Assembly: GCA_016934255.1 (NCBI GenBank)
Contig: JAFGTG010000478.1
Coordinates: 1 to 41,890, forward strand
Reading direction: 5' to 3'
DNA from: Sedimentisphaerales bacterium
Lineage (GTDB): Bacteria; Planctomycetota; Phycisphaerae; Sedimentisphaerales; Anaerobacaceae
Length of the DNA: 41,890 nucleotides
Shown here: piece by piece, positions 1-41,890 of the stretch
How positions within the stretch are numbered: position 1 is the first letter of the stretch
Layout of the letters: every line of letters begins with the position of its first letter
Notes under the pieces: model-generated
What the model was told of the DNA's origin: nothing
Database searches by the model: none
What the model saw: the letters and a program-made list of their open reading frames with translations, nothing else
Position numbers and translations under genes: made by a program

Positions 1-1401
1 CGATCCATGCCAATCATGGGACATCAGACGGGTCGGATTTTGCTTATCCGAACCGATGATGATTTCACAATATTCGTCGAAACGTTCCGAAACGTCCGCC
101 CACCAGTCTTCATAAGCCTTTCGCAGCTTCTCAACGACCTGAGGATGCGCATCGGCTATATCTTTTTTCTGGCCGGGATCGACTTTCATATCGTAAAGCT
201 CTTTGCCGTTGATCAGCCGCCAGCGATCCGTCATTACCGCGCTTTTACGCCACTTCTCGGGATGCTCGATACGCTGCGAATCCGTGACCAGCGTTCGGTC
301 GGGCCAGTCCTCATCGTCACCGGTTAGAAGTTGCGCAATACTATCACCGTCAAATTCCAATCCATGGGGTTTCTTCAATCCACACAGATCAATGAAGGTC
401 GGCAGTAGATCGACATGAGCCGTAAGTCTTTCGATGTCTTTACCGCCCTTCAGATTCCCGGCGGGCCAGCGAACAAAACACGGGACTCGGTGGCCACCGT
501 CGTACTCCGAGCCTTTTTTGCCGCGCATCCCGGCATTGAAACCGTTACCGGATGTCCCATTATCGGTCATGAAAATCAGAATGGTATTTTCCTCCATATC
601 CAATTCTTTCAACCGACGCATGAGTCGGCCCATATTCTCGTCGATATTGGTAATCATCCCATAAAATCGGGCCTGATTTTCAAGCAATCCTTTATCCAGG
701 TACGGCTTCATGTACTCTTTGGAAACGTTATAAGGGCTGTGCGCTGCGTTCGTGGATAAATAGCAGAAGAAAGGACGATTCTTGTTCGCTTCGATGAACT
801 TTATCGCCCCGTCAAACCATACATCCGTGCAATAGCCTGTAAACTTCTCCGGCCGGTCATTGTGAAAATAGGTATCGTCGAAATAATCATTACCCCAGTA
901 ATCGGGCCCCTGGCCGACGCCCCCACCGCCGTGAATGAGGACTTCGTCGAACCCTCGATCCTGCGGCCGGAACGGATAGTTATCCCCCAAATGCCACTTG
1001 CCGAAGATACCGGTGCGATAACCGCTTGCCGAGAAGACATCGCCCATTGTCACTTCGTCTTTCCGCAAGAGCGACCGGCCCATGATAGTATGCCAGACAC
1101 CCGTTCGATTGCAGTAATGTCCCGTCATCAAACCCGCGCGGGTGGGCGAGCAAGTCGGACCAACGTGAAAATTGGTCAATCGCACGCTTTGCGTATAAAG
1201 CGCGTTCAGATGGGGTGCTTTGATAATGGGATTACCGTGACAACCTAAATCGCCATAGCCCTGGTCGTCGGTCATAACGAGAATGACATTCGGACGCTTG
1301 CCCCGGGACTCTCCCCGGCTGTTGACCGTAGTAAAGACTCCCGTTGAAATCGCTGCGATGCCGATGGTCTTTAAAAATTCTCTTCTTGTCGGTTGGTCCA
1401 T
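1..1401 (-). CDS. Sulfatase, Cys-type, Tat-exported (3' end cut by window edge)
   Basis: Family S1 arylsulfatase-like enzyme that would hydrolyse sulfate esters, probably on sulfated polysaccharide, outside the cytoplasm. The frame is open from an ATG at 1401 to base 1, so 467 codons are visible and the C-terminus is missing. Residues 6-12 (RREFLKT) plus a hydrophobic stretch form a twin-arginine signal. Metal-site Asp-Asp lies at 45-46 (MTDDQGYGD). The formylglycine motif CSPTR starts at Cys84, GKWH follows at about 134-137, and a second metal motif (MTDNG) lies near residue 270. A Cys-type enzyme needs a formylglycine-generating enzyme, which is not in the window. An AGGGA ribosome site lies 7 nt upstream, and the start is only 15 nt after the M16 gene, so it is the last visible gene of that operon. 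The natural substrate cannot be read from the sequence. Confidence 0.93.
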   Translation of the reverse strand, partial: MDQPTRREFLKTIGIAAISTGVFTTVNSRGESRGKRPNVILVMTDDQGYGDLGCHGNPIIKAPHLNALYTQSVRLTNFHVGPTCSPTRAGLMTGHYCNRTGVWHTIMGRSLLRKDEVTMGDVFSASGYRTGIFGKWHLGDNYPFRPQDRGFDEVLIHGGGGVGQGPDYWGNDYFDDTYFHNDRPEKFTGYCTDVWFDGAIKFIEANKNRPFFCYLSTNAAHSPYNVSKEYMKPYLDKGLLENQARFYGMITNIDENMGRLMRRLKELDMEENTILIFMTDNGTSGNGFNAGMRGKKGSEYDGGHRVPCFVRWPAGNLKGGKDIERLTAHVDLLPTFIDLCGLKKPHGLEFDGDSIAQLLTGDDEDWPDRTLVTDSQRIEHPEKWRKSAVMTDRWRLINGKELYDMKVDPGQKKDIADAHPQVVEKLRKAYEDWWADVSERFDEYCEIIIGSDKQNPTRLMSHDWHGS

Positions 1402-1416
1402 ATCACCGTCCCTTTG

Positions 1417-2649
1417 TTATACAATCTTGCATTCCGGTCCTAATGAAAATTGTGTAAAATCACCCGGTTTCAATTGTTCTATCAAAGCATGAACATCATC
1501 AACGGTCACTTTTTTTATCGCATCGACATCGTCTTCAATCGTATGATACTCGTGTAAGTACATCCAGTTAAAACCTAAATCGACGAGCCGGCCCATCGGC
1601 AACTCGTTCTTAATGACGAGCGAACTCAAGACTTTATTTTTAGCCGTCTCCAATTCTTCTTTGGTGATGCCCTCTTTCGCCAGACTACTAAAAATGTCTC
1701 TTATCGTATCGAGCACTTTTACAACATTTTCGCTGCTGCAACGGATATAGCTATAGAATGCGCCCGTCCCATCCATCGGACCAAATTGCATTGAAGCGGA
1801 TTCCGCCAGAGCTTTATCCACCAACTCCCAGAAAAAACGGGAACCGACGTCATCGCCGATAATGGTACCTAACAGCGAAGCTGCAAATCGCTTCGGATCC
1901 TGAGCCGAGACGCCGGCGCTCATCAAACAAATATGCTCGCGAACCAGATTGGCTTTCGCAATCCGTTCGACAGCCCGGCTACCCCGACAACCAACCAGTT
2001 CCCGTTGAACGGTTTGTCCATCCTGCCATTTTCCGCACGCTTCTTCCGCGACCGAACAGATATGACCCCAATCAAAATGTCCCGCGAAAGCGAGAACCAT
2101 GTTATTGGGCGAGTAACGCCTTGAGAAATACTCCCGCATTTGTTGAGCCGTTAAGCGGTCGATGCTCTCCTCGCTGCCCAGAACGCTGTTTCCACACGGA
2201 TGCCCTCCGAAATGCAGCGTTCGACACCGGTCCATCACGTCAAAGGCGGGCTGGTCCTTGTACATGGCAATTTCTTCTTTGATGACGTTCTTCTCGATAT
2301 CAAAATCGTCGTCTCGCAGGGCCGGCCGCATCAGTTCGGTCCACAGCCCCGTGACTTCCGCCAAATATTCCGGCAGAACCGCCGCATAATAAACGGTATT
2401 CTCCTCGCTGGTGAAGGCGTTGAATTGCGCCCCCGTTCGGTCGAAGGCCTCGTTCACTTCGAGCGCGCTGAGCGTACCCGTTCCTTTGAACAGCATATGT
2501 TCGAGGAAGTGGGAAACGCCGTTAATCTGTTCGGTCTCATCACGCGAACCGGTCTTGACAAAAAAACCCACGGCCGATGACTTGGCGGAGGTATTCACCT
2601 CACCAATCAGAACCAGGCCGTTGTCTAATCGCTTCGTTTTAAATTCCAT
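1417..2649 (-). CDS. M16 zinc peptidase, catalytic (zinc-binding) subunit
   Basis: Pitrilysin/mitochondrial-processing-peptidase type M16 protease of 410 aa, the usual size of a single M16B subunit (two half-domains). The zinc motif HxxEH is at His47-Phe-Leu-Glu50-His51, and the distal ligand is Glu126 in VIKEEIAMY, 74 residues after His51 as the family requires. The C-terminal half should carry the substrate-binding Arg/Tyr pair (usually ...EVREKRGLxY). Here the matching stretch reads SRFFWELVDKALAES and lacks it. The upstream gene supplies that pair but lacks zinc ligands, so the two probably form one heterodimeric protease. No signal peptide is evident, so it is probably cytoplasmic unless exported with a partner. 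It starts 29 nt after its partner's stop and is followed 15 nt later by the sulfatase. Confidence 0.93.
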   Translation of the reverse strand: MEFKTKRLDNGLVLIGEVNTSAKSSAVGFFVKTGSRDETEQINGVSHFLEHMLFKGTGTLSALEVNEAFDRTGAQFNAFTSEENTVYYAAVLPEYLAEVTGLWTELMRPALRDDDFDIEKNVIKEEIAMYKDQPAFDVMDRCRTLHFGGHPCGNSVLGSEESIDRLTAQQMREYFSRRYSPNNMVLAFAGHFDWGHICSVAEEACGKWQDGQTVQRELVGCRGSRAVERIAKANLVREHICLMSAGVSAQDPKRFAASLLGTIIGDDVGSRFFWELVDKALAESASMQFGPMDGTGAFYSYIRCSSENVVKVLDTIRDIFSSLAKEGITKEELETAKNKVLSSLVIKNELPMGRLVDLGFNWMYLHEYHTIEDDVDAIKKVTVDDVHALIEQLKPGDFTQFSLGPECKIV

Positions 2650-2678
2650 GCATTGTCCCCCGTCAGGGGTTCCAAGAA

Positions 2679-3911
2679 CTATGCTACTGTTACTTGCTTC
2701 GGGCCAATGGTCACAATGGTAAAACCGTCAAAGGGATGATCCCGTAAAAATCCCAGGACCGATTCGACGCTGGTTTCCTCGATCTTGTCCTTGATTTCAT
2801 CGAGGCTTCGTACTCTGCCCAGGATGTAGTAATCGCTCCCAATCGCACCGGCTCGGCTGCTGGAGGATTCACTTTGCAAGATTAATGCGCTTTTCAATCC
2901 CACTTTGGCCCGTGCGAGTTCTTCTTCACTGATGCCTTCACGCAATCGACGAAATTCTCCAATAATACAATCCAGAGTTTCCTGCGCCTTGTCCGGCGTC
3001 GTACCCGCATAGCCCATAATACCCGCGGCTTCCTTTAGGCTATGGTATCGCGCTACGATGGCATAGCACAGGCCGCGTTTTTCTCTGACCTCGGTGAATA
3101 ACCGAGCGCTCATTCCGCCCGAAAGAACCGATATCGCCACTCGGGCGTTGTAATAATTCTCATCGGTGGGTTTGACGGTCTCCATCATTAGGCCGATATG
3201 CACCTGCGCCCCGTCATTATCGATATGCGTATATTGACCTCTCCCGGCCCCCAACGTTATCGCTTCGTCGTCATGCCGTCGCTCGGATTTGAAAAGATGT
3301 TCTAACTGACGACAAACGGCGTCAAAATCATATTTACCCGCGACAGTAAAAATCGTCTGAGAAAGATTAAATCGATCGTTGACGATCTGCTTCGAGACAT
3401 CCGGAGTCAGGTTTTTCAGTTCAGCAACGTCCCCAACAGCGCTGCGTCCCAGCGGACTCGGATAAAACTGCTCCCGAAGTTTGAGCATCACCTTCTGCCG
3501 GGGGTCATCATCCAGCGAAAGGACTTCGTCAATCGCCAATTGTCTGGCTAATTCAAACTGATCGTCCCTCAAGCTGGATCGGAGGATAACATCAGCGTAT
3601 AAATCCAATGCCGGCGCCAGATTGCCGGCCTCCAGCGCCGCCCCGATGGTTATGTGAGAACTACCCACCGAATGCCCGCGGATCAGTCCCAGTCCGTCGA
3701 GTGCATCGCTTAACTGCCGACTATCTCTATCGCCGGCGCCTCGGAAAATCCAGTCGGTTATGACGTTCGACGCCCCGCAACACCCTTCCGGAAGAGTCGC
3801 CGCCCCGGCCGGAAGCATGAAACCAAACGCCACTGATTCCACGGCGTCCATCGGCTCGCCCAAGATAACCATTCCATTATTTAAAATATGTTTATCAGCC
3901 CCTTCGATCAT
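2679..3911 (-). CDS. M16 peptidase-like, non-catalytic (R/Y-pair) subunit
   Basis: A second 410-aa M16 family protein. Where HxxEH should be, the sequence reads NVITDWIFRGAG, so neither histidine nor the catalytic glutamate is present and it cannot bind zinc in the normal way. The C-terminal half keeps the strong M16 motif SARLFTEVREKRGLCYAIVA with the Arg/Tyr pair used for substrate binding. This is the arrangement known for M16B heterodimers such as the Sphingomonas Sph2681/Sph2682 pair and mitochondrial processing peptidase: one chain brings zinc and the other brings the R/Y pair. It lies 46 nt after the Rid-family lipoprotein and 29 nt before the catalytic subunit. The family is clear; the heterodimer is inferred from complementary motifs and adjacency. 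Confidence 0.92.
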   Translation of the reverse strand: MIEGADKHILNNGMVILGEPMDAVESVAFGFMLPAGAATLPEGCCGASNVITDWIFRGAGDRDSRQLSDALDGLGLIRGHSVGSSHITIGAALEAGNLAPALDLYADVILRSSLRDDQFELARQLAIDEVLSLDDDPRQKVMLKLREQFYPSPLGRSAVGDVAELKNLTPDVSKQIVNDRFNLSQTIFTVAGKYDFDAVCRQLEHLFKSERRHDDEAITLGAGRGQYTHIDNDGAQVHIGLMMETVKPTDENYYNARVAISVLSGGMSARLFTEVREKRGLCYAIVARYHSLKEAAGIMGYAGTTPDKAQETLDCIIGEFRRLREGISEEELARAKVGLKSALILQSESSSSRAGAIGSDYYILGRVRSLDEIKDKIEETSVESVLGFLRDHPFDGFTIVTIGPKQVTVA

Positions 3912-3957
3912 TCACATTTCCCGGAATTCACACAATGTAAGATATGCCCCATATCGT

Positions 3958-4512
3958 TTATTTCCTCTCGACAATCATGGCGACTTCCACTGCGGCATCG
4001 AGCGGCAATTCGGCCACTCCCACAGCCATCCGGGCATGTTTGCCGGCATCATCAAAAACTTGTTGCAATAATATGGAGGCGCCATTGGCCACCTGGGATT
4101 GGCCGGTGAAGTCCTGGGCGCTATTAACAAAAACTTCCACACGTACAATCCGACGAACGCGGCCAAGCGACCCCAGTTCATCTTTTATGGCCACAAGAGC
4201 ATTGATAACACACAACCGAGCCGCTTCCTGTGCCTTTTCCAGATCTACATCGCGTCCCACCTTGCCGGTACATAAGACCCGACCTTCACGTATAGGAAGT
4301 TGCCCGGCGACGAAAAGCAACTTTCCGCTCTGCACGACGTTCACGTAGGCCGCGACCGGTCGCGCAATTTCCGGTAATTCAATCCCCAGATCGGACAGCT
4401 TGGCGCCGATCAGCTTCTCTTCGGCAGAATAAGAAGTTATTGAAGGCGAATTACATCCGTAGCAGCACGCGAGAACAGCCAACACGAACGTGATGATGAT
4501 ACGACCTTTCAT
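3958..4512 (-). CDS. Rid (YjgF/YER057c/UK114) family protein with lipoprotein-type signal
   Basis: A Rid-family protein of 184 aa. Residues 45-184 match the Rid fold throughout: NVVQSGKLLFVAGQLP, then an AQEAARLCVINALVAIK helix, then HARMAVGVAELP ending in AAVEVAMIVE. The arginine of HARMAVG is at the position of the substrate-carboxylate-binding Arg of RidA (Arg105 in E. coli), and the late Glu is also present, so enamine/imine deaminase chemistry is possible. Rid proteins are normally about 130-155 aa and cytosolic. This one has about 30 extra N-terminal residues with a basic start, a hydrophobic stretch and cysteines 16, 17 and 20 (VLAC or CYGC as lipobox), so it is probably an anchored lipoprotein. 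A strong AAGGAG ribosome site lies 7 nt before the ATG. First gene of the M16-sulfatase operon. Confidence 0.88.
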   Translation of the reverse strand: MKGRIIITFVLAVLACCYGCNSPSITSYSAEEKLIGAKLSDLGIELPEIARPVAAYVNVVQSGKLLFVAGQLPIREGRVLCTGKVGRDVDLEKAQEAARLCVINALVAIKDELGSLGRVRRIVRVEVFVNSAQDFTGQSQVANGASILLQQVFDDAGKHARMAVGVAELPLDAAVEVAMIVERK

Positions 4513-4587
4513 TTGTTAGCTCCTTTCGTACCCCCAACCTTCCTTTTTACGATTGGATTCCATTATTCTTCGATTAAACGAGGTCGA

Positions 4588-4616
4588 ATTCTACCAGCAA
4601 GCGATTCCGCCTTCAA
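4588..4616 (-). promoter_or_regulatory. Sigma70-type promoter for the Rid-M16-sulfatase operon
   Basis: On the minus strand TTGAAG (4616-4611) and TAGAAT (4593-4588) are separated by exactly 17 nt. They stand about 75 nt upstream of the Rid-family start codon, leaving a short leader with the AAGGAG ribosome site. The assignment is by consensus match only. Confidence 0.55.
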
Positions 4617-4661
4617 CTGCAAAATCCTGGTAGGAAAATCATCCTGTTCTCAAGAGAATAA

Positions 4662-4678
4662 GGTGTGCGGTGCACACC
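4662..4678. repeat. Short perfect palindrome (GGTGTGC-GGT-GCACACC)
   Basis: A 7-bp perfect stem with a 3-nt loop, followed by CCTACC, lies 17 nt beyond the methyltransferase stop codon. Neither strand has a T-run directly after the stem, so it is a poor intrinsic terminator. It looks like a dispersed REP-like palindrome. Confidence 0.5.
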
Positions 4679-4694
4679 CTACCGGTTGAAACGA

Positions 4695-5693
4695 TTACTC
4701 GGGGTGGAGGATGAAAGTATAGGCCCTCTTGTTGTGCGTATCCGAAAAATCGAACCTCGAACGTAGAAACGAATCGATATGTATCACCTGGACGACGAAA
4801 CCATATTGCTCGAAAGCCGCTTTCGTCTCGGCTACGCTGAGTGTATTCCAGTGATAATCTCCAATGCCTCTGACGACGTGTCTGTCGTTTTCGTGCATAT
4901 TGAAAAATCCGGCGCAGATGCCCCGCCGCGCAACCCGACACATCTGCCCGATGGCCACCTCCATCGCTTCGATCGATAGATGCTCGAACAAATCGTGCAC
5001 GAAACAATAATCGAATGACTTGTCCCCGGCGTCAATCTCAAGCACATTGCCAACTTTGAAGCAGATGTCTGGAAACATTTGTTTGGCGTTGCATATATTT
5101 TTTCCACACAGATCGAAACCCGTATAATCAAGAAACTGACCGATGCCATAGGCGTCGATGAATCGAAAGTCATTGGCCGAACCGCATGCCGGCTCCAGTA
5201 CGGAAAGGCGCCGTGAGAATTCGCAATCCAAAACTTCTTGCCATATCGTCAGAAAGGTAGATAAGAAATACGCCGGGATCGAACCATCGCATGTTTCAAC
5301 CGGCCAACCACTGAGGACATCACAGATATAATTAGGTAGCGCCAGTGAGGAGAAAGTTTCAGTTACGTATGGAGGAATCTCGAATTCTTCGGCATTCTCT
5401 TCTCCCATCAGCAGCGCATCGAGCACGGCCTGTAATTGGCATAAACGAACCGGTTTTTTGAGGAGTTGAAGCACCCAATTCATGACGAGGCTAAAACGCA
5501 GTTCGTGCTCCATAAGATCGTCAAATTGCTCGCCAAATAGTTGTCTTACGAAGAAGTGACGCGTCAGGATACTCTGCACGTTGATCCGCGGATCTTCCAC
5601 GTCCTTAACGAGATAATCCCGCAGAATTTTTCGATCATGCCGCATCCAGGATTTCGCCAGGCGTTGCGTCTCCAATTTGAGATTCTCTTCCAC
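4695..5693 (-). CDS. Class I SAM-dependent methyltransferase
   Basis: About 332 aa. The C-terminal half is a Rossmann-fold methyltransferase. Motif I is VLEPACGSAND (about residues 165-175), an acidic residue ends the next strand (YTGFD), the motif II/III region reads VGNVLEID, and motif IV is FDYCFVHDLFEHLS. The N-terminal 150 residues are helical and unrecognised; they may recognise the substrate or mediate dimerisation. The longest frame opens at TTG 5702, but a CGGAGGA ribosome site ends only 1 nt before that codon and stands 10 nt before GTG 5693, so I chose GTG. The gene stands alone between the Rid operon and the sigma-factor operon. The substrate cannot be deduced; similar proteins act in lipid, quinone or natural-product pathways. 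Confidence 0.85.
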   Translation of the reverse strand: MEENLKLETQRLAKSWMRHDRKILRDYLVKDVEDPRINVQSILTRHFFVRQLFGEQFDDLMEHELRFSLVMNWVLQLLKKPVRLCQLQAVLDALLMGEENAEEFEIPPYVTETFSSLALPNYICDVLSGWPVETCDGSIPAYFLSTFLTIWQEVLDCEFSRRLSVLEPACGSANDFRFIDAYGIGQFLDYTGFDLCGKNICNAKQMFPDICFKVGNVLEIDAGDKSFDYCFVHDLFEHLSIEAMEVAIGQMCRVARRGICAGFFNMHENDRHVVRGIGDYHWNTLSVAETKAAFEQYGFVVQVIHIDSFLRSRFDFSDTHNKRAYTFILHPE

Positions 5694-5819
5694 GAGTTTC
5701 AATCCTCCGTGCTATAACCGAAATCTTAATCGTTACTATATTGACGACAGGAATGACGATTTTAGCCTACGGAAAGTTGAATTTACACTTGAGAATCTCG
5801 AAATGTGATTATATCGCCG

Positions 5820-5855
5820 AAAAAAAGCCGGGCCAATAGGGCCCGGCGACTTTTT
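5820..5855 (-). terminator. Rho-independent terminator after the sigma-factor operon
   Basis: An 8-bp perfect GC stem (GCCGGGCC 5827-5834 with GGCCCGGC 5840-5847, 5-nt loop) is followed on the minus strand by seven T residues (A-run 5820-5826 on the plus strand). It lies about 35 nt after the stop of the membrane partner gene. A T5 run on the plus side could make it bidirectional. Confidence 0.85.
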
Positions 5856-5882
5856 AGAAATGTATGGGAGGAAAAGCGATTT

Positions 5883-7118
5883 CTATTCAAGCTCACGAGG
5901 CAATCCATAAGGTCCATGAACGACGCACGATGATTTACCTCCGAAGTCACGAAACTGGACGATCATCTTCTGCGCCACCTTCGTGCCATTTTCCCGCCGA
6001 TAGACAGTCGGTACGGCTACAATGGGTCCGAGTTTCGAGTGCCCCGTCTTGCTGATTTGCCCGATCTCGACGATCTCAGCAATGTGGTCCTCTTTATCCG
6101 GCCTCAAGATGACTTTGCGCAGGAATTCATCGCCCCAATTATTGCATAGGGGACAAATGTTTTTGAGTTGGTCCAGGTCCAAGTCAATCAAAGCCTGGTA
6201 CATCGTACGCACGGCCTTCTCTGCGGCTTCCTGTTGCGTCATACCTTCGGTCGAAAGACCATGTTTGGGATTGCTCAGACTACCAAGCGTCTCATCGGGT
6301 ATTGTCAAGTCCTTCTCAACATACATCGGATCGCCCGGTATGCTCACGTCGAATAGGCTATCCGGCAGGTCCTCATAGTAGGTCACCTTGAAGGCATCGA
6401 AACTGGGCGGGCCGTTGCGATCCATATTTTGCCATTGCTTGAAGGCAACCGGCAGCTTGCTGGCCATATCGAACTCGATGATCCAGGATTGAGGCCCGTG
6501 TACATCTATCATACTACATATCAGCATGACGCGGCCCCTCCCGGTTACGGGATCTTTACCTCGTACAACTTCAGCCTTATCGGCGACGCTGAGCATTTCC
6601 AATAATTCTGGGCCGAGCCACTGTGCCAAACCGATGGTGAGAGCTTCTTCGTAATAAATCGTGTTTAGGCTAGGTTCATAATGGTAGGTCGAACCATCCT
6701 GACTCCAGGTGATCGCGCCGTGACTGCCCTTGACGACCACGTCGGTCGAATGTGTCCTGGCCTCATTGGCCCGCATCCAGATTTCGGCCGTGCCGCCTGG
6801 AAAGGCGCCGACGACGTGAACGGCTCCATAGCCTTTAAGGGCCTCAATCGCATCTTCGAGAGCCCAGGTCGGAGAGATGAGTTTCTCAGAGGCGAAAAAG
6901 GACACCACAATACCAACCACAATCATCGCCGCGATGAATTTGCTTGCTTTACTTGTCATAATGATTCTCCATACACTCGGCTCAATACCCGCCGAGCGTG
7001 TTTTCTTTGATGTTTCGAGTGCGTTGAGGACCTCATCAAGCACCTCGTCGTCCCTTTGCCTGCTCGTATGGATGGGAATATTTTTCATCAACTTTTTGAT
7101 CTCTTCGGCCGATCTCAT
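5883..7118 (-). CDS. Membrane-anchored partner of ECF sigma factor (putative anti-sigma/sensor)
   Basis: A 411-aa protein with a cytoplasmic N-terminus of about 55 residues rich in charged helices (MRSAEEIKKLMKN), one membrane segment at about 59-77 (FIAAMIVVGIVVSFFAS), and a large extracytoplasmic part. The outer part begins ALEDAIEALKGYGAVHVVG and continues with a beta-rich region that resembles outer-membrane lipoprotein-sorting (LolA-like) or DUF2092-type folds; I cannot prove the fold. A CPLC pair lies near residue 325. Its ATG overlaps the sigma-factor stop by 4 nt (ATGA), so the two are translationally coupled. Position and topology suggest it restrains the sigma factor. It has no HxxxCxxC zinc anti-sigma motif, so it would be a non-ZAS type. 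A strong terminator follows. Confidence 0.72.
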   Translation of the reverse strand: MRSAEEIKKLMKNIPIHTSRQRDDEVLDEVLNALETSKKTRSAGIEPSVWRIIMTSKASKFIAAMIVVGIVVSFFASEKLISPTWALEDAIEALKGYGAVHVVGAFPGGTAEIWMRANEARTHSTDVVVKGSHGAITWSQDGSTYHYEPSLNTIYYEEALTIGLAQWLGPELLEMLSVADKAEVVRGKDPVTGRGRVMLICSMIDVHGPQSWIIEFDMASKLPVAFKQWQNMDRNGPPSFDAFKVTYYEDLPDSLFDVSIPGDPMYVEKDLTIPDETLGSLSNPKHGLSTEGMTQQEAAEKAVRTMYQALIDLDLDQLKNICPLCNNWGDEFLRKVILRPDKEDHIAEIVEIGQISKTGHSKLGPIVAVPTVYRRENGTKVAQKMIVQFRDFGGKSSCVVHGPYGLPRELE

Positions 7119-7660
7119 TTTTCCACCTCGCTATTCAGCAGAGACCGCAATTTATCCAGCCCATACCGGTACCGGCTCTGGACCGTGTTGATGGACACGC
7201 TCTGAGATCGGGCAATCGCCTTGAACGTCATCCCACCTTGCACGTGTAGAACCACGGCTTCCCTCTGAGGATACGGTAGTTGTGCCATCGCGTTATTCAA
7301 TACGTCCAATTCTTCATTGCGTATAATCCATCGCTCGGGTTTATCCGTATCCAACATGACAGGCTCCACCTCGTCGAGACACACGGTCTGTCGTCGCTGT
7401 TGAGCTCGTTTGTTATTCCGAGCATGATTGGCGACGCACGTAACCAGATAGCCTTTCAGATTGCCGCTGAGCCTCAATCGGTCCGATGATTGCGCGAACA
7501 TGACGAATACATCATGCACAATATCCTCAGCGGCGCTCGTTTCATTCATAAGACCGGTTGCGATTCTGAGCAGATCGATTTTGTACTTCTCATAAATCCG
7601 CGCCAGCGCGGCTTTATGGCCGGACTTAAACTTCCAGATAAGCAGCTTATCTTCTACCAT
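7115..7660 (-). CDS. ECF-type RNA polymerase sigma factor
   Basis: A 181-aa sigma70-family factor with only regions 2 and 4, as in ECF factors. Region 2 spans about residues 15-80: AALARIYEKYKIDLLRIA, then the SAAEDIVHDVFVMF core-binding helix, then GNLKGYLVTCVANHARNNKR for -10 recognition. Region 4 spans about 118-173: LPYPQREAVVLHVQGGMTFKAIA and the helix-turn-helix SVSINTVQSRYRYGLDKLR. It heads a two-gene operon and overlaps its membrane partner by 4 nt. The ATG at 7660 is preceded by a weak GAGACGTGA site. The regulon is unknown; TATTAT near 7697 is a possible -10 but has no convincing -35. Confidence 0.92.
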   Translation of the reverse strand: MVEDKLLIWKFKSGHKAALARIYEKYKIDLLRIATGLMNETSAAEDIVHDVFVMFAQSSDRLRLSGNLKGYLVTCVANHARNNKRAQQRRQTVCLDEVEPVMLDTDKPERWIIRNEELDVLNNAMAQLPYPQREAVVLHVQGGMTFKAIARSQSVSINTVQSRYRYGLDKLRSLLNSEVEK

Positions 7661-7841
7661 TCACGTCTCATATATTCGACTTTGATCAATCGTCATCTAT
7701 AATACACCTTTCCTGGCGAAATTAGTCTAAATTTGAAATGCTTTTTTCACTGCTAAAGATAAAAAAAGACGGGAATCAATCCATAAAATAATCCAAACAT
7801 CATTTGAAAAACTCAACATGATATGCTATACGCTAAACGCT

Positions 7842-8528
7842 ATGAACGAATTATATGGTCTGATATTCGACGTGGACGGCGTGATTGCCGATACCGAACC
7901 CGTAAATGCCAGGGCGACGATCAGGGTTTTCGAGGATATGTTCGATGTCAAAGGCGTCCGGCCGGAGGATTTCGAGGCCGGTATCGGCAAAGGGGCGGAA
8001 CGCTATATCCTGGCGGCGGCGGACGTTCACGCGGTAAAACTAACCGACGAGCAGGTGAAAGACGCCGCCGTGTTGCGCGAGAAATATATTATAAAGATTA
8101 TTCAAGAGGAATCGCTGCCTGCCTTTCCCGGCGTGCTGGCGTTGATAAACGCAGCGCTGCAAAGGTATGATTTACGCCTGGCCATCGCGACGTCTGCATC
8201 GCTCGAATTATCCCGGGCGATCCTGGAATCGGCCAAAGTCCCCCACAAAAAAATGGTTTACGTGACCGGCAGTGAAATCACACGAAAGAAACCCAACCCG
8301 GAGCTTTTTCTTACCGCCGCGAGCCGAATGGATATTAAACCCGTTCGTTGCGTCGTCATCGAAGACGCCCCCAGCGGCGTACAAGCCGCCAAAGCCGCCG
8401 GCGCCCAATGCATCGCCGTCACAAACTCCGTCCCCGCCGACAAACTACAAGAGGCGGATGTCATCTGCAACTCCCTCGAACAAATCGACATCGAGACCAT
8501 TCATAAACTCATTAATCATCCGAGATAG
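7842..8528 (+). CDS. HAD superfamily phosphatase/phosphomutase (beta-PGM-like)
   Basis: A 228-aa haloacid dehalogenase-like enzyme of subfamily IA with a helical cap. Motif I is FDVDGVIADTEP at the N-terminus: the first Asp is the nucleophile and the second the acid/base. Motif II is IATSAS, the motif III lysine lies in ITRKKPNPELF, and motif IV is CVVIEDAPSGVQAA. This set is typical of beta-phosphoglucomutase, phosphoglycolate phosphatase and pyrophosphatase relatives; the EDAPSGVQAA form favours sugar-phosphate enzymes. An in-frame ATG at 7818 would add MICYTLNA. I chose 7842 because the family begins just before strand 1, although neither start has a clear ribosome site. It stands alone. 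Substrate unknown. Confidence 0.88.
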   Translation: MNELYGLIFDVDGVIADTEPVNARATIRVFEDMFDVKGVRPEDFEAGIGKGAERYILAAADVHAVKLTDEQVKDAAVLREKYIIKIIQEESLPAFPGVLALINAALQRYDLRLAIATSASLELSRAILESAKVPHKKMVYVTGSEITRKKPNPELFLTAASRMDIKPVRCVVIEDAPSGVQAAKAAGAQCIAVTNSVPADKLQEADVICNSLEQIDIETIHKLINHPR

Positions 8529-8688
8529 AGGATATTACTCATCATCTCAAACAAACAAGATAACTTTTCACATCGATCTTCTTGACTTACCCTGTAAGCT
8601 AATATAAGATTTCCACTGTAGTGCAAGAGAATTGACCGCCGAATACGTCTAAAATGGACGTTCTTTGGGATTCTGGAGTAGTGTTGCT

Positions 8689-9012
8689 GTGAGCGAGACA
8701 TTTGAGCGAATTCGACGCCTAATTCAAGAGGGTAACGTCAAGATATCAGACCACGGCTACGATGAAATCGCGGCAGACAGCCTTTACGTAAAAGACATTC
8801 TCGCTTCTCTCGCTAATGCTCTTGTCGTTGAGGATTATCCCGATTACCCTAAAGGTCCGTGTGTTCTTGTCGTTCAAAAGAACCGGACTGGAGAATTCGT
8901 GCATGTCGTTTGGGGCATTCCAAAGGGCAAGTCATCACCGGCTGTTCTCGTGACCGCATACCGACCGGACCCTCAACGTTGGGAATCGGATTTTCGAAGG
9001 AGAAAGAAATGA
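8689..9012 (+). CDS. DUF4258 domain protein (toxin-like)
   Basis: About 107 aa from a GTG at 8689 (GGAG ribosome site 10 nt upstream). A TTG at 8665 would add eight unlikely residues. The DUF4258 signature is clear: an ISDHGYDEI core near the N-terminus, a VEDYPDYPKGPCVLV strand, HVVWGIPKG, and the terminal AYRPDPQRWESDF. DUF4258 proteins resemble the BrnT/RelE-like toxin fold and are usually encoded next to a small partner. The stop codon overlaps the next start by 4 nt (ATGA), as in toxin-antitoxin pairs. Toxicity is inferred from family and arrangement; no RNase active site can be claimed from sequence alone. Confidence 0.82.
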   Translation: MSETFERIRRLIQEGNVKISDHGYDEIAADSLYVKDILASLANALVVEDYPDYPKGPCVLVVQKNRTGEFVHVVWGIPKGKSSPAVLVTAYRPDPQRWESDFRRRKK

Positions 9013-9224
9013 GTACAAAACGATATACAAAAATTATCCATGAGGGGGATTATGTGGCCCTCATTGATGTCGAATTGAACTATACGGATGAAGGATGGTC
9101 TCCCTATCTTTCTTTAGAAGACGCGAATAAACTTGATGATGCTCGAGAAGCACTAAAGAAAGGAGACCTTAAATCAGCATCAAAATTGGGACGCATTTAC
9201 AAACTGACTCGTGTGGCAGGTTAA
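9009..9224 (+). CDS. Small partner of DUF4258 protein (antitoxin-like)
   Basis: A 71-aa protein from the ATG at 9009, which overlaps the DUF4258 stop. The body reads EGDYVALIDVELN, EGWSPYLSLEDA, KLDDAREALKKGD and ends KLGRIYKLTRVA. This small uncharacterised family recurs as the second gene beside DUF4258 proteins, and its order and coupling suggest an immunity or antitoxin role. It has no evident helix-turn-helix or ribbon-helix-helix, so if it is an antitoxin it probably binds the toxin directly. Confidence 0.75.
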   Translation: MSTKRYTKIIHEGDYVALIDVELNYTDEGWSPYLSLEDANKLDDAREALKKGDLKSASKLGRIYKLTRVAG

Positions 9225-9289
9225 CAAGTTCAGACTTTAGAGAACTATATAGAATCCTAAGATAGACACCGAAGACATAAAAGGTAGCC

Positions 9290-9745
9290 ATGAAACGAAC
9301 AAGTAATTGGTCTAATTGGATAGAAATCAAAGAAGCAAAGCTTCCCCAAAGAGATAACGGGCCGTTCAATCATCTCGGTATATATCAAATCTGTGCAGTA
9401 AATTCGAAAGGAAAACAAATTCCGATTCCAAGATTGGCTGGAGTTGACAAAACCGGTGTCATATATATTGGACGCTCAGGATTTAGCAACCAACGTACCT
9501 ATCGCACGATTGCAGTTAGAATTCGAGAATTCGACAACAAACAACACTCTGGTGGTATCACATATGCCAAAGCAGAACCAATTATAAATAAACGACGTCG
9601 TTATAAAAAACATCGTCTCCAAGTCCGTGCAAAATTCCTTTCCACAAAAGAAGATATTTGTGCAGCAGAATTACATGCGCTTAGTGAATATCATTCAAAA
9701 TACGGCGAGTTACCTCCGTGCAACTCTACAAGACCCAAGAGCTAA
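9290..9745 (+). CDS. GIY-YIG-like nuclease domain protein
   Basis: A 151-aa basic protein. It has the two diagnostic strands of the GIY-YIG fold: GIYQI at residues 30-34 and VIYIGRSG at 57-64. An arginine-bearing helix follows (AVRIREF, Arg at 77/79), then Glu127 in AAELHALSEYH and Asn145 in LPPCN, at the places of the catalytic Glu and final Asn. The spacing between GIY and YIG is longer than usual (about 26 residues), so activity is uncertain. AAGG lies 7 nt before the ATG. The DNA here is clearly more AT-rich than the neighbours, suggesting transfer. With the DUF4258 pair it forms a small accessory patch. Confidence 0.65.
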   Translation: MKRTSNWSNWIEIKEAKLPQRDNGPFNHLGIYQICAVNSKGKQIPIPRLAGVDKTGVIYIGRSGFSNQRTYRTIAVRIREFDNKQHSGGITYAKAEPIINKRRRYKKHRLQVRAKFLSTKEDICAAELHALSEYHSKYGELPPCNSTRPKS

Positions 9746-9828
9746 GAATAGCCAATTCTATTCCAGGTATTCAAGGAATGCCTTTCCGTATTCTGGGGAT
9801 GCCTCGCTTAATTCGAGTCGATCAAAAG

Positions 9829-10551
9829 CTATACAGAATTAAGGTTGACTACGGTTGCTGATGGAAGTTTCAGAGTAATGATTTCGACGGCCAGATTCGT
9901 CCATTTCTTACACTGATCGAGTACGACACTGTCGCTACTGGCTACGATGCCTTCCGTTTTTTTCAGTTCGGCGTCGGGGCTTAGGCAAAGCTCGATGCCC
10001 CAGTTCCAATTATTCTCCTGAGCTATTTCACCCATAAGTGTTTTCAACCGGCCGCTGTTGGAAACAGGGCTGTCCAATAACCAAATAGCTTTGCTCACAT
10101 CGGTCTCTTGCAGAAACTCACCGATAAGCTGTAACGCCGGGATGGTTTCGGTTACTTTACGATAGGTGCCGTGAATGCTGGCGAGGTCCCGGAAGCAACC
10201 GTCGCGTCCTTTGAAGATTACCCCCCCGCTCATCGCGGCTTCAACGGTGATTAACACATTATAACCATCAATAGCAATCGGTTGACCTGCAAGGTCCTTC
10301 AAATCAACGCGACGCTTATTACGGGAAGCAAGTTGCTGGTCGGAGCAGGCGCTGCGCATCACGGCCAGTCGCTGTCGTTCCGTCAGTGAAAACCTGTCGC
10401 CGACCAGCTTCAAGGCACTTTTCTGTGCATAGCCTTTCGTCAACAATAGTGAGAAATCAGCAAGAGCCGACCGTAAAATAGGAACAGCGTCGGGAGCGAA
10501 TAACGTTGAGTCCGCCGGATGCGGTCCTCGATGTGTGCGCTTATCAGGCAT
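9829..10551 (-). CDS. DUF434 domain-containing protein (COG2454-like)
   Basis: A 240-aa protein matching the DUF434/COG2454 family: an N-terminal helical part (RGPHPADSTLF, then ALKLVGDRFSLTERQRLAVMR) and a C-terminal PIN-like half (IAIDGYNVLITVEAAMSGG, KAIWLLDSPVSNSGRL, GIVASSDSVVLDQ). The IDGYNVL strand and the later acidic residues (D in LLDSP, D in SSDSVVLD) resemble the metal pocket of PIN/NYN nucleases; function has not been established to my knowledge. It is divergent from the metallo-hydrolase gene across a 106-nt repeat array and has no recognisable ribosome site, since the array ends right at the start codon. Confidence 0.85.
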   Translation of the reverse strand: MPDKRTHRGPHPADSTLFAPDAVPILRSALADFSLLLTKGYAQKSALKLVGDRFSLTERQRLAVMRSACSDQQLASRNKRRVDLKDLAGQPIAIDGYNVLITVEAAMSGGVIFKGRDGCFRDLASIHGTYRKVTETIPALQLIGEFLQETDVSKAIWLLDSPVSNSGRLKTLMGEIAQENNWNWGIELCLSPDAELKKTEGIVASSDSVVLDQCKKWTNLAVEIITLKLPSATVVNLNSV

Positions 10552-10554
10552 ATT

Positions 10555-10657
10555 TCATTGACTATTGATGATTGACTATTTACTATTGCCCTTTCGAGTA
10601 GGACTAACAATGAATAGTAACAATAATAAATAGAAAATCGTAAATAGTAAATCCTAA
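10555..10657. repeat. Inverted degenerate word array A (AATAGTCA / TAAATAGTAAA words)
   Basis: The whole spacer between the divergent DUF434 and metallo-hydrolase genes is built of near-repeats. On the left (10555-10588) TTGACTATTGATGA and TTGACTATTTACTATTG follow each other. On the right (10608-10657) AATAGTAACAATAATAAATAG and GTAAATAGTAAATC follow. The right side is roughly the reverse complement of the left, so a long imperfect hairpin can form around a unique 19-nt centre. The array reaches both start codons. Confidence 0.8.
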
Positions 10658-11527
10658 ATGCCGAGCCACAACTTAGCCCAACTAACCATTGATGATCTGG
10701 ATATCATCGGCTATTCCGTCGCGGGTGAAGAGACCGTCGTCGCCGTGCCGCAACTGGATGTCTGCTTCGATATCGGCAAGGCGCCGGACCAGATCATTCC
10801 GATCAACCACGTCCTGCTCACGCATGGGCATATGGACCACGCCGCCGGGATCGCGTATTACCTTTCACAACGAAACTTCTGCGGGATGTCGGCCGGAACG
10901 ATCCTGGCCCCGGAAAACCTGCTGAAACCCATGAGGGACATTATTAACGCCTGGTCGAAGCTCGACGGCAATCGCATCCCGGCCAACCTCGTCGGCGTTA
11001 AGCCCGGCGACGAAGTCCGAATCAAGCCGAACCTGTTCGCCAAGGTTTTCCCGACCAAGCACAGTAGAGGCTCCGTCGGCTTCAGCGTTATCGAGAAGCG
11101 AAAAAAGCTCAAATCCGAATACCTCGGCCTGACGGGCCCGCAAATCGTCGAACTGAAAAAGAAAGGTATCGAAATCGACTATCCGCTGGAGCTGCCGATT
11201 GTCACCTACCTCGGTGACACGCAATACGTGGACTTCTCGCAATTAAACTATATCGCCGAGAGTAAAATCCTGATCGCCGAGTGCACCTTCTATGAAGGCG
11301 AGCATACGGACCGGGCGGAAGCCGGAAAACACATGCACATCGAGGAATTTGTCACCCTGCTGAAAAAGTTGAGAAACGAATACATTATCGTCACCCACAC
11401 GACGCAGCGCACCCCCATGCGGCAAATCCGAAAGATCCTCAGAGAAGCACTCCCCGCGGAAAAATACGACAAGGTCTTCCTCTTCATGGACAAACGCCCC
11501 CCTCATTCCTACCAGCAACCTCGATAA
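10658..11527 (+). CDS. Metallo-beta-lactamase fold hydrolase, RNase Z-like
   Basis: A 289-aa hydrolase. The main metal motif THGHMDH is at residues 55-61 (ligands His56, His58, Asp60, His61). Another histidine lies in FPTKHSRGS, an aspartate in TYLGDTQYVD, and the closing histidine in IVTHTTQR. The order and the IAECTFYEGEH block resemble RNase Z/ElaC-type or related beta-CASP-less phosphodiesterases, as in the small RNase Z-like proteins of Planctomycetes and plants. A tRNA 3'-processing role is possible but unproven. The ATG at 10658 has no Shine-Dalgarno sequence: the array runs into it. No other start fits, because the fold begins at about residue 10. Confidence 0.85.
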   Translation: MPSHNLAQLTIDDLDIIGYSVAGEETVVAVPQLDVCFDIGKAPDQIIPINHVLLTHGHMDHAAGIAYYLSQRNFCGMSAGTILAPENLLKPMRDIINAWSKLDGNRIPANLVGVKPGDEVRIKPNLFAKVFPTKHSRGSVGFSVIEKRKKLKSEYLGLTGPQIVELKKKGIEIDYPLELPIVTYLGDTQYVDFSQLNYIAESKILIAECTFYEGEHTDRAEAGKHMHIEEFVTLLKKLRNEYIIVTHTTQRTPMRQIRKILREALPAEKYDKVFLFMDKRPPHSYQQPR

Positions 11528-11582
11528 ACAACAGCGTATCCACGCCAAGGCTTTTAACTTTCCGTCGAATCCAAAGCGTATC

Positions 11583-11620
11583 GCCAAGGGATAGCAAGTC
11601 GCATCTCACTACCCCTTGGC
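11583..11620. other. Hairpin in the convergent spacer
   Basis: GCCAAGGG (11583-11590) pairs with CCCTTGGC (11613-11620), extended by ATAG/CTA next to the loop. It lies between two convergent genes and could block transcription from both sides, but there is no T-run, so intrinsic termination is doubtful. Confidence 0.35.
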
Positions 11621-11691
11621 TACCCACCGGTCAGAACCCCAAACACCTCATCTGTGAAGAAATAACTTAAACCAGGAATAGACACGTTATC

Positions 11692-12261
11692 TTATACACC
11701 CAAAGCCCCACGAAGCGCGTTGTACTTCGTCTCAGCTTCCTGATAGAATATTTCCTCAGATCCCGTTCTTTGTCTGGCCATCTCTCGAGCAAAACCGGCG
11801 ATATAACCCGCTTTCCAACCCAGATCGGCACCACGGGTCAGGCCGACACTTCCGCCGATCAATTCCTGGACTCGCGCATCCGTGGTTTGACCGTTGACAT
11901 ATTTCTTGCCTTGCATAACGGCTTCGGTGTAATACCCCCCTTCAAGCGATTGTCTGAGGATCTCCGTATATAGTTGTCCCTGCGAGTCGTCATCGGCATC
12001 GAAATATGCCATCCGGAATCCCCGCAGGAATTCATTCCTTTCATGTTCCGACAACGGGTTCAGCGCGATCACAAGCCTATAAGCCGGAAGTGCGCCCTCG
12101 CGGTATTTGACGGCGCATTGATATCCCTGCGTCCCAACCGTCGTCCACATCCCGCAACAAGAACTCTGCGCCTGCATACCGTTTTCGGTTCCACAACCGG
12201 AAACGAACACACTTAAACATACCATCGCGAAAACACAAATGATTAAGCTAACGGTTCTCAT
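11692..12261 (-). CDS. Predicted lipoprotein of unknown function
   Basis: A 189-aa protein with a classical lipoprotein signal: basic start, hydrophobic core to residue 20, then lipobox VSGC with Cys23 as acylation site. The mature part has three more cysteines close together (SSCCGMW and YQCAVKY). Its C-terminal half is helical with SEHERNEFLRGFRMAYFD, LGWKAGYIAGFAREMARQR and EETKYNALRG-like stretches; the repeated GW/GY-KAGYIAGF pattern suggests a small helical bundle. I do not recognise a family. It begins 46 nt after the PASTA protein and probably shares its operon and envelope location. Confidence 0.75.
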   Translation of the reverse strand: MRTVSLIICVFAMVCLSVFVSGCGTENGMQAQSSCCGMWTTVGTQGYQCAVKYREGALPAYRLVIALNPLSEHERNEFLRGFRMAYFDADDDSQGQLYTEILRQSLEGGYYTEAVMQGKKYVNGQTTDARVQELIGGSVGLTRGADLGWKAGYIAGFAREMARQRTGSEEIFYQEAETKYNALRGALGV

Positions 12262-12307
12262 TTCACATGGTCTCCATTGATAACACCCCGTGGATTATGC
12301 TTTGATA

Positions 12308-13561
12308 CTATTCATTTGAATCCTTAAGACGCCAATCTTTCGGTGCGTTAAACGCCAAATTCAAAAGACGATAACGCTGACTGACGGCGACACGGGCCAG
12401 GGCACTTTTCAAATCGACAACACTCGTCGTCCCGGTATCTTCATCTCTGGCTTCTTCCAGGGCGCGAATACAAATCTCCTTAAAGATCTTACCTTCGCGC
12501 GTCTTGCAAATTTCGAGATTCTCGAAATCTTCGAGCTGACCGCTTCGCTTGCCCAACATCGTGTAATGCGCCTGAAAGAGAGAGACAAGATATTCCGCCA
12601 ATTCCTGCTGCGTGAAGAGGGTCGGCGTTCCATTCTCATCGACCGGCTGGCCCATAAAGGCGGCATCTTCAGGATAAACCGTCATGATTCTCAGCGGTGT
12701 ACTCCCCAGCTTCTCGTGGCGTACATAGATAGCCGGATAGGACTCGGGAAATACGTTATAAGCAGGTGCAAACGGGCCTCTAAGCTGCCACCGGGCCTCA
12801 TCATCCGGCATGACCCACGTATCGGAAGCCGCTTCCAGATAACCGCCTTCCGCCAGAAGTCCCCACGCCATAAGAAGGTTCTCCGCAATGGATTGTGCTC
12901 TGGCTTCGACCGTGGCATGGCGCGATCCCCGATTCGCAATGGCAAAAATCGGAATGTTCTGAATCGAGTTCATCAACTCGACGTCAAAGAGACGATGCAC
13001 AATTAATTGCCCCTGGCTTGTGACTTCTCCACCGATGCCTCTGTCTATTGGAAACGATTGAATGGCGATTTTCGTCTGAGCGATGATCAGTTTCACACCG
13101 GTTTGCGCCCTGACAAACGTCCCGGCCTGAGGTTCCTGTCGCACCACACATCCCGCGGGAACCTCGTCACTATAATCGTAGGTAATCTTATGGACTTTTA
13201 AACCGGCCGCGTTGATCGCATCGACCGCATCATCCTCGTACATTCCCGTCATATCGATCAACGACGTCGTATCGATGGCAACCAACTGCTTCAAGTCAAC
13301 ATCCCGTAAACCGACAAGCGGTTCCGGCCCCTGAGGCATCGGAGCCATCATGGGATCCATTATTGATTGAACGCTGGGATCCACAACGACAAGCCGTGCA
13401 ACGAACGACCGATCTTGCACGCCTACATCCGCCCTCGCCTGGTTTGTTACAGATCTTCCTAAGAAGGTCTGCTGAAGGAACTCTTGTGTTGTCTTGCCTT
13501 CCACTCCGGCAAAGAGTATCAGAACAACAAGGACAACCGTACCCCAACATGATCTCGACAT
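12308..13561 (-). CDS. Secreted protein with one PASTA domain
   Basis: About 417 aa from the ATG at 13561, chosen because AAAGGAG stands 7 nt upstream and a signal peptide (MSRSCWGTVVLVVLILFAGVEG) follows at once. The longer open frame to 13666 adds 35 residues with no signal. A single PASTA domain lies at about 110-175 (MTGMYEDDAVDAINAAGL, then VPAGCVVRQEPQAGTFV). The rest is unassigned: a middle region (DVELMNSIQNIPIFAIANRG), a long middle with DEARWQLRGPFAPAYNVFPESYPAIYV, and a helical C-terminus. PASTA domains usually bind peptidoglycan fragments or act in kinases and PBPs; here there is no kinase or transpeptidase, so a binding role in the envelope is inferred. Operon with the lipoprotein downstream. 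Confidence 0.75.
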   Translation of the reverse strand: MSRSCWGTVVLVVLILFAGVEGKTTQEFLQQTFLGRSVTNQARADVGVQDRSFVARLVVVDPSVQSIMDPMMAPMPQGPEPLVGLRDVDLKQLVAIDTTSLIDMTGMYEDDAVDAINAAGLKVHKITYDYSDEVPAGCVVRQEPQAGTFVRAQTGVKLIIAQTKIAIQSFPIDRGIGGEVTSQGQLIVHRLFDVELMNSIQNIPIFAIANRGSRHATVEARAQSIAENLLMAWGLLAEGGYLEAASDTWVMPDDEARWQLRGPFAPAYNVFPESYPAIYVRHEKLGSTPLRIMTVYPEDAAFMGQPVDENGTPTLFTQQELAEYLVSLFQAHYTMLGKRSGQLEDFENLEICKTREGKIFKEICIRALEEARDEDTGTTSVVDLKSALARVAVSQRYRLLNLAFNAPKDWRLKDSNE

Positions 13562-14072
13562 TTTCGGACTCCTTTCACTTAATTGAGAATGATTTGTTTC
13601 ATTTTCCGGACGGCAGGCATCGACCACCCACCGCCGTTCAACGATCTTAATACTCAATCCAATCACGTTTATTATTAACGCTTGTTTATGCCTGTAAAGA
13701 GGAGATTTTTACGAAAAAATCAAGTTTTTAACCGTCCCATAACCATGAACGAAAACACCTAATATTATCGGACACATCATTCAAAAAAAACTTTTTTTAT
13801 GGACCATAAATGTAAAGAATTAACTCATCCTGCCAGAAATGCATCGTTTTATAGGAAGTCCATTTTCACTTTTGCCACTCGATCGTCTTGCCTCCACGAC
13901 GTTATTGTCACCTCTGTCCCCTTTCCTTTACCTATAAATTCTACTGATTGCACAGTTGGGTTTGACCGATATACGGGCTTGAGGTCTTAAAACAAGATCC
14001 ACACAACGGTGTGTTATTTATTGATGTCGTACTCAAACTAAAATTGCGAGGAGAATCGGTAGGAGGTTCTTG
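13562..14072. other. Divergent intergenic region, 511 nt
   Basis: No convincing gene. It must hold promoters for the PASTA operon (minus) and the transglutaminase/TPR gene (plus). On the plus strand TTGACC at 13962-13967 could be a -35, but the 17-nt-spaced -10 (TCTTAA) is poor. A small hairpin CACAC-AACG-GTGTG sits near 13992-14005. AGGAGG at 14061-14066 is the ribosome site of the next gene. Confidence 0.5.
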
Positions 14073-15380
14073 ATGGTTATTCCAGTGATATCGAAGACCG
14101 TGTTTAGAAAATATGTCATCGTAGTTGCTTTGATCCTATTGACGATGGTTTCCACTTTAAACGGACGGGGAAAGGCTCGTCCCCTCTCTCAATTCGCCGG
14201 GTTCCAAACGCACACGTCATCGGCAAGTGACGACATATTCCAACAAATTCGACAGCAAGTCACGGCTATGGAATACCCCGCGGCGACCGCCGACAATCTC
14301 GTCTCTATGGTGAGCCGCTGGAAGACTCCGCGGGGACAATCCGTTCTGCCCATCCTCCAAAGAATTTTATTCAGATCGCAAGAAGCGTGTAAAGAAGGAC
14401 ACATCTCCAGGACTCAACTCGCTCAAACGGAAGAAAAGGTCGTTGCGGGATTATGTCAAAGTATCAAGAGCGAGATCGCTTACAAACGGAATTATTTCGA
14501 TTTGGAGACGATCATCGGATACCGACACGCCAACTGTTTCGGCTACGCTCAGTTGCTTTGTATCCTGGGTAATTCGATCGGCCTGACCGTTTCGGCCATG
14601 AACGTGTCGTCGGAGCACGTCGCCAATATCGTCGAACTATCCGATGGGACCATGACGGTCGTTGATCTGATCAGAAGCAATAATTTTCTCAGCGAACGCA
14701 TCATCACCGATAGTGAATTCGAGGGAGAAGGAAGTCGCTGGACGTACAAAGACAAGAACCATATCACGCAGGAAAACAAAACGATTCACATTCTGGACCA
14801 TAATGAATTGATCGGGGAAATATACTTCTGCCGAGGCACGATGCAATATATGTCGGGTCGAGGCGCCGAAGCCATCGAGCATTACGACAAGGCGATTGAG
14901 CGAAGACCCCAATGCGCCCGGGCCTACAACAATCGGGGCGGCGCCCGCCTGATCCTCAGCGACCACGCAGACGCCATCGCAGATTTCAATAAGGCCATCG
15001 AACTGGACCCGACCTACGTCAGCGCCTACCACAACCGGGCCAACGCCTACCTGGACACCGAAGAATATGCCAAGGCTATCGTGGATTACACCCGCGCGAT
15101 CGAACTCAACCCGCAATTCGCCAAGGCTTATTTCGGACGCGGTTTCGCCCACTTATCGTTGGGTCATTATGACGAAGCGATCAACGACTACACCCAGGCG
15201 ATCCAATTAAATCCGACCTACGCCCGGGCCTATTATACCCGCGCGATCGGCTACGCTCAATTAGGGGAACGCGCGGAAGCCGTACACGACATGATGCAAG
15301 CGATCACACTGGATCAAACGCTGAGAAACGACGTCGAAAAACTCTGTGCGGAGTTCGATCTGAACCTCAAGCTCAATTGA
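14073..15380 (+). CDS. Exported transglutaminase-like / TPR protein, paralog 1
   Basis: 435 aa from the ATG at 14073 (AGGAGG ribosome site 6 nt upstream). A signal or anchor segment lies at about 11-30 (YVIVVALILLTMV). Residues 60-230 form a transglutaminase-like cysteine domain: Cys155 in HANCFGYAQLL, His182 in SEHVANIVEL and Asp198 in TVVDLIRS make a plausible Cys-His-Asp triad. Five TPR units follow (about 245-410), each ending in a form of AIELDPTYVSAYHNRA. The tail ends FDLNLKLN. The architecture resembles SirB1-like/transglutaminase-TPR proteins, whose enzymatic role is unclear. It could be a protease, an amidase or a protein-binding scaffold. A longer, diverged paralog lies at 25942-27717. 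Confidence 0.82.
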   Translation: MVIPVISKTVFRKYVIVVALILLTMVSTLNGRGKARPLSQFAGFQTHTSSASDDIFQQIRQQVTAMEYPAATADNLVSMVSRWKTPRGQSVLPILQRILFRSQEACKEGHISRTQLAQTEEKVVAGLCQSIKSEIAYKRNYFDLETIIGYRHANCFGYAQLLCILGNSIGLTVSAMNVSSEHVANIVELSDGTMTVVDLIRSNNFLSERIITDSEFEGEGSRWTYKDKNHITQENKTIHILDHNELIGEIYFCRGTMQYMSGRGAEAIEHYDKAIERRPQCARAYNNRGGARLILSDHADAIADFNKAIELDPTYVSAYHNRANAYLDTEEYAKAIVDYTRAIELNPQFAKAYFGRGFAHLSLGHYDEAINDYTQAIQLNPTYARAYYTRAIGYAQLGERAEAVHDMMQAITLDQTLRNDVEKLCAEFDLNLKLN

Positions 15381-15582
15381 ACCTTCACCCGCTCTGAATC
15401 GGCTATGAAAACTGAATTCCGGCAAGGTATGCACACCTCGCGCAAGCGAGCGATTGACTATTCCCCTATTCCCCTGTGAATATTTGACTTCTTCGTTGGA
15501 TGCGCTTATGCTATCGTGCTGGTAAGCTTTTCTTTGACAATCCAGAGCGGATAAACGCAATTCTATGAAAGAGAGCACAAAA

Positions 15583-16605
15583 ATGAATCGAAGACAATTC
15601 ATAGGTACATCGCTGGCCGCTACGGCGGGAATGATTGCAAAGTTCAACCGCGCCTCGCAGGGCGGCCCAAAGAAAAGATCGAATATGAAAATCGGTTTGT
15701 ACAGCATCACGTTTCTTGGGATTTGGTATCGGGGGGAAGCTCTTACGCTGGAAGAGATGATCAAACGAGCCAGGAAATACGGTTACGAAGGAATCGAAAT
15801 CGACGGAAAACGTCCACACGGCAATCCGCTTGACTGGCCGGCACGACGATGCAGAGAGCTTCGCACGGCTTCTCAGGGTGAAGGAGTCGAAATCTATGGC
15901 GTTGCGGCCAATAACGACTTCAGCAGTCCCATTCCGGAATATCGGGAGTGCCAGATTGCATATGTTAAAGAGCTTATTCGCATGACGTCGGATTTGGGTG
16001 CGAGGACGTTGCGAATGTTCTTAGCCTGGCCGGGTGTGACGAAGCATCCGCAAATCGCACAATATACGATTGCCAGGGATATCTGGAAATATACCCACGA
16101 AAAATTTGCAGAGGAGGAAGTATGGGCCTGGTGTCGCGAAGGCTTGGCGGAATGTGCACGATACGCGGAAGACGCCGGTGTTATTTTAGCCTTACAAAAC
16201 CATGCGCCTGTGATTCGAGATTATCGAGATGTGCTGAGAATGGTGAAAGAAGTCAATTCTCCCAACCTGAAAGTCTCGTTGGATGTCCCGATTATGGCGG
16301 ATAAAAGCCCTGAAAATATCCGGCGGGCCGCGAAAGCCGTGGGCGATCTGCAGGTCTTGTCCCATTTCGGCGGCGAATATGAAAAGGACAGAGAGGGCAA
16401 AGTCAAAGGTGCAAAATTCTACAAACCTTTCATTCGCGCAATGCACGAGATCGGCTATTCCGGCTATCTCAGTTACGAATTATGCCATTCGCTACCCGTT
16501 GCGAACGGCCAAACCGTCGGCGTCGAATACGCCGAAAAGAACGCACAATTAGCCGCCGAATTCATGCGAGGGCTCATTACTGAAGTTAAAAAGGATAACA
16601 ATTGA
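15583..16605 (+). CDS. Tat-exported TIM-barrel sugar isomerase/epimerase
   Basis: 340 aa from the ATG at 15583. Another ATG at 15565 adds MKESTK; I prefer 15583 because GAGAG lies 7 nt upstream and the Tat motif NRRQFIG then starts the protein. Residues 40-335 are an AP-endonuclease-2 type TIM barrel (xylose isomerase-like): MKIGLYSITFLGIWYRG, YGYEGIEIDGKRPHG, LGARTLRMFLAWPG, AGVILALQNHAP (metal-ligand region), LKVSLDVPIM, VLSHFGGEY and YSGYLSYELCH. The Glu and His/Asp ligands normally used for the divalent metal are plausibly E in EGIEID, N/H in LQNH, D in SLDVP and E in SYELC. Substrate unknown. It is transcribed towards the GH130-GT4 operon on the other strand, so it may belong to the same sugar metabolism. 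Confidence 0.85.
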   Translation: MNRRQFIGTSLAATAGMIAKFNRASQGGPKKRSNMKIGLYSITFLGIWYRGEALTLEEMIKRARKYGYEGIEIDGKRPHGNPLDWPARRCRELRTASQGEGVEIYGVAANNDFSSPIPEYRECQIAYVKELIRMTSDLGARTLRMFLAWPGVTKHPQIAQYTIARDIWKYTHEKFAEEEVWAWCREGLAECARYAEDAGVILALQNHAPVIRDYRDVLRMVKEVNSPNLKVSLDVPIMADKSPENIRRAAKAVGDLQVLSHFGGEYEKDREGKVKGAKFYKPFIRAMHEIGYSGYLSYELCHSLPVANGQTVGVEYAEKNAQLAAEFMRGLITEVKKDNN

Positions 16606-16729
16606 CGTAGCTATATCGATTGACACCGTCGAAAGGTAGGGGCAAATCTTCAATAAATCTATAAAAGGAGAAAAGTCAAAGATAATGCCTCATCAATCCG
16701 ATTCAAAATCAAATTCATACGAAAAACAG

Positions 16730-17665
16730 TTACACCGCAGGGCGGGAGTCGGTTAAGCAAAGATGAACGAGTTCATCGATGATTGCTGTGCCGGCGCACA
16801 TGACTGTATCGGCGCCGCCCCAGTAGAGTTTCAGTGTGCCGTCGTCTTCGGGGACGGCGCCGCAGGTGAAAACAACGTTCGGGACGTAACCTGTGACTTC
16901 CCAAACATCCTCCGGCTGCAAAATCCAGCGATCGCCGACGCCGAGAATCTCGGCCGGATCGTCGAGCTTGTGCAAAGCGGCGCCGAGCCGATAGACGTGC
17001 CCGGCCATCGTCGGGAAGACGCCGTGATAAATGCTGAGCCAGCCTTTATCTGTGCGAATCGGCGGGGCGCCGGGACCGATCTTCGTTTCGTCCCAGTGGT
17101 ATGGCACCGGCTTCATAATCAATCGTGAATCGCCCCAGTGACGTAAATCGGGTGAATAGCTGATCCAGATCGACCACGGGCTGATGTCACTATGCGGCCG
17201 GTCCAGCTTGACATAGCGACCATCGATCTTCTCCGGAAAGAGCACGGTGTTTCGATAATCCGCCTGCGTGATCAACGCCATGCGCTCGACCGATTCGAAA
17301 TCGTACGTCCTGGCCAGGCCAATGCGAACGCCGTGCTGCGAATAGGCGCTGTACGTGATATAGTATGCGCCTTCGAGACAAGTAATGCGCGGGTCTTCGA
17401 CGCCGAAGGCTTCATACTCAGCAAAGAGCGGTTCCTTACTCGGTACCATAAACGGCGCCGGTCCGGCTGTGAAATGAAAACCGTCCTCGCTTTGAGCGAT
17501 TCCGATGATCGACCGGCCCGTATCGAGATGCGAGCGAAACAGCATCACATACCGATCATCGAACTTCGTCACGCCGGCGTTATGAACCGTATGAACCGGA
17601 TATGGAATATCGTCCTTCGTTAAGATTGGATTACCTTCATAACGAGTGATAAACGGCTTATTCAT
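16730..17665 (-). CDS. GH130 family glycosidase / beta-mannoside phosphorylase-like
   Basis: A 311-aa five-bladed beta-propeller enzyme of family GH130. Typical pieces appear in order: RYEGNPILTKDD, HNAGVTKFDDRYVMLFR, GIAQSEDGFHF, the conserved GVEDPRIT containing the catalytic-region Asp, YVKLDRPHS, IWISYSPDLRHWGD, GWLSIYHGV, YRLGAALHKLDDP and LKLYWGGADTVMC. GH130 enzymes act by phosphorolysis (or hydrolysis) of beta-1,2 or beta-1,4 mannosides; the phosphate-binding Arg/His set cannot be decided here. No signal peptide, so it is intracellular. It starts 21 nt after the GT4 gene stop, in the same operon. A second GH130 is at 36055-37014. Confidence 0.93.
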   Translation of the reverse strand: MNKPFITRYEGNPILTKDDIPYPVHTVHNAGVTKFDDRYVMLFRSHLDTGRSIIGIAQSEDGFHFTAGPAPFMVPSKEPLFAEYEAFGVEDPRITCLEGAYYITYSAYSQHGVRIGLARTYDFESVERMALITQADYRNTVLFPEKIDGRYVKLDRPHSDISPWSIWISYSPDLRHWGDSRLIMKPVPYHWDETKIGPGAPPIRTDKGWLSIYHGVFPTMAGHVYRLGAALHKLDDPAEILGVGDRWILQPEDVWEVTGYVPNVVFTCGAVPEDDGTLKLYWGGADTVMCAGTAIIDELVHLCLTDSRPAV

Positions 17666-17686
17666 TATTCACATCCCCAAAAACTT

Positions 17687-18733
17687 TTATTTTCTCTGAG
17701 CTTCTCGCCGGAAGATTTCGGCATAAACCTTTTCGTAGCCGTCAACCATCTTATCGATAGCGAAGTTCTCTTCCACGCGTCGCCGGCACAGGGTGCGGTC
17801 GATGCGGTCGATCTGACCGACGGCCGCCACGGCCTCGTCAACATTATTGACCAGATAACCCGTTTGCTTGTCTGCAACCACTTCCCGGCAGGAACCTAAA
17901 TCCATCGCAATGACCGGCACGCCCGCGGCCATGGATTCAGCCATCACCAGACCGAAACGTTCGGGGATTAGATTCAGATGAAGCACGGCATAAGCCTGAT
18001 TTAGAAGAGCGTCACGCTGGACCGGATCAACGGGACCGATGTACTGAATCGAAGACTGATTGAGGTGGGGCTTGACGAAAGAATCGAAGTAAGCCTGATC
18101 CTGAATAATGCCGGCAATGATCAAATCCATGCCAGACTTTTTCGCTACCTCGATGGCCAAATGCGTGCCCTTGTCATTGTGGATTCGGCCGTAGTGGACG
18201 AGCTTGTCGCCCGGGGTCTCTCTGAACGTCAGGTTTGAAAGGTCTATACCGTTATAAACGGTCGCAAGGTAAGGTAAGCCTGGGTCTCTATCGGAATCGC
18301 TGATAGAAACGTAATACGACTCTTTGTGGTCGTGGTAAATCCTCAGGATATCCGGCGCGGAAAAGCCGTGGATCGTCGTTAGCATAGGCGTTTTAATGAA
18401 CGGCAGGTAAGTGAGCGGTATATAGTCGAAGTTATTATGAATCAGGTCAAATTCGCCGGCCCGCTGCATCACCTTGGATATATGCAGACACGTAGAAACC
18501 AGAGGGATATGATTTTTATCTTCCTCGTAGCCTTTTTCGATCCACCCATCGAGTTTCGCACTCGTCACGGAGTCTTGGGTCGCAAAAAGCGTCACGTTCT
18601 TCCAGCCGCGGGCGACCAAACCCTCGGTGATATTACTCGCAACGGTCTCCCACGCACCGTACGCCCTTGGAGGCGTGCGCCACGCGACCGGCGACAAAAT
18701 AGCAATGCGTTTATTCCGAATATCCCTATTCAT
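17687..18733 (-). CDS. Glycosyltransferase, family GT4 (GT-B fold)
   Basis: A 348-aa GT-B enzyme. The N-terminal domain starts RIAILSPVAWRTPPRAYGAWE, with an acceptor-side glycine loop, and includes FDLIHNNFDY and TTIHGFSAPDIL. The nucleotide-sugar-binding domain has LVHYGRIHNDKGTHLAIEVAKKS, IQYIGPVDPVQRDALLNQA and the retaining GT4 EX7E motif in ERFGLVMAESMAAGVPVIAMDLGSCREVV. It lacks a signal peptide. Its downstream partner is a GH130, so the two may make and recycle a mannose-containing glycan or osmolyte; this is inferred. The start is backed by almost no ribosome site: an AGG at 18743-18741, 7 nt upstream, comes from the repeat array itself. Confidence 0.92.
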   Translation of the reverse strand: MNRDIRNKRIAILSPVAWRTPPRAYGAWETVASNITEGLVARGWKNVTLFATQDSVTSAKLDGWIEKGYEEDKNHIPLVSTCLHISKVMQRAGEFDLIHNNFDYIPLTYLPFIKTPMLTTIHGFSAPDILRIYHDHKESYYVSISDSDRDPGLPYLATVYNGIDLSNLTFRETPGDKLVHYGRIHNDKGTHLAIEVAKKSGMDLIIAGIIQDQAYFDSFVKPHLNQSSIQYIGPVDPVQRDALLNQAYAVLHLNLIPERFGLVMAESMAAGVPVIAMDLGSCREVVADKQTGYLVNNVDEAVAAVGQIDRIDRTLCRRRVEENFAIDKMVDGYEKVYAEIFRREAQRK

Positions 18734-18736
18734 ATA

Positions 18737-18842
18737 AGTGCCTAAAGTTAAAAGTGACTAAAGTGACTAAAGTTAAACGGAACGTCATCATACGGAATTC
18801 ACTTTAGTCACTTTAGCTCATTTTAGTCACTTTAGCTCACTT
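18737..18842. repeat. Inverted degenerate word array B (AGTGACTAA word)
   Basis: The left arm (18737-18777) carries AGTGCCTAA, AGTTAAA, AGTGACTAA, AGTGACTAA and AGTTAA head to tail. The right arm (18800-18842) carries the reverse complement (CACTTTAGTCACTTTAG, then TTTTAGTCACTTTAGCTCAC). The arms flank a unique 22-nt centre. The left arm begins 3 nt upstream of the GT4 start codon. The same word is used at array C (23761-24015). Confidence 0.85.
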
Positions 18843-18980
18843 CAATCCTGTAGGCCGTGTCCACCTCAAGTGGATCGCACACCCAATCAACTCCTCCAAT
18901 ATACCAAAGTCAATTCATGCTTATCAAGCTTTTCCGGTTATGCGCGGTCCTGAAACATTTCATTCCAAGGTCCGATTTTC

Positions 18981-19009
18981 TTGCATTAGCCAAGGAAAAA
19001 TGATATAAT
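18981..19009 (+). promoter_or_regulatory. Sigma70-type promoter of the dockerin/LamG gene
   Basis: TTGCAT (18981-18986) and a perfect TATAAT (19004-19009) are spaced by 17 nt. They lie about 70 nt before the GTG start at 19078 and leave room for the GGAGGG ribosome site at 19063-19068. By sequence this is the best promoter in the window. Confidence 0.72.
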
Positions 19010-19077
19010 CTGCTGGGTATAATGTTGGGAGCATAGCCATCGATACTGTCAAAATCTGGTTTGGAGGGTAACGTAAA

Positions 19078-21339
19078 GTGAAGGGTTGCCTGTTAGCTCT
19101 AACAGTGGTCTTTTGGGTGTTATCGCCCGGTGAGACGGCCCTGGCCGAAGAAGGTACGTTCGAGTATCCATGCTATCTGATCGATGCCTTCGACGCGGAC
19201 AGTAGCTGCTGGGAGGGTATGGATGCCGAGGGTAATTATCGAGGCCCAATTCAGGTCGTCCCGGAAAAGTGGCTGGTCGGCCCGCCTCCTTCGGAGAAAT
19301 CGGGTGTGACGCTGCCGCCGGACCACTGGGTGGATCTGCAATTTCGCGGCCGGATCGTGGACGGCCTGGAACAGGATATCACGATGATCGAACTGGGGCC
19401 CGTCAGCGAGCAAGCCCTTGTTTTTATTACCGATGGACTCGATCAGGAATACTTGCTGGGTCGGGTTTTGGCCGGGAGTGTCGGCGCCGGAGTCGATCCA
19501 AGCGAAATTAACATCGACCTAATCGATGTCATCCTGCCGTTCGAACCGTGCGCTTTGCGCATCCTCGGCTTAGATCACGGGGGAGAAGCCCCCGGATTCG
19601 ATATTGCAAGCGTCCAGGCGAGAATCTGCACCAATTGTGGCTCAACGGCCCATTATCCCATCCCCGTCGATCGCGCGAAGAACTTGCCGACGGATGTTGT
19701 GCTGAGTTGGCTGCCGGGTCACTCCACACAAAAACATACGGTTTATTTCGGTGACAATCTCAGCGATGTGGATACCAATGCAACTCCCGTTAGCGATCCC
19801 TCACAGCCGCAGGACGCCAACACATTCGATCCCGGCAAACTCGAATTAGGCAAGACGTATTATTGGCGGATCGACGAAGTAAACGACACCCAGATTCAGC
19901 CCGGCGTCATTTGGAGCTTTACGACGATCGATCACCGCGTTGTGGATGATTTTGACCAGTATAACCTTCTCAATCCGAGCGATCCCAATAATATCAACTT
20001 CAACGACGCCTGGAAGGACGCCAACATTTACGTAACGTCCGAACAGACGCACACATGCAGCAAAAAATCAATGATGTTCGATTACTGGTACTATCACTTC
20101 ACTGATTATACCGAAGCGATCCAGACGTTCGATCCGGCACAGGACTGGACAGCGGCCGGTGAAAAAGTCCTGGAGCTTTTCTTCTTCGGTCGATCATACA
20201 ATAGTCCGGCTCAGATGTATCTCGTACTGGATGATGAGGACTCCGAAACGATCATCTCCTATCCCGGCGACGCTAACGATCTGAAAAATGAATCATGGCA
20301 GGTCTGGCGGATCGATCTAAACGCACTGAACGATCCGAACTTAAACCTGGCCAATATCACGAGCATCGCCCTCGGCTTTTGCGCCGAAGTCGGTCAACCA
20401 TTCAGCTTGGGCAGCGGCAGAGTGTTTTTTGATGACATCCGTTTATATCCAACCCGATGCCTGCGAGAGAATCAAGTGGAGGCCGATTTCGACGGTAATT
20501 GTGTCGTGGACGCGAAAGACCTGGAAGAAATGGCTCTCCGCTGGCTCGACAGAGGATATAATATATACCCCGTGACGCCCCCCGGCGATCCGGTTCTCTG
20601 GTACACATTCGACGGCGATACCAACGATAGCGCCGGGAAAAACGACGGTCGGTTGCGCGGCGAACCAACATACACACAGGGCGTTTACGGCCAGGCGATC
20701 CACTTCAATGGGAAGCGGGACGCCGTGGAACTCACAAACGCTCCGGCTGTATTCTTGGACATCGAGGAAGGAATCACCATCACGTTCTGGCAATATGGGG
20801 ACAATTCAACACACCTCAGCGACACCCTGTGTTGCTCGAATTACATATACGGACTGGACGATCCGGTTATCGCTATCAACCTCGGTTGCTGGAGGCCGCC
20901 CGGCCGATACAATTGGGACTGTGGCCACCCCTGGTCGTTTGATAACCGGCTCAGCGGAAACCACCGTTATCCAAGTGAATGGTCCGGTCGGTGGAACCAT
21001 TGGGCTTTCACTAAAGACGTCCAAACCGGAACCATGCAAATCTTCCTCAACGGCTTGCTATATGACAGCCGAATCGGAACGAACTCACCGATCTCCGGGA
21101 TCACGTCCTTTGAAATCGGCTCCGGCTGGTACGGAGGGTACGACGGTCTCATCGACGACTTTAGAATCTACAATTACGCCCTTTCACAATCTGAGGTCGC
21201 CTACGTTGCCACAAACGGAACGGGCCTTTTCGAACAGCCGCTCATGATTCCGATGGATTTGAACGAGGACGATCAGATCGACTTCTCGGACTTTGCCGTA
21301 TTAGCCGATCATTGGCTTGAAAAACAGCTTTGGCCTTAA
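19078..21339 (+). CDS. Secreted LamG protein with internal and C-terminal dockerin-like repeats
   Basis: 753 aa from a GTG (GGAGGG ribosome site 9 nt upstream). A signal peptide covers residues 1-23 (CLLALTVVFWVLSPGETALA). Next come a region with paired cysteines, and a fibronectin-III-like segment at about 200-285 (NLPTDVVLSWLPGHSTQKHTV to YYWRIDEVNDT). A beta-rich domain follows at about 290-465. A dockerin-like EF-hand repeat lies near 468-490 (DFDGNCVVDAKDLEEMALRWL). A LamG/concanavalin-A-like domain fills about 505-715, and the C-terminal repeat is DLNEDDQIDFSDFAVLADHWL. Such dockerin-like tails are widespread in Phycisphaerae, where no cellulosome scaffold is known; they may serve surface attachment or sorting. 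The glycan ligand is unknown and no catalytic domain was seen. Confidence 0.85.
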   Translation: MKGCLLALTVVFWVLSPGETALAEEGTFEYPCYLIDAFDADSSCWEGMDAEGNYRGPIQVVPEKWLVGPPPSEKSGVTLPPDHWVDLQFRGRIVDGLEQDITMIELGPVSEQALVFITDGLDQEYLLGRVLAGSVGAGVDPSEINIDLIDVILPFEPCALRILGLDHGGEAPGFDIASVQARICTNCGSTAHYPIPVDRAKNLPTDVVLSWLPGHSTQKHTVYFGDNLSDVDTNATPVSDPSQPQDANTFDPGKLELGKTYYWRIDEVNDTQIQPGVIWSFTTIDHRVVDDFDQYNLLNPSDPNNINFNDAWKDANIYVTSEQTHTCSKKSMMFDYWYYHFTDYTEAIQTFDPAQDWTAAGEKVLELFFFGRSYNSPAQMYLVLDDEDSETIISYPGDANDLKNESWQVWRIDLNALNDPNLNLANITSIALGFCAEVGQPFSLGSGRVFFDDIRLYPTRCLRENQVEADFDGNCVVDAKDLEEMALRWLDRGYNIYPVTPPGDPVLWYTFDGDTNDSAGKNDGRLRGEPTYTQGVYGQAIHFNGKRDAVELTNAPAVFLDIEEGITITFWQYGDNSTHLSDTLCCSNYIYGLDDPVIAINLGCWRPPGRYNWDCGHPWSFDNRLSGNHRYPSEWSGRWNHWAFTKDVQTGTMQIFLNGLLYDSRIGTNSPISGITSFEIGSGWYGGYDGLIDDFRIYNYALSQSEVAYVATNGTGLFEQPLMIPMDLNEDDQIDFSDFAVLADHWLEKQLWP

Positions 21340-21646
21340 TCCAGGCGGTTTCATCTGAGCATAAAGTAACATTGAAAGAATGATTTAGCCCTCTTATGGA
21401 CCCAACAAAACCTTTCTATTTGCTCAATAATCCGGTTTTCTCTTGAATTCAGCCGGATCATATAAATAATCCAGATGGTGGTTTTCAGAGATTCCGATTC
21501 CGAGAAAGAGTATCGTAATTTTTTGAATTGCCGGTACTTATAAGCATAGTACGACAAGAATTCGAGAAACAGCCCCTCTTTTCCAGCCGATACCAACTAC
21601 GTCATAATATCGTGAAGTACAAAAAAGGGTAAATCGTATTTTTTTC

Positions 21647-21675
21647 TTGACCATATTATAAAGATGCTCTACGAT
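21647..21675 (+). promoter_or_regulatory. Sigma70-type promoter upstream of unassigned interval
   Basis: TTGACC (21647-21652) and TACGAT (21670-21675) are 17 nt apart. No gene starts within 490 nt downstream, so the transcript would be a non-coding RNA or a long rny leader. Confidence 0.45.
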
Positions 21676-21981
21676 GAAGTTAGCGTTAGCAACAATTGAT
21701 GAATAAGACTGTGGTTTGTCCCGATTTTCGGATTAACAACATCACTTAATCAGGGGACGCTTGTAAGCAAAGGGTTAACAGCCCTTTTGTTAGTCGGTAG
21801 TAAAAGTTACAAAGACACCTTCGGCAATGTTAACAGCTTGGAAGAAAACGGGTTTCCAGGCAGCATATAACATACTGAAAGTGAGTTTAGCATGAAACGA
21901 AATCTGTGTGCGATAGTATTCGATTACCCACAAGGGAGTATTAGTTTTGGAAACTCAATCAGCAAAGAGCAAAATAGGAAT

Positions 21982-22010
21982 CGGCCTTTTGAGATCAATA
22001 GGGCCGTTTT
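21982..22010 (+). terminator. Possible intrinsic terminator
   Basis: CGGCCTT (21982-21988) pairs with AGGGCCG (22000-22006, one G-T pair), followed by TTTT. The T-run is short and the loop long (11 nt), so it is a modest candidate. If active, it would end a transcript of about 330 nt starting near 21681. Confidence 0.4.
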
Positions 22011-22175
22011 CACAACAGATTGTGGAAATCTGTAGCTGATCCTGCGCCCATGCAATAAAGATTTCGTTTATCATTGCCATCCCTTTGGAACTTCTCTGCT
22101 GAAGAGACCATCGTCTTTCCCATCAAATCGTGCTGCGATAACTCTATGATAGTGGTATGGGAAAGGTTGTAAATT

Positions 22176-23753
22176 ATGGATATTCTAATGGAAACTTCCT
22201 TGGGGATCATCGGCGCTCTCGTGATCGGTCTTGCTCTGGGCGGATGTTTAGTCGCCATCATCACCCAGATGATCAGCCGGGCAAAGGCCAAAACCTTCCA
22301 GGAAGACCTGCAACGACAAATTGACGGGGCTAAAAAAGAAGCGGAAAACATCATCAAATCCGCCCAGATTGACGCGAAAGCCGAAACGATGAAACGGCGG
22401 GAACAAGTCGCCGCCGAGGCCGGTAAAATCCGGGCCGAACTGCACGAAAATGAATTACGACTCACCAAACGAGAAGATACCCTCGACCGCCAGACGGAAC
22501 TGCTCCAGCAGCGTGAAAAGGCCCTCAAACAGCAACATGAAGACAATGAACGAAGGGCGCGCAATATCACCCAGAATGAAAAACAACTCGCGGTGTTGAT
22601 TGCCCAGCAGAAAAACCAACTGCTCAAAATCACCGCGATGGACATCGAAGAAGCGAAGAGCCTGCTGTTAAAGCGTCTCGAAGATGAATGTGAGCACGAA
22701 ATGTCGTCTCTGATCCAGCGGAAGCTGGAAGAAACAACCGAAACGGCCGACGAAAAGAGCCGGGAAATCATCAGCGCCGCCATCCAGCGCTATGCCGCCG
22801 AGCATACCTGCGAGGTCACGGTCTCGACCGTCGAGATCCCGAACGACGATATGAAGGGCCGAATCATCGGCCGGGAAGGCCGGAACATCCGGGCGTTCGA
22901 GAAAGCAACCGGCGTGGACGTCATCGTCGATGACACACCCGGCATGATCGTCGTCAGCGGGTTCAATCCCGTCCGGCGGGAAGTGGCCCGCCTGTCGATG
23001 GAACGCCTCATACAGGATGGACGTATCCATCCCTCGCGCATCGAAGAACTCGTCGCCCAAACCAAAAAGGACGTCAATCACAAGCTCCTGCAGATCGGTA
23101 AAGACGCCGCCGTCGAGACGAACATTCGGGGCTTGAGCAATAAAGTCCTCAGCCTGCTCGGCGCTTTGAGCTATCGCACGAGCTACGGCCAGAACGTCCT
23201 GCGCCACAGCGTTGAGGTGGCTTTTCTGGCGCAGGTCATGGCCGACGAGCTCGGCCTCGACGGCACCATCGCCCGCCGGGCCGGCTTGCTGCACGATATC
23301 GGCAAAGCCATCGACCACGACGTCGAAGGCAATCACCCGACCATCGGGACCAATTTTCTCAAGCGTTTTAACGAGTCGCCGATCGTCCTTAACGCCGTTG
23401 CGGGTCATCATGGCGACGTTCCGCCGGATAATCCCTATACGCCGCTGGTGGCCGCCGCTGATGCGATCAGCGCCTCGCGTCCCGGCGCCCGCAGAGAAAC
23501 GCTCGAACGGTATATCAAACGGCTGGAAAAACTCGAGGAGATCGCCACGGGTTTCAAAGGCGTCGAGAACGCTTACGCCATCCAGGCCGGCCGGGAAATC
23601 CGCGTTATCGTCGCCGCCGACGAAGTGGACGACGAGGCCGCCGTCAAAGTGGCGCGGGACATCGCCAACAAGGTCGAGAACGAGATGACCTATCCCGGCG
23701 AAATCCAGATCACGCTGCTCCGCGAGGTCCGCTGTATCGAATATGCGAAATAA
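22176..23753 (+). CDS. rny: Ribonuclease Y
   Basis: A 525-aa membrane-anchored endoribonuclease that starts mRNA decay. Standard RNase Y order is complete: an N-terminal membrane helix (about 8-31), a long Lys/Glu/Gln-rich coiled coil (about 35-205), a KH RNA-binding domain whose GxxG loop lies in RIIGREGRNIRAFE (229-242), and an HD phosphohydrolase domain with His373-Asp374 in LLHDIGKAID, HH in AGHHGDVPP, and the closing Asp in VAAADAIS. Length matches the family (about 510-525). GGAAAGG lies 9 nt before the ATG. It is followed by the ymdB-like gene, the same neighbour as in Bacillus subtilis, although here a 270-nt repeat region separates them. Confidence 0.96.
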   Translation: MDILMETSLGIIGALVIGLALGGCLVAIITQMISRAKAKTFQEDLQRQIDGAKKEAENIIKSAQIDAKAETMKRREQVAAEAGKIRAELHENELRLTKREDTLDRQTELLQQREKALKQQHEDNERRARNITQNEKQLAVLIAQQKNQLLKITAMDIEEAKSLLLKRLEDECEHEMSSLIQRKLEETTETADEKSREIISAAIQRYAAEHTCEVTVSTVEIPNDDMKGRIIGREGRNIRAFEKATGVDVIVDDTPGMIVVSGFNPVRREVARLSMERLIQDGRIHPSRIEELVAQTKKDVNHKLLQIGKDAAVETNIRGLSNKVLSLLGALSYRTSYGQNVLRHSVEVAFLAQVMADELGLDGTIARRAGLLHDIGKAIDHDVEGNHPTIGTNFLKRFNESPIVLNAVAGHHGDVPPDNPYTPLVAAADAISASRPGARRETLERYIKRLEKLEEIATGFKGVENAYAIQAGREIRVIVAADEVDDEAAVKVARDIANKVENEMTYPGEIQITLLREVRCIEYAK

Positions 23754-23760
23754 CGGAAAA

Positions 23761-24015
23761 AAGTGACTAAAGTGACTAAAGTGACTAAAGTGAACTAAAG
23801 TGTCTAAAGTGAACGAAAGTGAACGACAGTAAAAACGAAGCTGTCATTCTGAGCGCAAAGAGCCTTTAGCCCTGAGCGAAGCCGAAGGGGAAGAATCTTG
23901 TTCGTAAGCCAGACCCCTCAGCGGAGTTTACCCTGAGCACAGCCGAACGGGTTCGGGATGACACTTACGTGTCATTTTTGGCACTTTAGGCACTCTCAAC
24001 TTTAGGCACTTTTAA
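23761..24015. repeat. Inverted degenerate word array C (AGTGACTAA word) around a palindromic insert
   Basis: The left arm (23761-23830) has seven head-to-tail copies of a 9-10 nt word: AGTGACTAA three times, then AGTGAACTAA, AGTGTCTAA, AGTGAACGAA and AGTGAACGAC. The right arm (23969-24015) has the inverse word as GGCACTTTAGGCACT and CTTTAGGCACTTTTA. The arms enclose a separate element at 23840-23964. The array starts 7 nt after the rny stop and ends about 10 nt before the next start codon. Confidence 0.87.
23840..23964. repeat. REP/MITE-like palindromic element inside array C
   Basis: The element begins CTGTCATTCTGAGC and ends CGGGATGACAC, so its ends pair (TGTCAT with ATGACA). Inside are two forms of the phrase CCTGAGC-(g)A(A)GCCGAA-(c)GGG, near 23871-23889 and 23931-23951. 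TCATTCTGAGCG...GAAGAATCT-type sequences recur as dispersed repeats in many bacterial phyla, so this is likely a member of a known style of non-coding repeat, without any coding capacity. Confidence 0.65.
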
Positions 24016-24024
24016 AATCTAATT

Positions 24025-24876
24025 ATGAAACTCAATATCCTATGCATAGGTGACATTGTCGGCCGGCCCGGCAGACGAATCATTGCCGACAAGCTTAAAG
24101 CCCTGGTCAAGGAGCGCAGCATTGATTGCGTGATCGCCAACGCCGAAAACGCCGCCGGCGGCTCCGGCCTGACGCCGCAAATCTACAACAAACTACTCCG
24201 CTACGGCGTCAACCTGATCACGTTAGGCGACCACACCTATCGCAAGCGGGAAATCATCCCGACGCTCGAAACCGCCGACAACATCGTCCGCCCGGCTAAT
24301 TTCCCTACCAGCGCCGCCGGCAAAGGCACCGCGATGTATAAGACCGGCAAAGGACCGACCGTGGCCGTCGTCGCCCTGATCGGCCGGCTTTTTATGAAGC
24401 CCGGCGACTGCCCGTACAACATGATCGATCGCATTCTACCTCGGCTCCAGCAGGAAGCGGATGTCATCGTCGTCGATATGCACGCCGAGGCCACCAGCGA
24501 AAAGATCGCGATGGGCTACCATCTGGACGGCCGGGTCAGCCTGTGCTTCGGCACGCACACTCACGTCGCGACCGCCGACGAGCGAATCATGCCCAAGGGC
24601 ACCGCCTACATCACCGATATCGGCATGACCGGCCCGCACGACTCCATCCTCGGCCGGGGCGTCGAGAGCGTCCTGAAGTCGTTCCGAACGCAGATGCCGT
24701 ACCCGTTCGAGATCGCCACCGACGACGTCAGAATGAACGGCGTCTTAGCCACCATCGACAGCCACACCAAGAAGGCTGAACGCATCGAGCGCATCCGCAT
24801 CGACGCCGAGACCTCCGACGCGACCAGTTACGACAGCGACGACGGCAAGCCCGAATATCTCAACAACCACTTTTAA
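24025..24876 (+). CDS. ymdB: YmdB-family metallophosphoesterase
   Basis: A 283-aa member of the TIGR00282/YmdB family, a di-metal phosphodiesterase shown in Bacillus to act on 2',3'-cyclic nucleotides and to affect biofilm gene expression. Motifs: CIGDIVGRPGRR (Asp10 metal ligand), ANAENAAGGSGLT (Glu41-Asn42), TLGDHTYRKREI (Asp69-His70), VVDMHAEATSEK and FGTHTHVATAD (His ligands). At residue 69 most relatives have Asn (GNH); here it is Asp. The C-terminus has about 20 extra polar residues. It pairs with rny as in Firmicutes. No Shine-Dalgarno precedes the ATG, as array C occupies the leader. Confidence 0.92.
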   Translation: MKLNILCIGDIVGRPGRRIIADKLKALVKERSIDCVIANAENAAGGSGLTPQIYNKLLRYGVNLITLGDHTYRKREIIPTLETADNIVRPANFPTSAAGKGTAMYKTGKGPTVAVVALIGRLFMKPGDCPYNMIDRILPRLQQEADVIVVDMHAEATSEKIAMGYHLDGRVSLCFGTHTHVATADERIMPKGTAYITDIGMTGPHDSILGRGVESVLKSFRTQMPYPFEIATDDVRMNGVLATIDSHTKKAERIERIRIDAETSDATSYDSDDGKPEYLNNHF

Positions 24877-25130
24877 ACTCGTCTTGCGTCTTTCGTCTTG
24901 CGTATCGCGTATTGCGAATCCAGCTCGACATATTGGCTTTGATTGGCTTTGTTTTTGGGTGGTTTACTCAATCAGTTCATCACGCAACTCCTTATAAACA
25001 AGATGATTAAGCCGCTTGCGGGCCTAAGCCAATTGGCTTTGTTTTGTAAATTCGTTCTCGCAACACACATCACGCAATCCTCAATACGAAGTCAATTGGC
25101 TTTGTTTTACACAATCACCCTCCTTTTTGT
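24877..25130. repeat. Repeat locus D (CGTCTTGCGT words and ATTGGCTTTG units)
   Basis: Directly after the ymdB stop, CGTCTTGCGTCTTTCGTCTT and TGCGTATCGCGTATTGCG form a word array. ATTGGCTTTG then occurs at 24932, 24942, 25032 and 25095; the last two copies continue as TTTT. ATCACGCAA plus a TCC-like tail follows the units at about 24979 and 25069, so a 60-90 nt composite unit is repeated. The later CGCAATCCTCAATACGAAG is roughly the inverse of the starting words. No gene. Confidence 0.75.
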
Positions 25131-25603
25131 TTAGGATTTAGAAATTAGAACTTCGGATTTTCGGCCGGAGGCCGGCATTGGGTTCGTTTTGTAAAAGGTA
25201 CCACGAATCCGCATGAAAAAACGCGATTTTTTGGCGTTTTTGAAACGGAAACCCAGGATAAATGACGGTTTTTGTGAAAAAATGTGAATTTTTGTGCATT
25301 TTTAGTGTTTTTCGACACGACTCAACACGGTTTAGGATTTGTTTTCATTAACCGCGGATTCCGCGGATGACGCGGATAAATTTACAATAGTCAATCGTCA
25401 ATAATCAATAATCACTGATCAATAGAGGAGGTCTTCTGATGGCCCGATTCCCTTTCTTTTTTATTTGGTCTGATGTCTAAGGTCTGAAGTCTTGAGTCTA
25501 TTGTCTGACTTCTGTCTCCTGTCTCCTGTATTCTGCTATTCTATCTATATATTAGATATGTATTATACAAACACATTCGCTTGATGTCAAATGAATTTTT
25601 CTA
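25131..25603. repeat. Gene-free mosaic of short word arrays
   Basis: No coding region. Pieces in order: TTTAGGATTTAGAAATTAGAACTTCGGATTT-type words (25130-25165), a GGCCGGAGGCCGGC palindrome (about 25168-25181), T-rich spacers, CCGCGGATTCCGCGGATGACGCGGAT (25353-25378), the AATAGTCAATCGTCAATAATCA words (25386-25425) that also make up array A, and GTCTGATGTCTAAGGTCTGAAGTC followed by CTTCTGTCTCCTGTCTCCTGT (25478-25540), whose word returns at the tolC-like gene. A sizeable part of this DNA therefore shares words with the other arrays in the window. Confidence 0.65.
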
Positions 25604-25786
25604 TTTTTGACAGGATTACAAGATCAACACAGATTTTGTAGGGGCGACCCCGTGTGGTCGCCCTGTACAGCAATTCAACGCAGGGGCAATCCCATGTGGT
25701 GCCGTAAGGCATCCCCAAGGGATTGACCAGGGCAGGCACACGGGCCTGCCCTTACATCCTGTCAATCCTGTTTATCTTGTCAAAAA
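25604..25786. mobile_element. MITE-like non-coding element, about 183 bp
   Basis: The ends are inverted: TTTTTGACAGGATTACAAGAT on the left and ATCTTGTCAAAAA (preceded by ATCCTGTCAATCCTGTTT) on the right. Inside are two perfect 8-bp hairpins, GGGCGACC...GGTCGCCC and GGGCAGGC...GCCTGCCC, with an imperfect one between. No ORF and no clear target duplication. GGGGCGACC-type hairpins are familiar as dispersed repeats in several phyla. A partial relative (ATAAACAGGATCAACACA) lies near 28571. Confidence 0.6.
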
Positions 25787-25941
25787 CCCTACGACTTCGC
25801 CGAATTTATTTTGTTCCGGATACGATTATGAAGTACAATACATCATACAACTTTTATAACGAAGCGACAGGATACGGAAGGTAACAGGCAAAAACTCAGA
25901 GGGATTTTTTCCTTGCTACTTTTCCTATCAGGACAGTCACG

Positions 25942-27717
25942 ATGTTTGGAATGGCGAACATTACGACATACGGGATGAGTTATACGAAATTAATCCTGGC
26001 AACGATCATTACTACCATGAGTCCCGTTTCTCAGGTTCATGGCGAAGAAACGACCGTTCTAAATACAGAGACATCCATTCAATCCAAAGAACAAACAAAG
26101 GTCTCCGATCCTGTTTCTACCGACGATGAACTTTCGAAACGGATTAAACAGTTAATCAAAAGCCTGGAATATCCTGATAAAATCGCCGAAGATTTCGATC
26201 GAATGGTCATGGACTGGAAGGATGAGTTCGGTCGCCCTGTTCTGATTATTTGGAAGGATAGACTTATCAACGCCTACCAGGATTATCAAGAAGGCAAAAT
26301 ATCCAGGATCCAGGTTGCGAACATTGAGGAAAATGTTTTAGAGGAACTTGGCAAGAAAATTAAAAAAGAGTTTAGTTCTAAAAGGGTTTTCGAGCTTGGT
26401 GATGTGATTGAAAATCGACAGGCGAATTGTCTGGGGTATTCGCAATTGGTGTATATAATCGGAAATGCGATTGGGCTTTCGGTTAGATCTATAGATGTGT
26501 TGGATCAAGTCGTGTTTGTGGAAGGGGGAAGGGACGCGAAGGGAGGTCATGTAGCTTGTATCGTGGATTTATTTGATGGCCAAGTAGTAATCGCGGACAT
26601 GACATGGTTCTACGAGATAAGCTTGTTTTTTAAACTTAAGGATCAGTTTGTAAAGGTAGGTAATTATTGGGAACTCAAGAACAAAGATAATCCATTGCTC
26701 GTTCATACAAGAATCCGGCTCTTGGATAAAAGAGGACTTCTTGCTGGGATACATAACAGTCGAGGAGTAGTCTATAAATCCAGAGGTGAATATGATAGAG
26801 CCATACTGGAGTATAACAAAGCCATTGAGATCGATCCTGGATCAACTAAGGCCTATCACAATCGGGGCAACGCCTATCAAGAAAAAAGCGAATATGACCG
26901 AGCCATCCGGGATTATACAATGGCCATTGAGATCGACCCCAATTACGCTATAGCCTATACGGGTCGCGGCAACGTTTTCAATGCCAAAGGGGAGTACGTT
27001 CGCGCCATTGAAGATTACACAAAGGCTATCCAATTCGATCCAAAATTTGTTGAAGCCTATAACAATCGGGGAATTACCTATGCATACAATGGTGAGTATG
27101 ACCGGGCCATTCTGGATTTCACCAAAGTAATCGAGATCGATCCCAAATATACTGATGCCTATATCAACAGGGGATGTGTCTATGAAAACAAAGGCAAATA
27201 TGATCGGGCCATTCAGGACTATATAAAGGTCATTGAGATCGATCCAGAAGATGCTAGTGCCTACAATAATCGGGGCAATATCTATACAAACAAAGGCGAA
27301 TATGACCGGGCCATTCTTGATTATGACAAGGCCATCGAGATCGATCCAAAGTATGCTGTGGCCCATTACAATCGGGGGAATACCTATTATAAAAAAGATG
27401 AGTATGATCGGGCCATTCTGGATTATGACAAGGCCATTGAGATCGATCCATACTATGCTGTGGCATATAATAATCGGGGCACTGCCTATTATGAAAAAGG
27501 TGAGTATGACCGGGCTATTTTAGATTATGACAAGGTGATTGAGATTAATCCAGGATGCGCCGTTGCATATTTGGATCGGGGAGAGTTTTATGCCGAGTTA
27601 GGAAAATCTGAAGAAGCTAAAAAAGATTTGCTGAAAGCTCTCGAATTAGATCCGGAACTCAGAGACTCTGTAAAAAAGATATCCGAACAGTATGAATTCA
27701 ATCTCAAGCTCGATTGA
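25942..27717 (+). CDS. Exported transglutaminase-like / TPR protein, paralog 2
   Basis: A 591-aa paralog of the 14073 gene. An N-terminal signal segment covers about 12-33 (SYTKLILATIITTMSPVSQV). The transglutaminase-like domain carries Cys163 (QANCLGYSQLV), His203 (KGGHVACIVDLF) and Asp219 (VVIADMTWF), the same triad as paralog 1, with a 13-residue insertion before the His. Nine TPR units of exactly 34 residues follow (about 250-560). Several are nearly identical at DNA level (GGGCCATTCTGGATTATGAC, AAGGCCATTGAGATCGATCC), which points to recent unit duplication. The tail ends EFNLKLD, matching paralog 1 (DLNLKLN). AGGA stands 8 nt before the ATG. Function unknown; a scaffold or envelope hydrolase is possible. 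Confidence 0.82.
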   Translation: MFGMANITTYGMSYTKLILATIITTMSPVSQVHGEETTVLNTETSIQSKEQTKVSDPVSTDDELSKRIKQLIKSLEYPDKIAEDFDRMVMDWKDEFGRPVLIIWKDRLINAYQDYQEGKISRIQVANIEENVLEELGKKIKKEFSSKRVFELGDVIENRQANCLGYSQLVYIIGNAIGLSVRSIDVLDQVVFVEGGRDAKGGHVACIVDLFDGQVVIADMTWFYEISLFFKLKDQFVKVGNYWELKNKDNPLLVHTRIRLLDKRGLLAGIHNSRGVVYKSRGEYDRAILEYNKAIEIDPGSTKAYHNRGNAYQEKSEYDRAIRDYTMAIEIDPNYAIAYTGRGNVFNAKGEYVRAIEDYTKAIQFDPKFVEAYNNRGITYAYNGEYDRAILDFTKVIEIDPKYTDAYINRGCVYENKGKYDRAIQDYIKVIEIDPEDASAYNNRGNIYTNKGEYDRAILDYDKAIEIDPKYAVAHYNRGNTYYKKDEYDRAILDYDKAIEIDPYYAVAYNNRGTAYYEKGEYDRAILDYDKVIEINPGCAVAYLDRGEFYAELGKSEEAKKDLLKALELDPELRDSVKKISEQYEFNLKLD

Positions 27718-27753
27718 ACAACCCAACGATTCGGGTTCCTTTGTACGATTTTT

Positions 27754-27813
27754 CTAAAAGAAGTGATTGTGAGCTTTTTCCTCAGCGAGGGTGGTGGCGG
27801 GGCCGGAGCCGGG
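27754..27813 (-). pseudogene. C-terminal remnant of a glyoxalase II-like gene (copy 1)
   Basis: Read on the minus strand, this 20-codon piece gives PGSGPATTLAEEKAHNHFF then TAG. It matches the last residues of the intact hydrolase at 32804-33436 (PGHGPATTIAREKAHNPFFQ). Nothing upstream in this frame resembles the rest of the protein; the DUF2283 gene begins its 3' end 14 nt away. The His-to-Ser change removes a metal ligand. Confidence 0.7.
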
Positions 27814-27827
27814 TCGATCGGCATTCA

Positions 27828-28079
27828 TTAACCCGCTTTGCCTTTAACGAGGGGATATTGTACCTGCTCGCCTGTTGCCTCGTTAATGATAATCAGCCCA
27901 TCCACACTCTCACGCTGTAGTTGTTCGTTCGCATTGAGAAGCTCGATACCGTAAACCGTTCCGTCCGGCGCCATATCAACAACGAGTTCGTCACTCAGTT
28001 TAATGGATTCAACCGTTGCATCTTTTTCTTTAAAGCGAATATAACCTATATTATATCGTGGGTCGTAAGTAAGCTTCAT
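27828..28079 (-). CDS. DUF2283 domain protein (antitoxin-like partner)
   Basis: An 83-aa protein of family DUF2283. It has the typical start MKLTYDPRYNIGYIRF, then DELVVDMAPDGTVYGIELLNA and a charged C-terminus. A GAGGTAAGG ribosome site precedes the ATG. It lies 31 nt after a DUF4258 gene in the same direction, the usual DUF4258-DUF2283 pair, which is thought to be a toxin-antitoxin-like module. Role inferred from family neighbourhood only. Confidence 0.88.
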   Translation of the reverse strand: MKLTYDPRYNIGYIRFKEKDATVESIKLSDELVVDMAPDGTVYGIELLNANEQLQRESVDGLIIINEATGEQVQYPLVKGKAG

Positions 28080-28110
28080 AACCTTACCTCATCTCCATTT
28101 CCAATCTTTA

Positions 28111-28362
28111 TCAAAAATACCGGGTAATAACGGAAATGACGAGCCAATCATCATCTTCGTGAACAGAATAAACCTCTATCTGTTTTGTTCTATATTGTTT
28201 ACCGAGCCACTGTTGGTTAAAGGGAAAGTTTCTACGAAAACCAACTCTGCTATATTTCGCTTCAAATCGCTCTCCTGACTCCACAGTTATTATCACTTCC
28301 TGTTCAGTGGCTCCTCGTTGAGCCATACGTTCTCGTGCATGAGGATGAAATCGGACACTCAT
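28111..28362 (-). CDS. DUF4258 domain protein (toxin-like), second copy
   Basis: An 83-aa DUF4258 protein. The N-terminus FHPHARERMAQRGATEQEVIITVESG is characteristic (His-x-x-Arg-Met-x-x-Arg-Gly), followed by RRNFPFNQQWLGKQYRTKQIEVYSV and the terminal strand WLVISVITRYF. AGGAAG lies 8 nt before the ATG. It is the first gene of a two-gene unit with DUF2283. It differs strongly from the DUF4258 at 8689, so the two modules are separate acquisitions rather than a local duplication. Confidence 0.85.
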   Translation of the reverse strand: MSVRFHPHARERMAQRGATEQEVIITVESGERFEAKYSRVGFRRNFPFNQQWLGKQYRTKQIEVYSVHEDDDWLVISVITRYF

Positions 28363-28828
28363 AGTTACGACTTCCTGCCGTCTATACAGTTCTGGAAGCA
28401 GTTTCCATTACAACCACGACAGAGTATTATATCATGAAAGTATAGATTTTCAAAATATTACTTTGTTCAACAAGCTTCAACTGGAAAAAGGGGTTGTGGG
28501 CTTTTTCGTGGGCGAGGGTGGTGGCGAGACCGTTGCAGAACAGAGCGATTGAAACTCGAATTTTATGATATAAACAGGATCAACACAAACGGACGGTAGA
28601 GATAGAAATCTGCGATAACCTCCTTTGAACCCAGTTCATTCTGGGAAAAGAAACCGGTCCGAGAGGGATATTCCTTGCTTTTGTAGTGGATTTTATGGTA
28701 TCCTTATTCTAAGGATATAAACTTCAGGAGGAACTTCGACACCTTGATCGTCGCACGCGATGATTGTTTAAATAAAGAGGATTTTCGATCTTTCGATCAT
28801 TGTAAAAGCTATAAATGGAGGATCATGT
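28363..28828. other. Intergenic region with hydrolase remnant and repeat fragment
   Basis: Contains the promoter side of the DUF4258 unit, the second hydrolase remnant (28481-28531), a fragment like one end of the MITE-like element (AAACAGGATCAACACA near 28573), and the leader of the GLUG gene with GGAGG at 28818-28822. No complete gene was found. Confidence 0.5.
28481..28531 (-). pseudogene. C-terminal remnant of a glyoxalase II-like gene (copy 2)
   Basis: Seventeen codons on the minus strand read GLATTLAHEKAHNPFFQ, matching the end of the intact hydrolase (GPATTIAREKAHNPFFQ). Here no stop follows the Gln; the frame goes on as LKLVE. The start of the gene is missing. Differences from copy 1 and from the intact gene are partly at third codon positions. 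Confidence 0.65.
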
Positions 28829-31800
28829 ATGTCAACGTCGAATCATTCGCGAATTCTATGGACCGTACTGCTGCTGATTTCACTGTGGCTGTTAAGCAAT
28901 CCCGTACAGGCCAAATACAGCGGCGGCGCCGGTACGGCAGACAATCCGTACCAGATCGCCACCGCCCGCGACCTGATGCTGTTAGGGGAGAGTCCCGAGG
29001 ATTACGACAAACACTTTATCTTGACCGCAAATATAGACCTCGATCCCAACGTGCCCGGCTGTAAGGTTTTTCACCGTGCGGTGATTGCCCCGGATATCAA
29101 TGACGTGAATGATAATTTTCAAGGTACTCCCTTTTCCGGTGTTTTTGACGGTGACGGCTACACCATCAAAAATATTTCGATTGATAGTGATGAAGCCGGC
29201 AATGATTACCTTGGTTTGTTTGGAAGTCTTTCGGGTGATGAGGCGGAAATTATAAATCTTGGCCTGGACAATATCTCAATTAAAGGCGGCGATGATTCCG
29301 ATTTCCTCGGCGGCCTGTGCGGCGATAATACTTACGGCCGTATCAGCAATTGTCATTCGACGGGTTCGATTACTGGCGGGTCCGAGGCCGACTATCTCGG
29401 CGGCTTGTGCGGATTTAATGGTTACGACAGCAGTATCGAGAATTGTTCTTCGACAGGCACCGTAACCGGCGATGACTGTCTCGGCGGCTTGTGTGGACAT
29501 AACGGTTACAAAAGTAGCATCACCAATTGTTATTCGAGAGGCACCGTAAACGGCGATGATTATCTCGGCGGCTTATGCGGACAGAATGTTGATCATCTGT
29601 GTCATATAAGCAATTGTTATTCAACATGCAAAGTCATCGGGGATCACTTTCTCGGCGGCTTATGTGGATATCACTTTAATCATGATTGCACGGGTCGTAT
29701 CAGCTATTGCTATTCGACCGGCGAGGTCACCGGCAACCGCTATGTCGGTGGATTGTGCGGGTACGGTCCGTATAGAGAGATCGTCAACTGCTTTTGGGAT
29801 ATAGAGACTTCCGGTCAGGGGGATAGCGCCGGGGGAATCGGTCTGACCACAGGGGAAATGATGAATCCGTATTGGTACGGCCTCAACGGTTGGGCAAGCA
29901 ATCCGAACTGGGTCTTGGATGAAGGTAAGGATTATCCGCGCCTTGCATGGGAACTTACCGCCGGACAAACGATTCCCGAAACGCCGATTGACTGGATGGA
30001 AGGCAGCGGCACGGCGGTTGATCCCTATCAAATTACCAAATCAGATCAGATGATTATGATAAGTCAAGCTTCCGCCCTTTTGGATAAGCACTTTTCCCTA
30101 TTATCAGATATCGACCTGACGGGACTTGAAATAAAACCCGTTGATTATTATGGAGATTCCTTTACAGGCGTGTTTGACGGCCGCGGCCATACAATCAGAA
30201 ATCTGACCATTGATCTGCCGGACGAACGCTTTACAGGGTTATTCAGTTGTCTTGATGAAGGGGGGATGATTAAGAACCTCAGCGTTGAAAATATCACTAT
30301 AGAAGGATGGACTTACGTCGGCGGCTTGTGTGGGAAGAACGAGGAGGGGTGTATCAGCAACTGTTACTCGACAGGTAGGGTAAGCGGCGGTGGAAAACTT
30401 GGTGGTTTGTGCGGCGGTAACCATAGTACCATCATCAACTGTTATTCGAATGCAAATGTCTTAGACCGTGGGGTTCATGTCTATGATGAATATATCGGCG
30501 GCTTGTGTGGATATAACACAGGGAGTATCACCCACTGCTATTCAACAGGACGCGTAACCTGTGAAAAGGTTTGTCGCCGTCTCGGTGGTCTGTGCGGCGA
30601 TAATGGCGGTGATATGATAGGCTGTTTCTGGGATATGGAAAGCAGCGGACAGTTGGAAAGTAACGGAGGGACAGGTAAAACAACAGATGCGATGCAGACA
30701 GAGAGCACGTTTACAGAGACTCACTGGGATTTTGTCGGAGAAATTGAAAACGGTTTACACGAAATCTGGCAGATGCCGCAAAATGGTGGGTATCCGGCAT
30801 TAAGCTTTTTCAATGGTTATCTTCCGCCTGTTTTATCGGGAGAGGGCACGAACGAATCCCCCTATTTAATTTCTACGGCGGCAGAACTGGGGTCGATCAT
30901 TTATCAAAAACAAGGAGTTTGTTATCAACTAATCCAGGACCTTGATTTATCCGGCATCACATGGTCCATGTCTGTGATTCCTGAATTTTCAGGCGTGTTT
31001 GAGGGTCATGATTGTACGATATCCAATCTTGTCATAAAAGGCCACAATCAACTCGCCTTGTTCGGTACCGTTAATGGTAGAAGCCGAATAAGAAATTTAG
31101 ATGTCGTAGATGCGAACGTGGTTGGAATATGGAGCAACTGGGGGATAGGAAATACTATCGGTATCCTTGTGGGAGAAAATAAGGGCGTTGTATCCAATTG
31201 CCATATTACTGGTTCCGCCAGTGGAAATGAAGATATCGGTGGTTTATGTGGGTATAACAACGAGGGGACTATAGACAAATGTAACTTCGATGGCGTTGTT
31301 AGTGGTACGAACTATGTAGGCGGAATAGCCGGTTCATCAGATAATTTAGCGACCTTCTCGAATTGTCAATCGACGGGATTGATCGCAGGCGGCTCTTCCG
31401 CAGGCGGGATAGTGGGATTCAAAGGCGGCGGTATTCTAACACAATGTAGCTTCGAAGGCCGTGTCGCAGGAGATTGGTGTGTCGGCGGGATCGTCGGATG
31501 TAATAATCGGAACGATTGGGGCGCCGGCGTAACGGCCGATTGCTTCGCGGCCGGGAATGTCACGGGAGATTATTGCGTCGGAGGCATCGCAGGAGAAAAT
31601 TGGTTCAGTCCCATCGGGAGTTGCGGCGCCAGGGTGGAGATTGCAGGTTATGAAGAGGTTGGTGGATTAGTCGGATTAAATTGTGGAGAGATTGGAAACT
31701 GCTATGCCACCGGTTCCGTGACGGGTACTCACGCGATCGGCGGATTAGTGGGTTCAAACCTATACCAATGGGAGGATGAAGCCTTTCGTGGAGAAATAGT

Positions 31801-32773
31801 CCATTGTTATTCAGCAGGTCTTGTTGCAGGCGTTTCCAGTGTCGGTGGATTGGTCGGTGTCGGATCGCCTCATACGGTCCAATCATCGTTCTGGGATATC
31901 GAAACCAGCGGACAAATAAACAGCGAAGGGGGAGAAGGCAGGACGACGGCTGAAATGCAGAATGCCCATACCTTCATAGACGCCAGATGGGATTTCGATC
32001 GGCCTATCTGGACGATCGAGGGACAAGACTATCCCCAACTGGTATGGGACCGGCCGACTCATGTCTTCCGTATTGAAATCGCCTCGGGTTATGACTATGA
32101 AGACCCTGAAGACCCTGACGATACGGAATACGAGTTCTGGCTAAATGTGCTGACTGACGAGACCGTGGAAAAAATTGAATTCGTGACGCCCGCCAGAGAA
32201 TTATTCGAGATATCGGAGATTCCTGAAGAGCAGGAGATCATAGAAGAAGGCTGGATCGAAAAAGGACGAGAATATGGGGTTGAGCGTTGCGCATACGAAT
32301 GGTATTACGGTACCGAGTTCGACGATCCGGGCAGTTTGCATCCCTATGGAGATGGAGATTACACTATTATCGTCTATTACGGCGACGGGCGCCAGGAGCA
32401 AACAACGGCGAGGTTTGGGATCCCCGGCACCGGCGACGCCATAACCCAGGTCGTCCAGAAGCCTACCTTTACCAGTTTCGCACACCAGAACCGTTTGGCT
32501 TCTCCCGTGACGATAACGTGGGAGCCTCCGATCGATCCAGACGTGAATCTAATCCGGTTCGATTTAGAGAATCAGGATACGGACGAGGAATGGGTATATG
32601 AGCTTGGCGCGAGTGCATCCGGCCTGGACGATCCGCTCGTACTCAGTGAGGGTTTGTGGGAAGCGAATCTTGCCTTTGGCATTATGTACGAAACGGACAA
32701 TATCGACGGCATCAACGTCTGGTGCGTAAAATATAGCGCGAGCGATTACATCTTCACTATAAAGAATCCATAA
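28829..32773 (+). CDS. Giant secreted GLUG-repeat surface protein
   Basis: A 1314-aa protein with a signal peptide (about 1-28, ILWTVLLLISLWLLSNPVQA). It is built of three large blocks. Each opens with a GxGTxxxPYQI-type strand (about residues 31, 391 and 671), continues with an IDLxG/LDL motif and an FSGVFDGxGxTI motif, and then runs into GLUG repeats of the form GGLCGxNxGxIxNCYSTGxVxG (about 5-6 per block). Each block closes with FWDxExSGQ followed by TxxM. About 220 C-terminal residues (from 1080) are a different beta-rich, acidic region rich in Glu/Asp. GLUG repeats fold as a beta-helix and occur in adhesins and bacterial IgA-peptidase-like proteins; no catalytic domain was seen, so adhesion or matrix structure is inferred. 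A GGAGG site lies 6 nt before the ATG. Confidence 0.88.
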   Translation: MSTSNHSRILWTVLLLISLWLLSNPVQAKYSGGAGTADNPYQIATARDLMLLGESPEDYDKHFILTANIDLDPNVPGCKVFHRAVIAPDINDVNDNFQGTPFSGVFDGDGYTIKNISIDSDEAGNDYLGLFGSLSGDEAEIINLGLDNISIKGGDDSDFLGGLCGDNTYGRISNCHSTGSITGGSEADYLGGLCGFNGYDSSIENCSSTGTVTGDDCLGGLCGHNGYKSSITNCYSRGTVNGDDYLGGLCGQNVDHLCHISNCYSTCKVIGDHFLGGLCGYHFNHDCTGRISYCYSTGEVTGNRYVGGLCGYGPYREIVNCFWDIETSGQGDSAGGIGLTTGEMMNPYWYGLNGWASNPNWVLDEGKDYPRLAWELTAGQTIPETPIDWMEGSGTAVDPYQITKSDQMIMISQASALLDKHFSLLSDIDLTGLEIKPVDYYGDSFTGVFDGRGHTIRNLTIDLPDERFTGLFSCLDEGGMIKNLSVENITIEGWTYVGGLCGKNEEGCISNCYSTGRVSGGGKLGGLCGGNHSTIINCYSNANVLDRGVHVYDEYIGGLCGYNTGSITHCYSTGRVTCEKVCRRLGGLCGDNGGDMIGCFWDMESSGQLESNGGTGKTTDAMQTESTFTETHWDFVGEIENGLHEIWQMPQNGGYPALSFFNGYLPPVLSGEGTNESPYLISTAAELGSIIYQKQGVCYQLIQDLDLSGITWSMSVIPEFSGVFEGHDCTISNLVIKGHNQLALFGTVNGRSRIRNLDVVDANVVGIWSNWGIGNTIGILVGENKGVVSNCHITGSASGNEDIGGLCGYNNEGTIDKCNFDGVVSGTNYVGGIAGSSDNLATFSNCQSTGLIAGGSSAGGIVGFKGGGILTQCSFEGRVAGDWCVGGIVGCNNRNDWGAGVTADCFAAGNVTGDYCVGGIAGENWFSPIGSCGARVEIAGYEEVGGLVGLNCGEIGNCYATGSVTGTHAIGGLVGSNLYQWEDEAFRGEIVHCYSAGLVAGVSSVGGLVGVGSPHTVQSSFWDIETSGQINSEGGEGRTTAEMQNAHTFIDARWDFDRPIWTIEGQDYPQLVWDRPTHVFRIEIASGYDYEDPEDPDDTEYEFWLNVLTDETVEKIEFVTPARELFEISEIPEEQEIIEEGWIEKGREYGVERCAYEWYYGTEFDDPGSLHPYGDGDYTIIVYYGDGRQEQTTARFGIPGTGDAITQVVQKPTFTSFAHQNRLASPVTITWEPPIDPDVNLIRFDLENQDTDEEWVYELGASASGLDDPLVLSEGLWEANLAFGIMYETDNIDGINVWCVKYSASDYIFTIKNP

Positions 32774-32803
32774 AATCCGAATCCTGTAAGCACAGCCAAT
32801 CCA

Positions 32804-33436
32804 CTATTGAAAGAAAGGATTGTGAGCTTTTTCCCGGGCGATGGTGGTGGCGGGTCCGTGCCCGGGGTAGGCTTTGGTTTCGCCGGGGAGGGTGAAGAGC
32901 TTTTTTTCGACGCTACTCAGTAGTTGCGGCATGCTGCCGCCGGGGAAGTCGGTCCGGCCGATGGACCCGGCAAAAAGCGTGTCGCCGACAAACGCGACGT
33001 TATCCTCTTGTGAATACAGGCAAATCCCTCCCGGCGTATGGCCGGGGGTGTGGCGGACTTTTAGCCTGATGCCCGCCTGCTCGACGACGTCCTGCTCGTG
33101 CAACGCCACGTCTTCAGGTTCCGTGGTAAACGCCATCCCGTGCATGGCGGACAGATTCGCGTACGGGTCCGTGAGCATCTTCGCATCAAGCGTGTGAATA
33201 TAAACCTTCGTATCGGGAAACTGCTCGCGCAGCGCGGCCAGACCGGCGATGTGGTCGATATGGCCGTGCGTGAGAACGACCGCAACGGGATTCCACTCGC
33301 GTTCCTTGAGAAAGTCAATGAGCGGGTCGGCGTCGAGGCCGGGATCTATGACGAGGCAGTCTTTGGCCGCATTATCGCCGCGGAGGACGAAACAATTCGT
33401 CTCATACGCTCCCAGGATCCACGTGTCTATCTTCAT
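32804..33436 (-). CDS. Glyoxalase II-like metallo-beta-lactamase fold hydrolase (YcbL-like)
   Basis: A 210-aa single-domain MBL hydrolase of the YcbL/GloB-like type. Metal ligands are THGHIDH (His57, His59, Asp61, His62), His in RHTPGHTPGG, Asp in VAFVGDTLFAG and His in YPGHGPATTI. IGRTDFPGGS is a typical YcbL motif. The short C-terminus lacks the glutathione-binding helical domain of true GloB, so the substrate could be a thioester or sulfur compound; glyoxalase II activity has been shown for some YcbL proteins. It is divergent from the ABC exporter gene. Two broken copies of its last 17-20 codons lie at 27754 and 28481. Confidence 0.9.
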   Translation of the reverse strand: MKIDTWILGAYETNCFVLRGDNAAKDCLVIDPGLDADPLIDFLKEREWNPVAVVLTHGHIDHIAGLAALREQFPDTKVYIHTLDAKMLTDPYANLSAMHGMAFTTEPEDVALHEQDVVEQAGIRLKVRHTPGHTPGGICLYSQEDNVAFVGDTLFAGSIGRTDFPGGSMPQLLSSVEKKLFTLPGETKAYPGHGPATTIAREKAHNPFFQ

Positions 33437-33501
33437 GATGTTTCTTCCTAAAAGCTCAGAAAAGTAACAAAAACGGGCTTAAAGGTCAAGAAGCTTTACA
33501 C

Positions 33502-33530
33502 TTGACCTCTGCGGGACGGTGTGGTATTTT
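33502..33530 (+). promoter_or_regulatory. Sigma70-type promoter of the ABC exporter gene
   Basis: TTGACC (33502-33507) and TATTTT (33525-33530) are spaced by 17 nt, about 145 nt upstream of the exporter start at 33676. Assigned by consensus only. Confidence 0.5.
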
Positions 33531-33675
33531 CCTGATGCTGACGGCTGTTTTGAGTGAAACCGAAAAGAAAGCTGTATGGTATATATCGTATTGCGCAAAA
33601 GACTCATACACTCCGCATGACGCAACCGATATAGGCCGGAACGACTGACACAATACGCAGGGCGCGTTACGATAT

Positions 33676-35823
33676 ATGAAGGCTTTTACACGCATATTTG
33701 TCTATGTTTGGCCGCAATGGCACCGGCTGATCGCCGTTGTCGTCAGTGCGATGCTGATCGGGGTTCTCTTCTCGTTGAGTTTTGCGACGATTGTGCCCCT
33801 GCTGAAGGTCATGATGGGGGAAGAGGGACTGCGCGGCTGGGTGGATCGGAACGTGTGTACCTGGCGGTACGGCATGGACTTCTATGTTCCAGAAACACCC
33901 GATTTCTTAGAAAATCCCAACGAGGATATCGCGCATCACCTGCTGGTTACCCTTGTCAAAGACGAGAGTGAGGCACAAAAGGCCGGTTTGCAGGTTAACG
34001 ACAAGATTATCGGTGCCGGGGCCTCTTCGACCGGTTCAGATTCAACAAGAATGACCCGGGCGCACCTGCTTGAAGCCCTGGCCACAACCGACGGGACACA
34101 ACTGAGGCTCCACGTTAAGCGGGAGAACAAATCGGGCACGCCGGTGATAATGGAATGCCAAATGATGACGCCGCCGAAGCCGTTTTATGCGGACGCCGCC
34201 CAATCGCTCGTGGGTCACATCGTCGAACGCGGCGCCGAGCGGTCGAGCAAGCAGCGCGTCGTTGTTTTCATTATTCTCGCAATGGTCGTCGTTACCATTT
34301 TGCGATGTATCGCCATGTTCTACCAGAAATACCTCGCAGAAAAAGTGGTTCAGGTGGCCATCGCGAATTTGCGAAACGACGTCTTTTCCCACGTGCTGAG
34401 GATGCCGATCGGCTTCTTCTCCCAAGAGGGCACCAGCGATACGGTCAGCCGGATCGTCAACGACACCATTCAGGTCACCCATTCAGTGAAAATAATGCTG
34501 GGTAAGGCGCTGCGCGAACCGATGGAAGCCATCGGCACGCTGACTCTCGCCTTCATTTTGGACTGGAGACTCACGCTGATTTTCCTGGCGTCTGCTCCCG
34601 TGGCCGTCGGATTCGGCGCGGCTTTAGGTAAACAGATTAAGAAGGGCATGAAGAAGTCGCTGGTGAGTACGGCGGCCATGCTTGGCCGTCTCGAAGACGT
34701 CGTCGGCGCCCTGAGCGTCGTCAAGGTTTACAACCGCCAGGACCAGGAGACCTCGGCCTTCAAAGCGGTGAACGCGAAGCTGCTTAAGCGCCTTTTGCAT
34801 ATCACCAAGATCGACGCCGCGACCAGCCCCGTCATGGAAGTGCTCGGCATGATGGCGGGCTCGGCGGCACTGCTCGTCGGCGTTCATTGGGTCGTCAACG
34901 CCAACATGAAATCAAGCTCTTTTTTCGGACTCCTGATCGCACTGGGGGTCACCGCGGAGTGTATCCGCAAGAGCAGCGACGTCTGGAATAAGGTGCAAAT
35001 GTCGAACGCCGCCGCGGAGCGCGTCTTCGCCGTGCTCGACGAGCCCCTTGAACAGGAAATGTCCGGAGCGGAAGAGCTTAAACCGTTAAAGCGGAACATT
35101 GAATTTAAAAATATCGTGTTCACCTATCCGGGAACGCACCGCCCCGTGCTCAAACAGGTCAATCTCACCGTCCCGGCGGGCCATAACGTGGCCATCGTCG
35201 GTCCGAACGGCTCGGGGAAAACCACCCTGGCCAATCTCGTACCGAGATTCTACGATCCCGATTCGGGCCAGGTACTCATCGACGGCAAAGATATTCATCA
35301 TGCCACCTTATTTAGCTTGCGAAATCAGATTGGAATGGTTACGCAACACGTCGTCACGTTCAACGATACCATCGCGGCTAACATCGCCTATGGAAAACCG
35401 GATGCGAGCCGGGAGGAAATCATCGCCGCGGCCAGACGGGCGTTTGCTCATGAATTTATCGTTCCCTTGCCCAAGGGCTACGACACCGTCATCGGCGAGC
35501 AGGGAGCCGGCCTGAGCGGCGGCCAGTTGCAGCGGATTGTCATCGCCCGGGCGATCCTGAAGAATCCCGCCATCTTGATTTTCGACGAAGCGACCAGTCA
35601 GGTGGACGCCGACAGCGAAGCCAAGATTCATAATGCGATCGAGGAGATCATGCGGGACCGAACCAGCTTTATCATCGCCCATCGGTTCAGTACAGTCATT
35701 ACAGCCGACGTGATCGTGGTGATGAACGAGGGGGAAATCGTCGCCCAGGGCCAGCACGACCGATTAATCGAAACCTGCCCGTTATATCAAAGCCTGTACG
35801 AAACGCAGCTCATTAAAGCCTAA
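33676..35823 (+). CDS. MsbA-like ABC exporter with a PDZ-like domain inserted in the first periplasmic loop
   Basis: A 715-aa half-transporter, longer than usual MsbA-type proteins (about 580-600). TM1 lies at about 17-44. Residues 48-190 are an insertion before TM2. Within it, 88-165 reads like a PDZ domain: LLVTLVKDESEAQKAGLQVNDKIIGAG, then LLEALATTDGTQLRLHVKRE. TM2 begins at about 194 (VVVFIILAMVVVTILR). The rest follows the family: FFSQEGTSDTVSRIVNDT coupling helix, Walker A GPNGSGKTT (about 508), signature LSGGQLQR (about 612), Walker B ILIFDEATSQVDADSE (about 633) and the switch His in IIAHRFST. Substrate is probably a lipid or glycolipid, inferred from the fold. It stands alone, followed by a small ORF and a GH130 gene. 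Confidence 0.93.
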   Translation: MKAFTRIFVYVWPQWHRLIAVVVSAMLIGVLFSLSFATIVPLLKVMMGEEGLRGWVDRNVCTWRYGMDFYVPETPDFLENPNEDIAHHLLVTLVKDESEAQKAGLQVNDKIIGAGASSTGSDSTRMTRAHLLEALATTDGTQLRLHVKRENKSGTPVIMECQMMTPPKPFYADAAQSLVGHIVERGAERSSKQRVVVFIILAMVVVTILRCIAMFYQKYLAEKVVQVAIANLRNDVFSHVLRMPIGFFSQEGTSDTVSRIVNDTIQVTHSVKIMLGKALREPMEAIGTLTLAFILDWRLTLIFLASAPVAVGFGAALGKQIKKGMKKSLVSTAAMLGRLEDVVGALSVVKVYNRQDQETSAFKAVNAKLLKRLLHITKIDAATSPVMEVLGMMAGSAALLVGVHWVVNANMKSSSFFGLLIALGVTAECIRKSSDVWNKVQMSNAAAERVFAVLDEPLEQEMSGAEELKPLKRNIEFKNIVFTYPGTHRPVLKQVNLTVPAGHNVAIVGPNGSGKTTLANLVPRFYDPDSGQVLIDGKDIHHATLFSLRNQIGMVTQHVVTFNDTIAANIAYGKPDASREEIIAAARRAFAHEFIVPLPKGYDTVIGEQGAGLSGGQLQRIVIARAILKNPAILIFDEATSQVDADSEAKIHNAIEEIMRDRTSFIIAHRFSTVITADVIVVMNEGEIVAQGQHDRLIETCPLYQSLYETQLIKA

Positions 35824-35858
35824 GCCGCAAGGCGAAACGATGGGGGAAATAACCACAC

Positions 35859-35969
35859 ATGATTGACGATTCACCGGTTAAGACTGAAAATAAAAGAGTT
35901 TTATCCTCCGCTATTGAAAATTTCCACTTTGATTTACTGGAACTTGCCCATCTTGCCGATAATTTATAG
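35859..35969 (+). CDS. Possible small protein of 36 aa
   Basis: A short frame from ATG 35859 (a GGGGGA stretch lies about 11 nt upstream) to TAG 35969 encodes an acidic, helical peptide beginning MIDDSPVKTENKR and ending LELAHLADNL. It lies between the exporter and the GH130 gene in the same direction. No known family. It may be a real small protein or a chance frame; only conservation could tell. Confidence 0.25.
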   Translation: MIDDSPVKTENKRVLSSAIENFHFDLLELAHLADNL

Positions 35970-36054
35970 AATATTCGGGTGTGGATATTCACCCGGAACC
36001 GTTTGAAAATTCAATGACTCCTACGGACCTTTAACGTTTCGGAGAAACGAAGCT

Positions 36055-37014
36055 ATGCCCGAGTTGTTACGACAAAAAAAGGCCCATGACTTATTCACGA
36101 GATATAAGGGCAATCCGATCCTGACCCCCAAGGATTGGCCGTATGCGACGAACGCGGTCTTCAATCCCGCCGCCGCAAGCTTAAACGGGGAAACGCTGCT
36201 GTTGGTGCGCGTCGAAGATATGCGGGGATTTTCCCATCTGACGGTCGCGCGCAGCGCCGACGGGTTTACGAACTGGCAGATCGATTCCACCCCCACGCTC
36301 GAAGCGGATCAGAATTCTCGAGAGGAACGGTGGGGATTGGAAGACCCTCGGATCGTCTGGCTCGAAGAGCAGAAACAATTCGCCGTGACGTATGTCTCTT
36401 TCAGCGAGGGCGGCCCGGTGGTTTCGCTGGCGATCACCAAGAATTTCAAGACGTTCGCCCGCCTCGGCTCCCTGCTGCCGCCGGAGGATAAGGACGCCTG
36501 CCTGTTCCCCCGGCGGTTCAACGGACGATTCGCCCTAATTCACCGGCCCATCGTACGCGGCGAAGCGCACATGTGGATCAGTTTCTCCCCCGACCTCAAG
36601 CACTGGGGCGACCACCGGCCGCTGATTATGACCCGGCACGCTTACTGGGACGGCCAGCGAGTCGGACTGGCCTGCCAGCCCATTGAGACGCCGGAAGGCT
36701 GGATGCTCTTTTACCACGGCGTTCGAAACACGACCGCCGGGGCGATCTATCGCGTCGGATTAGCCCTGCTGGACTTGAACTCGCCCTGGAAAGTCCTGCG
36801 TCGCGGTGACGAATGGGTCCTCGGTCCCAGCGCCTCGTACGAGCGTATCGGCGACGTCAGTGATGTCGTCTTTCCCACCGGGGCCACGGTGCAGGAAGAG
36901 ACCGACCAGATTCATCTTTATTACGGGGCCGCCGACAGCACCATCGCGGTTGCGACGGCCAAGATGAGCGAGTGCATGGACTATTTGATGTCCTGTCCGA
37001 AGATAGAAGAATAA
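36055..37014 (+). CDS. GH130 family glycosidase / mannoside phosphorylase-like, second copy
   Basis: A 319-aa GH130 beta-propeller enzyme: FTRYKGNPILTPKDWP, FNPAAASLNGETLLLVRVEDMRG, TVARSADGFTNW, the WGLEDPRIVW motif with the catalytic-region Asp, VSFSEGGPVVSLA, HRPIVRGEAHMWISFSPDLKHWGDH, EGWMLFYHGVR, YRVGLALLDLNSP and HLYYGAADSTIAVA. It is clearly diverged from the copy at 16730-17665 (for example FNPAA in place of HNAGV), which suggests a different mannoside subfamily. No signal peptide. GGAG lies about 12 nt upstream of the ATG. It is followed by word array H. Confidence 0.93.
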   Translation: MPELLRQKKAHDLFTRYKGNPILTPKDWPYATNAVFNPAAASLNGETLLLVRVEDMRGFSHLTVARSADGFTNWQIDSTPTLEADQNSREERWGLEDPRIVWLEEQKQFAVTYVSFSEGGPVVSLAITKNFKTFARLGSLLPPEDKDACLFPRRFNGRFALIHRPIVRGEAHMWISFSPDLKHWGDHRPLIMTRHAYWDGQRVGLACQPIETPEGWMLFYHGVRNTTAGAIYRVGLALLDLNSPWKVLRRGDEWVLGPSASYERIGDVSDVVFPTGATVQEETDQIHLYYGAADSTIAVATAKMSECMDYLMSCPKIEE

Positions 37015-37030
37015 AACAAAATCTTAAGCA

Positions 37031-37160
37031 CGAAATCCTAAATCCGAAACAAATTCAAAATCCAAATGACATAAATTCAAAACAGAATTTGCGCCGTGAG
37101 CCGGGATTGAGACGTTTTTATTTTGAACATTCGGATTTCGGATTTAGAAATTCGGATTTC
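37031..37160. repeat. Inverted degenerate word array H (AAATCCGAA / TTCGGATTT word)
   Basis: The left arm reads CGAAATCCTAAATCCGAAAC, then AAATTCAAAATCCAAATG and AAATTCAAAAC. The right arm reads GTTTTTATTTTGAACA, then TTCGGATTTCGGATTT and AGAAATTCGGATTTC. They are inverted to each other around a GC-richer centre (37087-37112). The array fills the gap between the convergent GH130 and membrane-protein genes and ends a few nt before the latter's stop codon. Confidence 0.82.
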
Positions 37161-37165
37161 ACCTT

Positions 37166-38182
37166 CTACGATCCTACGAACGGCGGTTGTTGCAATTGAT
37201 GGTCAATTGCGAATTTCGCCCGGACCTTTTCTAACATCTGGGCCTTCTTTTGAATTCTCCAGACCAGTACCGTAATAGGCTCTCGCTTCCTATCCTTGAA
37301 CGTGATGATGATCTTTCCGAAGCCCATGAGCCGTTCGAGAAAGTCGCTTGTATCGATCTTGCTGTTATAGTCTTCCCGCCCGATTTGTTCCCCGGACTCC
37401 GTCGGGCCTTCTTGAATGTTCATATAGTTGGGCGTGATCGTCATGTAATAGAAAAGCCCCTTGAACCAGGAAATGAAAATCGTCAATAAACCGATCACGC
37501 CGATGAGAAGATAGCCTGTCCCATTAATGCTCAGGGCAAGATGTTTGAACAACCTGAGAAAACCCATCACCCAACCCAGTAGATGCAGCCACAACAGAAA
37601 ACATCCCAAACTGACCAGGGAGATCAGAAGAATCTTGATGCTAATGCTGTATTCCTCCACGAGAAAATTTAAAAAGAAAACGCCCAGCCAGCACGCCCCG
37701 ATCACGACGCCGGGAATGGAACCGAAAAACCACATTTGCGCCTCACTGAAATACATCAGCACAGAAGCCAAAAGCGAAGCGATGATCGTCGGAACGTAGA
37801 GGATCTTCGGCGTCCAGTTAAAGATGATAAGCCAATCATTGATGTCCGGGTCGAGATACATGGCTTTTTCCATTCTCAATCTCGTCCGGAGCGTTCGATG
37901 CAGAAGGAACCAGGCGATAACCACAGCGACAAGAAAACCCGCCGCAATATAGATAGCGATCATCTGGTTCGAGGTCCAGCTCATTTCCTTCACCTTCGGC
38001 ACGGCATAACGAATGAAAGCCCATATCCCCACGGCCGCACCAGGCAGCGCGATACATAGGATAACGATGAATAACTTCCGGCGTTTCGGTTTGGGTGTGT
38101 CTTGCTTCTCAAGACGCTGAATCGGATCGACACGTTGGTTATCTTCAAGGTTTTGAGGCTCTTCGATGTTCGGGCCTTCCAT
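37166..38182 (-). CDS. Polytopic membrane protein of unknown function
   Basis: A 338-aa protein with a polar N-terminus of about 35 residues (PQNLEDNQRVDPIQRLEKQDTP), then about seven membrane segments: near 37-57, 74-97, 128-147, 152-175, 183-207 and 222-250, with one pair hard to separate. The C-terminal 80 residues are cytoplasmic and beta-rich: YYMTITPNYMNIQEGP, FLERLMGFGKIIITF, REPITVLVWRI. This resembles the bacterial PH-like (bPH_2/YdbT-type) module, in which a membrane protein reads out ITPxxxxxxxG strands; that match is tentative. AAAGGA lies 8 nt upstream of the ATG. No enzyme motif. Confidence 0.72.
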   Translation of the reverse strand: MEGPNIEEPQNLEDNQRVDPIQRLEKQDTPKPKRRKLFIVILCIALPGAAVGIWAFIRYAVPKVKEMSWTSNQMIAIYIAAGFLVAVVIAWFLLHRTLRTRLRMEKAMYLDPDINDWLIIFNWTPKILYVPTIIASLLASVLMYFSEAQMWFFGSIPGVVIGACWLGVFFLNFLVEEYSISIKILLISLVSLGCFLLWLHLLGWVMGFLRLFKHLALSINGTGYLLIGVIGLLTIFISWFKGLFYYMTITPNYMNIQEGPTESGEQIGREDYNSKIDTSDFLERLMGFGKIIITFKDRKREPITVLVWRIQKKAQMLEKVRAKFAIDHQLQQPPFVGS

Positions 38183-38201
38183 GATCTATCCTTTCTAAAG
38201 G

Positions 38202-38337
38202 TTATCAGAATATCAGGCTATCAGGAAGAAGGATACCAGGAAATCAGGGGATCGGGAAGGAAAATCTCATCACCGACACCTGCCTGATACCCTGATGACC
38301 TGATAGCCGCAACCTGGGTTCCTGATATCCCGATCAC
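38202..38337. repeat. Inverted degenerate word array I (TATCAGG word)
   Basis: The left arm (38202-38260) contains TATCAGAATATCAGGCTATC, AGGAAGAAGGATACCAGG, AAATCAGGGGATCGGG. The right arm (38283-38337) contains CCTGATACCCTGATGACC, TGATAGCC, GTTCCTGATATCCCGATCACC. The word is TATCAGG on the left and CCTGATA on the right. The right arm ends directly at the tolC-like stop codon. Confidence 0.85.
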
Positions 38338-40020
38338 CTAATCCGTCGTCGGCACAATCGGTTCCCATCCCACTTTCGCCGCACCGAGGAGGGTGCCGGT
38401 CGCATAGGCCAGATCGACGAGAGCAATCTGATATTCCGCAAGGGCCTGTATCTCGGCGCTTTGGGAATTGGCAAAATTCGCCTGGGTCTGGAGCACGTCG
38501 GTCGAGGTGTTCAGGCCAAGCTCGAACTGGCGTTTCTCCGCCTCGAACAACCGGCCATCCAGGATCGTGCTTTGCCGGCTGGCCAACACCCGCTGCCAGT
38601 TTGCCTCAAGCTGATCGACGGCGTTGAGCACCTCCAGCTCGATCATCGCCTGGCGATTTTCCCGGCTGGCCAATCGCTGTCGGCGCTGATAAAAGGCCTG
38701 CCGGAGCCGGCTCTTGGCCGCCCCATTACCCAGCGGCACCTCCAACTGCAATCCCACGCGATGATCCTCGAATCGTGTATCAAAAAGCAAATCAAACGAA
38801 TCGTCCCGGGTCGCCCCCAGACCGTTAATATTATACGTATAACCCAAGGTCACCAACGGAAGGGTTTGATTCTTCGCATATTCCACTCCGGCGACGTCTT
38901 CGGCGATTTGCAGTTCCAGTTCAAGCAGCTCCATCCGATGCTCCATCGCCGTCGTCACCAACCGCTTCCTCTCCAACTCATACCGCACGGGATCGGGCTC
39001 GGTCCCAGGGATCAGCACCGTCGGGGTCTGCATCCCCAGACCCACCTTATTAAGCGTCCGCTTGAGTTCACGCTCCCGATCGCGCACATTGTTCTCCGAA
39101 ATGATGATGGCCTCAAGCTGCTGGGCCACGCCGGCCTCGGTCCGGATCACCTCCACTTGGGGTTTGTCCCCGGCGTCCACAAAACGGAGCGCCTGTTGGT
39201 ATAGCGCCTCCGCCAGATCATATTGTTTCTTGCGAACCTCCAATTCCCGCCGGGCGGCATACAGTCGCCAGTACACGCGGTCCACCGCGGCTATCACGCT
39301 GATCACTTCAAGTTTGGTTCGGGCGTCGGTGATTTGTCGTTCGTATTCGGCGATGCGAATAGAATAGGTGTTGACACGTCTCCCGGCGTTACGAAGGAGA
39401 GGCTGACTGATCGACAGGGACATATCTGAACTATAAGAAGGATCGAAAATCGAGTAGGGCGATCCGGTCTTCAAGCGAGCATCCGCCATGTCAAAGTTAA
39501 TCGTCCCACCGGTTCGCAAAGGGACCTGCACACCGAGACCCGCCCCGAAATAGTCGGTTTGCGAGCCTGAAATTTCATCGAGAAATGAGGCGGTCGGCGT
39601 ATCCTGCTTGACATAATTCACATTCGAAGTAAATGCCGCCTCGAACCGGGCCTCTTCCTGGCTGACTCTCTCGGCGGCCATGGCCGGGCTGATAAGCTGC
39701 ACCTTCAGTTCGAGGTTATTCTCCAGCGTCATGGCCCGGCACTGCTCCAGACTCAGCTCAAGCTCTTTCGCCGGGGCTTCATTCACGTCGTTGATATCCC
39801 GAACCTGCTCTTCGGGCTTGGCCTCTTTCAATTCAAGCGTTTGAACTTTTCGAAACCTTTCAGGGGGAATTTGGAGGGCGTAGGGATCCTTCTTACTGAA
39901 AAGATCACACCCGCACATAAGACAGAGGACAGAGATCAGAAGACAGAAAACAGACGACCTGATAAACGACGGACGACGGACGAGGGACGAGAGACGCAAA
40001 GCAAGTAATACTTCGTCCAT
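38338..40020 (-). CDS. TolC-family outer-membrane efflux lipoprotein
   Basis: About 560 aa from the ATG at 40020. The frame stays open to 40206, but that part is repeat array and lacks protein-like sequence. The N-terminus is a lipoprotein signal with lipobox near LMCGC. After a linker comes the outer-membrane efflux protein fold with two repeats of long helices: LEQCRAMTLENNLELKVQL at the start, SISQPLLRNAGRRVNTYSIR strand, DRVYWRLYAARRELEVRKKQYDLAEALYQQA, and a second half with GVEYAKNQTLPLVTLGYTYN, VGLQLEVPLGNGAAKSRLRQA and FELGLNTSTDVLQTQANFANSQ. It would form the outer-membrane channel for the MacB-like pair encoded just upstream. TolC proteins with a lipid anchor belong to the OprM-like type. 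Confidence 0.88.
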   Translation of the reverse strand: MDEVLLALRLSSLVRRPSFIRSSVFCLLISVLCLMCGCDLFSKKDPYALQIPPERFRKVQTLELKEAKPEEQVRDINDVNEAPAKELELSLEQCRAMTLENNLELKVQLISPAMAAERVSQEEARFEAAFTSNVNYVKQDTPTASFLDEISGSQTDYFGAGLGVQVPLRTGGTINFDMADARLKTGSPYSIFDPSYSSDMSLSISQPLLRNAGRRVNTYSIRIAEYERQITDARTKLEVISVIAAVDRVYWRLYAARRELEVRKKQYDLAEALYQQALRFVDAGDKPQVEVIRTEAGVAQQLEAIIISENNVRDRERELKRTLNKVGLGMQTPTVLIPGTEPDPVRYELERKRLVTTAMEHRMELLELELQIAEDVAGVEYAKNQTLPLVTLGYTYNINGLGATRDDSFDLLFDTRFEDHRVGLQLEVPLGNGAAKSRLRQAFYQRRQRLASRENRQAMIELEVLNAVDQLEANWQRVLASRQSTILDGRLFEAEKRQFELGLNTSTDVLQTQANFANSQSAEIQALAEYQIALVDLAYATGTLLGAAKVGWEPIVPTTD

Positions 40021-40200
40021 CGTCCATCCGTGTCGCGGGCATCTTGCCCGCGATTCGAGGGCGGGACGCCCTCGGCACGAGGAACGAATGACGCAAGATG
40101 AATCGTCCTTCGTCCCTCGTCCTCCGCAAGGAGTCCCGAGGACTTTCGTCCATCGTCGTTTTTTGTCTGTCATCTGTCGGCTGCCTTCTGTCATCTGTTT
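39921..40200. repeat. Nested word array J (TCTGTC and CGTCCGT words) with a double hairpin core
   Basis: Two words are nested. Outer: GACAGAGGACAGAGATCAGA at 39921 and its inverse TCTGTCATCTGTCGG at about 40166-40200. Inner: GACGGACGACGGACGAGGGA at about 39968 and its inverse CTTCGTCCATCGTCCATCC at 40011 and TCGTCCTTCGTCCCTCGTCC at 40104. The core has two perfect 7-bp hairpins, CGCGGGC-ATCTT-GCCCGCG (40034-40052) and GAGGGCG-GGA-CGCCCTC (40057-40073). The left half lies inside the tolC-like reading frame; the right half fills the gap to the permease stop. Confidence 0.87.
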
Positions 40201-41464
40201 ACTCATGTCTCAGAGCCTCAATAGGATCGAGTCGGGCGGCTTTGATCGCCGGGAACATACCAAAGAAAACCCCCACCGTGGCCGCAAAGCCGAACGACAG
40301 CGCGATGGCCCACAGGGGAATATACGCCATATCCAGAAGGTCCGCTCCCGGGATATTGGCGATGAATATCGTCAACAACTGGCCGAGTCCGACCCCGATC
40401 AGCCCGCCAAACAAACACAGCACGACCGACTCAACGAGAAATTGCAGCAGGATCGCCGAGGGTTTAGCGCCCACCGCTTTGCGCAAACCGATTTCGCGCG
40501 TGCGTTCGGAGACCGAGACAAGCATGATGTTCATAATACCGACGCCGCCCACGAGCAGAGAGATGCCAACGATCCCGCCCGCCACGGCGGTGACGGTCAT
40601 GGCAAAACTGGTGAACATCTTCTGATACTCCTCAATCACCTCCAGGCGGAAGGTATCCGGATCGCCCGGTTCGAGACGACGGGCCTGCCGGAGAAAGAAA
40701 CGCAGCTCCGCCTGGGCCTCCTTGGACAACTCCGGCGCTCGGCAACTGGCCATGGCATAGATCCAGGGATCCCAGAGCCGATACGCGGTCTCGAAGGGAA
40801 TAAAGACCTCCTTCGACGATCCCATGTCGCTGAACATACCGCCTTTGACGCGCCCCTCGACCACCCCGACAATCTCATAGCTTCGCCGGTCGATGACGAT
40901 CCGTTTGCCGATACAGTCGCGCTCGAGGCGCAGGTCATCCCTCACTTCCGGCGTGATTAAACAGACCTGCCACCCATTCTCCTCATCCATTAGTGTAAAG
41001 GGCCGTCCGTCAATGACGGACCGGTTTTCGATCCGGTGCCAGGAAGGATTGATGCCGTTGATGCGAGCCCCGTCGATACTTTCAACGCCATAATAGACGG
41101 TTTGGCCGCGGTCGGTCATCAACGTGTAGTCTTCGAGGGACGGGCAACGCTCCAACAGGCCCTCGAATTGTTTCGGCGTGAAACGGATTTGCCGCCAATT
41201 GAAATGCCTGAATTTCCCTTCCCGGGGCCAATGCGGAACGATGAAGATTTTATTGGTTCCGAGCGCCTCAAAGTCCTTGAGCACTTTGGCCTTCAGGCCG
41301 GTCAGGGCGGCGATGACCGCGGTCACCGACGCCACGCCGATCACAATGCCGACCGTCGTCAACGTGGAGCGCATTTTATTCGCCCAAATCTGGCCCATGG
41401 CCAGGCGAATGCTTTGCAGGACCAGAGCGACAAACAATAACGGAGCCGCGAGCAGTTGTTTCAT
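40199..41464 (-). CDS. MacB-like ABC transporter permease
   Basis: About 421 aa from the ATG at 41464; a start at 41497 would add MGDDRRCTEAL. The topology is of MacB/FtsX type: TM1 in AMGQIWANKMRSTLTTVGIVIGVASVTAV with the usual amphipathic helix, then a large periplasmic MacB_PCD domain (about 60-280) with VYYGVESIDGARINGINPSW and VIDGRPFTLMDEENGW, and three C-terminal TMs (about 285-310, 335-360, 375-400). It has the hallmark SVSERTREIGLRKAVGAK coupling motif between TM2 and TM3 and ends in FPAIKAARLDPIEALRHE. With the ATPase upstream and the TolC-like gene downstream it forms a tripartite exporter; the periplasmic adaptor is not in view and probably lies beyond the right edge. Substrates could be peptides, lipoproteins or macrolides. 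Confidence 0.92.
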   Translation of the reverse strand: MKQLLAAPLLFVALVLQSIRLAMGQIWANKMRSTLTTVGIVIGVASVTAVIAALTGLKAKVLKDFEALGTNKIFIVPHWPREGKFRHFNWRQIRFTPKQFEGLLERCPSLEDYTLMTDRGQTVYYGVESIDGARINGINPSWHRIENRSVIDGRPFTLMDEENGWQVCLITPEVRDDLRLERDCIGKRIVIDRRSYEIVGVVEGRVKGGMFSDMGSSKEVFIPFETAYRLWDPWIYAMASCRAPELSKEAQAELRFFLRQARRLEPGDPDTFRLEVIEEYQKMFTSFAMTVTAVAGGIVGISLLVGGVGIMNIMLVSVSERTREIGLRKAVGAKPSAILLQFLVESVVLCLFGGLIGVGLGQLLTIFIANIPGADLLDMAYIPLWAIALSFGFAATVGVFFGMFPAIKAARLDPIEALRHE

Positions 41465-41527
41465 GAGCGCCTCCGTGCAACGTCGATCGTCACCCACTCA
41501 CCCGTCCTATCATATATGAACGTGCGT

Positions 41528-41890
41528 CTATTCATCGTCGGACTCCTGACTTGCGGGCACGATGCGATTTGATCCGGTCTTCTCATCGAAGATAATCTGT
41601 CCATCCCGCATTTGCAAAATGCGTTCGGCATGGCGACCCACGAGATCCTCGTGTGTCACTAAAATGATCGTCTGACCCTCACGATGAAGCTGATCGAACA
41701 ATTTAAGGACGTCCTCGCTTGTTTTGCTGTCGAGGTTGCCCGTGGGTTCGTCAGCCAGGAGGATGCTGGGATGGTTGCTCAGGGCCCGGGCAATGGCGAC
41801 GCGCTGTCTCTCTCCGCCGGACAACTGGTTCGGCCGATGTTTGATCCGCCCGGATAACCCGACGCGCACCAACTGTTCCCTGGCCCGCGC
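41528..41890 (-). CDS. MacB/LolD-type ABC ATPase (5' part cut by window edge)
   Basis: The C-terminal 120 residues of an ABC ATPase. Visible: signature motif [15 protein letters not shown], Walker [21 protein letters not shown] with the catalytic Glu, and switch His in [10 protein letters not shown], then [23 protein letters not shown] is typical of the MacB/LolD/FtsE group. The Walker A part lies outside the window. The stop is 63 nt upstream of the permease start, in the same operon. Codons run unbroken to the last base, so the gene is intact as far as seen. Confidence 0.93.

Follow-up and report, generated by a model that had tools for sequence, protein, structure and literature searches.

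The gap between rny and ymdB is occupied by a real nested repeat with three levels. It combines familiar components (REP pairs, MITE-like ends, and arrays of the type found in intervening sequences, IVSs) in an unusual way. The reading we favor, and regard as probable, is that a MITE-like outer element related to IVSs encloses a REP-pair module, which in turn carries two small palindromes. The more notable lead was an association, seen across Planctomycetota, of facing word arrays with open reading frames (ORFs) of the PF05635 family. Small repeats stacked three deep inside a conserved gene pair also bear on how far operons tolerate insertions.

A repeat of three levels between rny and ymdB

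In the window (the whole stretch of 41,890 nucleotides that was analyzed), rny and ymdB are 271 nt apart, and repeat fills nearly all of this distance. The order is left word array, junction palindrome, 122-nt core, second junction palindrome and right word array (Table 1). The initial annotation had reported arrays and an inner element between genes for RNase Y and YmdB; its coordinates and motifs held when the sequence was re-read, and Pfam agreed with its gene names. For the left array, TRF gave 6.8 copies of a 9-mer (score 94; a 19-mer reading scored 105), with AGTGACTAA present exactly three times and the other units reading AGTGAACTAA, AGTGTCTAA, and AGTGAACGA(A). Matches to the word with at most one mismatch numbered 12 in the window, compared to a shuffle mean of 3.99, and 12 was reached in 0 of 100 shuffles. 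The right arm, annotated as the inverse of the left, proved to be a different conserved end (TRF score 32) and no strict inverse. Both outer ends are built from 9- to 10-nt words, with ends A and B non-identical.

The inner element had the inverted ends TGTCAT and ATGACA that had been described, with a length of 122 nt rather than the 125 nt claimed. The two CCTGAGC..AGCCGAA.GGG phrases noticed in its body were also exact (23871-23890 and 23932-23951). The annotation's two nested levels stood, and what it saw merely as "phrases" turned out to mark a third: when the window core was aligned to another core copy as reference (L265), gaps of 30 and ~25 nt appeared. We read these inserts as two palindromes of ~25 to 30 nt, one per REP half. 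They are of the CCCTGAGC..AGCCGAA.GGG type, which was found without the outer arms at four loci (L008, L009, L014, and L015). With up to three mismatches the phrase matched three times in the window (0.07 expected), and a looser form had 7 matches in sampled contigs totaling 565 kb, against none in any of 5 shuffles.

Table 1. Positions of the genes and repeat features in the window
Feature	Position	Strand	Basis
rny (RNase Y), upstream gene	22176..23753	+	ORF; Pfam RNase_Y_N, KH_1, HD
End B, left arm of the outer element, with words AGTGACTAA / AGTGAACTAA / AGTGTCTAA / AGTGAACGA	23760..23822	+	TRF; family copies
Left junction palindrome GACAG..CTGTC, degenerate form of other copies' GTGACAGCnAAGCTGTCA	23825..23845	+	Sequence
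Core, two REP-like half palindromes, TGTCATTCTGAGC...GGGATGACA	23842..23963	+	Genome matches, classified copies
Third-level insert 1 (..AGCCTTTAGCCCTGAGCGAAGCCGAAG), inside first half-palindrome	23858..23887	+	30-nt gap vs core copy L265
Third-level insert 2 (..AGTTTACCCTGAGCACAGCCGAACGGG), inside second half-palindrome	23923..23951, limits approximate	+	Alignment; same type in L009
Right junction palindrome TGACACTTACGTGTCA	23959..23974	+	Sequence; conserved in arm+core copies
End A, right arm of the outer element, conserved, with irregular words	23976..24012	-	TRF; 24-element alignment
ymdB, downstream gene	24025..24876	+	ORF; Pfam YmdB, E 4e-103
Second outer-element copy, spacer only, without core	18736..18842	.	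TRF, word search, alignment

The core occurs inside and outside the outer element

The genome that contains the window is a metagenome-assembled genome (MAG; 85.8% complete, 5.07% contamination). A search with the core gave 50 matches in it, and the core half TCATTCTGAGCGNAGCGAAGAATCT, allowing one mismatch, gave 48 (control, 0). The same half was matched in 34 of 99 genomes, other families included, again with 0 control matches. Regular expressions classified 40 of the 48 own-genome matches: 14 lay in the arms of the outer element, hereafter AGTG arms (13 of them with arms on both sides), 19 were enclosed by the ends of another element, unrelated to the first (TAAGGCACTCTAACAAAACC ... GGTTTTGTTAGAGTGCC), and the remaining 7 had neither type of end. 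Paired inverted halves were visible in most of the 40 copies. The orientation of the core relative to A and B went both ways, with A on the left in L250, L264, L265, and L272 and B on the left in L234, L253, L268, L271, and the window. Within the halves, the second element had an insert of the CCCTGAGC..CGAAGG type in at least 8 of the 40 core copies.

The initial annotation had taken the structure for one repeat inside another, and arms without core, core without arms, and both relative orientations were all found. It had proposed a search for the inner element with and without the arms, and had named as the alternative a single conserved repeat in which the inner element always comes with the same arms; 26 of the 40 classified copies (of 48 matches) lay outside AGTG arms, which contradicts that alternative. 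A broader version, in which arms and core form one conserved family with a fixed core and partial copies are decay products, gains from the stereotyped junctions (GTGACAGC.AAGCTGTCATTC ... GGGATGACACTTACGTGTCACTTTAG) of most of the 14 arm-plus-core copies and from the occurrence of the composite in another genus (L189). We nevertheless consider it unlikely, given the core copies in different ends or in neither, the two orientations, and the fact that arms with spacer only were as common as filled ones (13 versus 10 of 24, by eye). The elements with the second set of ends form a MITE-like family of their own (L236-L273, e.g., L239, L244, and L259), with ends TAAGGCACTCTAACAAAACC..GGTTTTGTTAGAGTGCCTTA and the same REP-pair core as the AGTG-arm copies.

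The core resembles the GTAG and CGTC families of REP/BIME sequences in that these are short intergenic palindrome pairs, head to head, in tens of copies, as far as the sections of PMC3733652 available to us describe them. That paper describes REP dimers set within longer palindromes in A. variabilis and H. neapolitanus. This raises the question of whether the whole composite, arms included, is a REP/BIME system mobilized by a RAYT (Y1 transposase); the core is an inverted palindrome pair in tens of copies, and 5 Y1_Tnp matches were found in the own genome. However, the exact core motif TGTCATTCTGAGC or the arm word was present in the fetched flanks of 0 of these 5 loci in the 85.8% complete MAG, so that no flanking RAYT was found, and the halves begin TGTCATTC / GTCATCC, lacking the GTAG or CGTC tag. 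In further contrast to REP/BIME sequences, the outer palindrome here consists of word arrays that are freely found without the dimer. We regard mobilization of the whole by a RAYT as the least probable of the alternatives weighed here. On the nested reading, the REP-pair (BIME-like) module would have been set inside the arms in either orientation.

The outer element is a dispersed family with two different ends

The exact two-word arm pattern AGTGNCTAAAGTGNCTAAAGT had 23 matches at ~19 places in the own genome, compared to 0 for the reversed pattern, and was present in 16 of the 99 related genomes searched (own included), all of the same family. A 22-letter arm pattern with up to three mismatches gave 39 matches, but its backward control gave 18, and we therefore relied on the exact search. 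The arm pattern alone reached 24 places, where by eye 13 had a short spacer only, 10 the core, and 1 a remnant of a 23S-intervening-sequence protein (IVP) gene. Among 60 sampled contigs totaling 565 kb, 0 AGTG arrays were found where about 2 were expected, which may reflect an uneven distribution or a mixed bin.

We aligned 24 spacer-only elements from the own genome and relatives. End A, AACTTTAGGCACTTTAGTCACTTTTAACTTTAGGCACTT, was strongly conserved, and end B consisted of the words AGTGAGCTAA / AGTGACTAA. Spacers were mostly 9 to 30 nt long and mostly unique in sequence, and the simplest form of the element is ~100 nt long; a form of AAAAAATATTCCACA recurred as spacer in L175, L176, and L203. 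MITEs are short, non-coding, dispersed elements with facing ends. The outer element is like them in its facing terminal repeats, its lack of an ORF, its dispersed copies, and an apparent internal-deletion derivative (L048, see below). It is unlike them in that its ends are tandem words and in that neither a parent transposase nor, with the genus represented by one genome, a target-site duplication was identified, and it differs from an ordinary recent MITE in its mostly unique spacers. We would describe it as a MITE-like, intercistronic element in which tandem words of 9 to 10 nt face each other.

Among 39 elements assessed with simple ORF calls, most sides closely abutted coding sequence, and in several elements (e.g., L045, L047, L057, and L059) the first word, with its TGA, appeared to supply the stop codon of the neighboring gene. 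Among 29 scored gene contexts, 8 were convergent (stop/stop). A rule placing end B after stop codons and end A before starts was not supported (A/start 11, A/stop 12, B/start 8, B/stop 17; Fisher P = 0.38).

Could the word arrays instead be simple slippage repeats (STRR-like) that grew in place, their pairing a product of chance or of quasi-palindrome correction? Loci do differ in the number of copies and in the spelling of the words, TRF found many kinds of short word repeats to be common in the window, and heptamer arrays between genes have been described for other phyla (PMC4679880, in the sections available). In the Beggiatoaceae of that study, TAACTGA arrays adjoin starts and, like the elements here, are short words with stop codons beside gene ends; unlike the window element, they are direct repeats (169 sets versus one indirect repeat) and, in those sections, enclose no module. 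What makes in-place growth improbable for the AGTG family, somewhat more so than a single family with a fixed core, is that one asymmetric pair of ends recurs at ~19 own-genome places and in 16 of 99 related genomes with its A end conserved, and that the arm copies occupy non-orthologous sites. Moreover, the arms of one element were less alike than arms taken across elements (0.493 compared to a permuted mean of 0.542; 2000 of 2000 permutations were higher). This is the opposite of what correction within an element's hairpin, keeping its two arms alike, would give, and such correction was rejected.

The rny-ymdB junction in related genomes

A ymdB gene followed rny in 40 of 47 related loci, and several of the remaining 7 ended at contig edges. 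The gaps ranged from 1 to 1250 nt (median, 54 nt; two gaps were 1 nt), and a longer gap is therefore tolerated in other lineages. Most of the 40 gaps had neither arms nor core, so that sites without the element are plentiful. One relative with an rny 80% identical to that of the window (L097) had AGTG arms around a short spacer but lacked the core, and because its A-like and B-like ends are, by eye, reversed relative to the window, a separate insertion is suggested. Other gaps held other inserts: a PF05635 ORF flanked or adjoined by TCGTATG-type arrays (L088, L095, and L122), parts of a PF05635 ORF (L109 and L118), or GTTGCTCGTTG-type arrays around a CCCTGAGT..CGAAGGG palindrome (L111). The variety of these inserts shows that the junction takes insertions repeatedly. 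A further gap, of 802 nt (L099), had two additional small ORFs adjoining TCGTATT-type words, which we take to be a nucleotidyltransferase/HEPN-type pair.

Predicted folding of the insert and its consequences for rny and ymdB

RNA of the gap had a predicted folding energy of -87.8 kcal/mol, compared to -65.2 kcal/mol (standard deviation, 4.7) for shuffled sequences (z = -4.81; 0 of 200 shuffles as stable); this z-score follows from the inverted arms and is no evidence of function. Scans of positions 23600-24100 for sigma-70 promoters and for terminators returned 0 and 0, and Rfam gave no match up to an E value of 1 for positions 23000-25000.

A regulatory hairpin in the RNA, governing how strongly RNase Y and YmdB are expressed relative to each other and perhaps itself cut by an RNase, would agree with the position of the composite wholly between both genes, on the transcribed strand, with the predicted hairpin, and with the absence of an internal promoter or terminator motif from the scan. 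Yet copies of this family also separate many unrelated pairs of genes, convergent ones included (8 of 29 contexts), L097 alone among the relatives' gaps listed has the same arms and none has the core, two relatives manage with gaps of 1 nt, and Rfam offers no counterpart. We hold a regulatory role to be about as improbable as growth by slippage.

On the nested, IVS-related reading, the insert would join the transcript and, as predicted by folding, form one long hairpin with an intact cistron on either side, in the manner of rRNA IVSs. By analogy with these, RNase III would probably cut in the arms, and the two messages would survive separately. Any stop-start translational coupling of ymdB to rny should be broken by the insert, whereas termination of transcription would not be expected, and the overall effect on the operon may be close to neutral.

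Facing word arrays accompany PF05635 ORFs across Planctomycetota

PF05635 is the family of the S23 or IVP proteins. The own genome had 10 matches to it, compared to 0 in 14 control genomes. In one element on contig C472 (L278), a PF05635 ORF (E = 5.7e-19) lay directly between AGTG arms. This was the single clean AGTG-arm IVP element seen in the own genome. Since the conserved form of end A is missing from its arms, the IVP could be just another cargo. On the same contig, another AGTG element (L048) retained, beside its arm, ~70 nt that match the end of the PF05635 ORF of L278, and from this alignment it appears to be an internal-deletion derivative of an IVP-bearing AGTG element. In another genus (L187), an IVP match lay beside AGTG arms, with an extra array separating the left arm from the match and a stop in the frame.

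We then scored facing arms at PF05635 loci generally, by aligning the upstream flank to the reversed downstream flank. The set comprised 37 ORFs (9 own, 28 from relatives; 2 of 39 were dropped at contig ends). The mean score was 23.9, compared to 12.4 for 1332 swapped pairs of IVP flanks and 12.0 for 341 control genes, the controls coming from the own genome only and the IVP loci being the best-scoring ones. Scores exceeded the control 95th percentile (15) at 34 of the 37 loci and the 99th (19) at 26; they were less extreme against swapped flanks, with 29 above the swapped 95th percentile. With shorter, stricter flanks, 22 of 37 loci exceeded the control 99th percentile and 10 the swapped 99th. 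A draw across the phylum gave similar results. PF05635 was present in 58 of 119 genomes, and 27 loci (2 of 29 were dropped) had a mean of 26.4 versus 12.7 for swapped flanks; 26 of them exceeded the 95th percentile and 24 the 99th of the own-genome controls, and 24 the swapped 95th.

Arm words differed among these loci (L274-L312 and L314-L342), for example ATCAGG, TCGATTG, GTCGGAC, GGTTCGTAGG, and GTGTCTGG. Some sub-families had words in common, such as GCGTATT in L274, L292, L299, and L304 or AGTGACTAA here, so in at least some cases the words are passed on together with the element. Searches of open-licence PMC papers turned up no description of PF05635 ORFs flanked by word arrays, nor of the AGTG family. 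A junction before a gene start provides a further observation: it carries AGTG arms in the own genome (L062) and, in four relatives (L294, L299, L303, and L304), a PF05635 element with GCGTATT- or GCGTACT-type arms. The gene after it is, judging from its peptide, presumably DnaJ-like.

PF05635 is reported to resemble Avd, the accessory protein of diversity-generating retroelements (PMC10053308, in the part available). A reverse transcriptase as partner of the Avd-like protein was considered and set aside: there was one RVT_1 match (L313, contig C273), retron-like by eye, with no arm link seen.

Relation to intervening sequences

The Coxiella IVS is described in the available sections of PMC4990558 as a selfish element in helix 45 of the 23S rRNA, whose terminal inverted repeats form a 28-bp stem and which is excised by RNase III. 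It carries an S23p ORF preceded by tandem heptamers (GACAGAT) that vary in number between strains. The composite in the window is like the IVS/S23p elements of Coxiella and Leptospira, as those sections present them, in its facing, stem-forming terminal repeats, in tandem heptamers by the stem, in a site that tolerates a hairpin, and in the PF05635 ORF of a putative parent form. It is unlike them in lying between protein genes, outside 23S rRNA, and in carrying a REP-pair core and no PF05635 ORF.

We suggest that the outer element belongs to a wider Planctomycetota group of intercistronic elements that consist of a PF05635 ORF (S23/IVP, an Avd-like four-helix bundle) bounded by facing word arrays, with ORF-less copies being internally deleted or cargo-carrying derivatives. 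More tentatively, and with slightly less than even confidence, we propose a class of intercistronic "intervening sequences" in Planctomycetota. PF05635 ORFs between lineage-specific word arrays would spread between packed genes and yield ORF-less, MITE-like derivatives that pick up repeats, and the IVSs of rRNA would represent the particular case of insertion into 23S genes. The joint change of words in both arms would be a signature of copying, possibly via the Avd-like protein. With many copies, an ORF-bearing form, a deletion derivative, relatives that lack the ORF, and empty sites in the same genomes, the family offers a way to test both the movement of IVS/S23p elements and the role of the widespread PF05635 protein outside rRNA genes.

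Other repeats in the window

Word arrays of other kinds were present elsewhere in the window: CGTCTTG (24880-24920, beginning a few bases past the ymdB stop), TTGGCTTTG (24932-24951), CAATAGT (25385-25425), ATTGACT/AATAGTA (10557-10659), TTCGGAT (37120-37160), and ACAGAAG/ACGACGG (39915-40198). In addition, ~7.5 tandem repeats of 102 nt, which we assume to be TPR-like, occupied positions 26784-27552 within the ORF at 25942-27717.

Follow-up and report, generated by a model that had tools for sequence, protein, structure and literature searches.

Palindromic DNA that lies in frame within protein-coding genes has been described as the Rickettsia palindromic elements (RPE), with comparable elements in the genes of Wolbachia and Methanocaldococcus (PMC10969869, PMC3733652, PMC2996958). 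The repeat element described here, at the 5' end of a tolC-like gene of a planctomycete, resembles RPE in that palindromic DNA stands in frame in unrelated essential genes, where it is apparently translated and is tolerated at unstructured sites. RPE, however, form families with a fixed consensus of ~150 bp, whereas the present element has arms of degenerate heptamers whose words differ between genomes; since no single consensus is shared, it falls outside the RPE families. Moreover, the product of an RPE is a loop, while that of the planctomycete element (from a family known from metagenomes) can be a predicted signal peptide. The palindromic amphipathic repeats termed PARCEL (PMC2996958) are likewise palindromic coding repeats and are found in surface lipoproteins, but they constitute a 25-residue protein domain family with a different unit length and do not form a signal peptide.

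A second group of related sequences comprises dispersed heptanucleotide repeats, including the STRR of cyanobacteria, GGGAATC of Xanthomonas (PMC4692102), and TAACTGA of Beggiatoaceae (PMC4679880). These share with the planctomycete arrays degenerate 7-bp tandem units that are dispersed and often located at gene junctions. In Beggiatoaceae, the heptamer yields one repeating peptide and the stop-bearing orientation is excluded from genes (PMC4679880). The STRR, GGGAATC, and TAACTGA repeats lie mostly between genes and use a single vocabulary in each lineage, whereas the planctomycete arrays use several vocabularies and include many in-frame intragenic copies, some of which replace a predicted targeting signal. 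That random sequences can act as signal peptides is known from Kaiser et al. (1987), as cited in PMC4585086, and such a library accounts for many arbitrary hydrophobic N-termini serving as signals. It was, however, a laboratory library in yeast, while the case examined here concerns natural repeat DNA, repeatedly, at one bacterial locus. Thus, although coding palindromes and coding heptamers were already known, the open literature searched yielded no previous account of a bacterial signal peptide rebuilt again and again from natural repeat DNA, an absence that is weak evidence in itself.

The TolC-like gene and the element at its 5' end

The window, meaning the whole stretch of 41,890 nucleotides that was analysed, derives from a draft MAG (86% complete, 5% contaminated) and carries on its minus strand an efflux operon encoding an ABC ATPase, a MacB/FtsX permease, and a TolC-like outer-membrane efflux protein (Table 1). 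The last of these matches Pfam OEP PF02321 at 155.9 bits (curated cut-off 22), and its mature ORF is intact, with up to 78% identity to its orthologues (71-78% for the closest). By sequence, the gene is a real lipoprotein TolC gene of a MacB-type efflux operon, with export predicted.

Table 1. Features of the efflux operon and of the repeat element at the start of tolC (window coordinates).
Feature	Position	Strand	Basis or remark
ABC ATPase, same efflux operon, runs off the window	41528-41890	-	Pfam ABC_tran
MacB/FtsX-type ABC permease, directly upstream of tolC	40199-41497	-	Pfam MacB_PCD and FtsX
TolC-like outer-membrane efflux lipoprotein ORF, 622 aa	38338-40206	-	Pfam OEP PF02321; mature part 38338-39906
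Overlapping start/stop ATGAGTAA, tolC ATG on permease stop	40199-40206	-	Most orthologues retain this ancestral, coupled start
Outer 5' arm, ACAGATG/GACAGA words, purine-rich, hydrophilic MTEGSRQMTDKK	40165-40198	-	Fold pairs with 39921-39957
Inner 5' arms, GGACGAN words at 40146-40159 and 40103-40123	40103-40159	-	Word search, fold pairing
Two short dispersed palindromes nested in the element, CGCGGGCA-TCT-TGCCCGCG and CGAGGGCG-GGA-CGCCCTCG	40034-40074	.	Sequence
GGACGATGGACGA pair, hairpin partner of 39971-39990	40013-40026	-	Strict hairpin match 39971-40025
Possible internal ATG start, named in the earlier note	40018-40020	-	Cysteine at 38, no K/R in first seven residues
Possible internal TTG start	39997-39999	-	Alone among the candidates, fits PS51257 in full (cysteine at 31, Arg at 2)
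Inner 3' arm, TCGTCCN words, coding for SSLVRRPS, the predicted n-region positive charges	39968-39994	-	Word search, translation
Outer 3' arm, TCTGTCN words, coding for SSVFCLLISVLC, the predicted hydrophobic h-region	39921-39957	-	Word search, translation, hydropathy
Lipobox LMCGC, predicted lipidated cysteine C100 (codon 39909-39907)	39907-39921	-	PROSITE PS51257; aligns with orthologue LTGC/LAGC

At the 5' end of tolC, degenerate 7-bp words on the minus strand at 39921-39994 code for RRPSFIRSSVFCLLISVLC; they comprise TCTCTCGTCCCTCGTCCGTCGTCCGTCG at 39968-39994 and TCGTCTGTTTTCTGTCTTCTGATCTCTGTCCTCTGTCT at 39921-39957. An earlier note on this DNA had described a word array from about 40020 down to 39921 with this translation, and had traced the positive charges to CGTCCGTCG words and the hydrophobic part to TCTGTC words. 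The words, the translation, and the source of both peptide regions (the charges being the RRP arginines) were borne out, but the extent was not, as word DNA and palindromes continue to 40198. The array is only the 3' arm of a nested palindrome of ~285 bp (39921-40198) that lies between the junction start codon, ATGAGTAA, and the lipobox, and in which complementary arms follow one another in the order A, B, two small palindromes, B', A'. As DNA, positions 39915-40206 fold into a single nested hairpin with a minimum free energy of -80 kcal/mol against -45.6 in shuffled sequences, so that the element is palindromic in the manner of RPE (z = -8.6). The small inner-palindrome module has 43 matches in the same genome, many of them 90-98% identical.

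Periodicity of the words was evident as lag-7 self-identity, which reached 27/40 at 39908-40014, whereas 60 dinucleotide shuffles of the entire window never gave more than 24; identities at 40074-40123 and 40146-40213 also exceeded anything in these shuffles. The leader segment scored 29 (p = 0.003, the floor with 300 shuffles). Tandem Repeats Finder did not report the tolC leader array, its units being too degenerate, and an Rfam scan of the window returned no family. Further lag-7 word arrays occur in the window at 10548-10671, 24868-24929, 25129-25176, 25372-25433, and 25451-25544, with differing vocabularies (TATTGAC, GCGTATT, TCAATAA, TCTGAAG, and others). Elsewhere in the window, TCACTTTAG tandem repeats (18799-18842) and inverted AAAGTGACT repeats (23760-23822) flank a block with ORFs of 753 and 525 aa that looks like a mobile element with repeated ends, and 102-bp tandem repeats of TPR-like appearance lie within a 591-aa ORF (26784-27552).

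The cysteine that closes the peptide quoted in the earlier note, taken there as the lipobox residue, is C95; it is ruled out by the leucine at position -1. The match to PROSITE PS51257 instead lies outside the interval given there, in LISVLCLMCGC, ending at C100. Residue -3 of this lipobox is methionine, which is allowed though leucine is usual, and the most hydrophobic 12-mer of the leader and of the precursor is VFCLLISVLCLM (KD 3.08). The full PS51257 rule calls for a cysteine at 15-35 and K/R within the first seven residues. Because translation from the ATG at 40206 places the lipobox cysteine at residue 100, a signal of normal length would need an internal start, for which the TTG at 39999 fits best; the ATG at 40020 is not favoured, given its late cysteine and lack of an early K/R.

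Coding properties of heptamer words and their other hosts

Since 7 is not a multiple of 3, a tandem heptamer codes for one cyclic heptapeptide in every frame, as was noted earlier for TAACTGA (PMC4679880); a tandem 8-base unit likewise passes through all codon phases and yields one cyclic peptide. Of the 16384 heptamers, 11260 have no stop in any of the three forward frames. Among open heptamers, TCTGTCT (SVFCLLS, KD 2.21) lies at the 96.6th percentile of hydropathy, CTTGTGC (LVPCALC) at the 97.9th, and TTTTGCA (FCILHFA) at the 96.1st, whereas the complement of TCTGTCT codes for RQKTEDR (KD -3.44). Because complementary strands are read with opposite hydropathy, a palindromic array has one charged and one hydrophobic arm. 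The order of the arms is also biased: complementary words (at least 2 within 250 bp) were present on the 5' side of 13 of 83 TCTGTC arrays and on the 3' side of none, and strict hairpins in 89 genomes were purine-first at eight sites, one of them the window itself, and reversed at one. The two samples overlap in part, and the word list used for these orientation tests covers one vocabulary. Given that a palindrome is identical on both strands and that the purine arm comes first, the reading from either side is charged and then hydrophobic, an order that resembles the n-region and h-region of a signal peptide.

Triplets of TCGTCCN words matched nine places in the same genome and none in the reversed control, indicating that the heptamers are dispersed. 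Eight of the nine lie inside a long ORF (the exception being L005), with Pfam families assigned for three hosts, so that they are not mainly intergenic as STRR-like heptanucleotide repeats are. In-frame words were present inside an Mfd-like protein, an M56 peptidase, and an MtaB-like radical-SAM protein of the same genome and, in relatives, inside DnaG, MurD (twice), AlaRS, LysRS, other tRNA synthetases, QueG, TilS, and others. As with RPE, therefore, insertion in frame affects unrelated conserved genes. In the same genome, five loci (L004, L006, L003, L007, and L008) hold in-frame GGACGAN/TCGTCCN elements, mostly hairpins with the purine arm first, in genes for Mfd-like, radical-SAM methylthiotransferase, M56 peptidase, PQQ-like, and MTAP-like proteins. 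MurD of two related genomes (L062 and L068) carries an in-frame insert of the RQKTEDR type in the same region, with lengths that differ.

The sense in which the words are read depends on their position in the host. Within long ORFs, 18 internal TCTGTC arrays were in the hydrophilic and 2 in the hydrophobic sense (p = 4e-4), and one of the latter two encodes part of a membrane permease; N-terminal arrays were hydrophobic in 6 cases and hydrophilic in 5 (Fisher p = 0.012), with some contexts uncertain because ORFs were chosen by length. Four of the hydrophobic N-terminal arrays start proteins of exported type, namely a trypsin/PDZ protein (L072), a PQQ propeller (L084), a cytochrome c554 (L159), and a DUF3352 protein (L149), and array signals are thus not confined to tolC. 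The trypsin/PDZ protein, from the same genome as the window, has VVFLLSSVFCLLSSATQGA in this region. At its locus (L072, 1268-2956, in C340; the same place as L011), TCTGTCT repeats code for the hydrophobic core of a second predicted signal peptide built from an array. TCTGTC arrays are not a feature of the phylum as a whole, with matches in 8 of 199 phylum genomes versus 38 of 89 family genomes. The genome of Planctomycetota bacterium B3T3L8 (G034; loci L016 and L045) has 272 triple-TCTGTC matches, far above other family genomes.

Signal peptides of TolC orthologues

TolC orthologues were collected from the same family and order together with three named MAG records (Phycisphaerae, Planctomycetia, and Phycisphaerales), and the segment between the junction ATG and the lipobox codon was compared. 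Arrays were called at a lag-7 or lag-8 periodicity score of at least 10 with p at its floor (0.003, 300 shuffles each); six orthologues whose junction could not be extracted by script were classed by eye, G097 as an array and the others as plain. An ordinary signal peptide of ~26 residues (72-81 nt) occupies the slot in 46 of the 64 orthologues, as exemplified by MSKKFSLECCWFVIFVGLGLIVLTGC in G026. In the remaining 18, which include two marginal calls of ordinary length (G071 and G092), the slot is partly or wholly a heptamer or octamer array in one of several vocabularies: TCTGTC in the window, G083, and G082; AAATTTC and CTTGTGC in G034, G097, G098, and G099; GAGCACA/TGTGCTC in G005; ACAGA/TCTGT in G076; TTTTGCA in G015; CTTCGTGC and ATTCTGC in GL140; CGCAAGAA in G109; and TCAATTT in G072. 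In G072 and G107, an array n-region is followed by an ordinary h-region, intermediate between the two forms. In the window's tolC gene, no host-coded hydrophobic segment remains apart from the array.

In a tree built from the mature proteins, the array and plain labels need 13 changes, 12 of which are forced by branches with SH-aLRT of at least 95; as the tree was a quick one (LG+G4), the count is approximate. In genus g6 alone, G075 and G077 have the plain MSRRVIVVKSLILMLLLGMSIALAGC, G076 an ACAGA/TCTGT hairpin, and G005 a GAGCACA/TGTGCTC hairpin. Because similar plain signals are found in more than one genus (WFVVFVGLGLFLLAGC in G011, WFVIFVGLGLIVLTGC in G026), the arrays are most likely gains rather than ancestral. 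A common ancestry of all array signals is ruled out by the differing words, by the at least 12 forced changes, and by the plain signal of the close relative G026. Array-built signals thus appear to have arisen repeatedly, the tree requiring no fewer than 12-13 state changes. The earlier proposal that a real gene had its export signal replaced or built by the array, here with secretion predicted, is strongly supported by these changes and by the plain orthologue signals; an orthologue with the same N-terminus encoded by non-repetitive DNA, which would speak against it, was not found among the TolC orthologues compared.

Arrays could also form without insertion, if the DNA of the ancestral signal had itself been expanded by slippage. 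The TCAATTT words of G011, G071, and G072 show such stepwise growth in place, G072 being longer than G071 by exactly 21 nt, or three heptamers, in frame, and the AAATTTC and CTTGTGC arrays of the clade of G034, G097, G098, and G099 could have the same source. Slippage alone, however, does not make inverted arms, and both the window and G083 have complementary arrays widely separated by loops, that of the window containing the dispersed module; expansion in place is therefore an unlikely origin for the tolC element. Still less likely is that the element acts as DNA or RNA, as a terminator-like hairpin or one that controls coupling between permease and tolC, with the peptide merely tolerated. 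A strong hairpin does sit at the gene junction, and heptamer repeats near starts were proposed as translational regulators in Beggiatoaceae (PMC4679880). Nevertheless, only 4 of the 17 array segments scored are strongly palindromic, so the palindrome is dispensable for an array signal; the words vary among relatives, and therefore no RNA sequence is conserved; and in other genes orientation tracks the hydropathy of the peptide.

Although leaders range from 75 to 300 nt, 15 of 17 array orthologues have the lipobox in the reading frame of the junction ATG, where one third would be expected (p = 4.5e-6, an optimistic value because related genomes are not fully independent). Stop codons in frames 0, 1, and 2 of the insert number 0, 4, and 1 in the window and 0, 3, and 2 in both G083 and G082, so the insert is open in frame 0 only. 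Array and plain signals did not differ in peak hydropathy of the h-region (2.77 and 2.60) or in n-region charge (+2.8 and +2.6). Frame retention and matching hydropathy and charge support translation of the arrays as predicted export signals. That the element instead destroyed the export signal, leaving a decaying gene or a mislocalised protein, is improbable: a 99-residue leader is extreme and the strong hairpin could block ribosomes, but the mature ORF is intact, the lipobox and hydropathy in the window are like those of plain signals, and relatives with array signals keep intact genes. Finally, the array is very improbably intergenic DNA that seems coding for want of stops in its words, with translation starting elsewhere, since, despite the many heptamers open by composition and the possibility of internal starts, the only start 3' of the array (39918) leaves MCGC without a signal, nearly all orthologues inspected have a signal in the slot, and both the single open frame and the frame held with the junction ATG argue for coding.

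Probable origin of the array-built signal and its meaning

The explanation that best fits these comparisons, and a probable one, is that a heptamer element of ~285 bp replaced the ancestral signal of tolC, and that its 3' arm is translated and works as a signal. The ancestral peptide of ~26 codons is gone and the element stands in its place, with no stop in frame between the junction start codon and the lipobox. The 3' arm, presumably translated, would then provide both the n-region and the h-region for Sec/SPase II export. What fits it for this role is that the heptamer is frame-independent, that its pyrimidine-rich word is hydrophobic and the complement charged, and that the arms are purine-first. 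In orthologues, other word arrays have many times replaced or lengthened this signal, and one relative shows growth in place by whole heptamers. Selection would keep those insertions whose peptide suits the site, hydrophilic inside soluble proteins and hydrophobic at exported N-termini.

More tentatively, purine-first palindromic heptamer elements of this planctomycete family may be ready-made signal-peptide cassettes that, near a start codon, could encode a charged n-region and then a hydrophobic h-region in any frame and orientation, so that lineages might swap or create export signals repeatedly and genome-wide; indifference to frame and orientation would follow from 7 not being a multiple of 3 and from arms that run purine-then-pyrimidine on both strands.

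Signal peptides evolve fast, and the origin of new ones is seldom seen. At the tolC locus, plain, half-replaced, and fully array-built signals occur side by side in one family, with a simple physical reason at hand in frame-independent heptapeptides and the opposite hydropathy of complementary strands, and the emergence of a targeting signal out of repeats becomes directly testable. Intragenic repeats appear to be sorted by the peptide that they encode, and in genomes of this kind gene callers may place N-termini wrongly. For the biology of this family, these observations suggest that junk-like repeats can supply working gene parts, the same signal having apparently been replaced by other repeats many times in relatives.
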